This document shows positions 1 through 64,000 of a DNA stretch of 64,000 nucleotides, one piece after another. This DNA comes from Frateuria hangzhouensis (GTDB lineage: Bacteria > Pseudomonadota > Gammaproteobacteria > Xanthomonadales > Rhodanobacteraceae). Below the pieces are notes generated by a model that saw nothing but the letters and a program-made list of their open reading frames with translations, made no database searches and had not been told where the DNA came from. Positions within the stretch are counted from its first letter, which is position 1. Each line of letters opens with the position of its first letter. The stretch is taken from the NCBI RefSeq assembly GCF_026410505.1, contig NZ_JAPMIU010000013.1, positions 1 through 64,000 on the forward strand, written 5' to 3'. Both the position numbers and the translations under genes were made by a program.

Positions 1-59
1 CCGGCTTCCGCCTCACGCAGGAAGCCGATGATCTGCTCTTCGGAAAAACGCTTCTTCAC
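1..59 (-). CDS. IS3-family transposase OrfA, N-terminal fragment
   Basis: Only the first 19 or so codons are inside the window; the gene runs off the left edge. Read on the minus strand from a GTG at 57-59, the peptide begins VKKRFSEEQIIGFLREAE, the typical start of OrfA (helix-turn-helix subunit) in the IS407-like group of IS3 transposases. A good ribosome binding site, AAGGAG, lies 7 bases upstream of the GTG. In this family OrfB, the DDE integrase, is made by frameshifting from OrfA; it would lie outside the window. Assignment is from family knowledge of this N-terminus. Confidence 0.8.
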   Translation of the reverse strand, partial: MKKRFSEEQIIGFLREAEA

Positions 60-130
60 GTCCAATCTCCTTCGAATGGGGGATTGGACTCCAAACCGAT
101 GTGCTACTCAAAGGCGGGGGGACGTCGCCA
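1..130 (-). mobile_element. End of an IS3-family insertion sequence
   Basis: The GC-rich stretch holding the orfA start ends abruptly at about 130, where AT-rich DNA begins. On the minus strand the boundary reads TGGCGACGTCCCCCCGCC, starting with TG as IS3-family terminal repeats do. The other end and the target duplication lie outside the window, so the exact boundary is inferred. The IS sits at or inside the left part of the integrated element that follows. Confidence 0.6.
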
Positions 131-140
131 TAGATATAAT

Positions 141-281
141 TTTGCCCCACTTTCTACTAAGAATATTTTTAGTACAAACGTGAACAAGAGTTTGAGTCAT
201 TTTCTACTAAGTATATTTTTAGTAGGTTTTGACTCAAGGTTGTCCCATTTCTACTAGGATATTCTAGTAAGTTTGGGACAA
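141..281. repeat. Three tandem nested palindromes with covarying arms
   Basis: Three units start about every 50 bases. Each has an inner dyad: TACTAA/TTAGTA in units 1 (near 154-174) and 2 (near 204-224), TACTAG/CTAGTA in unit 3 (252-257/264-269). Units 2 and 3 add an outer 8-base dyad: TTGAGTCA (192-199) with TGACTCAA (230-237), and TTGTCCCA (240-247) with TGGGACAA (274-281). Unit 1 has only a degenerate outer pair. The outer arms differ between units 2 and 3 but stay complementary. The block lies just downstream of the helicase stop codon. Role unknown: RNA stem-loops at the transcript end, DNA hairpins, or operator/origin sites. Confidence 0.75.
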
Positions 282-285
282 GAAG

Positions 286-1761
286 TTAGACTGGCTTGAG
301 TAGGCGCTTAATCTTGCTTTGATTAGTGCCGAGTTCCCTAGCAATATCCCTTTGCGTATAACCCTTAGCCTTAAGGGCTAGAACCTGTGCCGCTAGAGAC
401 TCATTCTTAGCCTCTCTCTCAGCCCTAGCATCTGTACGCTTCTTCAGAGGAGGGTATTCTAGGAGTTCCTCAGAGAGGCAACGAATACCATCTAGAGCGT
501 TTACAAGCTTCTGAGCTTGGGTATAGCTGGTAACGATATGGTAAGTAGGTTCCTTACAATCTTCGTCTCTTAGCTTGGTTCTAGAGGCGAACTGTAAGAG
601 CTGATCATCTTCCCTCTGCCACCTAAGAGCTTGCTTACCTTCCTCTAGGGGAATACCCATCTTGTCTAGCATACGGTTAATAGGGGCTAGTTCATGGGGA
701 GCAGGATTACCGTGGAGCATATGAATGGAGATATGTTTGTCTCTCCACTCATTCATACCCCTAGTGTCAAACGGGGTTCTTTCTACATTCTCAGGAAGGA
801 CAGGCTTACACCATTCATGGGAAGCAAAGATAGCTTTGTCTTTGCCAATGAACTCTAAGGCTCTGTCTAGACACTTCTGTCCAAAACATTCTGAGTTCCA
901 CTCCTTAGCCACAGTGCCATCAGGCATAGTTAGGAGCATAGCCTTAGACACATAAGCCCCAGGAGCGTCCTTAATCAAGGGGAGGATGATAGGACAGCTA
1001 GTTCTTAGGGAGGGCTTCTTCTCTCTCCTAACAAAGAATCCACTACGCTCTAGGTGCTGAACCGCTAAGCCTTGATCTACGTTAGCCCCCATAAGGGTTA
1101 CTGATTCCGCATGAGTAAAGGGCTTAGTGAAGTCTGTATAACCTTCAATACAGACAGTGACCATAGGCTTACCCTTGGCGTCTGTACGGGGGGTAGCTGT
1201 TACAGACTTAGTGGGGCTTAGGATGGCGTCTAGGACCATTAGGAGAGGCTTACTTCTAATCTTCCGATTCTTAGCGTCCTCAATCCCTTGGAAGTGAATC
1301 TCCCAAGCGTCAGCCTGCATAGCCTCATTGAGGAGGAGGCTCCCATCCTCAGCACAATCCCCAACAAAGGGAGCAATAGCAATCTCAAACTCCTTACCGA
1401 GCATCTGAAAGCTATCAATAGCTTCAACCTTGAGCGCCTCATCTACTACTAGCTCCCAACCCTTAAGGTGGGAAGGGTCAATAGAGGCTAGACACTTATG
1501 CGTAATGATAAGTAGAGGGGATTGCTTCTTAACTAGCTGCTCATTCGTTGTCTTAATGACAGAACCCACCTCCTGAATCTGACTAGCGAAGATAGGCATA
1601 AAGGGCTTGCCTTCCTTCTCTAGCCTCTCCATAACCTCTAGGGCTAGCTTCCTTGTAGGGGAGACATAGACATAACGCTTAGAGGGGTCTAGGTTCTCAA
1701 TAAAGAACTGAGTCTTACCTGTGCCGGGGTTTCCTGCAAATACATCAATAATCTTAGACAT
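286..1761 (-). CDS. SF2 helicase-like ATPase with C-terminal helix-turn-helix
   Basis: The protein has 491 residues. Walker A is GNPGTGKT at residues 10-17; an SF2 motif Ia-like VSPTRKLA is at 33-40, THKCL at 87-91, Walker B VVDEA at 105-109 and a motif III-like VTATP at 187-191. A degenerate motif VI-like stretch, QFASRTKLRD, lies at 390-399. Residues 463-488 (GYTQRDIARELG...) form a helix-turn-helix of the resolvase/sigma-4 kind, so the ATPase probably acts at a specific DNA site. By family it would unwind DNA for replication or partition of the element; that is inference. It is the distal gene of the minus-strand set, 274 bases after the preceding gene. I know no close named relative. Confidence 0.7.
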   Translation of the reverse strand: MSKIIDVFAGNPGTGKTQFFIENLDPSKRYVYVSPTRKLALEVMERLEKEGKPFMPIFASQIQEVGSVIKTTNEQLVKKQSPLLIITHKCLASIDPSHLKGWELVVDEALKVEAIDSFQMLGKEFEIAIAPFVGDCAEDGSLLLNEAMQADAWEIHFQGIEDAKNRKIRSKPLLMVLDAILSPTKSVTATPRTDAKGKPMVTVCIEGYTDFTKPFTHAESVTLMGANVDQGLAVQHLERSGFFVRREKKPSLRTSCPIILPLIKDAPGAYVSKAMLLTMPDGTVAKEWNSECFGQKCLDRALEFIGKDKAIFASHEWCKPVLPENVERTPFDTRGMNEWRDKHISIHMLHGNPAPHELAPINRMLDKMGIPLEEGKQALRWQREDDQLLQFASRTKLRDEDCKEPTYHIVTSYTQAQKLVNALDGIRCLSEELLEYPPLKKRTDARAEREAKNESLAAQVLALKAKGYTQRDIARELGTNQSKIKRLLKPV

Positions 1762-1875
1762 GACTTCTCCGTGGCCAGCTTATGCTGACTCATATATGTA
1801 ATGTTGAAATATCTAGGGAAGAAATAGACTTTCCATCTCCCCGATTGGCGAAAAAATTTTCTCGCCCTAATCCTT

Positions 1876-1935
1876 GTTCCTCTTGCACCACATAACCATG
1901 TTATGCCTATAGCCCTTAGGCTAATAAAGAGGAAC
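1876..1935. repeat. Cloverleaf-like palindrome upstream of the helicase gene
   Basis: An outer 9-base perfect dyad, GTTCCTCTT (1876-1884) with AAGAGGAAC (1927-1935), encloses two smaller hairpins: CATAAC-CAT-GTTATG (1891-1905) and GCCTA/TAGGC (1905-1909/1917-1921). Together they can fold as a three-way junction in DNA or RNA. It lies in the 1762-2035 intergenic space, which has no other coding capacity I can see. Possible roles are an origin or nick site, a leader structure for the helicase transcript, or a terminator-like element. Confidence 0.65.
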
Positions 1936-1950
1936 TAATATAACGCTCTC

Positions 1951-2020
1951 TAAGCCCCTTCTAATCTCTCCCCTATACCAACCCTAGGGGTTAATAGAGA
2001 GAATGCTTTAGAGGGGCTTA
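1951..2020. repeat. Nested hairpin in the 1762-2035 intergenic region
   Basis: TAAGCCCCT (1951-1959) pairs with AGGGGCTTA (2012-2020), and the stem continues past a bulge. Inside it TCTCTC pairs with GAGAGA, and CCCCTA (1970-1975) pairs with TAGGGG (1985-1990). The arm motif GGGGCTTA recurs at 3249-3256 near the integrase end, so it is a repeated motif of the element. Function unknown. Confidence 0.6.
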
Positions 2021-2035
2021 TATGAGCTTACAGGG

Positions 2036-2302
2036 CTACTTAATACTAAACCCCAGGTCATCAATAGACTTTCTAAGGATACGCTCAGAAGTCCATACCT
2101 CACCTAGCTGACAATTCTTGGGAAGGTTAGTACAGACGTATAGACCATCCTGTCTTAGCTGGTAGGTAACGCCCATATACGTCTTAGGCTCACCAATGAG
2201 CTTAGAGTTCTTCTCCTTAATATAGGAGTCAGCCTCTACAGCCCTAGCCTTACGCTCATCTCTATAAGCCTGTTCCTCAGGCGATACATAATTACTCCCC
2301 AT
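2036..2302 (-). CDS. Small protein of unknown function
   Basis: An 88-residue charged, soluble protein; I do not recognise it. The N-terminal half is rich in Lys, Glu and Arg. A short central part (residues about 40-65) with alternating hydrophobic residues could be a small beta fold. No signal peptide or membrane segment is visible. It overlaps the end of the preceding 98-residue gene by 11 bases, so the two are probably translationally coupled. Codon use (AGG Arg, CTA/CTT Leu) matches the rest of the element. Being in an operon with a winged-helix protein makes a regulatory or replication role plausible but unproven. Confidence 0.6.
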   Translation of the reverse strand: MGSNYVSPEEQAYRDERKARAVEADSYIKEKNSKLIGEPKTYMGVTYQLRQDGLYVCTNLPKNCQLGEVWTSERILRKSIDDLGFSIK

Positions 2303-2588
2303 TGTTAGTCTCCTCTTTCTTCTTATTGTTAGGGTTAGTCATCTCATCCATTAGAGCGTTCCATAGCTCTGTCTGAGCCTTAACCGTAGCGTGTCTACCG
2401 CTCAATACAGAGCCACCTTCTACGCCTGTTACCTTTCCTTGTTCGTCTCTAGTGACGATAGAAGGCTTAGCCTTAGGTGTTTCCCTATTCATCTGAGCGT
2501 CTAAGCTCTGTCGAATTAGTGGATCATTCTTATATAGGCTAACTAGCGTCTCAGCCTTAGCCTGTTCCCATAGCTTATCTACGCTCAT
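2292..2588 (-). CDS. Small protein of unknown function
   Basis: A 98-residue protein that I do not recognise. It has a probable helical N-terminus (about residues 1-33), a Gly/Ser-rich middle (VTGVEGGSVLSGR) and a charged Lys/Glu/Asn-rich tail, with no membrane segment. Its start codon overlaps the stop of the winged-helix gene by 4 bases (ATGA), and its end overlaps the next gene. It is therefore the middle member of a tightly coupled three-gene operon. The layout (DNA-binding protein followed by small acidic or basic proteins) resembles control or replication modules of small phages and plasmids; this is inference only. Confidence 0.6.
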   Translation of the reverse strand: MSVDKLWEQAKAETLVSLYKNDPLIRQSLDAQMNRETPKAKPSIVTRDEQGKVTGVEGGSVLSGRHATVKAQTELWNALMDEMTNPNNKKKEETNNGE

Positions 2589-2851
2589 AGCTCCACCACC
2601 TTATAACGGCTAGCCTTAGTAACTCCTTCCTTAGAGCGTTCCTTCTCAATTAGGTTACGCTTAATAAGCTTAGCTAGGTTATGTCTTACAGCGTTAAGGC
2701 TAAGGCCAGTCATACGACCTAGCTTAGTTACGCTAATAGTTGTCCATCCGTCAGCTTCTACATTGTTCTTAATGATGATGTAGATGAGCTTAGATGAGAG
2801 AGTGTCTAGCCCCTTGCTAGGGGAAGAGATTAGTTGGTCAATAAGTGACAT
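2585..2851 (-). CDS. Winged-helix DNA-binding protein
   Basis: An 88-residue protein that is essentially one winged-helix domain. Residues about 40-70 (ISVTKLGRMTGLSLNAVRHN followed by LAKLIKRNLIEKE) read as helix, turn, recognition helix, third helix and wing strands, as in MarR/Rep-like winged helices. It is the first gene of the three-gene set. The 413-base non-coding region directly upstream (2852-3264) holds repeated motifs that could be its binding sites. It could be a repressor of the element or a minimal replication initiator; the sequence does not decide. No cysteines or ligand domain are present. Confidence 0.65.
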   Translation of the reverse strand: MSLIDQLISSPSKGLDTLSSKLIYIIIKNNVEADGWTTISVTKLGRMTGLSLNAVRHNLAKLIKRNLIEKERSKEGVTKASRYKVVEL

Positions 2852-2878
2852 TGTTGTTACTCCTGTTGGTTGTTACGT

Positions 2879-2895
2879 CCTAGCTTCTTGCTAGG
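2879..2895. repeat. CCTAGC-TTCTT-GCTAGG hairpin upstream of the winged-helix gene
   Basis: A perfect 6-base dyad with a 5-base loop, about 28-44 bases upstream of the winged-helix start codon. It is in the right place for an operator or a leader hairpin of that operon. Function is inferred from position only. Confidence 0.5.
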
Positions 2896-2951
2896 TGTTC
2901 TATATGTACTATCGAGATTAGAGGGAAAAGTACCCCATTCTTGTTGCTACT

Positions 2952-3094
2952 TATTTCGTACCTACATACATTGACTGTAAAAGTAGGGAAAACTCCTTCA
3001 AAATTATTCTGACAAAAGATCAATGCTTACCTACTACTACCTAGAAAGTAGGGAAAACTACGGGAAAACTGGTAGTACCTACCTACTACTACCT
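2952..3094. repeat. Iteron-like repeats, candidate origin or operator region
   Basis: Within the 413-base gap between the winged-helix gene and the integrase, GTAGGGAAAACT occurs at 2983-2994 and 3048-3059, with a shortened copy (GGGAAAACT) at 3062-3070, one helical turn after the second. ACCTACTACTACCT occurs at 3029-3042 and 3081-3094. CCTACT and AGTAGG are mutual complements, so the repeats can also pair. AT-rich DNA follows at 3095-3130. Direct repeats next to an initiator-sized winged-helix gene are typical of iteron origins, but an operator array is equally possible. Confidence 0.5.
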
Positions 3095-3167
3095 CAAATA
3101 TGGGTAAATACTTTCCAAACTATTTTCCTCATGTTGTCCTTTGTGTGTCCAAAAGTGACGCATAAGA

Positions 3168-3268
3168 AAGCCCTGTAAGGCTCACCTAACCCCCAACTAA
3201 TACCTGAGTACTAGGGAGAGGCTACGATGGCCGTACAGGGCTTCTATGGGGCTTACAGAGGGGGTTAG
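3168..3268. repeat. Interlocking palindromes at the 3' end of the integrase gene
   Basis: AAGCCCTGTA (3168-3177) is perfectly complementary to TACAGGGCTT (3234-3243). CTAACCCCC (3186-3194) pairs with GGGGGTTAG (3260-3268), which overlaps the integrase stop codon. CTGTAAG (3173-3179) can alternatively pair with CTTACAG (3252-3258). The pairings cross, so alternative or pseudoknot folds are possible. It may serve as terminator for the integrase transcript or as a recombination-related site. Confidence 0.5.
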
Positions 3269-4239
3269 TCTATTAGGTGGAGAACATCTTTAGCTTGTAG
3301 GTGGGTGTATCTGGCTACGCTCCTAGGGTCTCTATGTCCGCTAACAACCATAATCTGAGCGTTGTTAAGCCCCTTCCTAGCTACGTTGGTAATCCGGGTA
3401 TGGCGTAGCTGGTGGAGCCTTATAGAGTCAGGGAGTCCTAGCCTTTCCCTAGCCCTCTTAACAGCGTTGGTGACGCTATGGGGCTTGATGTTGAACACCC
3501 TGTCATTAGGTAAGAGCTTAAGATGGAAACGCTCCATAGCCTCTCTTAGAAGCTCTACAGCCCTATGCGTAAGGGGTACGTTCCTAGTGCCTGTCTTACC
3601 GTCTATAACGTCTGCTATGCGTTCCTCTAAGTGGAGACAAGAGGGAGTTAGCTTGATTATCTCTGACCTACGCATAGCGGTTTCATAAGCTATCTCTACG
3701 ATTATTCGCATCATAGGCTTAAGCCTTCCTAGGAGAGCGTCTAGCTCTGCCCTACTCACCACCTTGTCATTAGGCTTACTAGCTGGGGGCATAACTAGGC
3801 CCGCTACAGGATTGGTTACGTCTAAGAGAAGCTCCCTTATGGCGTACCTGTAGAAGCGGGAGAGGAACGCTAGTTGGCACCTACACGTCTCACTCTTCAC
3901 TTGCTTAAGCCTAGAGAGCTTGAAGTCATTAACCATCTTTGGCGTTAGTTGGTTAATGGGGAGGGGGAACACTTGCCCTAGCTGCCTAGCCATGAGGCTA
4001 GCTTTCCAATAGCTCTCTCTGTCCTTTAGCTTGGCTTCGGCATAGGCCATGCCTAGTTCCTCCACCGTAGGCCACTGAGACGCCTCAGTGAGCTTAGAGA
4101 GCTTGTGTAGGGACTCAGCCTGAGTAGCCCACGCCTCAGCTAGCTCCCTTGTGGGGAACGTCTTAGACCTGGGGGATTCTCCCTTGATGCGTACCTGTAC
4201 GTTCCAGCTACCGGAACGGAGCATTCTGAGCGTTGCCAT
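3265..4239 (-). CDS. int: Tyrosine recombinase (phage-type integrase)
   Basis: The protein has 324 residues, the usual length for the family. The N-terminal arm-binding and core-binding part (to about residue 155) is followed by a catalytic domain with all expected residues: Arg190 in ETAMRRSEI, Lys215 in GKTG, His276 and Arg279 in HQLRHT, His302 in SGHRD and the nucleophile Tyr311 in ARYTHL. It integrates and excises the element at the tRNA-Val gene, whose 3' part lies 62 bases upstream of the start codon. The ribosome binding site AGGAG precedes the ATG. Arg codons are mainly AGG/AGA, unlike the host genes. Confidence 0.92.
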   Translation of the reverse strand: MATLRMLRSGSWNVQVRIKGESPRSKTFPTRELAEAWATQAESLHKLSKLTEASQWPTVEELGMAYAEAKLKDRESYWKASLMARQLGQVFPLPINQLTPKMVNDFKLSRLKQVKSETCRCQLAFLSRFYRYAIRELLLDVTNPVAGLVMPPASKPNDKVVSRAELDALLGRLKPMMRIIVEIAYETAMRRSEIIKLTPSCLHLEERIADVIDGKTGTRNVPLTHRAVELLREAMERFHLKLLPNDRVFNIKPHSVTNAVKRARERLGLPDSIRLHQLRHTRITNVARKGLNNAQIMVVSGHRDPRSVARYTHLQAKDVLHLID

Positions 4240-4300
4240 GAGTGAACTCCTGTAGTTAAGGGGAGTTCCTCAGTGCAGATAAGCCCTTGATTCTCAGAGT

Positions 4301-4347
4301 CCTTCACACGGCAGGTGTCGCAAGTTCGATCCTTGCATCGCCCACCA
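4301..4347 (+). other. tRNA-Val(CAC) 3' fragment, attachment site of the element
   Basis: The sequence from the anticodon loop (TTCACAC, anticodon CAC) through the T arm (GCAAG-TTCGATC-CTTGC), acceptor strand ATCGCCC and ACCA end is a perfect tRNA 3' half. The 5' half is missing: upstream bases do not continue the CTGCC anticodon stem or a D arm. This is the att junction left by integration. The recreated complete tRNA-Val gene should be at the other end of the element, left of the window. The chromosome resumes at 4348, with the original tRNA terminator. Confidence 0.85.
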
Positions 4348-4355
4348 CGCCTATG

Positions 4356-4383
4356 AAAAACCCGGCCTCGCGCCGGGTTTTTT
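4356..4383 (+). terminator. Rho-independent terminator, bidirectional
   Basis: CCCGGC-CTCGC-GCCGGG stem-loop flanked by A5 and T6. It originally terminated tRNA-Val on the plus strand, and on the minus strand lies just after fimT, so it can also end the pilin operon. Confidence 0.85.
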
Positions 4384-4408
4384 GTGGTTGGTCGCCGGAG
4401 CGGGGAAA

Positions 4409-4993
4409 TCAGCCGCAACTACCGCCAGCCTCGATCGGCCGGATCGACGGACGGCCGGAAGCGGAAAGCTGAAGTTCCGACCCACGGACGCTGTCCGTGC
4501 TTTCACCGACCGTGTCTCCCTTGGACATCGCGCAGATCAGGAAATGCAGGGGCTGGTCGCCGATCACCGAGCCCTGCTGGTTGAAGCCGACCTCGTTGAC
4601 CGCGGCACCGGTCGCGTCGACCAGGCGGATACTGATGCCCGAGGCGGACTGGGTGACACGCTGCACTTCGTCGGCCGAGGTAAACGTGGCGGTCGGGCCG
4701 GGGGCCGTCTCGCGATACACCACCCAACCGCCTTCGAGCTCGTTGCTGCCGGTACAGGCGGTGCCGTCGGTACTGGCGCAGATCTGGGTGATGACGCGGC
4801 GGCTGATCGCGTCGTTGCGAGCGTACTGCAGGTCGGCCAGGATCGCGTTCGACTGCGAAGTCACCGTGTTGCGCCGGGAAAAATCGCGAAAGTTGGGCAA
4901 CGCGATGCTGGTCAGGATGGCCAGCACGATGATGGCGACCATCAACTCGATGAGGCTGAAGCCGCGCGCGGGCCTGAGCGCATGCACGATCAT
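4409..4993 (-). CDS. fimT: Type IV pilus minor pseudopilin, GspH/FimT family
   Basis: The protein has 194 residues. A short basic leader ends in G followed by FSLIELMVAI at residues 11-20, the prepilin peptidase site with the conserved Glu at mature position 5. A hydrophobic helix and a GspH-type beta domain with C-terminal Cys residues follow. Minor pseudopilins of this type prime type IV pilus assembly. It is the last gene of the minus-strand pilin operon; its start overlaps the stop of the DUF4124 gene by 4 bases. The family label FimT/GspH is secure; which paralogue it is relative to FimU is less certain. Confidence 0.85.
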   Translation of the reverse strand: MIVHALRPARGFSLIELMVAIIVLAILTSIALPNFRDFSRRNTVTSQSNAILADLQYARNDAISRRVITQICASTDGTACTGSNELEGGWVVYRETAPGPTATFTSADEVQRVTQSASGISIRLVDATGAAVNEVGFNQQGSVIGDQPLHFLICAMSKGDTVGESTDSVRGSELQLSASGRPSIRPIEAGGSCG

Positions 4994-5418
4994 GGTTTGT
5001 CCCCTGCCTTGCAGAATTGAGAAACGCGCTGCTTGGCGCGGAGCTTGGCCTGATTGCGCTGTTCGGCATCGAGTTTGGTCGCCGCGTCAGGGCTATCGCC
5101 GCTGACCACCATGCGGTCCTGCTGCAGTAGCTGCAGGTCGCTGCGCGCCGCCTCGCACGAACGCTCCCGGTAGGCATCCTGCGCCTTCTCCAAGGCATCC
5201 GTCGGCTGCGCCGGCGGCAACGGTGGCGCCGGCGCGGCCTGGGCAGCCGCCTGCCCATCCATCCTGAGCGCCTCGGCCTTGTGCCCTGGCGGCGGCGTGG
5301 CACTGAAGTGGACCGTACCGTTGGCATCGGTCCACTTGTAGTAGCTGCCATCCTGTGCCGACGCCGTCATGCACAGGCATGCCGCCATGCAAGCGATCAC
5401 TAGCTTGCCGCGAACCAT
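4990..5418 (-). CDS. Secreted DUF4124 protein in the pilin operon
   Basis: Residues about 1-21 form a signal peptide ending ASA. A DUF4124 motif follows (YYKWTDANGTVHFSATPP), a small beta domain common in Xanthomonadaceae and Pseudomonas envelope proteins. Then come a Pro/Ala-rich linker and a Gln/Arg-rich helical tail with two Cys. I chose the ATG at 5416-5418, two bases after the pilE stop, over an upstream ATG inside pilE. The position between pilE and fimT suggests a role in pilus assembly or secretion, but DUF4124 proteins have no established activity. Confidence 0.75.
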   Translation of the reverse strand: MVRGKLVIACMAACLCMTASAQDGSYYKWTDANGTVHFSATPPPGHKAEALRMDGQAAAQAAPAPPLPPAQPTDALEKAQDAYRERSCEAARSDLQLLQQDRMVVSGDSPDAATKLDAEQRNQAKLRAKQRVSQFCKAGDKP

Positions 5419-5420
5419 GC

Positions 5421-5837
5421 TCAGCGCCCCCAGCATGCCGGGTCGTTCGCGGCGGTGCCGGTCGACCCCTGGCGCCCGGCCTGGTCAAGGCTCAAGGTCT
5501 GGCATGCGTCGTCGTCGCGCTTCTGCGTTCCGGTCGCGGTCGCCACCAGCTTGAAAGTGGTGCTCGACGTATTGGCCGGATCGATGCCCACCGAGTAATA
5601 GGCGCCCGCCTGGGAACTGGAGCCGCCCAGCGACGCCAGATCCGACGCATAGGCGTTGTTGCTGTAGAGGAAGCGTTCCTGCCGGGCCGCCAGGTCGGTC
5701 AGCGCGCGCTGCGCATCCACGCGGTGGGAACGCACTCCGTACTTGCGATAGGACGGGATCGCGATCGAGGCCAGGATCGCCATGATCACCAGCACGATCA
5801 TCATCTCGATCATCGAAAAACCATGTTGCCTGCGCAT
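5421..5837 (-). CDS. pilE: Type IV pilin-like protein PilE
   Basis: A 138-residue prepilin. The leader MRRQHG precedes FSMIEMMIVLVIMAILASIAIP, with cleavage after Gly6 and Glu5 of the mature form; a pilin globular domain follows with a C-terminal disulphide pair (Cys in DDACQT and DPACWG). I use the ATG at 5835-5837 rather than the first in-frame ATG because GGGGAG precedes it and it starts 10 bases after the pilY1 stop. In Xanthomonadales and Pseudomonas PilE is a minor pilin that couples the PilVWX-PilY1 tip complex to the fibre. Confidence 0.88.
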   Translation of the reverse strand: MRRQHGFSMIEMMIVLVIMAILASIAIPSYRKYGVRSHRVDAQRALTDLAARQERFLYSNNAYASDLASLGGSSSQAGAYYSVGIDPANTSSTTFKLVATATGTQKRDDDACQTLSLDQAGRQGSTGTAANDPACWGR

Positions 5838-5847
5838 GAGACTCCCC

Positions 5848-8800
5848 TTATTTGTCCAGCGGTTCATGCCAGGATACCTCGCTGCTGAGTACCGACTTGA
5901 GGGTGGTGATCTCCTTACAGATGATCGCGCCGGTGGACGTCTGCACGCAGGCGGTCAACGTCCTCTCGCCGGTGCCCTCGCCCACATGCAGGCTCGGCGG
6001 CGCCGGCAGCCCCGGGCCGAGATCGGTCGAGCGGTTGACGACCTTCGCATCCCCGCCGCCAGTGGTGCCGAAGAACTGCAGCGCCGGGTTGGCCGTTCCG
6101 CTCTTGTAGTTGAGGCCGTACAGCGCACCGCGACCGACGTCGGTACAGGTGTCCGTACCGGGAAAGAACGTGCTGGTCAGCAGCACGCCGCCCAGCAGGC
6201 TCTGAGTACTGACCACCCGCTCGGCCGGGGTGGCGTCACCGCTGGCCGTCGGCGCCGTCAGCTTCAGGAACCAGCCCAGGCGGGTCTCCGAGTCGAAACT
6301 GCCGAGGAGCTTGTTGAACGTGTCGATGTCGCTTCCGTCGGCATCCGTACCGGCGCCGGTCACCGAATTGTCGGTGTAGACGTCGATGTCCGTCACGTCG
6401 AGCAGGTCGTCCATTTCCAGCGGCATGATCTTGTACTGCTGGTCGCTGGTCGATAGCAGTGACGTGTCGATCAGGCCGACGATCTTCTGCTGCGCAGTCG
6501 ACTCCAGATCCTTCCTCGTGTAGGCACGGCCGGTGCCGACGAATACCATCGGCGCGCCGCGATCGTTGCGCCCGACCGTGGGCCGGATCGTGATCGGCAG
6601 GTCCAGGTCCGAGAGCATCTGTTGTGGCGTCCAGGCGTCCGGATCCGGATCGGGCATGCCTTTGTCGTCGGTAAAGTTGAGCTTCCAGAGCGAGCCGCCG
6701 AAACCGCTGGCACCATTGTTCTTGACGCTACCGAAGTAGAGGCCCTCGGAGCGACCGTCGAGGTTGTAGTCCGAGGCGATCAGGTCGCCCGCGAAGCTGC
6801 TCAGCCCCGCGCCGGTTTCGCCAACGTTGGAAAGATCGAAGGTCTTGGCCGGCGTGGTCGAACCAGAGGCCTTGGCAAGGTCCTCCATATCGAAGGCGCG
6901 GATCTTCAGTTGCGTGGTCGCCACGGCATCGCCGCCTTCGGACGAACCGGAACCGCCGTTGTCGGTGGTACCCGAGCCGGTGAACAGGAAGAACTTGTTC
7001 GGGCTGCCGCTGGTGTTGTCACGGAAGATCGCCGCGGCCGGGATGGATGAGGTGTAGGTATCGACCACCTTGGTGATGTTTACGCACGAAGGCGCGTGCA
7101 ACTGGGTATCGCTGTCGCAAACGGCCGTACCGTCGGACAACTCGGTATTGGTCAGCTCGGCCAAGAGCACCGGCTTCTTCTCCGGGTTGGTCACGTCCAG
7201 AACCACGTAGGCGGAGAACGAGTTCTGCGTTGCCGACGTACCGTCGGTGGCCGTATTCACCGAGATCGGACCGCCGCCGAAGCGGAACGGCACGATGAGG
7301 ATGGTGCCCCAACCGTCCGGGTGGTCAGTGTCGCCCTCGCCGAAAATCTTCACATCCTGCGCGATCGGGCTGCCGTCGACATAGAAGTTGTGCTTGTAGT
7401 CGGGGTCGGCCAACCAGCGCAGGTGCGGGAGCAGGTTACCGGGTACGTACGCCCAGAGCTCGCCACCCAGCGGATCCTGGGTCACCGTCGTACCGTCGGT
7501 AGGCGCCAACTGCAGCTTCTGTTCCCTGGCGTTGTAGAAGCCGCCATTGAAGGCATGCAGCATGCCGTCGTTGGCACCCACGTAGACGACCTGGCGACGA
7601 CTGCGGTAGTGGTCGCGGAACGTGCCATAGCTGGTGTCGCCGTACAACAGATCGAATGCCTCCGACGGCGTGCCAACCACCACCGGCGTCGAGTCGACGA
7701 TGTCGCCCAGGCGCAGGACGCGCAGCGTTCCATCGTTGTTGTAGTCGACGGTGCGCGAGCGCCACAGCGGCACGCCCTTGCTGCTCTTGTCGGTGATTTC
7801 GTAGCCGCGGATCCACGCGACGATACGCTTGGCCACGTCAGGATCGGCGGTGTTGAGGTACCGGAAATTGCCGCTGTAGGTCGTACCGCTCTTGGCGCCG
7901 TAGAACCCGCTACCGGCACTGTCTCCGCTGAATACGAACGGCTGCTCCTCGCCGTTGTCGACCACGCCGTCATGGTCTTTGTCGATCCAGGTGAAGATAT
8001 AGCGCCCGTTGCTGGAGTTCGTAGTGTAGTTGCGATTGGTGCTGGTCAGGTCGCTGCTCACGCCCGTGTCGAAGCCCGTGGCCCACAGCTGGTCCTGCGC
8101 ACTCCAGACAGTCTTCAATTCGTCCAGACCGTGGTCGGTGATGCTCGCCTCGGTCTTGTCGAAGACCGTCACGGAAGAGCCGTCGGCGTTGGCCGGCATG
8201 ATCTCGCGATGGAATTTGGTCTGGTTGTCGTTCGGGTCGTAATAGAACTCGATCACTGGATCGACGTCGTAGCCATCGAGCACCGCCGCACCACTCGTGA
8301 AGCCGTTGCCATTCTCGCGCAGGCGGCCGAAGCTGTCGGTCCACAGGCCGTTGAGCGTGCCGCTCCAATCGGCCGCGCGATCGCTCGAGTCCTTGCGCTC
8401 GGCCTGGTAGAGCGCCTGGTAGACCAGGCCCACGCCCTTGGCGCTGTTGGCCACCACCGCCGCGGCGGTACCGGAACCGGCGCGCTTGAGGATGGCGTCA
8501 AACGTGCGCGACAGGCGGTCCTGCAACTGGGCGGGATTACGCACCATGAAATAGTTGTCCGGCAGGCCGTCCTGCCCGGTCACGCCACTATCGTTGATGA
8601 TCGCGTCCCACTCAGGCGAGTCCTGGCGATCCGGCTTCTTGTTGTCGTCCTGGTCGGCGAAGCCGCCGTACTTGGCCGAGAAGAACAGTGGATTGGGCAG
8701 AGGCAGCTGTTCGGACGGGCCTGTGCTCAGCTTGTCGGCGGTCGGCGCGTCCCATTTATCTGCGCCGCCCGTGCTACCAAAGAGAAGACTACCGTCCTTG

Positions 8801-11322
8801 CCACCGGGCCGCAGTACAGTGAACTTCGCCGCCTGTCCCGTGGAGTTGTCGGCTCCGGCCATCGTGTACCCGATACGCAAGGCGTTGCCAGCGTAGGCGG
8901 ACAGCGCTTGCACGCGTGCAATCAGGAACTGTCCGTTGACCTTCACCGTACCCTTGTTGCTACACACATTGTTGCTGCCGACGTCTTCGCAGATATCGTC
9001 ACGACCGTTTCCGTTGCCGTCATACGAACAATACGCGCCAACGCAGAAGCTCAACATCTCGACCACGTCGTTGTCATGGTCGTTGCCCCACTGGGAATCC
9101 TCCCACGTGATGGCGAAGCTCCCACGAACCGGCCGGCGCTGACCATTGACGGTAATTACCTTGGTCGGAACACCATAGACCTTCGGCTTGCCATTGCTGG
9201 TTTGCGTCGCGGACGTCTTCGGGCCAACGGTCAGGTTGCCGAGGTAACAGCTGCGCCAGCCCGAAGCACTGCCCAAGGCCGCGCTGCCATTGTTGTTGGC
9301 CTGGCATGCCGGCGTGATCGTGATGTAGTCGACCGGGCAGCTGTCGATGTCGTTGCCGGTCTCGCAAACCGGAATGGTAAAGCTCGGCAGCGACTCGGCC
9401 AGCGCGATCGCATAGGTCTGCACCTTCTGCGTGCCGGTCTTGTCCGGTCGAATGTCGTTGGTCCAGGCCTCGTAGGCCAGGCCGGCCATCTGGTAACCGC
9501 CTTCCAGCGAGGGCACGTCCGGGCAGATGCCGTGGGCCAATGCGAGGTCGTCGATCTCGTAGGGCGTGCAGACGTCCTGGTAGGTGGTGCTCGTAAGGGC
9601 ACCGTAGCGGCCGACCAGGTATTTGGGTGGCGAACCACTGGTATCGGCGCCGGCCAGGTTCTCGTTGGTACCGACCAGTGTGGTTGCCGCATCCGCTTGC
9701 ACCGGCAGGGACGCGACGTCGGGGATCTGGTCGCTGTCGAACGAGTTCAGCCCCGTGGTGATGACGATGATGCTGCAGTTGGCGCAATACGGGTTGCCGC
9801 CGGTCTCCTTGCCATCCGCGTCCTTCGGGTCACGGTAGGGATCCAGCCAGGATGCCAGCGGCAGGCCGCTGACCGCGTTGATGTTCGTATCGCTGACGTT
9901 GAAGGTGGTGGTCGCCGCACTTTCGCCGCCGATGTAGCGCAAAGCCTCGGCATACATCTCCGCGAGCGGATTGCCCGAATCCTTGCAGTCGTAACCGTCG
10001 GTGGCCGGATCCTTCAGGTGGCCGTTCGCACCATCCACCTTGCGCTGCAGGATGCCGTAGGTGCTGCAATCGCTGTAATTGTCCTTGCTCGGATCCCAGG
10101 AGGTGATCCGGAACCGGCTCAGCGTGTTGACGATGCCTTCGTCGCCCGAGCCCGTGTTGCAGAACTGTCCCGTTTGCAGATTGACCTCGTCGACCCGACC
10201 CTGGCCCGGGTTGTAGGCGCAGGTGCCGCCGGTGCCGTTGCCGGCGAACAGGCCGATGTTTCGGCGCAGCACACCACCGGCACGCGGCTTGCTGTAGGTG
10301 CCGGTAACGAGTCCGAAGCGCATGGAGCCGTTTTCGCCGTAACGTTGCAGCAGGCCAGCCGGCTTCCAGTGGTCGGTCGCGGTGCCGCTCGCTGCCGTCT
10401 CGGTGTACTTGCGGCAGAAGCTTTCCCGGTAGCTCGACTCGGCATCGCACACCTGCACGCGCACGGTGTAGGTCTTGTTGCCGAGACCATCGTTATCGCG
10501 AGACGCCGAATCGGACGGATTGATGTCACCGCCACTTTCGGTGACATCCTCGCGCCAGCGGCATTGCTCGCGCGCCGTCGAAGCCCATTCCGTGTAGGAG
10601 CCCTTTGCCACCCTCAGCTTCGGCGTGCTGTCAGTGGACGGCGAAACGTTGCACAGCGACAGTCCCTTGCCACCCGTGTCCGTGGTGCTGAAAGGGGTGT
10701 ATTTCTTGACGTCGCTACCGAGGTAAACCTTGGCCCAGGCGTGCAGGTCGCTCGGAATGTAGGACCGTTCGAGTACCGTGGTGTCCTTGCCATCCGTGGA
10801 GCGGTTGCCGCCGTAAAGCACCAGGCGCAATACGTCGATGCGGCTCATCGCAGCCCAGTTGAGGAAGTTGCCACTCCAGCTCGAGCCATCGCACTCGTGG
10901 GCCTTGCCATTGCCGTTGTCGTCGGTCGCCTTGGCGGCGGCCTTGAATACGCCACTGCCGTAGCCGTAGCAGAGATTGGCGTCGAAGTAGCCGGAGTAAT
11001 CGAAGCCATCCTGGTAGGTGGTATCGACCACGCCGTCACCGTTGAGGTCGGTGTAGTCGGTGTAGGCCTTGATGTACAGCTGCTCGTCGCGGGACATCAC
11101 CAGCATGACCAGCGGCGGCACGGCACCGACGTTGAGCAGCGGATAGGCGGTGTAGTTATCCGCCGTGGCCGCTTTCCCGTCGGTCGTGGTGGAAAGTGGT
11201 GCATCCAGTCCGATGCCGACGGTGGTGCCCGCGCGCGCGGCAGGAATCACACCGACGCCTGCAACCAGCGTGATCAGGGACAGCGCTGCGATCGTGCGCA
11301 AGGACGCGTGGAAGGTTCGCAT
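5848..11322 (-). CDS. pilY1: Type IV pilus tip adhesin/biogenesis protein PilY1
   Basis: A protein of 1824 residues, large as usual in Xanthomonadales. The signal peptide (residues 1-31, ending ARA) is followed by a Cys- and Asp/Asn-rich N-terminal region with an EF-hand-like calcium loop near residues 83-96 (DLNGDGVVDTTYQD). A second calcium-type loop lies near 1114 (DKDHDGVVDNGEE), and the C-terminal beta-propeller of the PilC/PilY1 family includes YVGANDGMLHAFNGG near 1245. PilY1 sits at the pilus tip, controls extension and retraction and can mediate adhesion. The start is 20 bases after the pilX stop, with AGGGAA ahead. An apparent longer frame upstream runs through pilX and is rejected. 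Confidence 0.93.
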   Translation of the reverse strand: MRTFHASLRTIAALSLITLVAGVGVIPAARAGTTVGIGLDAPLSTTTDGKAATADNYTAYPLLNVGAVPPLVMLVMSRDEQLYIKAYTDYTDLNGDGVVDTTYQDGFDYSGYFDANLCYGYGSGVFKAAAKATDDNGNGKAHECDGSSWSGNFLNWAAMSRIDVLRLVLYGGNRSTDGKDTTVLERSYIPSDLHAWAKVYLGSDVKKYTPFSTTDTGGKGLSLCNVSPSTDSTPKLRVAKGSYTEWASTAREQCRWREDVTESGGDINPSDSASRDNDGLGNKTYTVRVQVCDAESSYRESFCRKYTETAASGTATDHWKPAGLLQRYGENGSMRFGLVTGTYSKPRAGGVLRRNIGLFAGNGTGGTCAYNPGQGRVDEVNLQTGQFCNTGSGDEGIVNTLSRFRITSWDPSKDNYSDCSTYGILQRKVDGANGHLKDPATDGYDCKDSGNPLAEMYAEALRYIGGESAATTTFNVSDTNINAVSGLPLASWLDPYRDPKDADGKETGGNPYCANCSIIVITTGLNSFDSDQIPDVASLPVQADAATTLVGTNENLAGADTSGSPPKYLVGRYGALTSTTYQDVCTPYEIDDLALAHGICPDVPSLEGGYQMAGLAYEAWTNDIRPDKTGTQKVQTYAIALAESLPSFTIPVCETGNDIDSCPVDYITITPACQANNNGSAALGSASGWRSCYLGNLTVGPKTSATQTSNGKPKVYGVPTKVITVNGQRRPVRGSFAITWEDSQWGNDHDNDVVEMLSFCVGAYCSYDGNGNGRDDICEDVGSNNVCSNKGTVKVNGQFLIARVQALSAYAGNALRIGYTMAGADNSTGQAAKFTVLRPGGKDGSLLFGSTGGADKWDAPTADKLSTGPSEQLPLPNPLFFSAKYGGFADQDDNKKPDRQDSPEWDAIINDSGVTGQDGLPDNYFMVRNPAQLQDRLSRTFDAILKRAGSGTAAAVVANSAKGVGLVYQALYQAERKDSSDRAADWSGTLNGLWTDSFGRLRENGNGFTSGAAVLDGYDVDPVIEFYYDPNDNQTKFHREIMPANADGSSVTVFDKTEASITDHGLDELKTVWSAQDQLWATGFDTGVSSDLTSTNRNYTTNSSNGRYIFTWIDKDHDGVVDNGEEQPFVFSGDSAGSGFYGAKSGTTYSGNFRYLNTADPDVAKRIVAWIRGYEITDKSSKGVPLWRSRTVDYNNDGTLRVLRLGDIVDSTPVVVGTPSEAFDLLYGDTSYGTFRDHYRSRRQVVYVGANDGMLHAFNGGFYNAREQKLQLAPTDGTTVTQDPLGGELWAYVPGNLLPHLRWLADPDYKHNFYVDGSPIAQDVKIFGEGDTDHPDGWGTILIVPFRFGGGPISVNTATDGTSATQNSFSAYVVLDVTNPEKKPVLLAELTNTELSDGTAVCDSDTQLHAPSCVNITKVVDTYTSSIPAAAIFRDNTSGSPNKFFLFTGSGTTDNGGSGSSEGGDAVATTQLKIRAFDMEDLAKASGSTTPAKTFDLSNVGETGAGLSSFAGDLIASDYNLDGRSEGLYFGSVKNNGASGFGGSLWKLNFTDDKGMPDPDPDAWTPQQMLSDLDLPITIRPTVGRNDRGAPMVFVGTGRAYTRKDLESTAQQKIVGLIDTSLLSTSDQQYKIMPLEMDDLLDVTDIDVYTDNSVTGAGTDADGSDIDTFNKLLGSFDSETRLGWFLKLTAPTASGDATPAERVVSTQSLLGGVLLTSTFFPGTDTCTDVGRGALYGLNYKSGTANPALQFFGTTGGGDAKVVNRSTDLGPGLPAPPSLHVGEGTGERTLTACVQTSTGAIICKEITTLKSVLSSEVSWHEPLDK

Positions 11323-11342
11323 GGGAAGGTTCCCTGTTGCTT

Positions 11343-12020
11343 TTAGTTGCGGATCGATTGGCGGTACTGGGCCATGGTGACGGCGCGGCCGTCGCCCGGC
11401 ACGGTGCCGACGCTCATCACTTCGAAATACATGCTGCCGCCGCCGGCCGCGGCGCCGCCGCCGATACCGCGGTAGCCGGCCGCCTGGGCACCACCGGAAC
11501 CTTCGGCCAGCACAGTACCGTCGGGCACGATCGATACCGTGGCCGACACGTTGCGCGAGCAACTGCTGCTGGTGACATCGCACATGGACAGGACCGCGTC
11601 CGGATGCCAGCTGGTGGTGTCATAGCGGTTTTCCGCGGCCATCCCGCCGCAGGCCGGCTCGAGGTTGCCGTAGAAAAGGTCGACTTCGCTGGAGCAGTTC
11701 GTCTGCAGGCCGTCCTTGACCACGGTCAGCATGTCGTCGGTAAGTCCGAAATCGAAGTCGTCGTCAGGCAACGTACCGCCAAGCTGCTCGGGCCAGCCGC
11801 GCTGGAACACGTGCTCGTCGAACAGCGCGATGGGCACCGCACGCAGGGTCTCGGACGTCTCAAAGGCCTGTTGGTGGCGTGCCACATTGGTGACCAGGCG
11901 CATTTCCATCAGGGTGCCGCGCATGGCGATCACTGCCACCAGCGACAACACTACGAGGAACACCAGGCCGACGAAAAGTGCGATGCCGCGCTGGCCGGAT
12001 CGGATCGTGGTCATGTTCAT
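11343..12020 (-). CDS. pilX: Type IV pilus minor pilin PilX
   Basis: A 225-residue protein. The short N-terminus RSGQRG precedes IALFVGLVFLVVLSLVAVIAM, the atypical class of prepilin segment seen in PilX, lacking the usual Glu5. The globular part matches PilX/PilX_N proteins (ARHQQAFETSE). It forms part of the minor-pilin tip complex with PilV, PilW and PilE. Its start overlaps the pilW stop by 4 bases, indicating coupled translation. A Gly/Ala-rich stretch near residues 185-205 is a low-complexity linker. Confidence 0.87.
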   Translation of the reverse strand: MNMTTIRSGQRGIALFVGLVFLVVLSLVAVIAMRGTLMEMRLVTNVARHQQAFETSETLRAVPIALFDEHVFQRGWPEQLGGTLPDDDFDFGLTDDMLTVVKDGLQTNCSSEVDLFYGNLEPACGGMAAENRYDTTSWHPDAVLSMCDVTSSSCSRNVSATVSIVPDGTVLAEGSGGAQAAGYRGIGGGAAAGGGSMYFEVMSVGTVPGDGRAVTMAQYRQSIRN

Positions 12021-13105
12021 TGGGAAGCCACCAGCATGCGGGAGCGGTTACGCAGCTGCACCACCTGGGTCAGCGGCGAGCGGGCGAATTGCCACGGTTT
12101 GTTCCCGGGAACCGTGAAGTTGGCGCAGCCGGTTGTGACGGTGGAACCATCCTTCACCTGGTAGCTGCAGTTGCCGACAGTGAACGTCCCCACGTGTGGC
12201 ATCGAGATGTCGCGCTGCTGCGAGGACGCCACCATGCCGACGCTGACTGTGATCACCCGCGCCCATTCGTCGGCCGCCACCGCGGAGGCGTTCTTGTAAT
12301 CCGAAGGCACAATCTCGTTAAGGTCGGGGCCGGTGACGCCGTACTGGAACTGCAGTTGCTCGATGCCCTCCACCATCGGCTCCTGGGTGAGGCTTCCCGA
12401 ACTGTCCAGCCGCATGCGCATCAACGTCGGGATGGGCGCGCCGTCGTCGTCCGCGGCATCGCAATGGTCGGCGCTGGTCCCACCATCGGGGTTGCTGCAG
12501 GGACGCAGAAAATACATGTCCACGTGATAGGGGTAGACATAGCGCCCGATCGCAGAGGCCGGCGGCGTGGTCGGTACGGTTTCGTTGCCAAGGAACAGCG
12601 CCGCCTGCTGGCCGATCGCCGACACCAAGTACACCTGCTTGGGCGAGGCTGCGATCGTCGAGCTGGCGGCGGGATCCATGCCGTTGGCATCCACGTAGCG
12701 CGCGACCAGCACATCGGATCCCTTGACGTAATCCGCGTCGTCCACACAGCCGGCGATCGGGAACGTGGAGCCGCCCTCGTAGCCAAAAACGCCGTGGCGG
12801 GTATCCAGAATCCAATCCTTGGTGCAGCTTCCGCCACCCGGAGCCACGGCCGGGCTGCCAGTGACCACGCTGCCATTGTTGCCGCCCCAGAAATCGGCCA
12901 TGCGCAGCGACCAGCCGATGCGGTCTGAGGCGAAGCGCACGTTCTGCTGCAGGATGTTGGTGCCCTGCTGCAGCTGGTAGGACTTGCGGTTGGCCAGCAA
13001 CACCTGGATCAGGCCGGCGACCACGATCAGGCCCAGCGCGATGGCGATCATCATTTCCACCAGCGAAAAACCGGCGGATCGGCGGGCGCGTTTCGCCTCG
13101 TGCAT
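12017..13105 (-). CDS. pilW: Type IV pilus minor pilin PilW
   Basis: A 362-residue protein. After a basic leader comes the prepilin motif G|FSLVEMMIAIALGLIVVAGL with Glu5, then a large globular domain with several Cys. The ATG at 13103-13105 is preferred because GAGGAG sits 8 bases ahead; an alternative ATG at 13118-13120 overlaps the pilV stop (ATGA) and lies just before that Shine-Dalgarno sequence. PilW belongs to the minor pilin complex that initiates pilus assembly and displays PilY1. Confidence 0.88.
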   Translation of the reverse strand: MHEAKRARRSAGFSLVEMMIAIALGLIVVAGLIQVLLANRKSYQLQQGTNILQQNVRFASDRIGWSLRMADFWGGNNGSVVTGSPAVAPGGGSCTKDWILDTRHGVFGYEGGSTFPIAGCVDDADYVKGSDVLVARYVDANGMDPAASSTIAASPKQVYLVSAIGQQAALFLGNETVPTTPPASAIGRYVYPYHVDMYFLRPCSNPDGGTSADHCDAADDDGAPIPTLMRMRLDSSGSLTQEPMVEGIEQLQFQYGVTGPDLNEIVPSDYKNASAVAADEWARVITVSVGMVASSQQRDISMPHVGTFTVGNCSYQVKDGSTVTTGCANFTVPGNKPWQFARSPLTQVVQLRNRSRMLVASQ

Positions 13106-13116
13106 GCGCGTACTCC

Positions 13117-13620
13117 TCATGGCAGCAGGCTGAAGCTGTAGGTGCCGTTGTCGGCCGCGGTCAGCTGGTTGTCGCCGTTGAGGTCCACGCCGTTCCACGA
13201 AACGGTCACCACGAACACGCCCAGGCCGGCGTCCCGGGTCACCGAAGCTGCGGGGCTGCCCTTGGCGCCGATGGTGCCGCTCTTGAGGCGGGCCAGCCAG
13301 TTCTGCAGGTCGCGCTTGGCCTGTGCGCACGCCAGGTTGCTGACGCACCCATCGGGATCGGGGGCCACTTTGCCGTCGTAGAGGTAATAGCTGCTGCTGC
13401 CGTTGGCCGGATCGACGCCCTTGGGATTGGCGCGCATGGCATCGGCCAGGCTGCGCGCCTGGATGATCGCGTTGGTGCGCGAGCTCGATTCCTTGGTGAA
13501 CTGGGCGCCCTTGGTCTGCAGCAGCGCCAGGCCGAGCATGCCGACGCCGAACACGACGATCGCGACCATCACTTCGATCAGCGAGACGCCGCGCTGGCTG
13601 CGCGGTGCGTAACGATTCAT
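13117..13620 (-). CDS. pilV: Type IV pilus minor pilin PilV
   Basis: A 167-residue protein: leader MNRYAPRSQRG, then VSLIEVMVAIVVFGVGMLGLA with the prepilin cleavage site and Glu5, then a compact domain with two Cys (CVSNLACAQ) and a VDLNGDNQLTAAD loop near the end that looks like a calcium-type Asp/Asn loop. It is the first gene of the seven-gene minus-strand pilin operon. GGGGGCTGGA precedes the ATG. The 128 bases upstream (13621-13748) contain no gene and should hold the operon promoter, though I see no strong sigma-70 site there. Confidence 0.87.
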   Translation of the reverse strand: MNRYAPRSQRGVSLIEVMVAIVVFGVGMLGLALLQTKGAQFTKESSSRTNAIIQARSLADAMRANPKGVDPANGSSSYYLYDGKVAPDPDGCVSNLACAQAKRDLQNWLARLKSGTIGAKGSPAASVTRDAGLGVFVVTVSWNGVDLNGDNQLTAADNGTYSFSLLP

Positions 13621-13748
13621 TCCAGCCCCCTTCCGGATCACGCCGAGCCCAGCATAGGCAACCGTGCGGCGTGTGCCAGAGCGTAACGGACGAAAGGTGG
13701 GATTTTCCCGATGAGCGGCGATCCGGACCCGGTCGGATGTGGCCTGCG

Positions 13749-15665
13749 TCACACCGCCTGGACCCGGGCGACCACTTCCACCCGGTTGCGTCCGGCGTCC
13801 TTTGCCCGATACATCGCGTTGTCCGCCCGGCGGACCAGTTCGGCCAGGTCGTCGGTCTCGTGGTCGGCCTGGGCGGCGCCGACGCTGGCGGTGATCTGCA
13901 GGCCAGGGGCCAGGTTGGCCAACGGCAGCGCCTCGATCTTGCAGCGCAGCCGCTCGGCGATCTGCAATGCCACGTCCAGCGTGGTGTCGGGCAGCACGAT
14001 CAGGAACTCCTCGCCCCCGAGCCGTCCCATCATGTCGAACCGGCGCAATGCCTGTTTGCAGGCGTGCGCGATGCGTACCAGCACCTGGTCGCCCACGGCA
14101 TGGCCAAAGGCATCGTTCACCGCCTTGAAGTGATCCACGTCCAGCACCAGCACGCACAGCGGCTCGCCGTTGGCGCCGGCATGGTTCAGCGCGCGCTCGG
14201 CCAGTTGCTCGATGTGGCGGCGGTTGGCGATGCCGGTAAGCGGGTCGGTCATTGCCATCCGGTGCAACTTGCGGGAGCGGCGGAACTGGCGCAATGCCAG
14301 CCACAAGAGCAGCAGGATCAGCACCCCGCCCAGCACCAGCGCCAGGCGCTGCCAGTGGCGCACGCGCTCGAGCGACCGCAGCTGCTGCTCCTTCAAGGCG
14401 CGATCGGCGGCCAGTTGGCGATTCTCCTGGTCGCGCCGGGCGGTCTGGAACTGATAGTTCATCAACGTGGCGTTGTCCGAGTGCGCCTTGCGGTCCAGCG
14501 CATCGCGCACCTTGGCCAGCCGACGCAGGTCCGCCACTTCGAGGCCCAGTTGGCCGAGTGCCTGGTAGCTGCGCGACCGCGCATCGAGCAGTTCGGCGAG
14601 GTAGCGCAGGTTGCCGCTCTTCTGCAGCAGTTTTTCGGCCTGGCCGTACTCGTCGATGGCCAGTTTGTGCTGGCCCAGGCCCGCATGCGCCTTGGCGGCC
14701 TGCAGCAGCACCATGTCTCGGTTGGAGCGGTCGCCCGTGCGGGCAAACCCGGGTTTGGCCCGGGCCAGTTCCTCCAGCGCCTGGTGGTACTGCCCTTGCA
14801 GGTTGTCGACCTGCGCCAGCCCCAGATGGATGTTCGCCCCTCCCGATCGGCTGTCGACCGCGTGCGCGAGGGCCAGCGCCTTGCGCAGATGGCGCTCGGC
14901 CGCCTCCTGGTCACCCGCTTCGCTTTCGAGGAAGCCCAATTGCATGTGTGCGCCGAGCTGTTGTCCGCGATCGCTTTTCTGCTCGCCGTGCGCCAACACC
15001 TTTTGCAGGTAGTCACGCGCCTGCGCCGCCTCGCCCAGCCGGCGATAGGCCACCGCGATGTTGAACAGGTTGTCCTCGCTCTCCACCGGCTCGCCGCTGG
15101 TTTCGTAGAACTTCTGTGCCTCGAGGAAATCCACCAGCGCCTGCGCGTGTTCGCCCAGCAGCGACTGCACGCTGCCGCGCCAGGTCAGGCCATCGGCGAC
15201 CAGCCGCTGATCCTCGTGGCGACGTGCCAGTGCGATGCCGGCGTCATAGTCGGGCAGCGCATCGCGGGGGGTGGTGAGTACTTCCTGGTTGGCGCCGCGG
15301 CAGAAGTGGAAATTGATCTCCCCCTCGACGTAACCGAGCTGACTGGCATCGGCGATGCCCTTCTCGGCATAGGCGATGCCTTGCTCCGGCGAAGCATCCA
15401 TGCCCAGGATGCAGTACATGTACCGGTAGCGCAGCTCACGCCGGGCGTCGCCCGCGGGCACCAGGCCCTTCATGTGCTCCAGCGCCTTGAGCAAGCCAGC
15501 TTGCGTATCCGGCGCGATCTGGCCGCGCTCGAGCCGGTCGGCGTACTGGTCGAACGCCGCCCCCTGGTCCGCCGGCACGGTCGCAAATGCCCGCCCCACG
15601 AACAGGCAGAACAGCACCAGCACCAACTGCAGCGCGAGCTTTGCGTGGTGTGTCGTTGTGGGCAA
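13749..15665 (-). CDS. Membrane diguanylate cyclase with periplasmic TPR-like sensor region
   Basis: A signal or anchor segment (LALQLVLVLFCLFVGRAFA) is followed by about 400 residues of tetratricopeptide-like helices, a transmembrane helix (LALVLGGVLILLLLWLAL) and a C-terminal GGDEF domain. The active site reads GGEEF, an active variant, and RRFD five residues before it is the RxxD inhibitory I-site. It should make cyclic-di-GMP in response to a periplasmic signal and is expected to be product-inhibited. The start is uncertain: I use a TTG at 15663-15665 because it places the signal peptide at the N-terminus; an ATG at 15800 would add 45 unlikely residues. Lying just upstream of the pilin operon, it may tune pili or biofilm. 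Confidence 0.85.
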   Translation of the reverse strand: MPTTTHHAKLALQLVLVLFCLFVGRAFATVPADQGAAFDQYADRLERGQIAPDTQAGLLKALEHMKGLVPAGDARRELRYRYMYCILGMDASPEQGIAYAEKGIADASQLGYVEGEINFHFCRGANQEVLTTPRDALPDYDAGIALARRHEDQRLVADGLTWRGSVQSLLGEHAQALVDFLEAQKFYETSGEPVESEDNLFNIAVAYRRLGEAAQARDYLQKVLAHGEQKSDRGQQLGAHMQLGFLESEAGDQEAAERHLRKALALAHAVDSRSGGANIHLGLAQVDNLQGQYHQALEELARAKPGFARTGDRSNRDMVLLQAAKAHAGLGQHKLAIDEYGQAEKLLQKSGNLRYLAELLDARSRSYQALGQLGLEVADLRRLAKVRDALDRKAHSDNATLMNYQFQTARRDQENRQLAADRALKEQQLRSLERVRHWQRLALVLGGVLILLLLWLALRQFRRSRKLHRMAMTDPLTGIANRRHIEQLAERALNHAGANGEPLCVLVLDVDHFKAVNDAFGHAVGDQVLVRIAHACKQALRRFDMMGRLGGEEFLIVLPDTTLDVALQIAERLRCKIEALPLANLAPGLQITASVGAAQADHETDDLAELVRRADNAMYRAKDAGRNRVEVVARVQAV

Positions 15666-15812
15666 GATCGGAATCCGTTGGACGCCGTTTCCCTGGCGAG
15701 CTCTGGAGGTGGGTCTCCCGTTAACGGCGGAAGACGTGGCAACTTGAGTGGCGGCGTTCCCCTTGATCCATACGCCCCACCCCAGCCCCAAGCTTGCCAT
15801 GGCTTATGGCGC

Positions 15813-15841
15813 TTGCGTGCATCGTGATCGATCCGTAGAAT
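15813..15841 (+). promoter_or_regulatory. Sigma-70 promoter of tRNA-Thr
   Basis: TTGCGT (15813-15818), a 17-base spacer and TAGAAT (15836-15841) end 12 bases before the tRNA. Confidence 0.6.
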
Positions 15842-15853
15842 TTCCGTCTCTTT

Positions 15854-15929
15854 GCCGGAATAGCTCAGTTGGTAGAGCGGCGCATTCGTAATGCGTAGGT
15901 CGTAGGTTCGATTCCTATTTCCGGCACCA
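15854..15929 (+). tRNA. tRNA-Thr(CGT)
   Basis: A 76-base tRNA. Acceptor GCCGGAA pairs with TTCCGGC, discriminator A and encoded CCA follow. The D arm is GCTC-AGTTGGTA-GAGC. The anticodon loop is TTCGTAA (anticodon CGT, reading ACG), and the T loop is TTCGATT. It is a single gene with its own promoter and terminator. Confidence 0.96.
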
Positions 15930-15935
15930 GACATG

Positions 15936-15961
15936 AAAAGGCCCGCGCAAGCGGGCTTTTT
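15936..15961 (+). terminator. Terminator shared by tRNA-Thr and ispH
   Basis: GCCCGC-GCAA-GCGGGC with an A-run before and T5 after. It ends tRNA-Thr on the plus strand and, read on the minus strand, the ispH-proximal operon. Confidence 0.85.
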
Positions 15962-15983
15962 CGTTTCCGGTCGATCGCCGCCG

Positions 15984-16952
15984 TCAGAGGCTGGCGGGCA
16001 CGCTTCCGCCGTCCAGGCGCAGTTCGCGCGGCAAGGCGAACGTGATGGTCTCGGCCTCGCCCTGCAGTTCGCGCACCTCGTCGGCGCCCCAGGATTGCAG
16101 CCGCGCGATCACGTCGCGCACCAGCTTGTCCGGCGCGGAGGCGCCCGCGGTGAGCCCGATGCGCTCGACGCCGTCGAGCCAGGCGCGGTCGATGTGCTCG
16201 GCACCGTCGATCAGGTAAGCGCGCACGCCCTGCTTTTCGGCCAGTTCGCGCAGGCGGTTGGAGTTGGAACTGTTGACCGAGCCGACCACCAGCACCAGAT
16301 CCACCGCCGCGGCCAGCCGGCGCACGGCGTCCTGGCGGTTTTGCGTGGCGTAGCAGATGTCGTCCTTGCGCGGACCTTCGATGGCCGGGAAGCGCTCGCG
16401 CAGGGCGACGATGATCGCCCTGGTGTCGTCCACCGACAGCGTGGTCTGGGTGACGTAGGACAACTGGTCCGGAAAGCGCGGTGCGAGCGCGGCGGCGTCC
16501 TCGACCGATTCGACCAGCAGGATCTCGCCGCTGTTGGCCGGGTTCCACTGGCCCATGGTGCCTTCCACTTCCGGATGGCCGGCATGGCCGATCAACACCA
16601 CGCTGCGACCGGTACGGCCCAGTCGCGCAACCTCCATGTGCACCTTGGTGACCAGCGGGCAGGTGGCGTCGAACACTTTGAGCGCGCGCTGGCCGGCCTC
16701 CTCGCGCACCGCCTGGGAGACGCCGTGGGCGCTGAAGATCACGGTGGCGCCATCGGGCACTTCGTGCAGTTCCTCGACGAACACCGCACCGTCAGCGCGC
16801 AGCTTTTCGACCACGTAGCGGTTGTGCACCACCTCGTGGCGCACGTAGATCGGCGCGCCGTAGGACTCCAGCGCACGCTCGACGATGGCTATGGCGCGGT
16901 CGACGCCGGCACAGAAGCCGCGGGGGTTGGCGAGAAGGATGTGCATGGGCAT
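15984..16952 (-). CDS. ispH: 4-hydroxy-3-methylbut-2-enyl diphosphate reductase
   Basis: A 322-residue IspH/LytB. This [4Fe-4S] enzyme performs the last step of the MEP isoprenoid pathway, reducing HMBPP to IPP and DMAPP. The N-terminal [14 protein letters not shown] carries the first cluster Cys (Cys14); [11 protein letters not shown] and the Cys-containing region around residue 200 supply the others, and SVNSSNSNR is the substrate-binding SxN motif. It is the distal gene of the murJ-ribF-ileS-lspA-ispH block on the minus strand. The fkpB gene often found between lspA and ispH is absent; a palindromic repeat lies there instead. Met3 is an alternative start. Confidence 0.96.
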
Positions 16953-16972
16953 TTCGCGGAAGTGGCAGGTTC

Positions 16973-17032
16973 TGTAGGAGCGCCCTTGGGCGCGACCTGG
17001 GTGTCACGGTCGCGCCCAAGGGCGCTCCTGCA
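16973..17032. repeat. Intergenic palindromic repeat, family A variant (inverted pair)
   Basis: TGTAGGAGCGCCCTTGGGCG on the left is mirrored as CGCCCAAGGGCGCTCCTGCA on the right around a 10-base spacer. A REP/BIME-like element between lspA and ispH. Confidence 0.8.
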
Positions 17033-17041
17033 CAGGCGGCA

Positions 17042-17536
17042 TTATCGCACGTCCGCCTTTCCGCTCCTGAAACCGAACACGATCAGCATCACGGCACCCA
17101 CGGTGATGCCGCAATCGGCCACGTTGAATACCGGATAGCTCCACTGCTGGTAGTAGACGTGGATGAAATCGGTCACCTTGGCCGCGTGCAGGCGGTCGAC
17201 CAGGTTGCCCAGCGCGCCGCCGACGATCAGCGCCAACGGCAGGGCCGTGCGCCAGTCGCGGCGCGGGGTGCGCGCCAGCCATACCACCAGCGCGCCGCTG
17301 ATCACCAACGCCAGCACCACGAAGAACCAGCGCTGCCAACCGGCGCCACCGGCCAGGAAACTGAAGGCCGCGCCGGTGTTGAAGGCCAGCGTCCAGTTGA
17401 GGAAACCGGGAATGACGGGGTGCGGCATGCCGGCGGGCGGCAGGGCGTGCAGCGCCCAGAACTTGGTGAACTGGTCGAGTGCGATGACCAGCAGGGAAAG
17501 CAGCAGCCAGGGCAAGGCGTTGGGTTTGGGGTGCAT
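17042..17536 (-). CDS. lspA: Lipoprotein signal peptidase (signal peptidase II)
   Basis: A 164-residue inner-membrane aspartic protease that cleaves prolipoprotein signal peptides. It has four hydrophobic segments. Conserved motifs are DQFTKFW near residue 22, FNTGAAFS, the catalytic Asp in GNLVDRLHAAKVTDFI and the second catalytic Asp in FNVADCGITVG. The start ATG at 17534-17536 gives MHPKPN. It follows ileS after a 137-base gap filled by an inverted repeat, in the standard ileS-lspA-ispH order. Confidence 0.95.
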   Translation of the reverse strand: MHPKPNALPWLLLSLLVIALDQFTKFWALHALPPAGMPHPVIPGFLNWTLAFNTGAAFSFLAGGAGWQRWFFVVLALVISGALVVWLARTPRRDWRTALPLALIVGGALGNLVDRLHAAKVTDFIHVYYQQWSYPVFNVADCGITVGAVMLIVFGFRSGKADVR

Positions 17537-17551
17537 GGGTTTCTCGTTTCG

Positions 17552-17666
17552 TTCCCTCTCCCGTCGGGAGAGGGTGCCCGACAGGGCGGGTAAGGGTTCG
17601 GGCGGAGCGCGCTTTCGAGGCTCGCCCGAACCCTCACCCCAGCCCCTCTCCCGGGGGAGAGGGGCT
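17552..17666. repeat. Intergenic palindromic repeat, family E
   Basis: Two self-complementary blocks, CCCTCTCCCG-TCGGGAGAGGG and CCCCTCTCCC-GGGGGAGAGGGG, flank a longer inverted repeat (GGTTCGGGC...GCCCGAACC). It fills the ileS-lspA gap. Confidence 0.75.
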
Positions 17667-17673
17667 CTCAAGG

Positions 17674-20535
<2,862 letters not shown>

Positions 20536-20636
20536 GGCGGGGCTGTCCGTGGGGCGGCGCCGAAGGCGCGCAACGCGCCGGCGAACCGCTGAAAATAGTG
20601 GAAATTGTTGCGATGCGGTAGGGGAACGGCCGGATC

Positions 20637-21590
20637 TCAGGCCTCGGCCAGCCGCGGATTCATGCCCAGCAGCTCGCGCGCCCGGCAGGCATCGTCATGC
20701 ATCTGCGCGGTCAGCGCCTCCAGGCCATCGAACTTCTGCTCGTCGCGAAGCCTGGCGGCAAATTCCACGGCCATGCGCCGCCCGTAAAGGTCACCCTCGA
20801 AATCGAACAGGTGCACCTCCAGCAGCGGCTGCGCGACCCGGTTCACCGTCGGCCGCAGGCCCAGCGACGCCACACCCGGCCAACTGCACGAGGACTCGCC
20901 CAGCCCCACGCGCACCGCGAAGATGCCCTGCACCGGGCTGACCCGGCCGCGCAGGTGGATGTTGGCGGTGGGAAAGCCCAGCGTGCGGCCCAACTGGTTG
21001 CCGCGCTCCACGCGTCCTTCGATCACGAACGGCCGGCCCAGCAGCGGCGCGGCGCCCGCGAACTCCCCGGCGGCCAGCAGCGCACGCACGCGGGTGGCCG
21101 ACACGCGGGCGCCATCGAGCAGCACCGGCGGCATCACCCGCGTGATGAAACCCAGTTCCACGCCCATGCGCTCGAGCAGCGCGACGTCACCGGCGCGCTT
21201 GTGCCCGAAGCGGAAATCCTCGCCGACCCAGACCTCGCGCGCCGCCAGCCGATCGACCAGCACGCGGCGAACGAAATCCTCCGCCGACACCGCGGTGAGC
21301 GCCGCGTTGAAACGCAGCAACAGCGCCTGCGCCATGCCCGACGCGGTAAAACCCTGCAGTTTTTCGCGCACGCTGGAAAGTCGCGGCAACGGCTCGCGCG
21401 AGAAATACTGCCGCGGCAATGGCTCGAAGCTGACCACCGCCGGCGTGGCATCCAGCGCCTCGGCCCGCAGGCGTACCTCGGCCAGCAGCGCCTGGTGCCC
21501 GCGATGCAGGCCGTCGAAGGCGCCGATCGCCACCACGCTGCCTTCGGGGGCCAGGCAGGGGCCCGCAAGGTCCCGGGAAAGTCTCGTCAT
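20637..21590 (-). CDS. ribF: Bifunctional riboflavin kinase/FAD synthetase
   Basis: A 317-residue RibF making FMN and then FAD from riboflavin. The N-terminal FAD synthetase domain carries [11 protein letters not shown]; the C-terminal riboflavin kinase domain carries [12 protein letters not shown] place the start at the ATG at 21588-21590 ([10 protein letters not shown]); a longer in-frame start adds 13 residues with no family support. It lies between murJ and ileS. Confidence 0.95.
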
Positions 21591-21666
21591 CCAGCCAGTA
21601 TAAGCGGAGGCTCGTCGCGAACCGTTCACGCCCTCGCGCGCGCTCCTCTTCCAGGCGCGCTTCTTT

Positions 21667-21742
21667 TGCAGGGGCTCACATGGGCGATGCTCGTTGCGAT
21701 GCAGTGCGAGATAAGAGCATCGCCCACAAGTGGCCTCCTACA
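21667..21742. repeat. Intergenic palindromic repeat, family A (inverted pair)
   Basis: GCAGGGGCTCACATGGGCGATGC-type half on the left (GGCTCACATGGGCGATGC) and its mirror GCATCGCCCACAAGTGGCC on the right, with about 26 bases between, in the murJ-ribF gap. Confidence 0.75.
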
Positions 21743-21772
21743 GTGGACCGCTGCAGTTCACGACTCTCCCCC

Positions 21773-23380
21773 TCAGATCCCGCGCAGCTCGCGCAGCCGG
21801 AAACCCATGGCGAACAGCGCCACCCCGTAGGTCAGGCCACCCGCCCCGACCAGCACCGCCAGATGCCAGACGCGCGTAAGCGTCGGCACCGTCGTCCAGT
21901 CCGGCCACAGCCAGCGGCCCAACAGCAGCACCGCCACCATCGCCGTACAGGCCACCGCCAGGCGCAGGGCATGCCGCGCCCAGCCAGGCTGGCGTTCGTA
22001 CACCCCTGCCCGCTTCAGCCAGCGCCACAGCAAGCCCAGGTTGATGTAGCCGGCCAGCGCGCTGGCCATGCCCAGCGCCATGTGGAGGCCCGGCACCTGG
22101 GCCAGCGCCTGCAGCCAGGGCGCCTGCTTCTGCGCCGGGGTGGCCCACAGCGCGAACAAGAGGGCAACGAACAGTACGTTGAACGCCATGTTGGCGACCA
22201 GCGAGGCCACGCCCGCGCGCACCGGCGTGCGCGTGTCCTGGCGCGAGTAGAACGCCGGCAGCAGCACCTTGACCAGCGCGAACGCCGGCAGCCCGAAGCT
22301 CAATGCGGTAATCGACAAGGTCGCCATGTGCGTGTCGAACGCAGTGAAGCGGCCATGCTGGAACAGCGTGGCCACCAGCGGCCCGGCCAGCAGCATCAGT
22401 CCGAACATTGCCGGCACCGCGATCAGCAGCGTGGTGCGCAGGCCCCAGTCCAGCGCACGCGAAAAACCGGCGCGGTCGGTGGTAACGTGATGGCGCGACA
22501 GCGAGGGCAGGATCACCGTACCCAGCGCCACGCCGAACACGCCCAACGGCAGCTCCAGGAAGCGGTCGGCCTGCGATAGCCAGCTCTGCGAACCGGCGAT
22601 CAGCAGCGAGGCGATCACCGTGTCCAGCAGCAGGTTGATCTGCGCCACGGACGAGCCGAACAGGGTCGGCACCATCAGGCGCATGATCTTGCGCACCTGC
22701 GGGTGGCTCCAGCCCCAGCGCGGCAGCGTGAGCAGGTCCAGCCCGCGCAGCGCCGGCAGCTGGAACAGCAACTGCAGGATGCCGGCCGCCAGGATCGCCC
22801 AGCCCAGCGCCAGGATCGGCGTCTGCAACAACCTGGACAGCCACAGCGCGCCGGCGATCATGCACAGGTTAAGGATCACCGGCGTGAGCGCCGGCAGGCC
22901 GAAACGGTGGAAACTGTTGAGCGCGCCACCGGACAGCGCGGTCAGCGACACGAACAGCAGAAACGGAAAAGTCAGGCGCAGCAGCTCGACCGTCAGCTCG
23001 AACTTCTTCGGTTCATCCAGCGCGCCGGGCGAGAACAGGACGGTGACCTCGGGCGCGAAAATCAGACCCAGCGCGGTCACCAGCAGCAGGACGCCGCCCA
23101 GCGTGCCCGAAACGCGCGCCATCAGCTCCTTGAGCTCGGCGTGGGGGCGTTTCTCCTTGACCTCGGTGAACACCGGCACGAAGGCGGTGGAGAACGAGCC
23201 TTCGGCGAACAGCCGACGCATGAAATTGGGGATCCGGAAAGCCACCCAGAACGCGTCGGTCGCCGCGTTGGCGCCGAAGGCGGAGTTGATCGCCATGTCG
23301 CGCACCAGGCCCAGTACGCGGGAGATCATCGTCATGCTGCTGAACGAAAGCAGCCCGCGGAACATGCTCGGGGATTTCAT
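21773..23380 (-). CDS. murJ: Lipid II flippase MurJ
   Basis: A 535-residue MOP-superfamily membrane protein with about 14 transmembrane helices. It flips lipid II across the inner membrane for peptidoglycan synthesis. The N-terminus (MFRGLLSFSSMTMISRVLGLVRD) and the segments ATDAFWVAFRIPNFMRRLFAEGSFSTAFVP and HHVTTDRAGFSRALDWG are diagnostic of MviN/MurJ. The start at 23378-23380 gives MKSPSMFRG. It is encoded opposite rpsT, the usual neighbour, and is followed by ribF. Confidence 0.95.
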   Translation of the reverse strand: MKSPSMFRGLLSFSSMTMISRVLGLVRDMAINSAFGANAATDAFWVAFRIPNFMRRLFAEGSFSTAFVPVFTEVKEKRPHAELKELMARVSGTLGGVLLLVTALGLIFAPEVTVLFSPGALDEPKKFELTVELLRLTFPFLLFVSLTALSGGALNSFHRFGLPALTPVILNLCMIAGALWLSRLLQTPILALGWAILAAGILQLLFQLPALRGLDLLTLPRWGWSHPQVRKIMRLMVPTLFGSSVAQINLLLDTVIASLLIAGSQSWLSQADRFLELPLGVFGVALGTVILPSLSRHHVTTDRAGFSRALDWGLRTTLLIAVPAMFGLMLLAGPLVATLFQHGRFTAFDTHMATLSITALSFGLPAFALVKVLLPAFYSRQDTRTPVRAGVASLVANMAFNVLFVALLFALWATPAQKQAPWLQALAQVPGLHMALGMASALAGYINLGLLWRWLKRAGVYERQPGWARHALRLAVACTAMVAVLLLGRWLWPDWTTVPTLTRVWHLAVLVGAGGLTYGVALFAMGFRLRELRGI

Positions 23381-23480
23381 GCGTGGAGCGGAACCTGGCT
23401 CGGCCAAAGGCCGTAGTGTGACAGCCCGCCGGGGCGCGCCGGTAGCCTCGACATGGCGACAAGAGGGCGTGGAACCCCTT

Positions 23481-23537
23481 GTGGGAGCGCACCTGTGCGC
23501 GAACGCGGGCTCAACGGTCGCGACAGGCGCGCTCCCG
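23481..23537. repeat. Intergenic palindromic repeat, family B
   Basis: GTGGGAGCGCACCTGTGCGCG on the left with a mirrored ...CGCGACAGGCGCGCTCCC on the right, a relative of family A, in the murJ-rpsT divergent region. Confidence 0.65.
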
Positions 23538-23576
23538 GGGCCGCGCCTGCCGACCGGGCCGACACCGCCTAAACAG

Positions 23577-23605
23577 TTGACCGGCCAGCGCATTGCCCGC
23601 ATAAT
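23577..23605 (+). promoter_or_regulatory. rpsT promoter
   Basis: TTGACC (23577-23582), 17-base spacer, CATAAT (23600-23605); predicted transcript start about 35 bases before the rpsT start codon. Confidence 0.7.
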
Positions 23606-23647
23606 TGCCCGTCTTTTTCCAACCCAAGCTTTCTCTGGAGTTCTACC

Positions 23648-23911
23648 TTGGCCAACATCAAGTCCGCGAAGAAGCGCGCGCGCCAGTCCGAGCAGCGCCG
23701 CCTGCGCAACGTCAGCGCCCGCTCCATGGTGCGCACCGCCCTCAAGAAGGTCATCAAGGCCATCGAGGTGAAGGACAAGGCCGCCGCCGTGGAAGCCTTC
23801 GCCGCCGCCCAGCCGGTCATGGACCGCTACGCCGCGCGTGGCCTGATCCACAAGAACAAGGCCGCTCGCCACAAGAGCCGCCTCAACGCGAAGATCCGCG
23901 AGCTGGCGTAA
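23648..23911 (+). CDS. rpsT: 30S ribosomal protein S20
   Basis: An 87-residue basic protein of the 30S subunit ([17 protein letters not shown] at the start, [13 protein letters not shown] near the end). The start codon is TTG at 23648-23650, with GGAG 7-10 bases ahead; no ATG or GTG fits. A UUG start is also used by E. coli rpsT, where it limits translation and takes part in autoregulation, so the weak start here is probably conserved for control. Promoter and terminator are both visible, giving a monocistronic unit. Confidence 0.96.
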
Positions 23912-23939
23912 GCCCGCTCCACGCGTATCCTGGTTATCG

Positions 23940-23966
23940 AAAAGGCCGGCGCAAGCCGGCCTTTTC
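23940..23966 (+). terminator. rpsT terminator
   Basis: AAAGGCCGGC-GCAA-GCCGGCCTTTT stem-loop 29 bases after the rpsT stop codon. Confidence 0.85.
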
Positions 23967-23996
23967 GTGTGCGCGAAAGAAGGGGGCGTTCGGGTC

Positions 23997-24016
23997 GCAT
24001 GCAGGCGCCTGCATGC
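23997..24016. repeat. Perfect 20-base palindrome
   Basis: GCATGCAGGC followed by its exact complement GCCTGCATGC. It lies in the 23967-24148 gap between the rpsT terminator and the obgE end, which otherwise shows no gene. It could be a protein-binding site; there is no direct evidence. Confidence 0.5.
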
Positions 24017-24148
24017 CTGGCCTTCATCGGGACGAGCTCGGGGGCTTGGGCAAGATCGCCCTCATCCGCTCTTCAGACGCCCTCCCCCCGTAGACAGGGG
24101 AAGGACCTTGCCGCAGCGTCCGGTCCGGGGTGCCTGCGAAAAACCCGC

Positions 24149-25297
<1,149 letters not shown>

Positions 25298-25349
25298 TCA
25301 AAGGATCGCTCAGGATGCGAGCCGTTCCGAATTTCCAACTCGCGAACCC

Positions 25350-25377
25350 AAAAACAAAAGCCCCGCCGAAGCGGGGC
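25350..25377 (-). terminator. Terminator after rpmA
   Basis: On the minus strand GCCCCGC-TTCG-GCGGGGC is followed by a T-rich run. It lies between rpmA and obgE, so rplU-rpmA can be expressed above obgE. Confidence 0.85.
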
Positions 25378-25401
25378 CTTCGCTACCGCAGCGCGGGAGG
25401 C

Positions 25402-25659
25402 TTACGCCTGCACGACGCTGACGAAACGGCGGTTCTTCTCGCCGCGGACCTTGAACTCGACCTTGCCGTCGACCAGCGCGAACAGCGTGTGGTCACGCCC
25501 CAGGCCCACGCCCGCACCCGGATGGAACTGGGTGCCGCGCTGGCGGACGATGATGTTGCCGGCCGAGATGGCCTGGCCGCCATAGATCTTCACGCCCAGG
25601 TACTTGGGGTTCGAATCGCGACCGTTGCGGGACGAACCTACGCCTTTTTTATGTGCCAT
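25402..25659 (-). CDS. rpmA: 50S ribosomal protein L27
   Basis: An 85-residue protein. [20 protein letters not shown] is the conserved N-terminal tail that reaches the peptidyl-transferase centre, and [14 protein letters not shown] is typical. It lies 21 bases after rplU and a terminator follows it. Confidence 0.97.
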
Positions 25660-25680
25660 GACTTAATTCCTCCGGCTCTA

Positions 25681-25995
25681 TCAGGCGTTGATGCCCGTGA
25701 TCTCGACTTCGGTAAAATGCTGCCGATGCCCCATCTGCTTCTTGTGGTGCTTGCGGCGGCGGAATTTGATGATGCGGATCTTGTCCGCACGGCCGTGGCG
25801 GCGCACGGTGGCCGAAACGGTGGCGCCGGCCACGGTCGGCACGCCGACGTTGACCGCATCGCCCGAGCCGACCAGCAGGACCTGGTCAAAGCTCACGTTG
25901 GCGCCTTCCTCGGCATCCAGCAGCTCCACGCGCAGCACGTCGCCCTGCTGGACGCGATACTGCTTGCCACCGGTCTTGATGACTGCATAACTCAT
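25681..25995 (-). CDS. rplU: 50S ribosomal protein L21
   Basis: A 104-residue protein with [16 protein letters not shown] at the start and [21 protein letters not shown], the signature of L21, in the C-terminal half. It is the first gene of the rplU-rpmA operon, with a good promoter about 70 bases upstream. Confidence 0.97.
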
Positions 25996-26063
25996 GGGAT
26001 TGTCCCTTCTGTCGTTATTCTCTTGGGTTTCACCGCGCGCGAACCGGCCGCAGTGAACGACGG

Positions 26064-26093
26064 AGTATAACGAGCCCGCCCAGGCCTGGTCAA
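26064..26093 (-). promoter_or_regulatory. Promoter of rplU-rpmA
   Basis: On the minus strand TTGACC (26088-26093), an 18-base spacer and TATACT (26064-26069). Confidence 0.65.
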
Positions 26094-26109
26094 TCTTTGA
26101 GCAGGCGCC

Positions 26110-26649
26110 TCAATGCCGCGCCGACGAACTCCCGGCCGCCGGCGCCGCCAGTTTCGCCCCCGACTTGGCCGCCGGTGCCGCCGGGCAGCGGCCCTCGGCG
26201 TCGATGCGGCCGCTCTTCTGCAGCTCGGCCAGCATCGCCTGGGCGCGCTGGCGACCCCACTCCTGGCCCAGTTGCATGCCCTCGGCCATGGTCTCGGGCA
26301 TCTCCGTGATCACCTTGCGCCCCAGCGGCGAGCGGTAGAACGCGAGCAGGCCTTCGATGTCGGCCGCGCTGAAGTGGCGCTGGTAGATCGGCACCATGCG
26401 CAGGGTCAGTTCCTGCACGCCCTTGTCGTCGATGAAACCCTGCCAGTAGCTGGCGGGCACGCAGGGGATCTGCTGCTGCATCATCGTGGCCATCTGGGTG
26501 TTCATCTGGCCAAGCATGCGGCCGACGCCAAAAACGTCCATCAACTCGCGCACCTGCGCCTCGGTGGGCGGCTTGGGCGTGGCCGCGGCGGCGGCGCCGG
26601 CGCCTGTCGCCAGCAGCAGGGCCAGGCCCGTTACGGTCCACTTGCGCAT
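26110..26649 (-). CDS. Exported DUF2059 protein
   Basis: A 179-residue protein. A signal peptide of about 24 residues ends AAAAA. The DUF2059 core follows, with residues such as VRELMDVFGVGRML, YQRHFSAADIEGLLAFYRSPLGRKV and the late MPETMAEGMQLGQEW helix. This family is periplasmic and has no settled function. AGGAGA precedes the ATG at 26647-26649; a longer in-frame start crosses the intergenic repeat and is rejected. The Ala/Pro-rich tail is probably unstructured. Confidence 0.8.
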   Translation of the reverse strand: MRKWTVTGLALLLATGAGAAAAATPKPPTEAQVRELMDVFGVGRMLGQMNTQMATMMQQQIPCVPASYWQGFIDDKGVQELTLRMVPIYQRHFSAADIEGLLAFYRSPLGRKVITEMPETMAEGMQLGQEWGRQRAQAMLAELQKSGRIDAEGRCPAAPAAKSGAKLAAPAAGSSSARH

Positions 26650-26724
26650 CTGAGTCTCCTCGTCGCATTGGCAAACGCGGTATTTGGCCACAGCCACCGC
26701 CGTTACGTAAGGTGGCGCAGGTGG

Positions 26725-26793
26725 GCGTAGGGTGGTTTCAGCCCACCAGCCCTGGGGCACGTAAAGAGCGGTGGGCTGAAGCCCGCCCTACGC
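26725..26793. repeat. Intergenic palindromic repeat, family C (inverted pair)
   Basis: GGGCGTAGGGTGGTTTCAGCCC on the left half (shortened form CGTAGGGTGG) and GGTGGGCTGAAGCCCGCCC on the right, separated by about 20 bases, between the DUF2059 gene and uvrA. Confidence 0.8.
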
Positions 26794-26866
26794 CCACTTT
26801 ACCAAGTCTCAATTCCTGATCTCGGCAGGTTGCTATAGTGGCCGGTCTCCCCCATATCCCTGCGCG

Positions 26867-29814
<2,948 letters not shown>

Positions 29815-29818
<4 letters not shown>

Positions 29819-30288
29819 GCCCGCGCAAACCGGCCAGACCTGCCGCGCGCGAGGCCGGCTTCCCGGACGCCTCGGCCTCCGTGCCACTGTTTACTGCGTC
29901 GATCGCGGTGCGCTGGCGCGACCTGGACGCGTTCAACCACGTCAACAACTCCAACTACCTGACCTTCCTCGAGGAAGCCCGGCTGCAATGGCTCAGCCAC
30001 GTGCCCGGTCCCTGGTTCGACGACCATGCCATGCCGGTGATGGCCGCCGTGCAGTTGAACTACCGCCGACCGATCGAATGGCCCGCGCAGGTCCAGGTGC
30101 AGCTCTTTTGCGAGCGGCTGGGCACCAGCTCGATGACCATCGGCCACCGCATCCTCGACGCCGACAAGGCCGACCGCCTGTACGGCGATGGCAACGTGGT
30201 GATGGTCTGGATGGACCCGGCCACCGGCAAGCCGGTGCCGCTGCCCGAAGCAATCCGCCACGCCGCCGACGCCGCACAGGTAACGTAG
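29815..30288 (+). CDS. Acyl-CoA thioesterase, hotdog fold (4HBT)
   Basis: A 157-residue single-hotdog protein. [24 protein letters not shown] is the YbgC/4HBT active-site region, with Asp in [10 protein letters not shown] as the presumed catalytic residue. The ATG overlaps the uvrA stop (ATGA), so it is translationally coupled to a DNA repair gene with no obvious functional link. Substrate unknown; likely an acyl-CoA. Confidence 0.82.
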
Positions 30289-30385
30289 GGTGGGCTTCAG
30301 CCCACCATCCCTCTCGCCGCAGGCGTCTCTCCGAAACCGTGAGATTCGCGATCCATAGGTCGATGGTGGGCTGAAGCCCACCTAC
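30284..30385. repeat. Intergenic palindromic repeat, family C (inverted pair)
   Basis: CGTAGGGTGGGCTTCAGCCC at the left and GGTGGGCTGAAGCCCACC at the right flank about 60 bases of loop. It begins at the thioesterase stop codon and fills most of the 30289-30450 gap. Confidence 0.85.
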
Positions 30386-30450
30386 CCGGCCGGTTCAGCC
30401 TGCTGGCGGCATGCCTCTATGATGGGCGCTCCCCACGAAGGAGTTCGCCC

Positions 30451-31893
30451 ATGCTTTTGCCCCCTCGCCGTGCCCTCGCCTTCGCCTGCCTCGCCGCTTG
30501 CCTCGCGCCCGCCGCACAGGCGGCCGACGCCACCGAACTGACCCTCTATCGCAGCGACAACGCCGCGCTGTACACCGCCGCCAGCGATGGCAGCGTGGGA
30601 GAAGGTCACGCCGTCGTCCGCGAGCAGCGCGCGATGCAGCTCAAGGCCGGCACGCAGGACCTCGTCCTCGGCAACCTGCCGCTTTACCTCGATCCCGAAG
30701 CCATCGCGCTGGCCTTCCCCGACCACCGTACAAAGGTGATTTCGCAGCGCCTGCTGCTCGGCCAGGGCAACGAGGCGGCGCTCGCCGGCCTGGTCGGCCG
30801 CGAGGTGGACGTGCTCGGCAGCAATGGCGAATCGCTCGCCCAAGGCAACCTGCTGCGCGCCGGCAACGGCCTGCTGGTCAAGAGTGCCTCGGGCACCACG
30901 CTGGTGCGCGACTATGCCGCGGTGCGCAGCTCCGGCGGCGACTTCCCCACCGGCGCCAGCCTGCGCCTGCGCGTGGACGCCGCCCGTGCCGGCAACGCCA
31001 CCGCCACGCTGAGCTATCCCACCGCCGGCCTGGGCTGGCGCGCGGCGTACGTGGCCACCCTGCAGCCGGGCAACGCCTGCCGCATGCAGTTCGAATCGCG
31101 CGCCAGCATCGCCAACCGCAGCGGGCGCGACTGGCACGACGCCACGCTCAAGCTGGTGGCCGGCGAACCCCGCTTCGCCAAACCCGAAGCACCCCGACCG
31201 ATGATGATGCGCACCTACGCCGCCAAGTCCGAGTCGGCCGACATGCCGCAGCAGTCCGCGATGGGCGACTATCGCCTTTACACCCTGCCGCAACCGGTGG
31301 ACCTGCCCGACGGCAGCGTCAGCCAGGTTCCGCTGTACGCCAGCCGCACCGTGGCCTGCGAACGCACGGCGCTGTACGAGAACGGCAACCGCTGGACGCC
31401 GCCGGAACCGATGCTGTCGCCCGATTTCAACAGCGGCGGCAGCAACACCGTCGAAAGTTCGTTGCGCTTCACCGCCTTCGACAGCCTGCCGGCCGGCTAC
31501 CTGCGCGTACTGGGCAGCGACAACACCGGCACGCCGCAATTCCTGGGCGAAGGCCGTCTCGACGACACGCCCAAGGGCAGCGACGCCACCTTCGCCCTGG
31601 GTACCGTGTTCGACCTCCGCGCCGAGCGCGAGCGCACCTCGTTCAAGGTGGACAAGGCCGCGCACACGATGGACGAGGCCTTCCGCATCACCTTGACCAA
31701 TGCCGGCGAGTCGGCCCGCGTGGTGACCGTGCGCGAGCACCCCAGCCGCTGGCGCGAGTGGACATTGGCGTCCTCCTCGACCAAGCCGGGCAAGCAGTCG
31801 CCGGACGTGCTGGAGTTCAAGGTGAACGTGCCCGCCGGCGGCAAGGCCACGCTGGACTATGCGGTGCATTACCGCTGGACCGCGGGCGAGTAA
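30451..31893 (+). CDS. Exported DUF4139 domain protein
   Basis: A 480-residue protein. The signal peptide ends AQAA near residue 25. The rest is beta-rich with the DUF4139 hallmarks (YPTAGLGWRAAYVATL, LPAGYLRVLGSDN, TFALGTVFDLRAER, VREHPSRWREWTL). It is probably periplasmic or outer-membrane-associated; the family has no defined biochemical role. It is preceded by a family C repeat and a ribosome binding site (AAGGAG), and followed by a GC-rich hairpin. Confidence 0.78.
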   Translation: MLLPPRRALAFACLAACLAPAAQAADATELTLYRSDNAALYTAASDGSVGEGHAVVREQRAMQLKAGTQDLVLGNLPLYLDPEAIALAFPDHRTKVISQRLLLGQGNEAALAGLVGREVDVLGSNGESLAQGNLLRAGNGLLVKSASGTTLVRDYAAVRSSGGDFPTGASLRLRVDAARAGNATATLSYPTAGLGWRAAYVATLQPGNACRMQFESRASIANRSGRDWHDATLKLVAGEPRFAKPEAPRPMMMRTYAAKSESADMPQQSAMGDYRLYTLPQPVDLPDGSVSQVPLYASRTVACERTALYENGNRWTPPEPMLSPDFNSGGSNTVESSLRFTAFDSLPAGYLRVLGSDNTGTPQFLGEGRLDDTPKGSDATFALGTVFDLRAERERTSFKVDKAAHTMDEAFRITLTNAGESARVVTVREHPSRWREWTLASSSTKPGKQSPDVLEFKVNVPAGGKATLDYAVHYRWTAGE

Positions 31894-31908
31894 GCCATTC
31901 CCCGCCGA

Positions 31909-31950
31909 GGCGCGCGGGCGCGCGACCACCCCGGTCGCGCGCGGGCGCGC
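31909..31950. repeat. GC-rich palindrome after the DUF4139 gene
   Basis: CGCGCGACC and GGTCGCGCG arms with flanking GGCGCGCGGG/GCGGGCGCGC sequence form a strong imperfect hairpin in the 31894-31995 gap. A REP-like element or attenuating hairpin. Confidence 0.6.
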
Positions 31951-31995
31951 TCCGGCAAGGGGCTGCCACGCAACGTACGAACCGAGGGACCCGCG

Positions 31996-32757
31996 ATGCT
32001 CGACATCCTTCCGCACGACGGCGACATCGCCGAGATCCGCCTGGCCCGCCCGCCGGTCAACGCGTTGAACATGGACCTGATCGCCAGCCTGCGCGACGCG
32101 CTCGCCCAGGCTCCGCGCGATGGTGCGCGCGGCCTGGTGATCTCGGGCGCGCCGGGCCTGTTCTCCGCCGGCGTGGACGTGCCCGAGCTGCTGCAACGCG
32201 ACCGTGCCGGCGTGCGCGACTACTGGCGCGCGCTGTTCGCCCTGTGTGCGGACCTCGCGCACCTGCCGGTGCCGGCGGTGGCCGCCATCACCGGGCATGC
32301 GCCCGCGGGCGGCGCGGTGCTGTCGCTGTTCTGCGATTACCGCGTGATGGCGCAGGGGCCCTTCCGTATCGGCCTCAACGAGGTGCAGGTGGGGCTGCTG
32401 GTGCCTGACTGCATCCAGCTCGCGCTGCGTCGCGTGGTCGGCACCTACCGCGCCGAGCGCTTGCTGGTTTCCGGCGCCATGGTCGACGCCGAGCAGGCGC
32501 TGGCCTGCGGCTTCGTGGACGAACTGACCGGCGTGGAGCAAGTGGTCACCCGCGCCACCCACTGGCTCGCCGAACTGCTGGCGCTGCCGCGCCAGGCGAT
32601 GCTGGCCACCCGCGAACTGGCGCGCGCTGACCTGCGCGCGGCCTGGCACGATGTCGATGCGTTGCCGCTGGACAGTTTCGTCGATGCCTTCTTCAACGAA
32701 GAAACGCAGACGACGCTGCAGGGGCTGGTGGCACGGCTGAAGGCCAAAAGCGCCTGA
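31996..32757 (+). CDS. Enoyl-CoA hydratase/isomerase family protein
   Basis: A 253-residue crotonase-fold enzyme. The CoA-binding oxyanion loop is SAGVDVPEL and GHAPAGGAVLSLFCDYRVM. The single acidic residue in GLNEVQVGLLVPD and the lack of the first hydratase Glu fit a delta3-delta2-enoyl-CoA isomerase rather than a hydratase. Such enzymes shift double bonds of unsaturated fatty acids for beta-oxidation. It is a solo gene on the plus strand. Exact substrate is inferred. Confidence 0.82.
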   Translation: MLDILPHDGDIAEIRLARPPVNALNMDLIASLRDALAQAPRDGARGLVISGAPGLFSAGVDVPELLQRDRAGVRDYWRALFALCADLAHLPVPAVAAITGHAPAGGAVLSLFCDYRVMAQGPFRIGLNEVQVGLLVPDCIQLALRRVVGTYRAERLLVSGAMVDAEQALACGFVDELTGVEQVVTRATHWLAELLALPRQAMLATRELARADLRAAWHDVDALPLDSFVDAFFNEETQTTLQGLVARLKAKSA

Positions 32758-32778
32758 CCTGCCGCACGTCTTTACCTG

Positions 32779-32850
32779 TGTAGGAGCCCACTTGTGGGGA
32801 TGCTTTCGGCCGGCTCGAGAGAAAGAGCATCGCCCACAAGTGGGCGCTTA
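32779..32850. repeat. Intergenic palindromic repeat, family A (inverted pair)
   Basis: TGTAGGAGCCCACTTGTGGG and GCATCGCCCACAAGTGGGCG around a short loop, between the convergent crotonase and sulfurtransferase genes. Confidence 0.85.
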
Positions 32851-32900
32851 GAGCCGAGCACTACCCGGCCCCTGCGACACGGAAGATGCGACAGGCCAGC

Positions 32901-33764
32901 TCAACCGGTGGCGATCGGCCGCGACGGGTCGCTCAGCCAGCCGCTCCATGAGGGCGCGTAAAGCCGCGAGCCATGGAGTCCCGCGTATTCCATCGCCAGC
33001 AGGTTGTGGCAGGCGGTGACGCCCGAGCCGCACATGTGCACCACTTTTTCCGGCGACGTATCGCCCAGCACCGCCGAGAACTCATCGCGCAGCCGCGCCG
33101 GCGGCTTGAAGCGGCCGTCGGAGCCGAGGTTGTCGGCGTAGGGGCGATTGCGTGCGCCGGGCACGTGGCCGGCGGCGCGGTCCAGCGGCTCGCTGTCGCC
33201 GCGATAGCGCGCGGCGGCGCGGGCGTCGAGCAACATCGGCGCGGGATCGGCGTGCAGGGCGGCGTGGTCGGTGATCGCCTGGCGGGCATCGAAGCGCAGG
33301 TCGACGTCGGTCGGCGTGCGCTGCACCGTGCCGGCTTCCAACGGCAGTCCCGCCTCGCGCCATGCGGCAAGGCCGCCATCGAGTACCGCCGCCTGTTGCA
33401 CGCCGGCCAGGCGCAGCAACCACCACAGCCGCGCCGCGGCCAGCGCGCTGCTGCCAGCGTCGTAGGCCACTACCTGAAGGCCCGCACGCCAGCCCCAGCG
33501 GCCGAGCACGGCGGAAAACGCGCGCTCCAGCGGCAAGGGATGACGGCCCAGTCCCTGGTCCTGGCGGCCGAGGTCGGACAGGTCGTGTTCCAGGCTGGCG
33601 TGCACCGCGCCGGGAATGTGGCCTTCACGGTATTCGCGCCCAGCCTTGTCCGGGTCGGCGGCGCCGGCGCCGGCCGGATCGGCGCGACAATCGACGATCA
33701 GCACTTCGTCGGGCGGCAGCGCGGCCAGCGTGGCCGTATCGATCAAGGTGGTGTGCAGGCTCAT
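32901..33764 (-). CDS. sseA: Sulfurtransferase (3-mercaptopyruvate type)
   Basis: A 287-residue protein with two rhodanese domains. The C-terminal active loop is CGSGVTAC with the catalytic Cys in MCGSGVTA, the signature of mercaptopyruvate sulfurtransferases (thiosulfate-specific rhodaneses have CRKGVTA). The N-terminal domain lacks an active-site Cys, as expected. It transfers sulfur from 3-mercaptopyruvate to thiols or cyanide. Its start overlaps the Nudix gene stop by 4 bases in a three-gene minus-strand set. Confidence 0.85.
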   Translation of the reverse strand: MSLHTTLIDTATLAALPPDEVLIVDCRADPAGAGAADPDKAGREYREGHIPGAVHASLEHDLSDLGRQDQGLGRHPLPLERAFSAVLGRWGWRAGLQVVAYDAGSSALAAARLWWLLRLAGVQQAAVLDGGLAAWREAGLPLEAGTVQRTPTDVDLRFDARQAITDHAALHADPAPMLLDARAAARYRGDSEPLDRAAGHVPGARNRPYADNLGSDGRFKPPARLRDEFSAVLGDTSPEKVVHMCGSGVTACHNLLAMEYAGLHGSRLYAPSWSGWLSDPSRPIATG

Positions 33765-34384
33765 GCGCGTCCCATCCGTTCGAGCAGGTTGAGCATCATC
33801 GCGGCGGTGGCGCCCCAGATGCGGTGGCCGCCGTGGACGAATTCGACCATCGCCCGCCGGTGGCCGCGGTAATCCATCACATAGCGGCGCAGGTTGGACG
33901 GTTCAAGGAAAAACGCGAACGGAACCTCGAACACTTCCGCGACCTCGGCGGGCGTCGGGTAAAGCACCGCGTCCTCGTCGATGCGTCCGACCACCGGGGT
34001 AATGCAGTAGCCGCTGATGGTCTCGAAGCAATCCAGGAAGCCCAGCGGCTGCACCTGCGTACGCTCCAGGCCGATTTCCTCCTGGCTCTCGCGCAGGGCC
34101 GTATCGATCGCGTCGGCGTCCTGCGGATCCTTGCGTCCACCGGGAAAAGCCACCTGGCCTGCATGTGCCTGCAGGTGTGCCGTGCGCACGGTGAGCACCA
34201 ATCGCGGCTGCACGCCCTCGCGCACGCCGATCAGCACCGCCGCGGGGCGCCTGGGTGCATCGCCGAGCAGGTCGACCATGTGCGCGTGGTTCCAGCCCGG
34301 GCCGGCAGGCGGATCGGACAACGGCCGCAGCGCACGGAGCAGCGCGTCGAACACGCCGGACGATGGTTCCGCCACGCCGTCCAT
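33761..34384 (-). CDS. Nudix hydrolase, CoA pyrophosphatase type
   Basis: A 207-residue protein. The UPF0035/NudL motif is AHAGQVAFPGGRKDPQD, followed by the Nudix box ending ALRESQEEIGL; one Nudix Glu position is Asp. This class cleaves CoA to 3'-phosphoadenosine phosphate and phosphopantetheine. I start at MDGVAEPSSG (34382-34384), one base overlapping the stop of the DUF1289 gene; a longer frame upstream reads through that gene out of frame. Confidence 0.85.
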   Translation of the reverse strand: MDGVAEPSSGVFDALLRALRPLSDPPAGPGWNHAHMVDLLGDAPRRPAAVLIGVREGVQPRLVLTVRTAHLQAHAGQVAFPGGRKDPQDADAIDTALRESQEEIGLERTQVQPLGFLDCFETISGYCITPVVGRIDEDAVLYPTPAEVAEVFEVPFAFFLEPSNLRRYVMDYRGHRRAMVEFVHGGHRIWGATAAMMLNLLERMGRA

Positions 34385-34578
34385 CACGCCCTCGCGCGTG
34401 CGGGCAGGATCTCGCGCATGTAGCGCAGGCGTTCGGCATCGTCCATGCCGCGCCAGCGGGCAATCTCTTCGCCGCTGCGCAGGCAACCCTCGCACCAGCC
34501 GCGCGCATCCAGCCGGCAGATGCCGATGCATGGCGTAAGCGGCGTGGCTGCGGAGAGGGGGAGATCGGGCGGAGACAT
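34384..34578 (-). CDS. DUF1289 small Cys-rich protein
   Basis: A 64-residue protein. TPCIGICRLDARGWCEGCLRSGEEIARW matches the DUF1289 four-Cys pattern (C-x3-C...C-x2-C), probably a small zinc or iron-sulfur binding fold. Members are widespread next to Nudix and CoA-related genes. The start at 34576-34578 (MSPPDL) has GGAG-like bases (CGGAG in reverse) less than clear, so the start could be a little different. First gene of the DUF1289-Nudix-sulfurtransferase operon. Confidence 0.8.
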   Translation of the reverse strand: MSPPDLPLSAATPLTPCIGICRLDARGWCEGCLRSGEEIARWRGMDDAERLRYMREILPARARA

Positions 34579-34622
34579 CAGTGGAATGGTAGCCGATGCA
34601 GCGCCGCTCGCACCGTGTTCCC

Positions 34623-34702
34623 TGCAGGAGCCCACTTGTGGGCGATGCTCCTGGCATGGAGCAAATCAAAGCCAAGGCATCACCCACAAGTGGGCTCCTG
34701 CG
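34623..34702. repeat. Intergenic palindromic repeat, family A (inverted pair)
   Basis: GCAGGAGCCCACTTGTGGGC on the left and GCCCACTTGTGGG mirrored on the right around about 30 bases, between the FKBP and DUF1289 genes. Confidence 0.85.
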
Positions 34703-34708
34703 AAGTAC

Positions 34709-35419
34709 TCAGTCCTTGATATCGAGCAACTCGATCTCGAACACCAGCGCCTCGTTCGGCCCGATGCGCGGCAGCTGGCCGCGCTCGCCGTAGGCCAACT
34801 GCGGCGGGATCACCACCTTCCAGCGATCACCCACATGCATGCGCGGAAGCACGTCCTGCCACCCGCGGATCACCTTGTCGACCTGGAAAGTAACTGGCGA
34901 ACCATGCGCCCAGGAGCTGTCGAACTCGGTGCCGTCGATCAGCATGCCGCGGTAGTTGACGGTCACCGTGCTGGTGACCGTGGGGCTCTGCCGGCCCTCG
35001 CCCTGCTCGATCACGGCGTACTGGATGCCGGAGGGAAGCTGCACCACGTCCGCCTGCTTGCGGTTCTTCGCCATATACGCGGCGCTCTTGCGCGCATTGG
35101 CCTCGGCCAGGCGCTTGAACTCGGCCACCGCACTGCTGTGCATCTGTTGCTCCAGCCGCTCGAGCTGGGCATGCATGTCCTGCATCGAGACGGCCGGATG
35201 GCGCTTGGCGTAGGCGTCGGCCATGGCCTTCTGCACGGTGGACAGATCAACGTCCGGTTCGCCGCCGGCGAACTGGCTGCCGATCTGGTAACCGATGGCG
35301 TAGGACAATTTTTGCTTGTCCAGCTTGCCCTGGGAACCCGACGTGGCGGCGCGGTCCTGCGCATGCGCGACGCTTCCCAGCAACAGCACGCCAAGCGCCA
35401 GTCCACCCAGTCGTGTCAT
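34709..35419 (-). CDS. FKBP-type peptidyl-prolyl isomerase, Mip/FkpA-like
   Basis: A 236-residue periplasmic protein: signal peptide (ending AHAQ near residue 21), helical dimerisation region (about 30-125) and a C-terminal FKBP domain ([45 protein letters not shown]). It helps fold envelope proteins. GGAGG lies 7 bases before the ATG at 35417-35419. It is close to Mip virulence factors of Xanthomonas and Legionella in architecture. Confidence 0.9.
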
Positions 35420-35564
35420 GCCTTGCCTCCACCTTCGACGGAACCGACATGCTAAGCGCATCGATGGTGGCTTGCAGCGCCACGCCGGCGTTTGCTTCGA
35501 ACCCGCGCGGCGGCAAAGGTTCCCGCTGCTACCATGCGCGTTTTCCCATGCCGGAGCGCCTGCC

Positions 35565-36347
35565 ATGGCCTATCGCAACCTTGACGTAGCCAACCGCGGC
35601 GCGGTTCGCATCATCACCGTCAACCGCCCCGACAAGCTCAACGCGCTCAACCGCGACACGCTCAACGAGCTGACCATCGCCTTCACCCAGGCGGCGCAGG
35701 ACGACGCGGTGCGCGCGGTGGTGCTGGCCGGCGCGGGCGAGAAGGCCTTCGTCGCCGGCGCCGACATCGCCGAGATGAATGGCTACACGAGCGTGCAGGC
35801 GCAGTCCTTCTCGCGCACCGGCCAGCGCCTGATGAGCACCATCGAGCGGCTCGGCAAACCGGTGGTTGCACGCATCCAGGGCTTCGCGCTGGGCGGCGGC
35901 ATGGAACTGGCCATGGCCTGCCACCTGCGCGTGGCCAGCGAGAAAGCCAGGTTCGGCCAGCCGGAAATCAACCTGGGCCTGATCCCGGGCTTCGGCGGCA
36001 CCCAGCGCCTGCTGCGCCTGGCCGGCCGCGGCGCCGCGCTGGAGCTGTGCCTGACCGGCGCGCCCATCGGCGCGCAGCGGGCGTACGAACTGGGCGTCGT
36101 CAACCGCGTGGTGGCGCCCGAGACGCTGGACGAGACGGTCGACGCGCTGGCCGACCAGCTGGCCGCCGCCGCGCCGCTCGCCGCCGCGGGCATCCTTGAC
36201 GCCGTCCTGCTGGGCGGCGAGACCGCATTGGATCAAGGCCTGGAATTCGAGACGCAGGGGTTCGCGCTGGCCTTCGCCACCGAGGACATGCGTGAAGGAA
36301 CAAAGGCGTTCCTGGAGAAGCGCAAGGCCGAGTTCAAAGGGCGCTGA
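35565..36347 (+). CDS. Enoyl-CoA hydratase
   Basis: A 260-residue crotonase. Both catalytic Glu residues of true hydratases are present: one in [13 protein letters not shown] and one in [19 protein letters not shown]. The oxyanion loop is AGADIAEM. It hydrates trans-2-enoyl-CoA in fatty acid or butyrate-type oxidation. It is divergent from the FKBP gene. The ATG at 35565-35567 has CGGAG ahead. Confidence 0.92.
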
Positions 36348-36356
36348 GGGAAATCC

Positions 36357-36480
36357 CAGGATGGGCTTCAGCCCATCGCCTCCCGTTGGGCGCGTTAGCC
36401 AAAGGCGACCGGCTCATTCTTTTTGTAGAGCCCACTTGGGGGCGAGGCTCTTGGCCCACTCGCCCCAAGTAGGCTCCTGC
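36357..36480. repeat. Intergenic repeats: single family C copy and family A pair
   Basis: AGGATGGGCTTCAGCCCATC at 36358-36378 is a single family C palindrome. A family A pair (GTAGAGCCCACTTGGGGGCG and CGCCCCAAGTAGGCTCC) follows at 36424-36480. The remaining gap 36481-36668 shows no gene or clear signal. Confidence 0.75.
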
Positions 36481-36668
36481 TGATTCCTCACACCGTTGTC
36501 TCGCAATTCACGCCTGCGGGTTCACAGACTGAAGAAGCGCCATTTCGCACGGAATTTCCGTGCGGATGTGCAGCCGTTCTTCGGGCCTTGGCGAGCGCCG
36601 ACGACGACGCGATCCGGATGCAAGCAACTGCAGCCGGTCCCGAGCGCGGCCCATGCCTGCGTGTTCGG

Positions 36669-37484
36669 TCAGTCTGGCGCGAGGGTGAACTCGTCGGCGT
36701 CCATCCAGGCCGGGAAACGCTGCCGATGCGCCAGCAATGGCGCCGGATCCAGCCGCACGGTGGCCACCTGTTCCTGCGTGCCAAGCTCGATCAGCGCCTC
36801 GCCGACCGGATCGATCACCGCACTGTCGCCCGCGTACGGCAGATCGTTGCCGTCCACGCCCACGCGGTTGACACCGATCACGCAGGCCAGGTTTTCGATG
36901 GCCCGCGCGCGTAGCAGGGTGCGCCAGGGTTGCCGCCGCGGTGCCGGCCAGTTGGCCACGAACAGGGCCAGGTCGTAATCCATGCCGCCGGCGGCGCTCT
37001 CCAGGCGGCGATTGCGCAGCCACACCGGAAAACGCAGGTCGTAGCAGACCTGCGGCAGGATGCGCCAACCCTTCAGTTCCACTACCAGCCGCTCGCGGCC
37101 ACCGCCGTAGCGGGTATGTTCGCCGGCCATGCGGAACAGGTGGCGCTTGTCGTACTGCGCGTGGCTGCCGTCCGGACGCATCCAGAACAGACGGTTGTAG
37201 ACGGTGCCCTGCTCGGCGATCGCCAGGCTGCCGCAGATCACCGCGCCCACTTCGCCGGCCAGCGCGCGCAGCCAGGCCACGCCCTCGCCATCCATGGTGC
37301 CGGCACAGGCCCGGGTATCGTTGCTGAAGCCGGACAGGAACGTCTCCGGCAGCACGATGAGGTCGCTACCGCGCGCCTGCCGTACCAAGGCGCCGTAGTA
37401 GTCGCGGTTGGCCGGCGCGTCGTGCCAGCGTGTGGCGCCCTGCACCAGGCTGACGGTCAGCGGCTGCATGGTTACAGACGGCAT
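36669..37484 (-). CDS. Omega-amidase, nitrilase superfamily (YafV/Nit2-like)
   Basis: A 271-residue carbon-nitrogen hydrolase. The Glu-Lys-Cys triad is in LPETFLSGF, YDKRHLF and CYDLRFPVW. Nit2/YafV enzymes hydrolyse alpha-ketoglutaramate and alpha-ketosuccinamate. The start at 37482-37484 overlaps the aminotransferase stop by 13 bases and has GGAG 6 bases ahead; Met6 is an alternative. Coupling to a glutamine/methionine-type aminotransferase suggests the known transaminase-omega-amidase route, in which hydrolysis of the keto-amide pulls transamination forward, for example in methionine salvage. Confidence 0.87.
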   Translation of the reverse strand: MPSVTMQPLTVSLVQGATRWHDAPANRDYYGALVRQARGSDLIVLPETFLSGFSNDTRACAGTMDGEGVAWLRALAGEVGAVICGSLAIAEQGTVYNRLFWMRPDGSHAQYDKRHLFRMAGEHTRYGGGRERLVVELKGWRILPQVCYDLRFPVWLRNRRLESAAGGMDYDLALFVANWPAPRRQPWRTLLRARAIENLACVIGVNRVGVDGNDLPYAGDSAVIDPVGEALIELGTQEQVATVRLDPAPLLAHRQRFPAWMDADEFTLAPD

Positions 37485-38617
37485 AGGCGCTCCGCGGCGG
37501 CGGCCATGGTGGCGTCGCTCTTGGCAAAACACAGGCGCAGCAGCCGCGTACCCGGTGGCTTTTCGTAGAACGGCGTCAGCGGGATGCCGGCCACGCCGCC
37601 CTCCTCCACCAGCCAGCGCGAGAAGGCGATGTCGTCCTCGTCGCGGATGGCCGAATAGTCGACCAGCTGGAAATAGCCGCCCGGCACGTCCAGCAGCTTC
37701 AGGCGCGAGGGCGAAAGCAACGCGCGGAAGCGGTCGCGCTTGGCCTGGTAGAAGTCCGGCAGTTCCAGATAATGCGCCGGATCGTTGGCCATGATCTCGG
37801 CAAAAGCCACCTGCGCCGGGTGGAAGGTGCAGAAAGTGAGGTACTGATGCACCTTGCGGAATTCGGCCGACAGCGCGGCCGGCGCCACCGCATAACCAAC
37901 CTTCCAGCCGGTGCAGTGATAGGTCTTGCCGAAGCTGGACACCACGATGCTGCGCTCGGCCAGCTCCGGGTGCCGCAACACGCTTTCGTGCCGTGCGCCG
38001 TCGTAGACGATGTGTTCGTACACTTCATCGGAGAGCACGACGATCCCCGTATCACGGGTGATCTCGGCAAGCGTGTCCAGGTCGTCCGCGGACAACACCG
38101 CACCCGACGGGTTGTGCGGGCTGTTGACCAGGATCATGCGCGTATTGGCCGTGATCGCATCGCGCACGCGCTGCCAGTCGATCGCGAACTCCGGGACCGT
38201 CAGCGGAATATGCACCGCGCGCGCGCCCTGCAGTTCGATCGCCGGCTCATAGGAATCGTAGGCCGGATCGAACACGATCACCTCCTCGCCCGCGCGCACG
38301 ATCGCGGCGATCGCCGAGAACAGCGCCTCGGTGGCGCCGGAGGTCACCGTGATCTCGGTGGCAGGATCGACGCCGCGCCCGTACAGGCGCTGGGTCTTGA
38401 TCGCGATCTGCTCGCGCAACGACGCAATGCCGATGCCCGGCGCGTACTGGTTGCGGCCCTCGGCCATCGCGCGTGTCACCGAATCGCGCAGCGCCTGCGG
38501 CGGCTCGAAATCGGGAAAGCCCTGGCCCAGGTTCACCGCCTGGTGATCGAGCGCGAGCTGGCTCATCACGCTGAAAATGGTCGTGCCGACCTTGGGCAGC
38601 TTGGTATCGATATTCAT
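37472..38617 (-). CDS. Methionine/glutamine-type aminotransferase (YbdL-like)
   Basis: A 381-residue class I PLP aminotransferase. The PLP lysine is in SSFGKTYHCTGWKVGY; other hallmarks are VNSPHNPSGAVL and LSDEVYEHIVYDGARHES. Sequence features match E. coli YbdL (methionine aminotransferase) and kynurenine/glutamine transaminase K-like enzymes. It overlaps the downstream omega-amidase gene, which supports a role in transaminating 4-methylthio-2-oxobutyrate or similar keto acids with glutamine. Start at 38615-38617 (MNIDTKLP). Confidence 0.87.
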   Translation of the reverse strand: MNIDTKLPKVGTTIFSVMSQLALDHQAVNLGQGFPDFEPPQALRDSVTRAMAEGRNQYAPGIGIASLREQIAIKTQRLYGRGVDPATEITVTSGATEALFSAIAAIVRAGEEVIVFDPAYDSYEPAIELQGARAVHIPLTVPEFAIDWQRVRDAITANTRMILVNSPHNPSGAVLSADDLDTLAEITRDTGIVVLSDEVYEHIVYDGARHESVLRHPELAERSIVVSSFGKTYHCTGWKVGYAVAPAALSAEFRKVHQYLTFCTFHPAQVAFAEIMANDPAHYLELPDFYQAKRDRFRALLSPSRLKLLDVPGGYFQLVDYSAIRDEDDIAFSRWLVEEGGVAGIPLTPFYEKPPGTRLLRLCFAKSDATMAAAAERLCRL

Positions 38618-38660
38618 GCGCGCGGATGTATGGATGGCCAAACGGCAAGCCTAGCACGGC

Positions 38661-39638
38661 TCAGGTGGGCGGCTGGTCGAGCGGCGCCAGCGGGCGCTGG
38701 CGGCACTGCTCGTGCTTCTGCCGCGTCGCCTCGGGCAGGCGTTCGGCCAGAAAATCGACCAGCGCGCGCACGCCCGGCAGCATGCCGCGCCGGCTCGGAT
38801 AGACAAAGTGCATGGTGCCTTCGGGCGCGCTCCAGTCCGGCAGCACCACCTCCAGCTCCCCGCGCGTTACCGCCGGCGCGCAGACGAACTCGGGCAGCAA
38901 CGCCACGCCCAGCCCGCGGCGCGCCGCTTCCAGCAGCAGCGCAAACTCGCCGGTGACCAGCCTTGCGTTCATTTCCACCGACACGTGTTCGCCGTGCGCA
39001 TCGATCAGCTCCCACACTTGGGCACCCTCGTGTTCGAGCATGGTCAGGGCCGGCAACACGGACAGCCCGGCCGGCTCCGAGGGCCGGCCCAGCTGGTCGA
39101 GCAGCGCGGGGCTGGCCACCGCCAGCACGCGCGACAGGCCAAAGGTGCGCATCACCATGTTGGCGTCGCTGTCGAGCTTGCTGCGTACGCGGATGGCCAG
39201 GTCGTAGCCCTCGCCGACCACGTCGACGCGCCGGTTGCTGGAGAGCACGCGCACCTGCAGCTTGGGATACCGCGCCAGGAATTCCGGCAGCACGTGCGCC
39301 ACCACCGTCTGCGCCAGCGACACCGGGCAGCTCAGCCGCACCACGCCGCGCGGCTCGGCGCGCAACTCGTCGACCGCGTCCTGGGCTGCACGGGCTTCCT
39401 CCAGCACGGCGCGGCAATGCGCATAGAAGCGTTCGCCCACCTCGGTCACCACGAAGCGGCGGGTGGTCCGCTGCAGCAGCCGCACGCCCAGGCGCTCCTC
39501 CAGCTGGGCCACGCGCTTGCTGAGCCGCGACTTGGGGATACCCAGCGCGCGGCCGGCGGCCGAGAAGCCTTTGTACTCGACCACCATGGCGAAGAAATAC
39601 AGGTCGTTGAGGTCCTGCAGCGTGCCGTCGAGAGTCAT
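38661..39638 (-). CDS. LysR-family transcriptional regulator
   Basis: A 325-residue LTTR. The N-terminal helix-turn-helix (residues about 12-70, FSAAGRALGIPKSRLSKRVAQLEERLGVRLLQRTTRR) is followed by a periplasmic-binding-like effector domain. It is divergent from azoR across a 118-base region with a GATAAGT-N13-ACTTATC dyad, so it probably controls azoR and itself in response to a quinone, aromatic or redox signal. AAGGGAA precedes the chosen ATG at 39636-39638. Confidence 0.9.
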   Translation of the reverse strand: MTLDGTLQDLNDLYFFAMVVEYKGFSAAGRALGIPKSRLSKRVAQLEERLGVRLLQRTTRRFVVTEVGERFYAHCRAVLEEARAAQDAVDELRAEPRGVVRLSCPVSLAQTVVAHVLPEFLARYPKLQVRVLSSNRRVDVVGEGYDLAIRVRSKLDSDANMVMRTFGLSRVLAVASPALLDQLGRPSEPAGLSVLPALTMLEHEGAQVWELIDAHGEHVSVEMNARLVTGEFALLLEAARRGLGVALLPEFVCAPAVTRGELEVVLPDWSAPEGTMHFVYPSRRGMLPGVRALVDFLAERLPEATRQKHEQCRQRPLAPLDQPPT

Positions 39639-39660
39639 TACTTTGTTTCCCTTGAGAAAC

Positions 39661-39687
39661 GATAAGTTCGATATTACCCGACTTATC
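39661..39687. promoter_or_regulatory. Candidate LysR operator between the regulator and azoR
   Basis: GATAAGT (39661-39667) and ACTTATC (39681-39687) form a perfect 7-base dyad with 13 bases between. A second small dyad, GTTTC-CCTTGA-GAAAC, lies at 39645-39660 next to the regulator start. Confidence 0.6.
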
Positions 39688-39756
39688 AAGTCATTGTCGC
39701 AAATCTATCCTTTCTCCCATCGCCGGCACGCCGGCATGGGATGAGAGCCAAACGCC

Positions 39757-40341
39757 ATGAAACTGCTGCATATCGACTCGAGCGCCCTGGGCAGCCATTC
39801 GGTCTCGCGCGGGCTTACCGCGGACATCGTGGCGCAGTTCCGACGCGCCCATCCGGACGTCGCCCTGCGCTACCGCGACCTGGCCGCCCAGCCGCTGCCG
39901 CACTGGTCCCCGGTGGCCGACGCCAACGATCCGGCCAGCCTGCTGGGCAATGAGGTGATGGACGAGTTCCTCGCCGCCGATGTCATCGTGCTGGGGGCGC
40001 CGATGTACAACTTCGGCATCCCCAGCCAGCTCAAGGCATGGATCGACCGCATCGTGGTGGCCGGCAAGACCTTCCGCTACGCCGCCGAGGGCCCCGAAGG
40101 CCTGGCCGGCGCCAAGCGGGTGATCGTCGCCTCCAGCCGTGGCGGGTTCTACGGCGAGGGCACCGCCGGCGCGGCGATGGATTTCCAGGAAAATTACCTG
40201 CGCAACGTGCTCGGCTTCCTAGGCGTCACCGATGTGGAATTCGTCCGCGCCGAGGGCGTGGCGGTCAGTGCCGAGCACAAGAGCCAGGCGCTGGCGGCGG
40301 CCAAGGAAGCCATCGGGACGCTGTTGCCCAAGGCGGCATAA
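39757..40341 (+). CDS. azoR: FMN-dependent NADH-azoreductase
   Basis: A 194-residue flavodoxin-fold quinone/azo reductase. FMN-binding SSALGSHSVSR at residues 8-18 and GAPMYNFGIPSQLKAWIDR near 83-101 are diagnostic. These enzymes reduce quinones and azo compounds by two electrons with NADH, protecting from thiol and electrophile stress. It is divergently transcribed from a LysR regulator. Confidence 0.93.
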   Translation: MKLLHIDSSALGSHSVSRGLTADIVAQFRRAHPDVALRYRDLAAQPLPHWSPVADANDPASLLGNEVMDEFLAADVIVLGAPMYNFGIPSQLKAWIDRIVVAGKTFRYAAEGPEGLAGAKRVIVASSRGGFYGEGTAGAAMDFQENYLRNVLGFLGVTDVEFVRAEGVAVSAEHKSQALAAAKEAIGTLLPKAA

Positions 40342-40361
40342 GCCCCGGCGAACCACCAGCC

Positions 40362-40400
40362 GGTCGTCCTGAGCGTAGACCGCAGGCCGAAGTCGAAGGC
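40362..40400. repeat. Intergenic repeat, family D
   Basis: GTCGTCCTGAGCGTAGACCG followed by CAGGCCGAAGTCGAAGG, a copy of the repeat also seen at 47966, 48110, 50514, 50660 and 52183. Confidence 0.7.
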
Positions 40401-40497
40401 GCCCCGCCTGCGCTCTTTGGCTTCGGCGCCCGCGCTGGTGGAAAAACCGGCCCCGGCCGGACACACTGCGGCTTTCCCCGCACAGGAATCCGCGCGC

Positions 40498-42159
40498 ATG
40501 AACCGCACCCTGCGTCTGTCCCTGCTCGCCCTGCTGGCGGCCGCTCCCGCCCTGCAGGCGGCCGACCTCTACGTACACAACGTCAAGGGCTACACGCTCG
40601 ACAGCCACGGCAAGTTGCAGCATTTCGAAGCCCTGCTGGTCGACGACGGCAAGGTGGTCGCCATCGGCGCCGACGCGGCCCTGGCGAAGAAGGCCGGCGA
40701 CGCCAAGGTGGTCGACGGCCACGGCAACACCCTGCTGCCGGGCCTGATCGATGCCCACGGCCACGTGCTGGAGCTCGGTTACGCGCGCAACCAGGCCGAC
40801 CTTGCCGGCACGCAGTCGCTGGACGAGGCGCTGGCCCGCGTCAAAACCTACGCGCAGGCCCATCCGGACGCGCGCTGGATCACCGGCGGCGGCTGGAACC
40901 AGGTGATCTGGAAGCTCGGCCGCTTCCCCACCGCGAAGGAACTGGACGCGGTGGTCGCCGACCGCCCCGTCTGGCTGAGCCGCATCGACGGCCACGCTGC
41001 CTGGGCCAACACCGCAGCCATGAAGCTTGCCGGCATCACCCGCGATACCAAGGATCCGCCCGGCGGCCGCATCGAGCGCGATGCCCAGGGCAATCCCACC
41101 GGCGTGTTCGTCGACGGTGCCGCCGCGCTGATCCAGGCGCCAGAGCCGACCGACAAGGAACGCGCCGCCGCGCTCGATACCGCGCTGGCCGAGATGGCCA
41201 GCGTCGGCCTGACCGGCGTGGACGACGCCGGCATCGACCTGCCCAATTACCGCCTCTACAAACGCTACGCCGATGAGCACAAGCTCACCGCGCGCATCTA
41301 CGCCATGATCCGCGACACCGGCGACGCCTTCGACACGATCACTGCCGAAGGCCCGCTGGACGGTTACGGCGGCGGTTTCCTCACCGTGCATTCGGTCAAG
41401 CTGTACGCCGACGGCGCGCTGGGTAGCCGCGGCGCGGCGATGCTCAAGCCCTACGCCGATGATCCGCACAACCACGGCCTGCTGTTCATGAGCCCCGGCA
41501 CGATGGTGTCCAAGATCGGCAAAGCGTTCGCCAAGGGCTACCAGGTCAACATCCATGCCATCGGCGACGCGGCCAACCGCGAGGTGCTGGACAGCTTCGC
41601 CGCGGCCTACAAGACGCATCCGGAAGCGAAGGCTTTCCGTAACCGCGTCGAGCACGCGCAGATCGTCTCGCTCAAAGACATCCCGCGCTTCCTGCCGCTC
41701 GGGCTGATTGCCTCGATGCAGCCCACCCACGCCACCTCCGACATGAACATGGCCGAGGACCGCGTGGGCCATCAGCGCATCGAAGGCGCCTATGCCTGGC
41801 GGCGCTTCCTCGACCAGGGCACGGTGGTGGCGTTCGGCTCGGATTTTCCAGTGGAATCGCCCAATCCGTTCTTCGGCCTGCACGCGGCGGTGACCCGGCA
41901 GGACCATGACAACCAGCCACCCGGCGGCTGGTATCCCGACCAGAAATTGAGCCTGGTCGAGGCCCTGCGCGCCTTCACCCTGAGCGCGGCCTATGCCGGC
42001 CACGCGGAGAAGACGCAAGGAACGCTGGAGCCGGGCAAGTACGCCGACTTCATCGTGGTCGACCGGGACATCTTCGCCATCGATCCGCAAGACCTCTGGA
42101 AGACCCAGGTGCTGGGCACCTGGGTCGGCGGCAAGCAGGTGTATTCCGCCGAAAAGTGA
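40498..42159 (+). CDS. Exported amidohydrolase (YtcJ/amidohydrolase 3 family)
   Basis: A 553-residue protein: signal peptide ending LQAAD near residue 22, then a metal-dependent amidohydrolase. Metal ligands include the HxH in LIDAHGHVLELG, the central Lys in HSVKLYADGALGSRGA, His residues in NIHAIGDAANR and VEHAQIVS, and the final Asp in AFGSDFPVESPNP. YtcJ-like enzymes are predicted deacylases; the substrate is unknown. I use the ATG at 40498-40500; an upstream in-frame start would hide the signal peptide. Confidence 0.85.
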   Translation: MNRTLRLSLLALLAAAPALQAADLYVHNVKGYTLDSHGKLQHFEALLVDDGKVVAIGADAALAKKAGDAKVVDGHGNTLLPGLIDAHGHVLELGYARNQADLAGTQSLDEALARVKTYAQAHPDARWITGGGWNQVIWKLGRFPTAKELDAVVADRPVWLSRIDGHAAWANTAAMKLAGITRDTKDPPGGRIERDAQGNPTGVFVDGAAALIQAPEPTDKERAAALDTALAEMASVGLTGVDDAGIDLPNYRLYKRYADEHKLTARIYAMIRDTGDAFDTITAEGPLDGYGGGFLTVHSVKLYADGALGSRGAAMLKPYADDPHNHGLLFMSPGTMVSKIGKAFAKGYQVNIHAIGDAANREVLDSFAAAYKTHPEAKAFRNRVEHAQIVSLKDIPRFLPLGLIASMQPTHATSDMNMAEDRVGHQRIEGAYAWRRFLDQGTVVAFGSDFPVESPNPFFGLHAAVTRQDHDNQPPGGWYPDQKLSLVEALRAFTLSAAYAGHAEKTQGTLEPGKYADFIVVDRDIFAIDPQDLWKTQVLGTWVGGKQVYSAEK

Positions 42160-42161
42160 GC

Positions 42162-42229
42162 TGTAGGGTGGGCTTCAGCCCACCTTTGGCGCGCGGCGAA
42201 GGGGCTGGTGGGCTGAAGCCCACCTTACG
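42162..42229. repeat. Intergenic palindromic repeat, family C (inverted pair)
   Basis: GTAGGGTGGGCTTCAGCCC and GGTGGGCTGAAGCCCACC around about 25 bases, directly after the amidohydrolase stop codon; may serve as terminator. The rest of the gap to 42347 shows no gene. Confidence 0.85.
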
Positions 42230-42347
42230 GCTGTGGGTGCCCGCTCCCTACGACAGGACGGAGGCGCCGCGCTTGCCCGGAAGCCACCGAACCACCTGAT
42301 TTGAAAAGCAATCCGTAACTAGGCCATCAGTCATGGCCAGTTACCTG

Positions 42348-42375
42348 TTGACGCTTTCCGGGATGGTGTTATAGT
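42348..42375 (+). promoter_or_regulatory. Promoter of the GntR/ABC operon
   Basis: TTGACG (42348-42353), a 16-base spacer, TATAGT (42370-42375). The -10 box lies inside the operator dyad at 42365-42388, as expected for repression. Confidence 0.7.
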
Positions 42376-42388
42376 TCACTACAACACC
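42365..42388. promoter_or_regulatory. GntR (YtrA-type) operator, GGTG-N16-CACC
   Basis: GGTGTT-N12-AACACC; within the spacer TAGT and ACTA extend the dyad with a single mismatch. From memory, the spacing equals the GGTG-N16-CACC motif described for the Xanthomonas YtrA-type regulator. The operon encodes its own GntR three bases after the first gene, so this is probably autoregulatory. Confidence 0.75.
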
Positions 42389-42418
42389 GGTTCACGAGGT
42401 CACTAAAGGAGACCCGCC

Positions 42419-42742
42419 ATGAAAGCGCAGAACCTGATTGCCCTGGCCGCCGCCACGCTGTTTACCGCGACGGGCCTGGTTGCCCTGACTACCCCCGTGC
42501 GCACCGCGCCGGTTTCCGACATCAACGGCGTGCGCGTGGTCAATCTGGCGCCGGTCGAAGTGAGCCCGAGTGCGAGCGACCTGCGTGCCGCCGCGCTGCT
42601 GGAACGCTCCGACATCACCAGCGCCACCCTGGCGCCGGCACTGGGCACGCAGGCCGAGGCGGGCGCCACCCTGCTCGGGGCGCAGTTGGCCATGCCCTAC
42701 TATTCGTTCGGCACCCAGATCGTCCGTGCCAGCAAGGAATAA
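42419..42742 (+). CDS. Small exported protein, first gene of the GntR/ABC operon
   Basis: A 107-residue protein. The first 30 residues look like a signal or anchor segment (LIALAAATLFTATGLVALT). The rest is Ala/Ser-rich and soluble (VSDINGVRVVNLAPVEVSPSASDLRAAALLE). I do not recognise a domain. AAAGGAG precedes the ATG. It is the leader gene of a GntR-ABC transporter operon and separated from gntR by 3 bases, so it is likely an envelope component or signal of that transporter system. Confidence 0.7.
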   Translation: MKAQNLIALAAATLFTATGLVALTTPVRTAPVSDINGVRVVNLAPVEVSPSASDLRAAALLERSDITSATLAPALGTQAEAGATLLGAQLAMPYYSFGTQIVRASKE

Positions 42743-42745
42743 CGT

Positions 42746-43120
42746 ATGACCATCACCTGGAACGACAGCGTCCCGATCTACCGCCAGCTGCGCGAACGCG
42801 TGGTGGCGATGATCCTGGATGGCGCCTTGAACGAAGGCGACCCGCTGCCGTCGGTACGCCAGGTGGCAGCGGATTTCCAGATCAATCCGCTGACCGTCTC
42901 CAAGGCGTACCAGGAGCTGGTCGACGATCAACTGGTCGAGAAAAGGAGAGGCCTGGGCATGTTCGTCAACGAAGGGGCCCGCGAGGCCTTGCTCAAATCC
43001 GAGCGCGAGCGCTTCCTGCGCGAAGAATGGCCGACCCTGTTCGCGCGCCTGCAGCGCCTGGGGCTCGATCTCAAAACGCTGATGCGCGAAGCGCCCGCCA
43101 ACACGGAATCCAAGCCATGA
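42746..43120 (+). CDS. GntR-family regulator, YtrA subfamily
   Basis: A 124-residue protein, the short GntR form: winged helix (PSVRQVAADFQINPLTVSKAYQELVDDQLVEKRRGLGMFV) plus a short helical dimerisation tail, with no large effector domain. YtrA regulators sit in front of ABC transporter genes and repress them. Its stop overlaps the ABC ATPase start (ATGA). The dyad at 42365-42388 is the probable operator. Confidence 0.9.
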   Translation: MTITWNDSVPIYRQLRERVVAMILDGALNEGDPLPSVRQVAADFQINPLTVSKAYQELVDDQLVEKRRGLGMFVNEGAREALLKSERERFLREEWPTLFARLQRLGLDLKTLMREAPANTESKP

Positions 43121-43974
43121 GCGCCATTGTCACCGCGCGCAACCTGAGCAAGCGATACAAGAACACCGTCGCGCTGGACAGCGTGGATTTCCAGATCCAG
43201 TCCGGCCGCATCGTCGGCCTGATCGGCCCCAACGGCGCCGGCAAGACCACCGCGCTCAAGGCGATCCTGGGGCTGACCCGGTTCGACGGCGAACTGTCGG
43301 TGCTGGGCTACGACCCGCGTACCCAGCGCGACAAGCTGATGGAACAGGTCTGTTTCATCGCCGACGTGGCGGTGCTGCCGCGCTGGATCCGCGTACGCGA
43401 GGCGGTCGACTTCGTCGCCCACGTGCACCCGCGCTTCGACCGCGCCAAGTGCGAGGCTTTCCTGGCCCGCACCAAGCTCACGCCCGACCAGCGCGTGCGG
43501 CAGATGTCCAAGGGCATGATCGTGCAACTGCACCTGGCCCTGGTGATGGCCATCGATGCCCGCCTGCTGGTGCTGGACGAACCCACGCTGGGCCTGGACA
43601 TCCTCTACCGCAAGCAGTTCTACCAGAGCCTGCTGGAGGACTACTTCGACGAGAACAAGACGATCATCATCACCACCCACCAGGTGGAGGAGGTCGAGCA
43701 CATCCTCACCGACCTGATGTTCATCCGCGACGGCAAGATCGTGCTGGATACCGACATGGACGCCGTCGGCGACCGCTTCGCCGAAGTCATGGTCAGCGCT
43801 GACCAGGCCGCCGCCGCACGCGCACTCAAGCCGATCGACGAACGCCAGGTCTTCGGCAAGAGCATCTTCCTGTTTGACGGCGCCGACCGCCCGACGCTGG
43901 AGGCACTTGGCGAAATCCGCCGGCCGTCCGTCAGCGACCTGTTCGTCGCCACCATGAAAGGGACCTACGCATGA
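43117..43974 (+). CDS. ABC transporter ATP-binding protein
   Basis: A 285-residue ATPase. Walker A is GPNGAGKTT; the signature region is MSKGMIVQLHLAL in place of LSGGQ; Walker B is LLVLDEPTLGLD and the H-loop TTHQVEE. This form is typical of bacitracin/antimicrobial-peptide-type exporters. It works with the permease encoded immediately downstream (4-base overlap). I reject a longer upstream start that runs through gntR out of frame. Confidence 0.92.
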   Translation: MSAIVTARNLSKRYKNTVALDSVDFQIQSGRIVGLIGPNGAGKTTALKAILGLTRFDGELSVLGYDPRTQRDKLMEQVCFIADVAVLPRWIRVREAVDFVAHVHPRFDRAKCEAFLARTKLTPDQRVRQMSKGMIVQLHLALVMAIDARLLVLDEPTLGLDILYRKQFYQSLLEDYFDENKTIIITTHQVEEVEHILTDLMFIRDGKIVLDTDMDAVGDRFAEVMVSADQAAAARALKPIDERQVFGKSIFLFDGADRPTLEALGEIRRPSVSDLFVATMKGTYA

Positions 43975-44966
43975 AAACCCTTGCTGGCAACCAAATGTAC
44001 TGGCTCGTCAAGCGCGAGTTCTGGGAACACCGCGGCGGCTTCCTGTGGGCGCCGCTGGTGACCGGCGGCATCTTCCTGCTGCTGAACATCATGGGCATCA
44101 TCACCGCCGAGGTGATCGGCGCCCGCCACGGCATCCACATCGGTGAGCTAGGGGCGGCGAAGCAACACTTCGGCGGCGGCAACCTGCAGAGCGTCATCTC
44201 GCAGATGGACGCCGGTGACATGAGCCAGGTCGGCATGGCGCTGGACATGGCCATGTACTCCTCGATGGCGCTGATCTTCGTCGTACTGGGTTTCGTGGTG
44301 TTCTTCTACTGCCTGGGCGCCATCTACGACGAACGGCGCGACCGCAGCATCCTGTTCTGGAAGTCGCTGCCGCTATCGGATACCGAGACGGTGATCTCCA
44401 AGGTCCTCAGCGCCACGCTCGTGGCTCCCGTGATCGCGACCGCGGCCGGCATCGCGGCAGGCATCCTGCAGCTGTTGATCGTGGCAACGACGCTGTCCTT
44501 CCACGGCATCCACGTGTGGCAGTTGCTGATGCTCGCCCATCCGGTGCGCGTCACGCTCAACATGATCGGCCACATCCCGCTGTACCTGCTGTGGGCCCTG
44601 CCCTCGGTCGGCTGGCTGATGGCATGCTCGGCCTGGGCCCGCACCAAGCCGTTCCTGTGGGCCATCGCCCTGCCCGTCGCCACCGGCCTGCTGGTCAGCT
44701 GGTTCGGCATCATGGGGTTGTTCAACCTGTCGGCGAGCTGGTTCTGGCAGAACATCGTGGCCCGCGCCCTGTTCAGCGCCTTTCCCGGCGCCAGCCTGGT
44801 CGGCAGCGACGACCTCATCCACACGGGCAACAACAATCTGGACTTCATGAACCTGGGCAACGCCTATCACCTGCTTGCCTCGGTCAACCTGTGGATCGGC
44901 GTGGCGGCCGGTGCGGCACTCATCGCGGCCGCCATCTGGTTCCGCCGCTGGCGCGACGACGGTTGA
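43971..44966 (+). CDS. ABC transporter permease
   Basis: A 331-residue membrane protein with about six hydrophobic segments (for example LVTGGIFLLLNIMGIITAEV, MALIFVVLGFVVFFYCLGA, MIGHIPLYLLWALPSVGWL). YDERRDRSILFWKSLPLSDTETVISK is a loop typical of ABC-2-type permeases of YtrC/D-like systems. Its start overlaps the ATPase stop by 4 bases. Transported substrate unknown; related systems in Xanthomonadales are linked to envelope stress. Confidence 0.88.
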   Translation: MKTLAGNQMYWLVKREFWEHRGGFLWAPLVTGGIFLLLNIMGIITAEVIGARHGIHIGELGAAKQHFGGGNLQSVISQMDAGDMSQVGMALDMAMYSSMALIFVVLGFVVFFYCLGAIYDERRDRSILFWKSLPLSDTETVISKVLSATLVAPVIATAAGIAAGILQLLIVATTLSFHGIHVWQLLMLAHPVRVTLNMIGHIPLYLLWALPSVGWLMACSAWARTKPFLWAIALPVATGLLVSWFGIMGLFNLSASWFWQNIVARALFSAFPGASLVGSDDLIHTGNNNLDFMNLGNAYHLLASVNLWIGVAAGAALIAAAIWFRRWRDDG

Positions 44967-44988
44967 TCGGTTTCCAGGAGGCTCGACC

Positions 44989-45528
44989 ATGTTCATTCGA
45001 AACACCGCACTCGCTTTCGTCCTGGCCGCCAGCGCCCTGCTGGCCGCCTGTGGCAACGGATCGCACAACTCGACCACCATCGCCAACGGCGGCATCGTGG
45101 TCCGGGGTGACCAGGTCACCCTGCACGGCCACGGAGGCGCCGAGGCCACCCTCGATGCCGCCGGCAAGCTGGTGATCGACGGCCGCGCCGTGGCGGTCGA
45201 TGCCGCCCAGCGGCAGTGGCTGCAGCAGTATTTCCAGGGCGCCCGGGCGGTGCGGGAGCACGGCCTGGCCACCGGCGAGGCGGGCGCGGCCGTCGCGGTG
45301 CAATCGCTGAAGAACGCCGCAACCCACGTCACCGGCGGCGATAGCGGGCAGGCCGACGCCAGCCTCGAGGCCGCCACCACGCGGGTCGACCAGGAAGCGT
45401 CGAAGATCTGCCTGGACATCCAGCAGATCCGCGCCGCGCAGGAACGCCTGAGCAGCTCCCTGGCCGCGTTCAAGCCCTTCGGCGGAATCATCGACGGCAG
45501 CGGGTTTGACTGCTCGAAGGACGCCTGA
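44989..45528 (+). CDS. Lipoprotein of unknown function in the ABC operon
   Basis: A 179-residue protein with lipobox LLAAC (Cys near residue 21). A Gly/Ala-rich N-terminal part (GGIVVRGDQVTLHGHGGAEATLDAAGKLVIDGRAV) resembles DUF2884/YggN-like periplasmic proteins, with a helical C-terminal half. AGGAG lies 9 bases before the ATG at 44989. The 204 bases after it (45529-45732) are GC-rich with no gene visible. Confidence 0.75.
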   Translation: MFIRNTALAFVLAASALLAACGNGSHNSTTIANGGIVVRGDQVTLHGHGGAEATLDAAGKLVIDGRAVAVDAAQRQWLQQYFQGARAVREHGLATGEAGAAVAVQSLKNAATHVTGGDSGQADASLEAATTRVDQEASKICLDIQQIRAAQERLSSSLAAFKPFGGIIDGSGFDCSKDA

Positions 45529-45732
45529 CCGCCTGACCGGTTGCCGGAATCCATCGGAAGGAACGCCGCGGCGGGTTTCCCGCCGCGGCAAGCGCAGCCG
45601 CCCCGCCCGCCCGGCCGCGCGCTCGATCGACAGTCGAGGCGGCCAACGCCAGCCTCCGCCCAAGAGCCATTGCCAGTCATCCACGGCGGCCGAACCGGCC
45701 GCTGCCGTTCCCGCTGTCCCGAAGGAAAACCC

Positions 45733-46371
45733 ATGAACCTGCTGAAAGCCACGCTGGCCGCCGTGTTCCTCTGCATCGCCATGCCCGCCACCACGGTGCT
45801 CGCCGCAGTTCCCGCGCAGACCGTGCTGCTGGTCGGGGACAGCCTAAGTTCGGCCCACCGCGTGCCGGTGGCATCGGGCTGGGTGAGCCTGCTCACTCGC
45901 CGCCTGCAGGCGAGCGCCGCCACGCCGCCGACGATCGTCAACGCCAGCCGCGGCGGCAAGACCATGGCCGATGCAATCGCCGAACTCCCGGGACTGCTGG
46001 CTCGCCATCATCCGCAGGCGGTGATCCTGGAACTGGGCGGCAACGACGCCATCCTCGGCGCCACCGAAACGCAGCTGAGCCACGACCTGTCCCGCTTGAT
46101 CGATATGGCCCACGATGCCGGCGCGCGCGTGGCGGTGCTCGGCTTCGAGATTCCGCCGAAGCTGGACCACGACCGATGCGCCGCACGGTTGCGCGGTGTC
46201 TATCGGCAAGTGGCACACGACAAGGGCGTCGTCCTGCTGCCCTCGCTGATGGCCGGCGTCTCCAACCAGCCGGCGCTGCTGCTCGATGACGGCGTCCACC
46301 CGACGGCCACGGCCCAGGCGAGATTGCTGGACAACGCATGGAGCACGCTCAAGCCGTTCCTTCTGGATTGA
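45733..46371 (+). CDS. Exported GDSL/SGNH esterase (TesA-like)
   Basis: A 212-residue protein: signal peptide of about 25 residues (ending VLAA), then an SGNH hydrolase. Block I is LLVGDSLSS with the nucleophile Ser, block II VNASRGGKT, block III ELGGNDA and block V DDGVHPT with the catalytic Asp-His. It probably cleaves acyl esters or thioesters in the periplasm. It is the last gene of the GntR-controlled group, though 204 bases separate it from the lipoprotein. AAGGAA precedes the ATG. Confidence 0.87.
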   Translation: MNLLKATLAAVFLCIAMPATTVLAAVPAQTVLLVGDSLSSAHRVPVASGWVSLLTRRLQASAATPPTIVNASRGGKTMADAIAELPGLLARHHPQAVILELGGNDAILGATETQLSHDLSRLIDMAHDAGARVAVLGFEIPPKLDHDRCAARLRGVYRQVAHDKGVVLLPSLMAGVSNQPALLLDDGVHPTATAQARLLDNAWSTLKPFLLD

Positions 46372-46464
46372 ATCCCGCAGGACGGTCCGGTAACCGCGCG
46401 GGCCGCCGTATTGATGTCCGAAAGCGGCGAGTTCCGCGCCCGGGGCAGTGCTAGCCTGCAACGC

Positions 46465-47955
46465 ATGCCCGCACCCACCGCCCTGCCCGACCCGCATGTC
46501 TGCGAACAGGCGCGCCTGAGCCGCGACGCCCGCTTCGACGGATTGTTCTTTACCGCCGTGACCAGCACGCGCATCTACTGCCGTCCGGTGTGCCCGGCGC
46601 CGGCGCCCAAGCCTTCGAACGTACGCTATTACGCCAACGCCGCGGCCGCCGAGGCCGACGGCTTTCGACCGTGCCTGCGCTGCCGGCCGGAGCTGGCACC
46701 CGGCAATCCGGCGTGGCAGCGGGGCGAACACGTGGTGTCGCGCGCGTTGACGCTGATCGACGACGGCGCGCTGACCGAAGGTTCGCTCGATGGCCTGGCG
46801 ACCCGCGTCGGCGTGGGTGCACGGCAGCTGCGCCGGCTGTTCGTCGAGCACCTGGGCGCACCGCCGCTCAGTGTGCACACCACGCGCCGGCTGCTGTTCG
46901 CCAAGCAGCTGCTGACCGAAACCACGCTGCCGGTGACCGAGGTGGCGCTGGCGTCCGGCTTCGGCAGCCTGCGCCGCTTCAACGCCGCGTTTGCCCAGGC
47001 CAACCGGATCGCGCCGCGCGAGCTGCGCAGGCAGCCGCACGCCATCCAGGCCGGCGATGCACTGGTGCTCCGCCTGGGCTACCGGCCGCCGTACGACTTT
47101 CAGGGCGTGCTGGATTTCCTGCGCATGCGCGCGCTGCCCGGCATCGAGCAGGTCCAGGCGCATGCCTATGCGCGCGTGTTCGGCCCCGCCGACGCACCCG
47201 GCTGGCTGCGCCTGTCGGCCTGGCCCGACGGACACGCGCTCAAGCTGGAACTGCATTGCCCGCAGCCGGCCCGGCTTCTGCCGTTGGTGGCGCGGTTGCG
47301 GCGCATGTTCGACCTGGACGCCGAACCCTGCGCGATCGCCGCCACGCTCGGCGCCGGCGGCGTACTCGCGCCGCTGCTGCGCAAGCGCCCGGGGCTGCGC
47401 CTGCCCGGCGGCTGGGATGGGTTCGAGATCGCCGTACGCGCGGTACTCGGGCAACAGATCAGCGTGGCCGCGGCGCGCACGCTGGCCGCGCGGATCGTGC
47501 AGCGCTGGGGCGAACCGCTGGCGGTTCCGGCGCTGCCTGGCCTAGAGCGGTTGTTTCCCACGCCCGAGCGACTGGCGGAGGCCGACCTGCGGGAGGTGGG
47601 CGTGATCAACGCCCGCGCGGAAACCATCCGCGGCATCGCGCGCGCCTTGCTGGAGGGCCGTGCGGATTTCCGCGCCGAGCAGCCGCTGGACGAGTTCGTA
47701 GCGCGCTGGACCGCACTGCCAGGAATCGGCGAGTGGACCGCTCACTACATGGCAATGCGCGCGTTGAGCCATCCGGATGCCTTCCCCGCGGCTGATCTGA
47801 TCCTGCGCCGCGCCGCGGCCGGCGACGGCGGCGAGTTGAGCACCCGCGCCCTTTCGGTCATGGCTGACGCGTGGCGGCCCTGGCGCGCCTACGCGGTGAT
47901 GCACCTTTGGCGCAGCGTGGCCGATCAGGCGCAACCGTCGAGGAAGCGCGCGTGA
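46465..47955 (+). CDS. alkA: Ada-type regulatory domain fused to AlkA DNA glycosylase
   Basis: A 496-residue protein. The N-terminal Ada zinc domain has Cys residues in CRPVCPAPAP and CLRCRPE (the first is the likely methyl acceptor for phosphotriesters). An AraC-type helix-turn-helix follows (TEVALASGFGSLRRFNAAF), then AlkA_N and an HhH-GPD glycosylase (ALPGIGEWTAHYMAMRAL with the hairpin; a catalytic Asp is expected in FPAADLIL). It should sense alkylation, activate its regulon and excise 3-methyladenine. Next to ogt it forms an alkylation-repair unit. The start at 46465 (MPAPTALPD) is preferred over a TTG/ATG at 46411-46414. Confidence 0.9.
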   Translation: MPAPTALPDPHVCEQARLSRDARFDGLFFTAVTSTRIYCRPVCPAPAPKPSNVRYYANAAAAEADGFRPCLRCRPELAPGNPAWQRGEHVVSRALTLIDDGALTEGSLDGLATRVGVGARQLRRLFVEHLGAPPLSVHTTRRLLFAKQLLTETTLPVTEVALASGFGSLRRFNAAFAQANRIAPRELRRQPHAIQAGDALVLRLGYRPPYDFQGVLDFLRMRALPGIEQVQAHAYARVFGPADAPGWLRLSAWPDGHALKLELHCPQPARLLPLVARLRRMFDLDAEPCAIAATLGAGGVLAPLLRKRPGLRLPGGWDGFEIAVRAVLGQQISVAAARTLAARIVQRWGEPLAVPALPGLERLFPTPERLAEADLREVGVINARAETIRGIARALLEGRADFRAEQPLDEFVARWTALPGIGEWTAHYMAMRALSHPDAFPAADLILRRAAAGDGGELSTRALSVMADAWRPWRAYAVMHLWRSVADQAQPSRKRA

Positions 47956-47965
47956 GTGCGTACCA

Positions 47966-48150
47966 GGGCCTTCGACTTCGCTGCGCTGCGCTCAGGGCGA
48001 ACGGTTGGAAAGATCTGTTTTCCCGAGTGCAACACCCGCACCGCTCGCGTCACTGGGCGCGGACCCTCGCCCACCACCGCTCGCCCCGAGCCAATCCCTG
48101 ACCTACCATCGTTCGCCCTGAGCGTAGGCCGCAGGGCCGAAGTCGAAGGG
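47966..48150. repeat. Inverted pair of family D repeats between alkA and ogt
   Basis: CCTTCGACTTCGCTGCGCTG with CTCAGGGCGAACGG at 47968-48005 is inverted relative to CGTTCGCCCTGAGCGTAGGC with CCGAAGTCGAAGGG at 48110-48150. The two halves could pair across about 100 bases. Confidence 0.75.
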
Positions 48151-48172
48151 CCCACAACGTAGAAACACCACC

Positions 48173-48682
48173 ATGAGTCCTGTCTGGTACGACAACCTGC
48201 CCACCCCGATCGGGCGGCTGCGCCTGGTCGCCGACGAGCATGGCCTGCGCGAGGTCTGGTTCGAGACCGGTCGCCACCAGCGCGAGCCCGAATCGTCGTG
48301 GACGCACTCGCCGCCGGCGCTCGCCTTCGCGCGCGAGCAACTGGAGGAGTACTTCGCCGGCACCCGCCAACTGTTCGAACTGCCATTGCATCCGCGCGGC
48401 ACACCCTTCCAGTTGGCGGTGTGGCAGGAGCTGGAACGCATCCCCTATGGCGCGACCATCAGCTACGGCGAGCTGGCCAGGCGCATCGGCCAGCCGCAGG
48501 CGATGCGCGCCGTCGGCGCAGCCAACGGACGCAACCCGCTGCCGATCGTGCTGCCCTGCCACCGCGTGATTGGCACCAACGGCAGCCTCACCGGTTTCGG
48601 CGGAGGCCTGCCGACCAAACGATTCCTGCTGGCGATGGAAGAAGGCGTGGCACGCGGCGACCTGTTCGGCCTGGTCAACTGA
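48173..48682 (+). CDS. ogt: Methylated-DNA-protein-cysteine methyltransferase
   Basis: A 169-residue suicide enzyme that removes O6-methylguanine adducts. The active-site loop is IVLPCHRVIG with the acceptor Cys, preceded by YGELARRIGQPQAMRAVGAANGRNP; the DNA-binding helix and Tyr/Arg finger are intact. It lies after the Ada-AlkA fusion but 217 bases downstream, beyond a repeat pair. Confidence 0.95.
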   Translation: MSPVWYDNLPTPIGRLRLVADEHGLREVWFETGRHQREPESSWTHSPPALAFAREQLEEYFAGTRQLFELPLHPRGTPFQLAVWQELERIPYGATISYGELARRIGQPQAMRAVGAANGRNPLPIVLPCHRVIGTNGSLTGFGGGLPTKRFLLAMEEGVARGDLFGLVN

Positions 48683-48721
48683 CCGTCCCCCCCAACCCTC
48701 CCTGCAAGCGGGGGGCGAGCA

Positions 48722-48783
48722 CGTAGGAGCGTCCTTGGGCGCGACCGCGAGCCACCAGCGTCTGCGCGTTCGCACGCTCCCCG
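48722..48783. repeat. Degenerate family A/B repeat copy
   Basis: CGTAGGAGCGTCCTTGGGCG followed by CGACCGCGAG, with only a partial mirrored copy (CGCACGCTCC). Fills most of the ogt to 48787 gap. Confidence 0.5.
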
Positions 48784-48786
48784 GAA

Positions 48787-49209
48787 TCAGTCGCCGCTGC
48801 GCGACGACGCGGGCGCTTCGCCCGAATGCACCACCGGCGGCGCCACGGCACTCTGGTAGCGATCCAGCAAATCCTGCTGGCGTGCGCGATACAGCTCGCG
48901 CTGGGTCTGGTCGGCCTGGTCCAGCCGCGCGGCGTGCAGCGGGTCGGCCTGGTGCGGCCGGCGTACGGTATCCATTTGGCCCTGCCGCAGCTGCTCCTCG
49001 ATCCGGTTCTTCTGCAACCGGTCGAGCACCTGGTGTTCGCGCACGGTCTGCTGGAACCGGATATTGGCCGGCGGGCGCACGACGATCACGGGCCGCGGCG
49101 CCACCGGCCGCGGCGGCGGCTGCGCCTGCCAGGCGCAGGCCAACGCGGGCAGCGCCAGCGCGAAGGCAGCCGGCCACAGGCGAAGCGATGCACGGGTTTT
49201 GAGAGACAT
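48787..49209 (-). CDS. Small exported protein, unknown function
   Basis: A 140-residue protein. The signal peptide (ALALPALACA near residue 25) is followed by a Pro/Arg-rich segment and a long Gln/Arg/Leu-rich helical region (LDRLQKNRIEEQLRQGQM, QTQRELYRARQQDLLDRYQ) that may be coiled coil. No domain recognised. Divergent from the NPP phosphodiesterase gene. The start is taken at 49207-49209; the signal peptide supports it. Confidence 0.65.
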   Translation of the reverse strand: MSLKTRASLRLWPAAFALALPALACAWQAQPPPRPVAPRPVIVVRPPANIRFQQTVREHQVLDRLQKNRIEEQLRQGQMDTVRRPHQADPLHAARLDQADQTQRELYRARQQDLLDRYQSAVAPPVVHSGEAPASSRSGD

Positions 49210-49257
49210 GGAGGGCGATGCGATGATGCAGGGTTGGTTCATCGTACGAGTCGCCCT

Positions 49258-50499
49258 ATGAAAATCCTGTTTCGCGTGATGTGCTGCCTGGCGCTGGTGT
49301 TCAGCGCCGGTTGCGCCACCACCCCGCCTCCAGCCACCCGCCCGGCGCCCTTGCTGCTGGTTTCCATCGACGGGTTCCGCACCGACTACCTCGAACGCGA
49401 CCTGACGCCCACCCTGGCGATGCTCGCGCGCGATGGCGTGCAGGCGTCCATGCAACCGTCCTTCCCCTCGCTCACCTTCCCCAACCACTACACGCTCGTG
49501 ACCGGACTGCGTCCGGATCACCACGGCATCGTCAACAACACGATGTACGACGCGCGGCTGGGCAAATTCTCGCTGCACAACCGCAAGGCGGTGAGCGACG
49601 GCCGCTGGTGGGCCGAAGGCACGCCGCTGTGGGAAACCGCCGACCGCCACGGCCTGCGTACCGCGACGATGTTCTGGCCGGGCTCGGAGGCGGACATCCA
49701 CGGCCGCCACCCGGACTACTGGAAGCCCTACGACGGTGCCGTGACGCCGATCCAGCGGGTCGACCAAGTACTGGCCTGGCTGGACCTGCCGCCGCCCCAG
49801 CGGCCGGCTTTCCTGACCTTGTACTTCGACGCTGTCGACCACGCCGGCCATCAATACGGGCCGGACTCGCCGCAGGTCGACCAGGCCCTGCGCGACACCG
49901 ACCAGGCGCTGGCGCGGCTGATCGCGGGGCTCAGGCAGCGCGACCTGCTCGAGCACATCAACCTGATCGTGCTGGCCGACCACGGCATGGCATCCACCCC
50001 GCTGGAGCACAGCGTGCTGATCGAGCGCGAGCTCGACCTGGACGACGTGCAGGTCGTGAGCCTGGGCGTGCTGGCCGGTTTCAATCCCAAACCGGGACGC
50101 GATTTCGCGGCCATCGAGACGAAGCTGGAGCGCCCGCATCCGCACATGCAGTGCTGGGACAGGAGCCGCGTGCCGGCGCGCCTGGCCTATGGCCACAACC
50201 CGCGCGTGCCGCAACTGCTGTGCCTGGCCAAGGTGGGCTGGCGCATCACCACCGCGCAGTGGCTGGCTTCGCACAAGGGCCGTATCAGCCTGGGCGAGCA
50301 CGGCTACGACAACGCCGCACCGCAGATGCAGGCGCTGTTCGTCGCACACGGTCCGGCCTTCCGCGACGGCGCCACGGTGCCGCCCTTCCCCAACGTGGAC
50401 GTCTATCCGCTGATGGTGCACCTGCTCGACCTGCCGCCGCAGCCGAGCGATGGGGACTACGACGCGGTCAAGGGCATGCTGGTGCCCTCGGCGCGGTAG
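49258..50499 (+). CDS. Nucleotide pyrophosphatase/phosphodiesterase, NPP family lipoprotein
   Basis: A 413-residue protein. Lipobox FSAGC gives a lipoprotein; then an alkaline-phosphatase-superfamily domain: metal Asp in VSIDGFR, nucleophile Thr in SLTFPNHYTLVTG, Asp/His in DAVDHAGHQYGP and LADHGM, and His in GEHGYDN. Xanthomonas NPP is the structural model for this family, hydrolysing phosphodiesters and nucleotide pyrophosphates. The ATG at 49258-49260 lies 48 bases from the divergent gene. Confidence 0.9.
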   Translation: MKILFRVMCCLALVFSAGCATTPPPATRPAPLLLVSIDGFRTDYLERDLTPTLAMLARDGVQASMQPSFPSLTFPNHYTLVTGLRPDHHGIVNNTMYDARLGKFSLHNRKAVSDGRWWAEGTPLWETADRHGLRTATMFWPGSEADIHGRHPDYWKPYDGAVTPIQRVDQVLAWLDLPPPQRPAFLTLYFDAVDHAGHQYGPDSPQVDQALRDTDQALARLIAGLRQRDLLEHINLIVLADHGMASTPLEHSVLIERELDLDDVQVVSLGVLAGFNPKPGRDFAAIETKLERPHPHMQCWDRSRVPARLAYGHNPRVPQLLCLAKVGWRITTAQWLASHKGRISLGEHGYDNAAPQMQALFVAHGPAFRDGATVPPFPNVDVYPLMVHLLDLPPQPSDGDYDAVKGMLVPSAR

Positions 50500-50513
50500 C
50501 GACGCTTCGACTT

Positions 50514-50702
50514 CGGCACTGAGCGCCTATGCTCAGCGCGAACGGATTTTTTTCCCGCCCGTTCGTCGCTGAGCGATTTTCCAACCGTTCGCCTGAGCGA
50601 TTTTTCCAATCGTGCGTGTTGACGCCTTTCCAAACCTTCGCCATGGCGCCTTTTCAAACCGTTCGCCCTGAGCGTAGCCGCGCGGCGTCGAAGTCGAAGG
50701 GC
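50514..50702. repeat. Cluster of family D repeat fragments
   Basis: Between the convergent NPP and MFS genes: a CTTCGACTTCGGCACTGAGC copy, several partial CGTTCG...CTGAGCGATTTT units in a row (about 50550-50620), and a full copy (CGTTCGCCCTGAGCGTAGC ... GTCGAAGTCGAAGG) at 50660-50700. It looks like stepwise decay or expansion of one repeat. Confidence 0.65.
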
Positions 50703-50709
50703 CGCCACG

Positions 50710-51972
50710 CTACGGCAACGGCGGCTCGGTCCCCGGCGACGGCGGCCCTGGCAGCGGCCGCAGGTAATACAGCCGCCAGGCAATCAGCAACCCGGCCAGC
50801 ACCATCGCACCGATGAATGCCGCCACGCCATTCCAGCCGCGCGCCGCATAGAACAACCCGCCGCCGGCACCGGCGAGGCTCGAACCCATGTAATAGGCGA
50901 ACAGATACAGCGAGGATGCCTGCGCCTTGGCATTGCCGGCGCGCCGGCCGACCCAGCTGCTCACGATCGAGTGCCCGCCGAAGAAGCCGAAGGTGATGGC
51001 CACCACGCCGGCGATCACCAGCACCAGCGAGTCGAACGCGGTCAGCCCCACGCCGGCGAGCATCAACGCGAAGGTCGTCCACAGCACGCGCCGGCGCCCC
51101 AGCCGGCCGGCCAGATGGCCCATCCAGGCGGAGCTGAAGGTGCCGATCAGGTACACGCTGAAAATCAGCCCGACCGCCGCCTGGCTCAAGCTGTACGGCG
51201 GCGCCAGCAGTCGGTAGCCGATGTAGTTGTAGACGGTGACGAAGGCGCCCAGCAGCAGGAAGCCCTCGACGAACATCCACGGCAGGCCGGCATCGCGAAA
51301 CACGCCGGCGAAACGCGCCAGCAGCGTGCGCAGCCGCAATGGCTGGCGCTCGAAATGCCGCGACGGCGGCAGCATACGCCAGAACATCAGCCCCGAGGCC
51401 AGGCCGATGCCGGCCACCACCACCACGCCCACGCGCCAGTCGAAAAAGTCCGCCAGCACGCCGGTCACCAGCCGTCCGCCCATGCCGCCGATGGCGTTGC
51501 CACTGATGTAAAGGCCCATGCCGAGGCCGATGGAGTCGGGGTGCATCTCCTCGCTCAGCCAGGTCATCGCCACCGCCGGCAGTCCGCTGAGGCTCAGGCC
51601 AAGCAAGGTGCGCAACACCAGCAGGCTGGTCCAGCCCGGCATCAACGCGGTCAGCAGGACCAGTGCCGCCGAGGCGATCAGCGACACGGTCATCACCGAC
51701 TTGCGTCCGTAGGCATCGGAAACGGCGCCGGCAAACAGCATCGCGAAGGCCAGCACGCCGGTGGTCAGCGAGAGCGACAACGCGCTGGTCGCCGCGCTGA
51801 CGCCGTAGTCCTTGCTGAATTCGGGCATCAGCGGCTGCACGCAATACAGCAGCCCGAAGGTGGCGATGCCGGCGGCAAACAGGGCCAGGTTGGCGCGCCG
51901 GAACAACGGCGTGCCGTGGCGGATCAGCGATCCGTCGTCAGTGCCGGCGACCGGCACGGAGGGAACATTCAT
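50710..51972 (-). CDS. MFS transporter
   Basis: A 420-residue protein with 12 predicted transmembrane helices. The MFS motif A-like loop is GAVSDAYGRKSVM after helix 2 and GHLAGRLGRRRVL in the second half. It resembles YnfM/AraJ-type drug or sugar efflux carriers (LLYCVQPLMPEFSKDYGVS). Substrate unknown. The start is at 51970-51972 (MNVPSV). Confidence 0.87.
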   Translation of the reverse strand: MNVPSVPVAGTDDGSLIRHGTPLFRRANLALFAAGIATFGLLYCVQPLMPEFSKDYGVSAATSALSLSLTTGVLAFAMLFAGAVSDAYGRKSVMTVSLIASAALVLLTALMPGWTSLLVLRTLLGLSLSGLPAVAMTWLSEEMHPDSIGLGMGLYISGNAIGGMGGRLVTGVLADFFDWRVGVVVVAGIGLASGLMFWRMLPPSRHFERQPLRLRTLLARFAGVFRDAGLPWMFVEGFLLLGAFVTVYNYIGYRLLAPPYSLSQAAVGLIFSVYLIGTFSSAWMGHLAGRLGRRRVLWTTFALMLAGVGLTAFDSLVLVIAGVVAITFGFFGGHSIVSSWVGRRAGNAKAQASSLYLFAYYMGSSLAGAGGGLFYAARGWNGVAAFIGAMVLAGLLIAWRLYYLRPLPGPPSPGTEPPLP

Positions 51973-52182
51973 CGGCTGCCTTCGGCGGGCCGTGGGGGGA
52001 GTTGCCATTGTCCTCCGCAAGGTCGTCCCGGGCCAGCGCGTGAATTGCCAGGACCGGGCGACGGCTTGACCCTCTCCCTGCGCGAAGAGCGCCGGGGCGA
52101 GGAGGGCGAACTCGCGGCAACGGATGCGCCACCGACTGCCCCTGCTTTCATGTGGCACCCTGTCAGCCGAACTCCCCCACCA

Positions 52183-52220
52183 CCGTTCGCTCTGAGCGTA
52201 GCGCAGCGAAGCCGAAGGGC
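52183..52220. repeat. Family D repeat copy in the 51973-52304 gap
   Basis: CCGTTCGCTCTGAGCGTAGC then GCAGCGAAGCCGAAGGG. A CCCTCTCCCTGCGCGAAGAG family E-like fragment is at about 52070-52090. No gene in this gap. Confidence 0.65.
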
Positions 52221-52304
52221 CCGCGCGCACCAAATCCTCCGGCTTCGGCTGCTGCCGGGCATACGCCGGGGACGAACGGACACCTGAAGGCACCCAGTCC
52301 CGCC

Positions 52305-52925
52305 ATGCACCGCTACGAGCCACTCCTGCTGCTTTCGCTGATCCTGCTGGCCTCGTGCCAAGGGCGCACGGACCATTCCCTTCCCGTGCCGCCGCCGGCG
52401 CCTCCGGCTGCATCACCTGCGATCGTCGACACCACGCACGGCTTTCGCATCGCCGTACCGCCGGACATGCAGGTGCGCCGCGACTTCCGTCGCAGCTACC
52501 TCGCCAATGGCCAGTGGAAGGCGTACGCCACCGGCGACGATCACGGCACCCCGGCGCTGGCGCTGGTGCTGGAAGGTTCCAACGCGATCACTGCCGCCGA
52601 GCTGCGCATCGGCATCGGCCAGGATGCCGAGGCGCTGGCGCATTGCCTGGACGTGCCGGCCACCGCCGTGCCGGCGCAGGCCACGCAGGTCACGCTCGCG
52701 GGCGTGCGGTTCAACCGGTTCCATGCCGCCGACGCGGCGATGAGCCACTATCTGGACGTGGAGGCCTACCGGGCGGTCCATGCCGGACGCTGCTACGCGA
52801 TCGACCTGTTGATCACCGGTACGCGCCCGGAGGTCTACGACCCGCCGGCGACGCCGCCGTTCGGACGCGAAGCCGCGTTGAAGCGCCTGCGTGCGGCGCT
52901 CAGAGGCCTGCGCTTCATCGACTGA
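52305..52925 (+). CDS. Lipoprotein, unknown function
   Basis: A 206-residue protein with lipobox LLASC (Cys18) and a Pro-rich linker, followed by a compact domain (THGFRIAVPPDMQVRRDF, GTPALALVLEGSNAITAAELRIGIGQD, CYAIDLLITGTRPEVYDPP). I do not recognise the domain; it looks like a PsbP/DUF1795-type beta fold, which is a guess. Solo gene on the plus strand between repeats. Confidence 0.7.
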   Translation: MHRYEPLLLLSLILLASCQGRTDHSLPVPPPAPPAASPAIVDTTHGFRIAVPPDMQVRRDFRRSYLANGQWKAYATGDDHGTPALALVLEGSNAITAAELRIGIGQDAEALAHCLDVPATAVPAQATQVTLAGVRFNRFHAADAAMSHYLDVEAYRAVHAGRCYAIDLLITGTRPEVYDPPATPPFGREAALKRLRAALRGLRFID

Positions 52926-52937
52926 CTATCCCGCTCG

Positions 52938-52994
52938 CAGGGTGGGCTTCAGCCCACTGGCCACCCCGCGATGGTGGGCTGAAGCCCACCCTAC
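52938..52994. repeat. Intergenic palindromic repeat, family C (inverted pair)
   Basis: CAGGGTGGGCTTCAGCCCAC and GGTGGGCTGAAGCCCACC around 15 bases, between the convergent lipoprotein gene and hutF; the right arm ends next to the hutF stop. Confidence 0.85.
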
Positions 52995-54443
52995 TCAGCC
53001 CGCCGGCGCCTGCCTGAGCCGCTGCACGGTTTCGCGGTAGCGCTGCGCGATGCGCTCCTCGTCGTGGTGGCGGAAATCCCGCACCACCCAGCGTCCGCCG
53101 CTCATGACGTCGCGCACCAGCGGCGTATTGCCGGCGAAAATGAGACTGTCCAGCAGCGCGGGTTCCTCGCGCGCGGCAAGCAGCGCAGAGCCGTCGTCGA
53201 GCACCAGCAGATCGGCACGGTGGCCGGGCTGCAGCGTCCCGACCGGCAGGCCCGAGGCCTGCGCACCGCCTTCCAGGGCGGCACGCCATAGCGTTTCGCC
53301 GACGCTCGCGCCTTCGCGGCGGGCGGCGATGTTGCGGCGACGGGTGGCCAGGCGCTGGCCGTACTCGAGCCAGCGCAGTTCCTCCACCGGCGATATCGAA
53401 ATGTGCGAGTCCGAGCCGATGCCCAGCGTGCCGCCGGCATCCAGGTAACTGGCCAGCGGGAACAGGCCGTCGCCGAGGTTGGCCTCGGTAGTGGGACACA
53501 ACCCGGCGACCGCGCCGGTGCGAGCCAGGCGCGCGGTCTCGTCCTCGTTCAGATGGGTGGCGTGGACCAGGCACCAGCGCTCGCCCACATCGGCGTGGTC
53601 CAGCAGCCATTCGACCGGCCGGGCACCGCGGATGGCCAGGCAATCCTGGACCTCGCCCAGCTGTTCGGCGATATGGATGTGGATCGGCCCGTCCTGCGCC
53701 AGGCCGCTGGTGAGCACCGCCTGCAGTGCGTCCTCCGGCACGGCGCGCAGCGAGTGCAGCGCGATGCCCACGCTCAGGTCGGCGTCCTGCTGTGAGCGCA
53801 GCGTTTCGAGCAGACGCAGGTAAGCGTCCACTTCGTGGCCAAAGCGCCTCTGCCGCGCGCCCAGCGGCCGGCCGTCGAAGCCGCCGCGCATGTACAGCAC
53901 CGGCAACAGGGTCAGCGCGATGCCCGCCTCGCGCGCCGCCTCGACCAGCGCCAGCGACATCGCTTCCGGCTGCGCGTACGGCGTGCCATCGGGCTGGTGG
54001 TGCAGGTAATGGAATTCGCAGACCTGGGTGTAGCCGGCCTTGAGCATCTCCACGTAGAGCTGGGCAGCGATCGCCTTCAGCTCGTCCGGGCCGACGGCGG
54101 CGGCGAACGCGTACATCGTTTCGCGCCAGCTCCAGAAATTGTCCTGTTGAGGAGTGCGGTCTTGGATGGCCGCTTTTTGATCGTCGTGCCCAGGGACGAG
54201 CGCACTGCTCCCGCCCACCTTGCCTCGCCGTTCGGCCAGTCCCGCCATGGCGCGCTGGAACGCGTGCGAATGCAGGTTCGGCATGCCCGGCAGCACCCAG
54301 GTGCCCAGCCTCTCGGCCGGACCATCCTCGACCGCCTGCAGCGTGCCGTCGGCGTCGATGCCGAAAATGCCCTCGCGCGACCAGCCATCGGCCTGCCACA
54401 GGTGACCAGCGTGGCAACGGCGGATGCGGGTGGGCTGGGTCAT
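52995..54443 (-). CDS. hutF: Formimidoylglutamate deiminase
   Basis: A 482-residue amidohydrolase of the histidine degradation route that goes through N-formylglutamate. Metal His residues are in MPNLHSHAFQRAM, substrate/metal His in HIHIAEQ and VHATHL, and the Asp in IGSDSHISISP. It converts N-formimino-glutamate to N-formylglutamate and ammonia. Residues about 75-100 (KVGGSSALVPGHDDQKAAIQ and following) are an insertion absent from HutF as I remember it, placed between the conserved AGLAE.RG and NFWSWRETMY. The partner hutI is at 57681, and hutH/hutU/hutG are not in the window. Confidence 0.92.
   Translation of the reverse strand: MTQPTRIRRCHAGHLWQADGWSREGIFGIDADGTLQAVEDGPAERLGTWVLPGMPNLHSHAFQRAMAGLAERRGKVGGSSALVPGHDDQKAAIQDRTPQQDNFWSWRETMYAFAAAVGPDELKAIAAQLYVEMLKAGYTQVCEFHYLHHQPDGTPYAQPEAMSLALVEAAREAGIALTLLPVLYMRGGFDGRPLGARQRRFGHEVDAYLRLLETLRSQQDADLSVGIALHSLRAVPEDALQAVLTSGLAQDGPIHIHIAEQLGEVQDCLAIRGARPVEWLLDHADVGERWCLVHATHLNEDETARLARTGAVAGLCPTTEANLGDGLFPLASYLDAGGTLGIGSDSHISISPVEELRWLEYGQRLATRRRNIAARREGASVGETLWRAALEGGAQASGLPVGTLQPGHRADLLVLDDGSALLAAREEPALLDSLIFAGNTPLVRDVMSGGRWVVRDFRHHDEERIAQRYRETVQRLRQAPAG
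54144..54221. repeat. In-frame insertion in hutF, probable coding repeat element
   Basis: About 26 codons interrupt the HutF family consensus. At the DNA level AGTGCG (54153-54158) and CGCACT (54201-54206) form an inverted repeat near the ends. The peptide resembles, from memory, peptides encoded by dispersed repeats in Xanthomonadales proteins. Origin is inferred. Confidence 0.5.
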
Positions 54444-54609
54444 GGGCGGCTCCTGGCAAGGGGCACCAGTGTACCGAGCTTGTTCCATCCGCCGCTGATG
54501 GGGTGGCCCGGCGCATGGCGCGCGCCCGACAGGCCGGAAGGTCCGCCAGCGCGCGGATCGCGCATCGGGGGCGACGGTTCCACCACAAACCCTTTCGGAT
54601 ACTGCCCGC

Positions 54610-56175
54610 ATGCCCAAGAAGACGCCCGAGCAAACCGCCAAGCTGCTGCTGCGCCAGGCCCGCCCGGAAGACGTGCCGGCGCTGGTCGAGCTCACCGGCC
54701 GTGTCTACTCGCCCGAATGGGGCCACTCGGCGGAGATGCTGCGCTCCCAGCAGACGCACTTCCCGGAAGGCCAGTTCGTGGTCGAGTACGCCGGCAAGGT
54801 GGTCGGCTACTGCGCAACCTTCCGCATCGACGCGGCCACCGCGCTCAAGCCGCATACCTGGACGCAGATCACCGGCGGCGGCATGGGCTCGCGGCACAAA
54901 TCCGACGGCGACTGGCTGTACGGCATGGAAGTGGTGGTACATCCGGACTACCGCGGCATGCGCATCGGCCAGCGGCTGTACCAGGCGCGCAAGCGCTTGT
55001 GCACGGACCTGAAACTGCGCGGCATCGTGTTCGGCGGACGCGTTCCCGGCCTGGCCAGGCACATCGGCCGCTACGGCAGCGCGGAGGCCTACGTGCAGGC
55101 GGTGGTGGCCGGCGAGCGGCGCGACGCCACGCTGAGCTTCCAGTTGTCCAACGGCTTCGAGGTGATCGGCCTGCTGCGCGCCTACGTGCCCTCGGACCAT
55201 GAATCGCTCGGCTGGGCAGTGCACCTGGTGTGGCGCAACCCCAGCCTGCTCGACCACCCGGACATCCCCTCGATCCCCTCGCCCAAGCGCCTGCCCGACT
55301 CGGTGCGGGTGGCCTCGGTGCAGTACTTCCAGCGGCGCATCCGCTCGTTCGAGGAGTTCGCCACCCAGGCGGAGTATTTCACCGACATCGCGGCCGACTA
55401 CAACGCCGATTTCGTCGCCTTCCCCGAGCTCATCACGCTGCAGTTGCTGTCGATCGAGAACGAGGAGCTTTCGCCGGTCGAGTCGATCCGCAAGCTCAGC
55501 CACTACACGCCGCAGGTGAAGGAGCTCTTCAGCCGCCTGGCGATGCGCTACAACATCAACATCATCGCCGGCTCGCACCCGACCGAGCAGCCCAACGGCG
55601 ACATCCACAACGTCTGCTACGTATGCCTGCGCGACGGCTCGCTGCACGAGCGCGAGAAACTGCATCCCACCCCCAGCGAACGCAACGTGTGGAACATCAC
55701 CGGCGGCGAGAGCGCGGCGACGATCCAGACCGACTGCGGCCCGATCGGCGTGATGATCTGCTACGACTCCGAGTTCCCCGAAGTAGCGCGACACCTGGTC
55801 GACCAAGGTGCGCTTATCCTGTTCGTGCCCTTCTGCACCGACGTGCGCGAGGGCTACCTGCGCGTGCGCTACTGCTCGCAGGCGCGGGCGATCGAGAACC
55901 AGTGCTACGTGGTGCTCTCGGGCAACGTCGGCAACCTGCCCGGCGTGAACAACTTCGACATCCAGTACGGCCAGAGCTGCATCCTCACGCCCAGCGACTT
56001 CCCGTTTGCGCGCGACGGCGTGGCAGCGGACTCCACCCCCAACATCGAGACGGTGCTGTTCGCCGACCTGCGCCTGGAGAGCCTGGCCCGCGCCCGCAAC
56101 GCCGGCGCCGTGACCAATCTCAAGGACCGGCGCTTCGACCTGTACGAAATGCGCTGGCGGCCGCAGCCGCTGTAG
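54610..56175 (+). CDS. Fusion of GNAT acetyltransferase and carbon-nitrogen hydrolase
   Basis: A 521-residue protein. Residues about 10-215 are a GNAT domain (VVHPDYRGMRIGQRLYQARK is the acetyl-CoA loop); residues about 230-520 are a nitrilase-superfamily hydrolase with triad Glu in FPELITLQL, Lys in REKLHPTPSE and Cys in ICYDSEFPE. This two-domain architecture is conserved in proteobacteria; its reaction is not established, but coupling amide hydrolysis with N-acylation is plausible. It is divergent from hutF and followed by a ClC channel. Confidence 0.88.
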   Translation: MPKKTPEQTAKLLLRQARPEDVPALVELTGRVYSPEWGHSAEMLRSQQTHFPEGQFVVEYAGKVVGYCATFRIDAATALKPHTWTQITGGGMGSRHKSDGDWLYGMEVVVHPDYRGMRIGQRLYQARKRLCTDLKLRGIVFGGRVPGLARHIGRYGSAEAYVQAVVAGERRDATLSFQLSNGFEVIGLLRAYVPSDHESLGWAVHLVWRNPSLLDHPDIPSIPSPKRLPDSVRVASVQYFQRRIRSFEEFATQAEYFTDIAADYNADFVAFPELITLQLLSIENEELSPVESIRKLSHYTPQVKELFSRLAMRYNINIIAGSHPTEQPNGDIHNVCYVCLRDGSLHEREKLHPTPSERNVWNITGGESAATIQTDCGPIGVMICYDSEFPEVARHLVDQGALILFVPFCTDVREGYLRVRYCSQARAIENQCYVVLSGNVGNLPGVNNFDIQYGQSCILTPSDFPFARDGVAADSTPNIETVLFADLRLESLARARNAGAVTNLKDRRFDLYEMRWRPQPL

Positions 56176-56256
56176 GGCGCGCTTCCGCTTGCCGTCGGGG
56201 CTGTTTTGCGCACGCCGGGACGAAGCCAGGCGTGCGCGGTCTGCGATAATCGCCGG

Positions 56257-57684
56257 ATGCCCGCTTCCAACCCCCGCCTGCAGGCCCTGCTCGGCCACGA
56301 ATTTTTCGCCCCGCACCAGTGGAAGCGGCGCATCGCGTTGTGGAGCGGCGCGGTGCTGGTGGCGCTGGCGGCGATCCTGTTCGCCAAGGCCAGCACCTGG
56401 GCCTATCAGCTGTTCCTGGGCATCGTGGCGCATGGCGTGTGGATCCCGCTGATCCTGACCCCCGCGGTGTTCGGCCTGTTGTCGTGGTCCACCGCGGGAC
56501 GTTTCCGCGCCACCCGCGGCAGCGGCATTCCGCAGGCCATCGCCACGCTGCACGTGGAGGACGAATCTTTCCGCAAGAGCATGCTTTCGCTGCCGATCGC
56601 GGCCGGCAAGATGCTGCTCACGCTGATCGCGCTGGCGGTGGGCGCCTCGATCGGGCGCGAGGGACCGACCGTGCACGTCGGCGCCGGGCTTTTCTACACC
56701 TTCGCGCGGCGCTTCGGTTTCAGCGATCCGAAAGCGGCCTCGCGCTTCATCCTGGCCGGCGGCGCGGCCGGCATCGCGGCGGCGTTCAACACGCCGCTGG
56801 CGGGCGTGGTGTTCGCCATCGAGGAACTGGCCGGCACTTTCGAGCACCGCTTCAGCGGCCTGCTGCTCACCGCGGTGATCGTGGGCGGCGTGGTGTCGCT
56901 GGGGATCATGGGCAATTACGCCTACTTCGGCGAAGTCGAGGCGAACCTGCCCCTGGGCCACGCGTGGCTGGCAGTGCTGCTGTGCGGCGGTGTCTGCGGC
57001 TTGCTGGGTGGGCTGTTCGCGCGGCTGATTTTGCTCAGCAAGCGGGGGCCGCTGGCGCGCGTCGGTGCGCTGCGCGCGCGCTGGCCGGTGGCCTTCGCCA
57101 CCGGTTGCGGGCTGGTGTTGGCGTTACTTGGCGTGCTGTGTCATGGCTCGGTCTACGGCACCGGCTACGACCAGGCGCGCGCCATCGTGCAGCAGGCCGC
57201 GGTGACGCCGGGCGAGAGCTTCGGCCTGGCGAAACTGGCAGCCAACGTGGTGTCGTACTGGGCCGGCATCCCGGGCGGCATTTTCTCGCCGGCGCTGGCG
57301 GTAGGCGCCGGACTGGGACAGAACATCGCCCATTTCCTGCCCGACGTGCCGGCTGCCGCGGTGGTGTTGCTGGGGATGAGCGCGTATCTCTCGGGCGTGA
57401 CCGGTGCGCCGCTCACCTCGGCGGTGATCGCGATGGAGCTGACCGACAACCAGTCGATGGTCATCCCGGTGATGGCCGCCTGCCTGCTGGCCCGAGCCGT
57501 CTCCTCGCTGCTCAGCCCCACCCCTGTCTACAAGGATTTCGCCGAACGCCTGGTGCAGGAGTTCGAGCGCCAGCAGGCAGCGCGCCACGTACCGGCGGAG
57601 CCGCTCGAGCACGTCGGCACGACCAGCGCATTCGATGAACCGGCGGGTCCCGCCGACGCCCCCCCGCCCCCGGAAAAGCCATGA
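56257..57684 (+). CDS. ClC-family chloride channel or H+/Cl- exchanger
   Basis: A 475-residue membrane protein. The ClC selectivity motifs are present: [17 protein letters not shown] (gating Glu) and [11 protein letters not shown]. The C-terminal tail is Pro/Glu-rich with no CBS domains. The gating Glu suggests an exchanger or gated channel used in acid or ionic stress. Start at 56257 (MPASNPRL). Its stop overlaps hutI by 4 bases, so the two are translationally coupled without an evident functional link. Confidence 0.92.
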
Positions 57685-58913
57685 CCACCACACCTTGGGA
57701 CCGTCTGTTGCTCGACGCCACGCTGGCTACCTTCACCGGCGATCGTCCGTTCGGGCTGGTCGAGCACGGCGCACTCGCGCTCAAGGACGACCGCATCGCC
57801 TGGGTGGGACCGGCGGCGGACCTTCCCGGCGCACCGGAGGCACTCGCCGCTGCGGTCGAAACCCTCGACGGCGCGCTGGTGACCCCGGGCCTGGTCGACT
57901 GCCACACGCATCTGGTGTTCGGCGGCGATCGCGCGCACGAGTTCGACATGCGCCTGAACGGTGCCAGCTACGAGGAAATCGCGCGCGCCGGCGGCGGCAT
58001 CGCCTCCACCATGGCGGCCACCCGCGCGGCCGACGAGGAGACGCTGCTGCGCCAGAGCCTGCCGCGCGCGCGCGCGCTGTTGCGCGACGGCGTGACCACG
58101 CTGGAGATCAAATCCGGCTACGGGCTGGATCTGGACGCCGAACGGCGCATGCTGCGGGTGGCGCGGCGCATCGGCGAGCGGCTGGGCATCGGCGTGCGCA
58201 CCAGCTTCCTCGGCCTGCACGCGCTGCCGCCGGAATACCGCGAACGGCGCGGCGAGTACGTGGCGCGGGTGTGCGACGTGATGCTGCCGATGCTGGCCAG
58301 CGAAGGCCTGGTCGACGCGGTGGATGCTTTCTGCGAGGGCATCGGCTTCAGCCGCGAGGAGACGGCGACGGTGTTCGAGCGCGCCAGGGCCCTGAGGCTC
58401 CCGGTCAAGCTGCATGCCGAGCAGCTATCGGACCTGGGCGGCGCGGCACTGGTGGCCGAGTATCGCGGACTGTCAGCCGACCATCTGGAACACCTGGGCG
58501 AGCCGGGCATCCGCGCGATGGCCGCCGCCGGCACCGTGGCGGTGCTGCTGCCGGGTGCGTTCTACGCGTTGCGCGAGACTCGGTTGCCGCCGATCGACGC
58601 GCTGCGGACACACGGGGTACCGATGGCGATCGCCACCGACTGCAATCCCGGCACCTCGCCGCTGCTCTCGCTACGGCTGGCCGCGAACATGGCCTGCACG
58701 CTGTTCCGGTTGACGCCCGAGGAGGCGTTGCGCGGGATCACGCTGAACGCCGCACGGGCGCTGGGGCTGACCGATCGCGGCACGCTGGCGACCGGTCAGC
58801 GCGCCGACCTGGTGATCTGGAATGCGCGCGGGCCGGCGGAGCTGTGCTACTGGATCGGCGGCGACCTATTGCAGGCCGCCTGGATAGGCGGACAGCGCGC
58901 GTCGCTCGCCTAG
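57681..58913 (+). CDS. hutI: Imidazolonepropionase
   Basis: A 410-residue amidohydrolase that opens imidazolone-propionate to N-formimino-glutamate, the substrate of HutF. Motifs: [17 protein letters not shown] (metal HxH), [24 protein letters not shown] and [11 protein letters not shown] with the catalytic Asp. It is coupled to the ClC gene upstream and about 3 kb from hutF, which lies on the other strand. No Hut regulator is in the window. Confidence 0.95.
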
Positions 58914-58948
58914 CCGCTTCGGAACGCGGCACAAGCCCGCGCACTCCC

Positions 58949-59004
58949 GTAGGAGCCCACTTGTGGGCGATGCCCTTGACGCACCCGCAAGCGGGCTTCC
59001 GCAA
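58949..59004. repeat. Intergenic palindromic repeat, family A (asymmetric pair)
   Basis: GTAGGAGCCCACTTGTGGGC then a shorter GCAAGCGGGCTTCCGC mirror, between hutI and the convergent hydrolase gene. Confidence 0.75.
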
Positions 59005-59050
59005 GTGCCCGCCTGGATGACTCCAGGGCACCTGGCGCTGGCGCGGCCCC

Positions 59051-60326
<1,276 letters not shown>

Positions 60327-60454
60327 GCCGGCTCCGTCGCTGCCCCTGCCTGCCGCAGGCTTCCATGCGCGCGGTGAAGCGCGTGTCTTCCTTCGTTAAT
60401 CGCCACCTAACGCAAAAAAAGTTCGTCGCGCATTACCAGGGACCATGCAGCCCC

Positions 60455-60526
60455 TGTAGGAGCTCACTTGTGGGCGATGCCCTTGCTCTGCGCCAAAGAG
60501 CATCGCCCACAAGTGGGCTTCTACAA
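60455..60526. repeat. Intergenic palindromic repeat, family A (inverted pair)
   Basis: TGTAGGAGCTCACTTGTGGG and GCATCGCCCACAAGTGGGC around about 20 bases. The rest of the gap 60327-60598 shows no gene. Confidence 0.85.
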
Positions 60527-60598
60527 ACACGCAGCCTGACACGGGGCGCAATGAGATCGTGGCGGTCAAGGCCCTGTTTCCACCATCCGTGAAGAACC

Positions 60599-60626
60599 AA
60601 AAAAAAAACCCCCGCGTGGGCGGGGG
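60599..60626 (-). terminator. Terminator of the bTHX gene
   Basis: On the minus strand CCCCCGC-CCAC-GCGGGGG is followed by a run of ten T. It lies 24 bases after the stop codon of the small ribosomal protein gene. Confidence 0.9.
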
Positions 60627-60650
60627 TCTGCTTCGCCGAGCGTGCTGCGC

Positions 60651-60812
60651 TCAGGCGGACTTTTTCTTCGGCGCGGCCTTCTTGGCGGCGGCCGGCTTGG
60701 TCACGGTCGCCTTGGCACCGACCACGGCCGGCTGCGCGTCGTGTGCACGGGTGTTGCCGTAGCTACCGCGGTAGGTCTTGCCGCGACGGGTCTTGCGATC
60801 GCCCTTACCCAT
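60651..60812 (-). CDS. 30S ribosomal protein bTHX
   Basis: A 53-residue basic protein starting MGKGDRKTRRGKTYRGSYGN, the signature of the THX/bTHX family, which binds the head of the 30S subunit in Thermus and is found in many bacteria. An Ala/Lys-rich tail (KPAAAKKAAPKKKSA) follows. AAGGAG lies 6 bases before the ATG at 60810-60812, and a strong terminator follows. It is too short for many gene finders. Confidence 0.92.
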   Translation of the reverse strand: MGKGDRKTRRGKTYRGSYGNTRAHDAQPAVVGAKATVTKPAAAKKAAPKKKSA

Positions 60813-60935
60813 GGGAACTCCTTGATTCGTAATGCGTGAAGTGGCCGATCATCGTAGCAGTGAAGGGGCAAAGCGCAAGAGTGGCAAACCCTTGTTCAGG
60901 CGGTCTCGACGCGAGCCGGCCTGGCCGAAATTACC

Positions 60936-61874
60936 CTACAGGTGTCCCTGCCCGAGGCAGTCGCGGGCGTGGTCCGTGCACGGCCCCGCATCCACCTGCA
61001 CGGTCACGTGGACAATGCCGAACTGCCGCCGCAGCAGCCCGTGGATCGCCGCCACTGCATCCGCGCCGTCGCCGCCGCTCACCTGGGCATGCAGGGTGGC
61101 CATGCGCGAGCCGGAGGCGAGCTGCCACACGTGCAGGTGGTGGATGTCCCGGATGGAAGCGTCGGCCTGGTGCAGGGCCCGCTCGACCTCGGCCACGTCC
61201 AGATCCTCCGGCACGCCTTCGAGCAGGATATGCGCCGACGTGCGCAGCAACCGCCAGGCGTTGCCCAGGATCAGCAGCGACACCAGCAGCGAGAGCACCG
61301 GATCGGCCCAGTTCCAGCCCAGCCAGCGCACCGCCAGCGCGGCCAGCACCGCGCCCAGCGAGCCGAGCAGATCACCCAGCACGTGCAGGCTGGCGCTGGC
61401 CATGTTGACGTCATCGTGGGCATGGCCATGCAGGACGCGCAGCACCAGCAGGTTCACCAGCAGGCCGATCACCGCCACCACCAACATCACCCCGGACAGG
61501 ATCTCGCCCGGATGCAGCAATCGGGTGACTGCTTCGTAGGCGATGAAACCGACCAGCACGAACTGGGTCAACGCGTTGACGAACCCCGCCAGCACCTCCA
61601 GCCGCCCGTAGCCGTAGCTGCGCCGGGCATCGGCCGGGCGCACGGCCAGCCGCGCGCCGATGAAAGCCAACGCGAGCGCCAGCGCATCGACCATCATGTG
61701 GCCGGCATCGGCAAGCAGCGCGAGCGAGCCGGACCACAGGCCACCGATGGCCTCGGCGACGAGCATCAGCAGGGTCAGCAGGAAAGCGAACAGCAGCTTG
61801 CGGCCCCGCGCGCCGGCATGCCCGCCCGCAGGATCGTGGTGATGGTGCGCGTGGTCGTGCGGATGACTCATCAC
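60936..61874 (-). CDS. Cation diffusion facilitator (zinc/cobalt exporter)
   Basis: A 312-residue CDF protein: His-rich N-terminus (HPHDHAHHHHDP, metal-binding), about six transmembrane helices, and the HxxxD metal site in helices 2 and 5 (LADAGHMMVDAL and LHVLGDLLGS). A cytosolic ferredoxin-like domain follows (HHLHVWQLASGSRMATLHAQV). It exports Zn2+ (or Co2+/Cd2+) by proton antiport, CzcD/ZitB-like. Lying next to a MerC-like gene and zur, it fits a zinc homeostasis cluster. Confidence 0.92.
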   Translation of the reverse strand: MMSHPHDHAHHHHDPAGGHAGARGRKLLFAFLLTLLMLVAEAIGGLWSGSLALLADAGHMMVDALALALAFIGARLAVRPADARRSYGYGRLEVLAGFVNALTQFVLVGFIAYEAVTRLLHPGEILSGVMLVVAVIGLLVNLLVLRVLHGHAHDDVNMASASLHVLGDLLGSLGAVLAALAVRWLGWNWADPVLSLLVSLLILGNAWRLLRTSAHILLEGVPEDLDVAEVERALHQADASIRDIHHLHVWQLASGSRMATLHAQVSGGDGADAVAAIHGLLRRQFGIVHVTVQVDAGPCTDHARDCLGQGHL

Positions 61875-61919
61875 GCCATCCTAGGAACGCCTCGGCGCGT
61901 TACACAATCACCGTGCGCC

Positions 61920-62342
61920 TCAATGCGCGCAGTGCGGCCCGTGTACGTGCGACAGCCTGCGATCCAGCCGCAGGTTGACGAAGTGGGCGCTCGCCAGCAG
62001 TACGCCGCCACAGGTCACCAGCACGCTGTGTACCGCGATCGGGTACTGCTCGGCGGCGGTGACGCCCAGCAACAGCAGCGTCAGCCCGGGGAACGCCAGC
62101 ATCAGGGAGCTGGGCCGGCGGTGGCGGCGGTAACCGTTGACCAGGGTCAGCAGCGCCAGTGCACAGGCGAACACCACGAAGACCCGCTCGAAACGGTGGT
62201 CGGCAAGGAATTCGAGCCCAACCAGGGGCAACAGGGCCAGCACGAAAGGCAGCGCCGCACAGTGGATCGCGCACAGAAAGGAAGCGACCGCCCCGAAACG
62301 GTCGGCGTTTTGCCATGCGCGTGATGTCGGCGGTCGGGCCAT
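61920..62342 (-). CDS. MerC-domain membrane protein
   Basis: A 140-residue protein with about four transmembrane helices. CAIHCAALPFVLAL holds the paired Cys of MerC proteins, and the C-terminus is His-rich (HVHGPHCAH). Originally known for mercury uptake; in many genomes MerC-like proteins sit under Zur control and are thought to take part in zinc uptake. A GTTACA-T-TGTAAC dyad lies 32 bases upstream of the start, supporting Zur regulation here. Confidence 0.82.
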   Translation of the reverse strand: MARPPTSRAWQNADRFGAVASFLCAIHCAALPFVLALLPLVGLEFLADHRFERVFVVFACALALLTLVNGYRRHRRPSSLMLAFPGLTLLLLGVTAAEQYPIAVHSVLVTCGGVLLASAHFVNLRLDRRLSHVHGPHCAH

Positions 62343-62373
62343 CGGCGGGCTGGGTGGGAATCCGGATGCCGAT

Positions 62374-62386
62374 GTTACATTGTAAC
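62374..62386. promoter_or_regulatory. Candidate Zur box
   Basis: A perfect GTTACA-T-TGTAAC palindrome within AT-rich surroundings, placed between the MerC-like gene and zur, 32 bases from the merC-like start. The shape fits Fur-family (Zur) operators of the GTTA...TAAC type. Confidence 0.65.
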
Positions 62387-62454
62387 GTCACAGCTGTCAT
62401 CGGCCACGGCTTCAGGTCAACCAGTCCAACCCCGGCGCGTTCTACAATGGCTGA

Positions 62455-62573
62455 ACGCAGGCCATACGGCCTGTACCGGACCTCCGGTTTTCCGGTGCGG
62501 CAATGTTCCCTCCCCGCCAACACCGGAAAAAGCGGGGCGCGATGCAGGACGTATCGCGCCCCGCACTCTTTTC
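62455..62573 (+). ncRNA. Candidate structured small RNA
   Basis: Four consecutive stem-loops: CAGGCC-ATAC-GGCCTG (62458-62473); ACCGG-ACCT-CCGGT (62475-62488); CCGGTG...CACCGG (62492-62526) with an inner GGC/GCC stem and a 14-base C-rich loop containing TTCCCTCCCC; and a terminator hairpin ending T4 (62532-62573). A TACAAT -10 box at 62443-62448 puts a start near 62455; no good -35 is visible. Length and C-rich loop resemble the sX13 class of Xanthomonas sRNAs, which pair with G-rich targets. It is convergent with zur. Confidence 0.55.
62526..62573. terminator. Bidirectional terminator between zur and the sRNA
   Basis: GCGGGGCGCGAT (62532-62543) pairs with ATCGCGCCCCGC (62553-62564). T4 follows on the plus strand and T5 on the minus strand, so it ends both the candidate sRNA and zur. 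Confidence 0.8.
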
Positions 62574-62582
62574 GCGCCCCGC

Positions 62583-63050
62583 TCAGCCCTCGCGGCAATG
62601 CTTGCAGAGACCGTGGACCTCCAGCGTCTGCGCCTGCGGGCGGAAACCGAGCGCGCGCGCCTGCGTCTCGATCAGCTCGGCCACGCGCGGATCGCAGACC
62701 TCCTGCGCGCTGGCGCAGTTGTCGCAGATCAGGAACGGCACCTGGTGCGCCTCGGCCGGGTGGTGGCAGGACACGTAGGCGTTGACCGATTCGAGCTTGT
62801 GGATGAAACCTTGCTCGAGCAGGAAATCGAGCGCACGGTAGACCGTCGGCGGTGCCGCGTTGCCGTGCCGCTCGCGCAATCGGTCGAGCAGGTCGTATGC
62901 CTTGACCGGCTTGCCTGCCGCCGCCACCAGTCCCAGCACTTCCTTGCGCAACGGCGTCAGCCGCAGGCCACGCTCTTCGCTGGCCTGTTCGACGGCCGAG
63001 ACGAAGCTGTCGGCATCTTCGATGTGGTGTGAATGGAGCTTGGCTGACAT
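62583..63050 (-). CDS. zur: Fur-family zinc uptake regulator
   Basis: A 155-residue Fur-family protein. The winged helix has PPTVYRALDFLLEQGFIHKLES; the structural zinc sites are CDNC and CKHC at the C-terminus; VSCHHPAEAHQVPFLICD supplies regulatory ligands. The CxxC pairs and this sequence are Zur-like. I start at MSAKLHSHH (63048-63050); longer in-frame starts lack family support. It should repress zinc uptake genes through boxes such as the one at 62374-62386. Confidence 0.9.
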   Translation of the reverse strand: MSAKLHSHHIEDADSFVSAVEQASEERGLRLTPLRKEVLGLVAAAGKPVKAYDLLDRLRERHGNAAPPTVYRALDFLLEQGFIHKLESVNAYVSCHHPAEAHQVPFLICDNCASAQEVCDPRVAELIETQARALGFRPQAQTLEVHGLCKHCREG

Positions 63051-63262
63051 GTGGCAATGATACCGCCTGGCCCACGATGCCGTTGCGCAGGGTGGTGCCG
63101 AAACGCTGTCGCGGCTTTTGCCGACGGCGCGCCCTGCCGCCGGATCGCGCGGGCCACCCATCCACATCGGCAGCAGAAGCGCGGGGAACAATAGGCATGG
63201 TGCCCGTTCCGGGACGCCTGACTATCCGGCACCTTTCCTACATGGCATCGCTATGGCGCGCC

Positions 63263-63532
63263 TTACGGCGGCAACGGCGGCGGCACCTTGCGCCGCGGAT
63301 GGCGCAGGACGATCAACCAGCCGATCGGGCCCAGCACGAAAGCCCAGGCGAGGCCTTCGGCCGTGCGGCCGCGCCACCAGCCCAGCAGCGCGCCGACGGC
63401 GAGGAAGATGAGGTTCCACCACAGGAGCGTGGTCCAGGGGATCTGCGCCATCAGGTTGAGGAAGATGCGCAGGAACGCATCGGGGGCGTCGGGGTCGACG
63501 CCCTCGGCGGCGCGGGCAAGGATCTCGTCCAT
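63263..63532 (-). CDS. Small membrane protein, unknown function
   Basis: An 89-residue protein with two hydrophobic segments (LLWWNLIFLAVGALLGWW and GLAWAFVLGPIGWLIVL) separated by a short basic loop (RGRTAEG), and a Pro/Arg-rich tail (RHPRRKVPPPLPP). It resembles small Xanthomonadales inner-membrane proteins found next to gltX; no known function. It lies between zur and gltX on the minus strand, 18 bases after the gltX stop. Confidence 0.65.
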   Translation of the reverse strand: MDEILARAAEGVDPDAPDAFLRIFLNLMAQIPWTTLLWWNLIFLAVGALLGWWRGRTAEGLAWAFVLGPIGWLIVLRHPRRKVPPPLPP

Positions 63533-63550
63533 GCCGCCGCGCCCTCAGGC

Positions 63551-64000
63551 TCAGCCTTGCGCGCGGGCGATGGCGGCGTCGATGCGCTCGAGCGCCTCGG
63601 CACGGCCAGCCAGGTAGATGGTGTGGTCGATCGAGGGCGAGACCTGGGTGCCGGTCATCGCCACGCGCAGCGGCTGGGCGATCTTGCCCATGCCGAGCTC
63701 CAGCCTGGCGGCGATCTGCTCGATCGCCTGGTGGATCGGCTCGGGCTTCCACGGGACATCGGCAAGCAGCGCCTTGGCTTCGTTGAGCACAGCCATTGCG
63801 CTGTCGCTTTTCAGGTGCTTGGCGACCGCCTTTTCATCCCACTCGGCGATCGGCGCGTACCAGACTTTCGCGCGCTCGGCCATTTCCTTGAGCGTGTGCA
63901 CGCGGTCGCGCAATGCCACGATGACGTCGGCCGGCGCGGGCCCCTTGGACGCATCGATGCCCGCACGCGCCAGGTGCCATTCGAACTCGGGTGCGAGCGT
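63551..64000 (-). CDS. gltX: Glutamate-tRNA ligase, C-terminal part
   Basis: The visible frame continues off the right edge; only the last 150 or so residues are inside. PEFEWHLARAGID, LRDRVHTLKEMAERAKVWY and PLRVAMTGTQVSPSI match the anticodon-binding end of GltX. The full protein would be about 465-500 residues with the catalytic domain outside the window. In the family it charges tRNA-Glu. Confidence 0.9.
   Translation of the reverse strand, partial: TLAPEFEWHLARAGIDASKGPAPADVIVALRDRVHTLKEMAERAKVWYAPIAEWDEKAVAKHLKSDSAMAVLNEAKALLADVPWKPEPIHQAIEQIAARLELGMGKIAQPLRVAMTGTQVSPSIDHTIYLAGRAEALERIDAAIARAQG

Follow-up and report, generated by a model that had tools for sequence, protein, structure and literature searches.

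Nested hairpins that keep pairing while their arms change lie between the helicase and TerS-like genes of satellite-like integrated elements

The window analysed here is a stretch of 64,000 nucleotides of Frateuria hangzhouensis DNA, which starts at base 1 of contig C13 within the end of an insertion sequence (IS). This terminus reads as the start of an orfA, probably of the IS3 type. Beyond it lie an array of hairpin units, a helicase gene, two small open reading frames (ORFs), a gene for a RepO-like protein, a set of direct repeats, a tyrosine integrase gene and an attR site (Table 1). Unit 3 of the array begins 4 nt past the stop codon of the helicase gene. The direct repeats, we infer, are a candidate replication origin. 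On contig C30, an intact tRNA-Val(CAC) gene (5712–5786) ends in the attR sequence; from there, C30 continues for 1.56 kb into the opposite end of the element before stopping in the same IS terminus. Given this tRNA match and the IS terminus shared by both breaks, the array sits in an integrated chromosomal element that has been split by IS copies and by the contig end. The terminus points inwards at both broken ends (window 1–128, and C30 7344–7468 in locus L051); two inverted IS copies are suggested, with the middle piece lost or unassembled. No terS gene was detectable in the window's own genome, so this copy of the element may be disabled; the TerS-like gene downstream of the array has been lost or else was not assembled.

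Table 1 Features at the start of the window, with positions in nucleotides
Feature	Position	Strand	Details
IS terminus	1–128	-	same end at C13:1–128, C14:82338–82464 and C30:7344–7468
Hairpin unit 1	141–188	-	inner arms TACTAA/TTAGTA, perfect; outer arms TTGTTC/GGGCAA
Hairpin unit 2	192–237	.	perfect nested palindrome; outer stem 8 bp, TTGAGTCA/TGACTCAA; inner stem 7 bp
Hairpin unit 3	240–281	.	perfect nested palindrome; outer stem 8 bp, TTGTCCCA/TGGGACAA; inner stem 6 bp
SF2-type helicase (DEAD), C-terminal HTH	286–1761	-	Pfam DEAD, 2.3e-07; phrog_2467, 3.3e-24
Small ORF, 88 aa	2036–2302	-	94-aa look-alike in L013, similarity by eye
Small ORF, 98 aa	2292–2588	-	homologues in other elements; match in L006 weak (26%)
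RepO-like winged-helix protein, 88 aa	2585–2851	-	phrog_345 (replication initiation O-like), 1.4e-08; alignments A4, A8
Four imperfect 29-nt direct repeats	2963–3219	.	5' of the RepO-like gene
Tyrosine integrase	3265–4239	-	Pfam Phage_integrase, 4.8e-25
attR, 47-bp copy of the tRNA-Val 3' end	4301–4347	+	identical to C30:5740–5786

The element and its host differ in the tetramer CTAG, which occurs 56 times in the element (129–4300) against 16.0 expected, a 3.5-fold excess, and is nearly absent from the host stretch (4400–64000; 9 seen, 179.2 expected). Just within the left end of the element, at 5860–5950 of C30 (L051), several GTTCACA repeats in both orientations were noted by eye; they are possible integrase, excision or origin sites.

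An exact scan recovered units 2 and 3 as perfect nested palindromes and agreed with the first-pass annotation of this DNA that their outer 8-mers differ from each other and are each self-complementary. That annotation had described three nested palindromes recurring about every 50 bases. The measured spacings of 50 and 47 nt bear out the period, and the inner arms of unit 1 pair perfectly as described, but its outer arms pair only with the help of G-U: the predicted fold on the helicase-sense strand has six outer pairs, of which two are G-U and not Watson-Crick. On our reading, a bulge in this stem would add two further pairs. The two perfect palindromes lie within 90 bp, compared with three in total across 40 dinucleotide shuffles of 129–4300.

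Four further elements carry the same integrase, RepO-like and helicase genes, namely L005, L006 (Dyella sedimenti) and the IMG/VR contigs L013 and L032. The helicase was present in 3 of 233 genomes of the family, these being its own, G103 (58% identity, locus L005) and G053 (55%, L006), and the integrase was found in the same three at E 1e-70; the window integrase is 71% identical to the L005 copy and 65% to the L006 copy. L013 and L032 have the gene order of the other elements (integrase, RepO-like, two small ORFs, helicase, TerS-like). Their helicases are 79% identical to each other and 26–30% to those of the remaining elements. The ORFs at L013 4614–4898 and L032 6711–6992 match one another and, by eye, are counterparts of the 88-aa ORF in the window. 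L032 adjoins prophage genes. Among their named matches, Pseudomonas phages rank first, at ~72–77%.

Wider genome searches returned 2 of 398 genomes of the order (its own and G103), 2 of 369 of the class (its own and G807, at 1e-4) and none of 395 of the sister family. The window helicase had no relative among viral contigs and genome contigs and, at E 1e-5, no match among plasmids or phages. Among phages, the L006 and L013 helicases found distant proteins only (30 records with a cut-off of E 1 and 85 with E 1e-5, none of which reaches 60% identity), such as relatives in the large Aeromonas phage 65 and Escherichia phage RB16. Against plasmids, the L005 helicase gave three weak matches (E 0.2–0.5) and the L013 helicase none. 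Alignments A1 and A3 found nothing among viral contigs, and searches with A6, A9 and the L006 integrase returned L013 and L032 with no additional element. In the search for Pseudomonas genomes, the RsmY family gave nothing above cut-off in 56 and in 30 genomes. L012 was rejected as a further element: its integrase is similar, it has no match to the helicase, RepO-like or TerS-like proteins, and it ends ~2.5 kb past the integrase. In genome G048 of the same family, a fragment at L054 1483–1743, similar to the HTH part of TerS only, lies beside what looks by eye like a tRNA end and is perhaps the remnant of an element. Just outside the L013 element, at 1524–1722, lie a C4 antisense RNA and an a1/b1 target RNA.

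Nested hairpins occupy the gap between the helicase and TerS-like genes in all four relatives. Counted from the helicase stop codon, they begin after 4 nt in the window and after 1, 2, 24 and 21 nt in L005, L006, L013 and L032. The main units share one build: an outer stem of 6–9 bp and an inner one of 5–9 bp, separated by an internal loop, the inner stem being closed by a small loop. The relatives have one to three units, followed by a long hairpin structure ahead of terS, which is a long imperfect hairpin in L005 and a branched fold in L006, L013 and L032. L005 has two units. Over 7 bp, their outer arms match window units 3 and 2 without a change of order (TGAGTCA/TGACTCA at 8771–8813, as in unit 2, and TGTCCCA/TGGGACA at 8818–8859, as in unit 3); its inner arms are partly altered and still pair. 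The first unit of L006 has different outer arms (TTATTCAC/GTGAATAA) and is followed by a second unit. In L013 and L032 the outer arms consist of other letters again and are still complementary in the main units, and two units of L032 combine a common inner arm with differing outer arms.

The first-pass annotation had argued for selection on pairing from covariation between neighbouring units of a single element, to which the homologous elements now add. It had named arms that diverge without complementarity as the contrary outcome. What was found in the main units is either identity over 7 bp (L005) or changed arms that remain complementary (L006, L013, L032). Selection for pairing is supported by these units, but not evenly by the weaker ones: the L032 hairpins at 8666–8694 (b) and 8786–8824 (d) keep the inner stem without an outer stem, and the third unit of L006 (11154–11192) includes G-U in its pairing. 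Every one of the 65 outer pairs in nine units is Watson-Crick. With arms swapped between units the figure is 274 of 486, and none of 2000 shuffles reached the observed score; as the units were chosen as palindromes, the count measures variety with pairing, not discovery. It excludes the weaker units W1 (window unit 1), L6c, L32b and L32d. Pairs were counted by script from the arm coordinates, since a MAFFT alignment of the units misplaces the outer arms. Across the five elements, the exact scan found 14 nested palindromes. The helicase–terS gap, 1579 of 28501 bases (5.5%), contains 8 of these (binomial 2e-7), an enrichment that includes the two window units that prompted the search. Pairing is maintained despite base change, at a fixed position between the helicase and terS.

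Palindromes of this kind could also arise by mutation. Template switching during replication is known to correct imperfect palindromes in bacteria, and it would perfect inverted repeats without selection on function. The units of one element do look duplicated. However, it explains neither the fixed site behind the helicase in five elements nor the unchanged outer arms of L005 at 58% helicase identity, and we consider a purely mutational origin very unlikely.

The whole gap folds strongly. Folding on both strands, which the first-pass annotation had proposed as a check, gave z-scores for window 130–290 of −5.6 on the plus strand and −9.1 on the minus strand, and none of 200 shuffles equalled the fold on either strand. 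For the whole helicase–terS gap of the five elements, sense z-scores were −9.2, −8.4, −6.0, −7.5 and −6.4 and antisense z-scores ranged from −6.8 to −5.1, the gap of the window having been shortened by the IS copy. Control gaps between the integrase and RepO-like genes scored between −3.5 and −1.3 on the sense strand and between −1.5 and −0.2 on the antisense strand, and 50 windows within helicase genes gave −3.6 to 2.1. The first 100 nt of the gap scored −2.3 in L013 and −2.6 in L032. In the branched hairpin before terS, L013 and L032 are identical in 157 of 192 columns. A sense model of this region has 57 consensus pairs, of which two are changed on both sides, three on one side and none broken; an antisense model is equally good (59 pairs; two changed on both sides, four on one side, none broken).

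The strand comparisons pull in different directions. The best plus-strand fold of the window array consists of three separate hairpins. On the minus, helicase-sense strand, unit 3 pairs with unit 1 and encloses unit 2, so that on this strand three hairpins are one of two possible folds. Sense z-scores are stronger than antisense ones in all five helicase–terS gaps, and equally in all five control gaps. Wobble counts lean towards the sense strand (32 G-T versus 21 A-C); single units are more stable as sense in 7 of 13 cases, as antisense in 5, with one tie; raw energies favour antisense in L005 and L032 and tie in L013. Because the control gaps show the same lean and the raw energies of L005 and L032 favour antisense, the strand data, wobble counts included, do not separate RNA from DNA; they allow, without proving, action as RNA. 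The control-gap scores and the long-range sense fold led us to lower the weight of an RNA-processing reading and to raise that of two DNA-based rivals.

The array matches no family that we compared it with, in line with the first-pass annotation, which had set aside known families, T-rich terminators, attC sites and CRISPR repeats. At the Rfam gathering cut-off, searches of the window, L005, L006, L013 and L032 gave no match to the array, and returned only tRNAs and, outside the element, C4 RNAs. A relaxed Rfam search of window 100–320 and L032 8570–9080 gave sub-cut-off matches only, the best being MIR473 with 25.5 of the 52 bits needed. Intrinsic transcription terminators would fit hairpins behind a gene; yet no GC-rich stem with a T run was predicted in window 1–400 or L005 8550–8950, the two in L032 lie away from the nested units, and the downstream gene runs in the same direction. 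We rate this explanation as extremely unlikely. Integron attC sites have the core motifs GTTRRRY and RYYYAAC, which are reverse complements of each other; no gap holds both on one strand, with none in the window, L005 and L013, one in L006 and two in L032. The near-identical repeats of a CRISPR array are likewise absent: a 34-nt repeat occurs in two copies only 85% alike and a 12-nt core in three, spaced by the same 50 and 47 nt. TIGR arrays, which PMC12045711 describes as tandem variable palindromic stems in phage-related DNA, resemble the array in having tandem stems that vary and stay palindromic. Unlike them, the array has no sense-strand box C (TGATGA is absent from the sense strand of the five gaps and occurs once on the L032 antisense strand), and no Nop family appeared among the Pfam matches of the scanned element proteins.

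The gene that follows the gap was found in four of the five elements. It is probably TerS-like, a call resting on its position and on weak similarity (E 2e-6 to 0.2). Its protein matches 37 phage records, of which five were inspected: in four, the homologue lies directly 5' of a gene for the terminase large subunit or a putative packaging protein, and the fifth has the same layout, unannotated. Matches outside ICP2 are limited to the C-terminal half of the protein. An AlphaFold model of moderate quality (pLDDT 71.5) had no match in the PDB at E 0.001.

Together with this gene, att sites at tRNA genes and a PD-T7-4-like gene in L005 suggest that the elements are phage satellites; they perhaps parasitise Zobellviridae-type phages. 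The duplicated att core measures 47 bp in the window and C30, 49 bp in L005 and 108 bp in L013, with L032 compared with L013 only. The L005 cargo gene (6729–7448) was assigned to PD-T7-4 by PADLOC (E 1.3e-12) and contains Pfam DUF4145. No virion structural gene was found among the scanned proteins, a subset of the ORFs. Two Zobellviridae phages with a TerS homologue also have nested palindromes in noncoding DNA (L043 575–615 and L044 26110–26150).

Compared with TerS satellites of the PICI/SaPI type, the elements are alike in having a tRNA-sited integrase, replication genes, a TerS-like gene, a size of ~6–7 kb and, in one element, a defence-like gene. They are unlike them in their RepO-like protein, phrog_2467-type helicase and Zobellviridae-like TerS. 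PICMI satellites of Vibrio share a size of ~6 kb, few genes and an integrase; in contrast, PMC10803314 gives PICMI an alpA gene, a putative primase and a site beside fis, and states that no terS homologue was identified.

A packaging site is one of the two DNA-based rivals. The array would then be cos- or pac-like, bound as folded or double-stranded DNA by the element's own TerS-like protein, and would redirect the terminase of a Zobellviridae-type helper. Packaging sites often adjoin terS, the adjoining gene is TerS-like with homologues 5' of terminase large subunit or packaging genes in the inspected phages, and phage matches confined to the C-terminal half, outside ICP2, would leave the HTH half of TerS free to differ. 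However, three phage genomes (two scanned up to base 50000) have no nested palindrome just 5' of terS, and recognition of double-stranded DNA by a protein would call for one repeated sequence, whereas the outer arms differ among units. We hold a packaging site to be unlikely, though worth weighing.

The second DNA-based rival, a replication signal of iterons or single-strand initiation hairpins that serve the RepO-like protein and the helicase, also strikes us as rather improbable. The element has both genes, the inner arms of the units resemble one another in the window and in L032 (not in L005 or L006), and the antisense raw fold energy is as strong in several elements. According to PMC8263062, the origin of PLE1 has three semi-palindromic iterons of ~30 bp, which lends this reading a precedent. 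On the other side, the direct repeats 5' of repO are more iteron-like, and iterons bound by a protein should not have outer arms that vary and yet remain complementary. PLE satellites resemble the present elements in having semi-palindromic repeats or abundant RNA in an intergenic region (PMC8263062, PMC7567579); the PLE iterons are RepA sites, whereas here the outer arms vary between units and still pair.

The abundant noncoding RNA made from an intergenic region of PLE satellites, described in PMC7567579, is also a precedent for a free-standing RNA, in which the array and the long hairpin would form one regulatory or helper-directed molecule with its own ends. Folding of the whole gap in five elements fits such an RNA. 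Against it, promoter-like sites numbered none in L005, one in L032 (1.3 expected) and one in the window (0.3 expected; within unit 2), the promoter and terminator scans covering these three, and no clear antisense target appeared: window 129–288 shares a single 10-mer with 289–4300, as a reverse complement. We judge a free-standing RNA decidedly unlikely. That the array and long hairpin serve, as RNA or folded single-stranded DNA, in hijacking, for instance as a ligand of the TerS-like protein or of a helper-phage protein, seems highly improbable to us; if true, a satellite RNA with stems free to change while pairing would steer packaging or helper gene control.

The explanation that we favour, tentatively and at well below an even chance, is a folded RNA in the helicase–terS gap, with a role in mRNA processing or protection or in the control of terS. 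An RNA is suggested by the fixed place between two cistrons of the same direction and by stems kept through paired changes. The array would be a structured intercistronic region leading from the helicase to the TerS-like gene, and would act at the RNA level. Processing or protection is proposed because the closest in shape is T7 R1.1, an RNA of 60 nt that is set between two genes and has an internal loop of 4/5 nt (PMC6121014). Like it, the array places between two cistrons a stem interrupted by an internal loop of ~4 nt per side, which is the architecture and position of RNase III processing signals. Unlike R1.1, it has up to three tandem units, set at most 4 nt from the stop codon in three elements, and its cleavage is putative. 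The stems may thus be signals for mRNA processing or 3'-end protection, like the RNase III-cut internal-loop hairpin among the T7 early genes, and the helicase and terS would be expressed at different levels or times. Against processing, the first stem in those three elements lies where a terminating ribosome would sit.

The region is a folded structure outside Rfam that keeps its place between replication and packaging genes in a satellite-like group, and no description of it or of such elements was found in the open-licence literature searched. If it acts as RNA, it would show how a parasite with so small a gene set controls the timing of its packaging gene; if as DNA, it may mark a packaging or replication site. 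Under the favoured intercistronic RNA, the final hairpin might also govern translation of terS. The motif CAAGAG is absent from L005 and lies 6–8 nt 5' of the terS start in L006, L013 and L032, with CTCTTG in the upstream structure; we suggest that pairing between the two could mask the ribosome site of terS.
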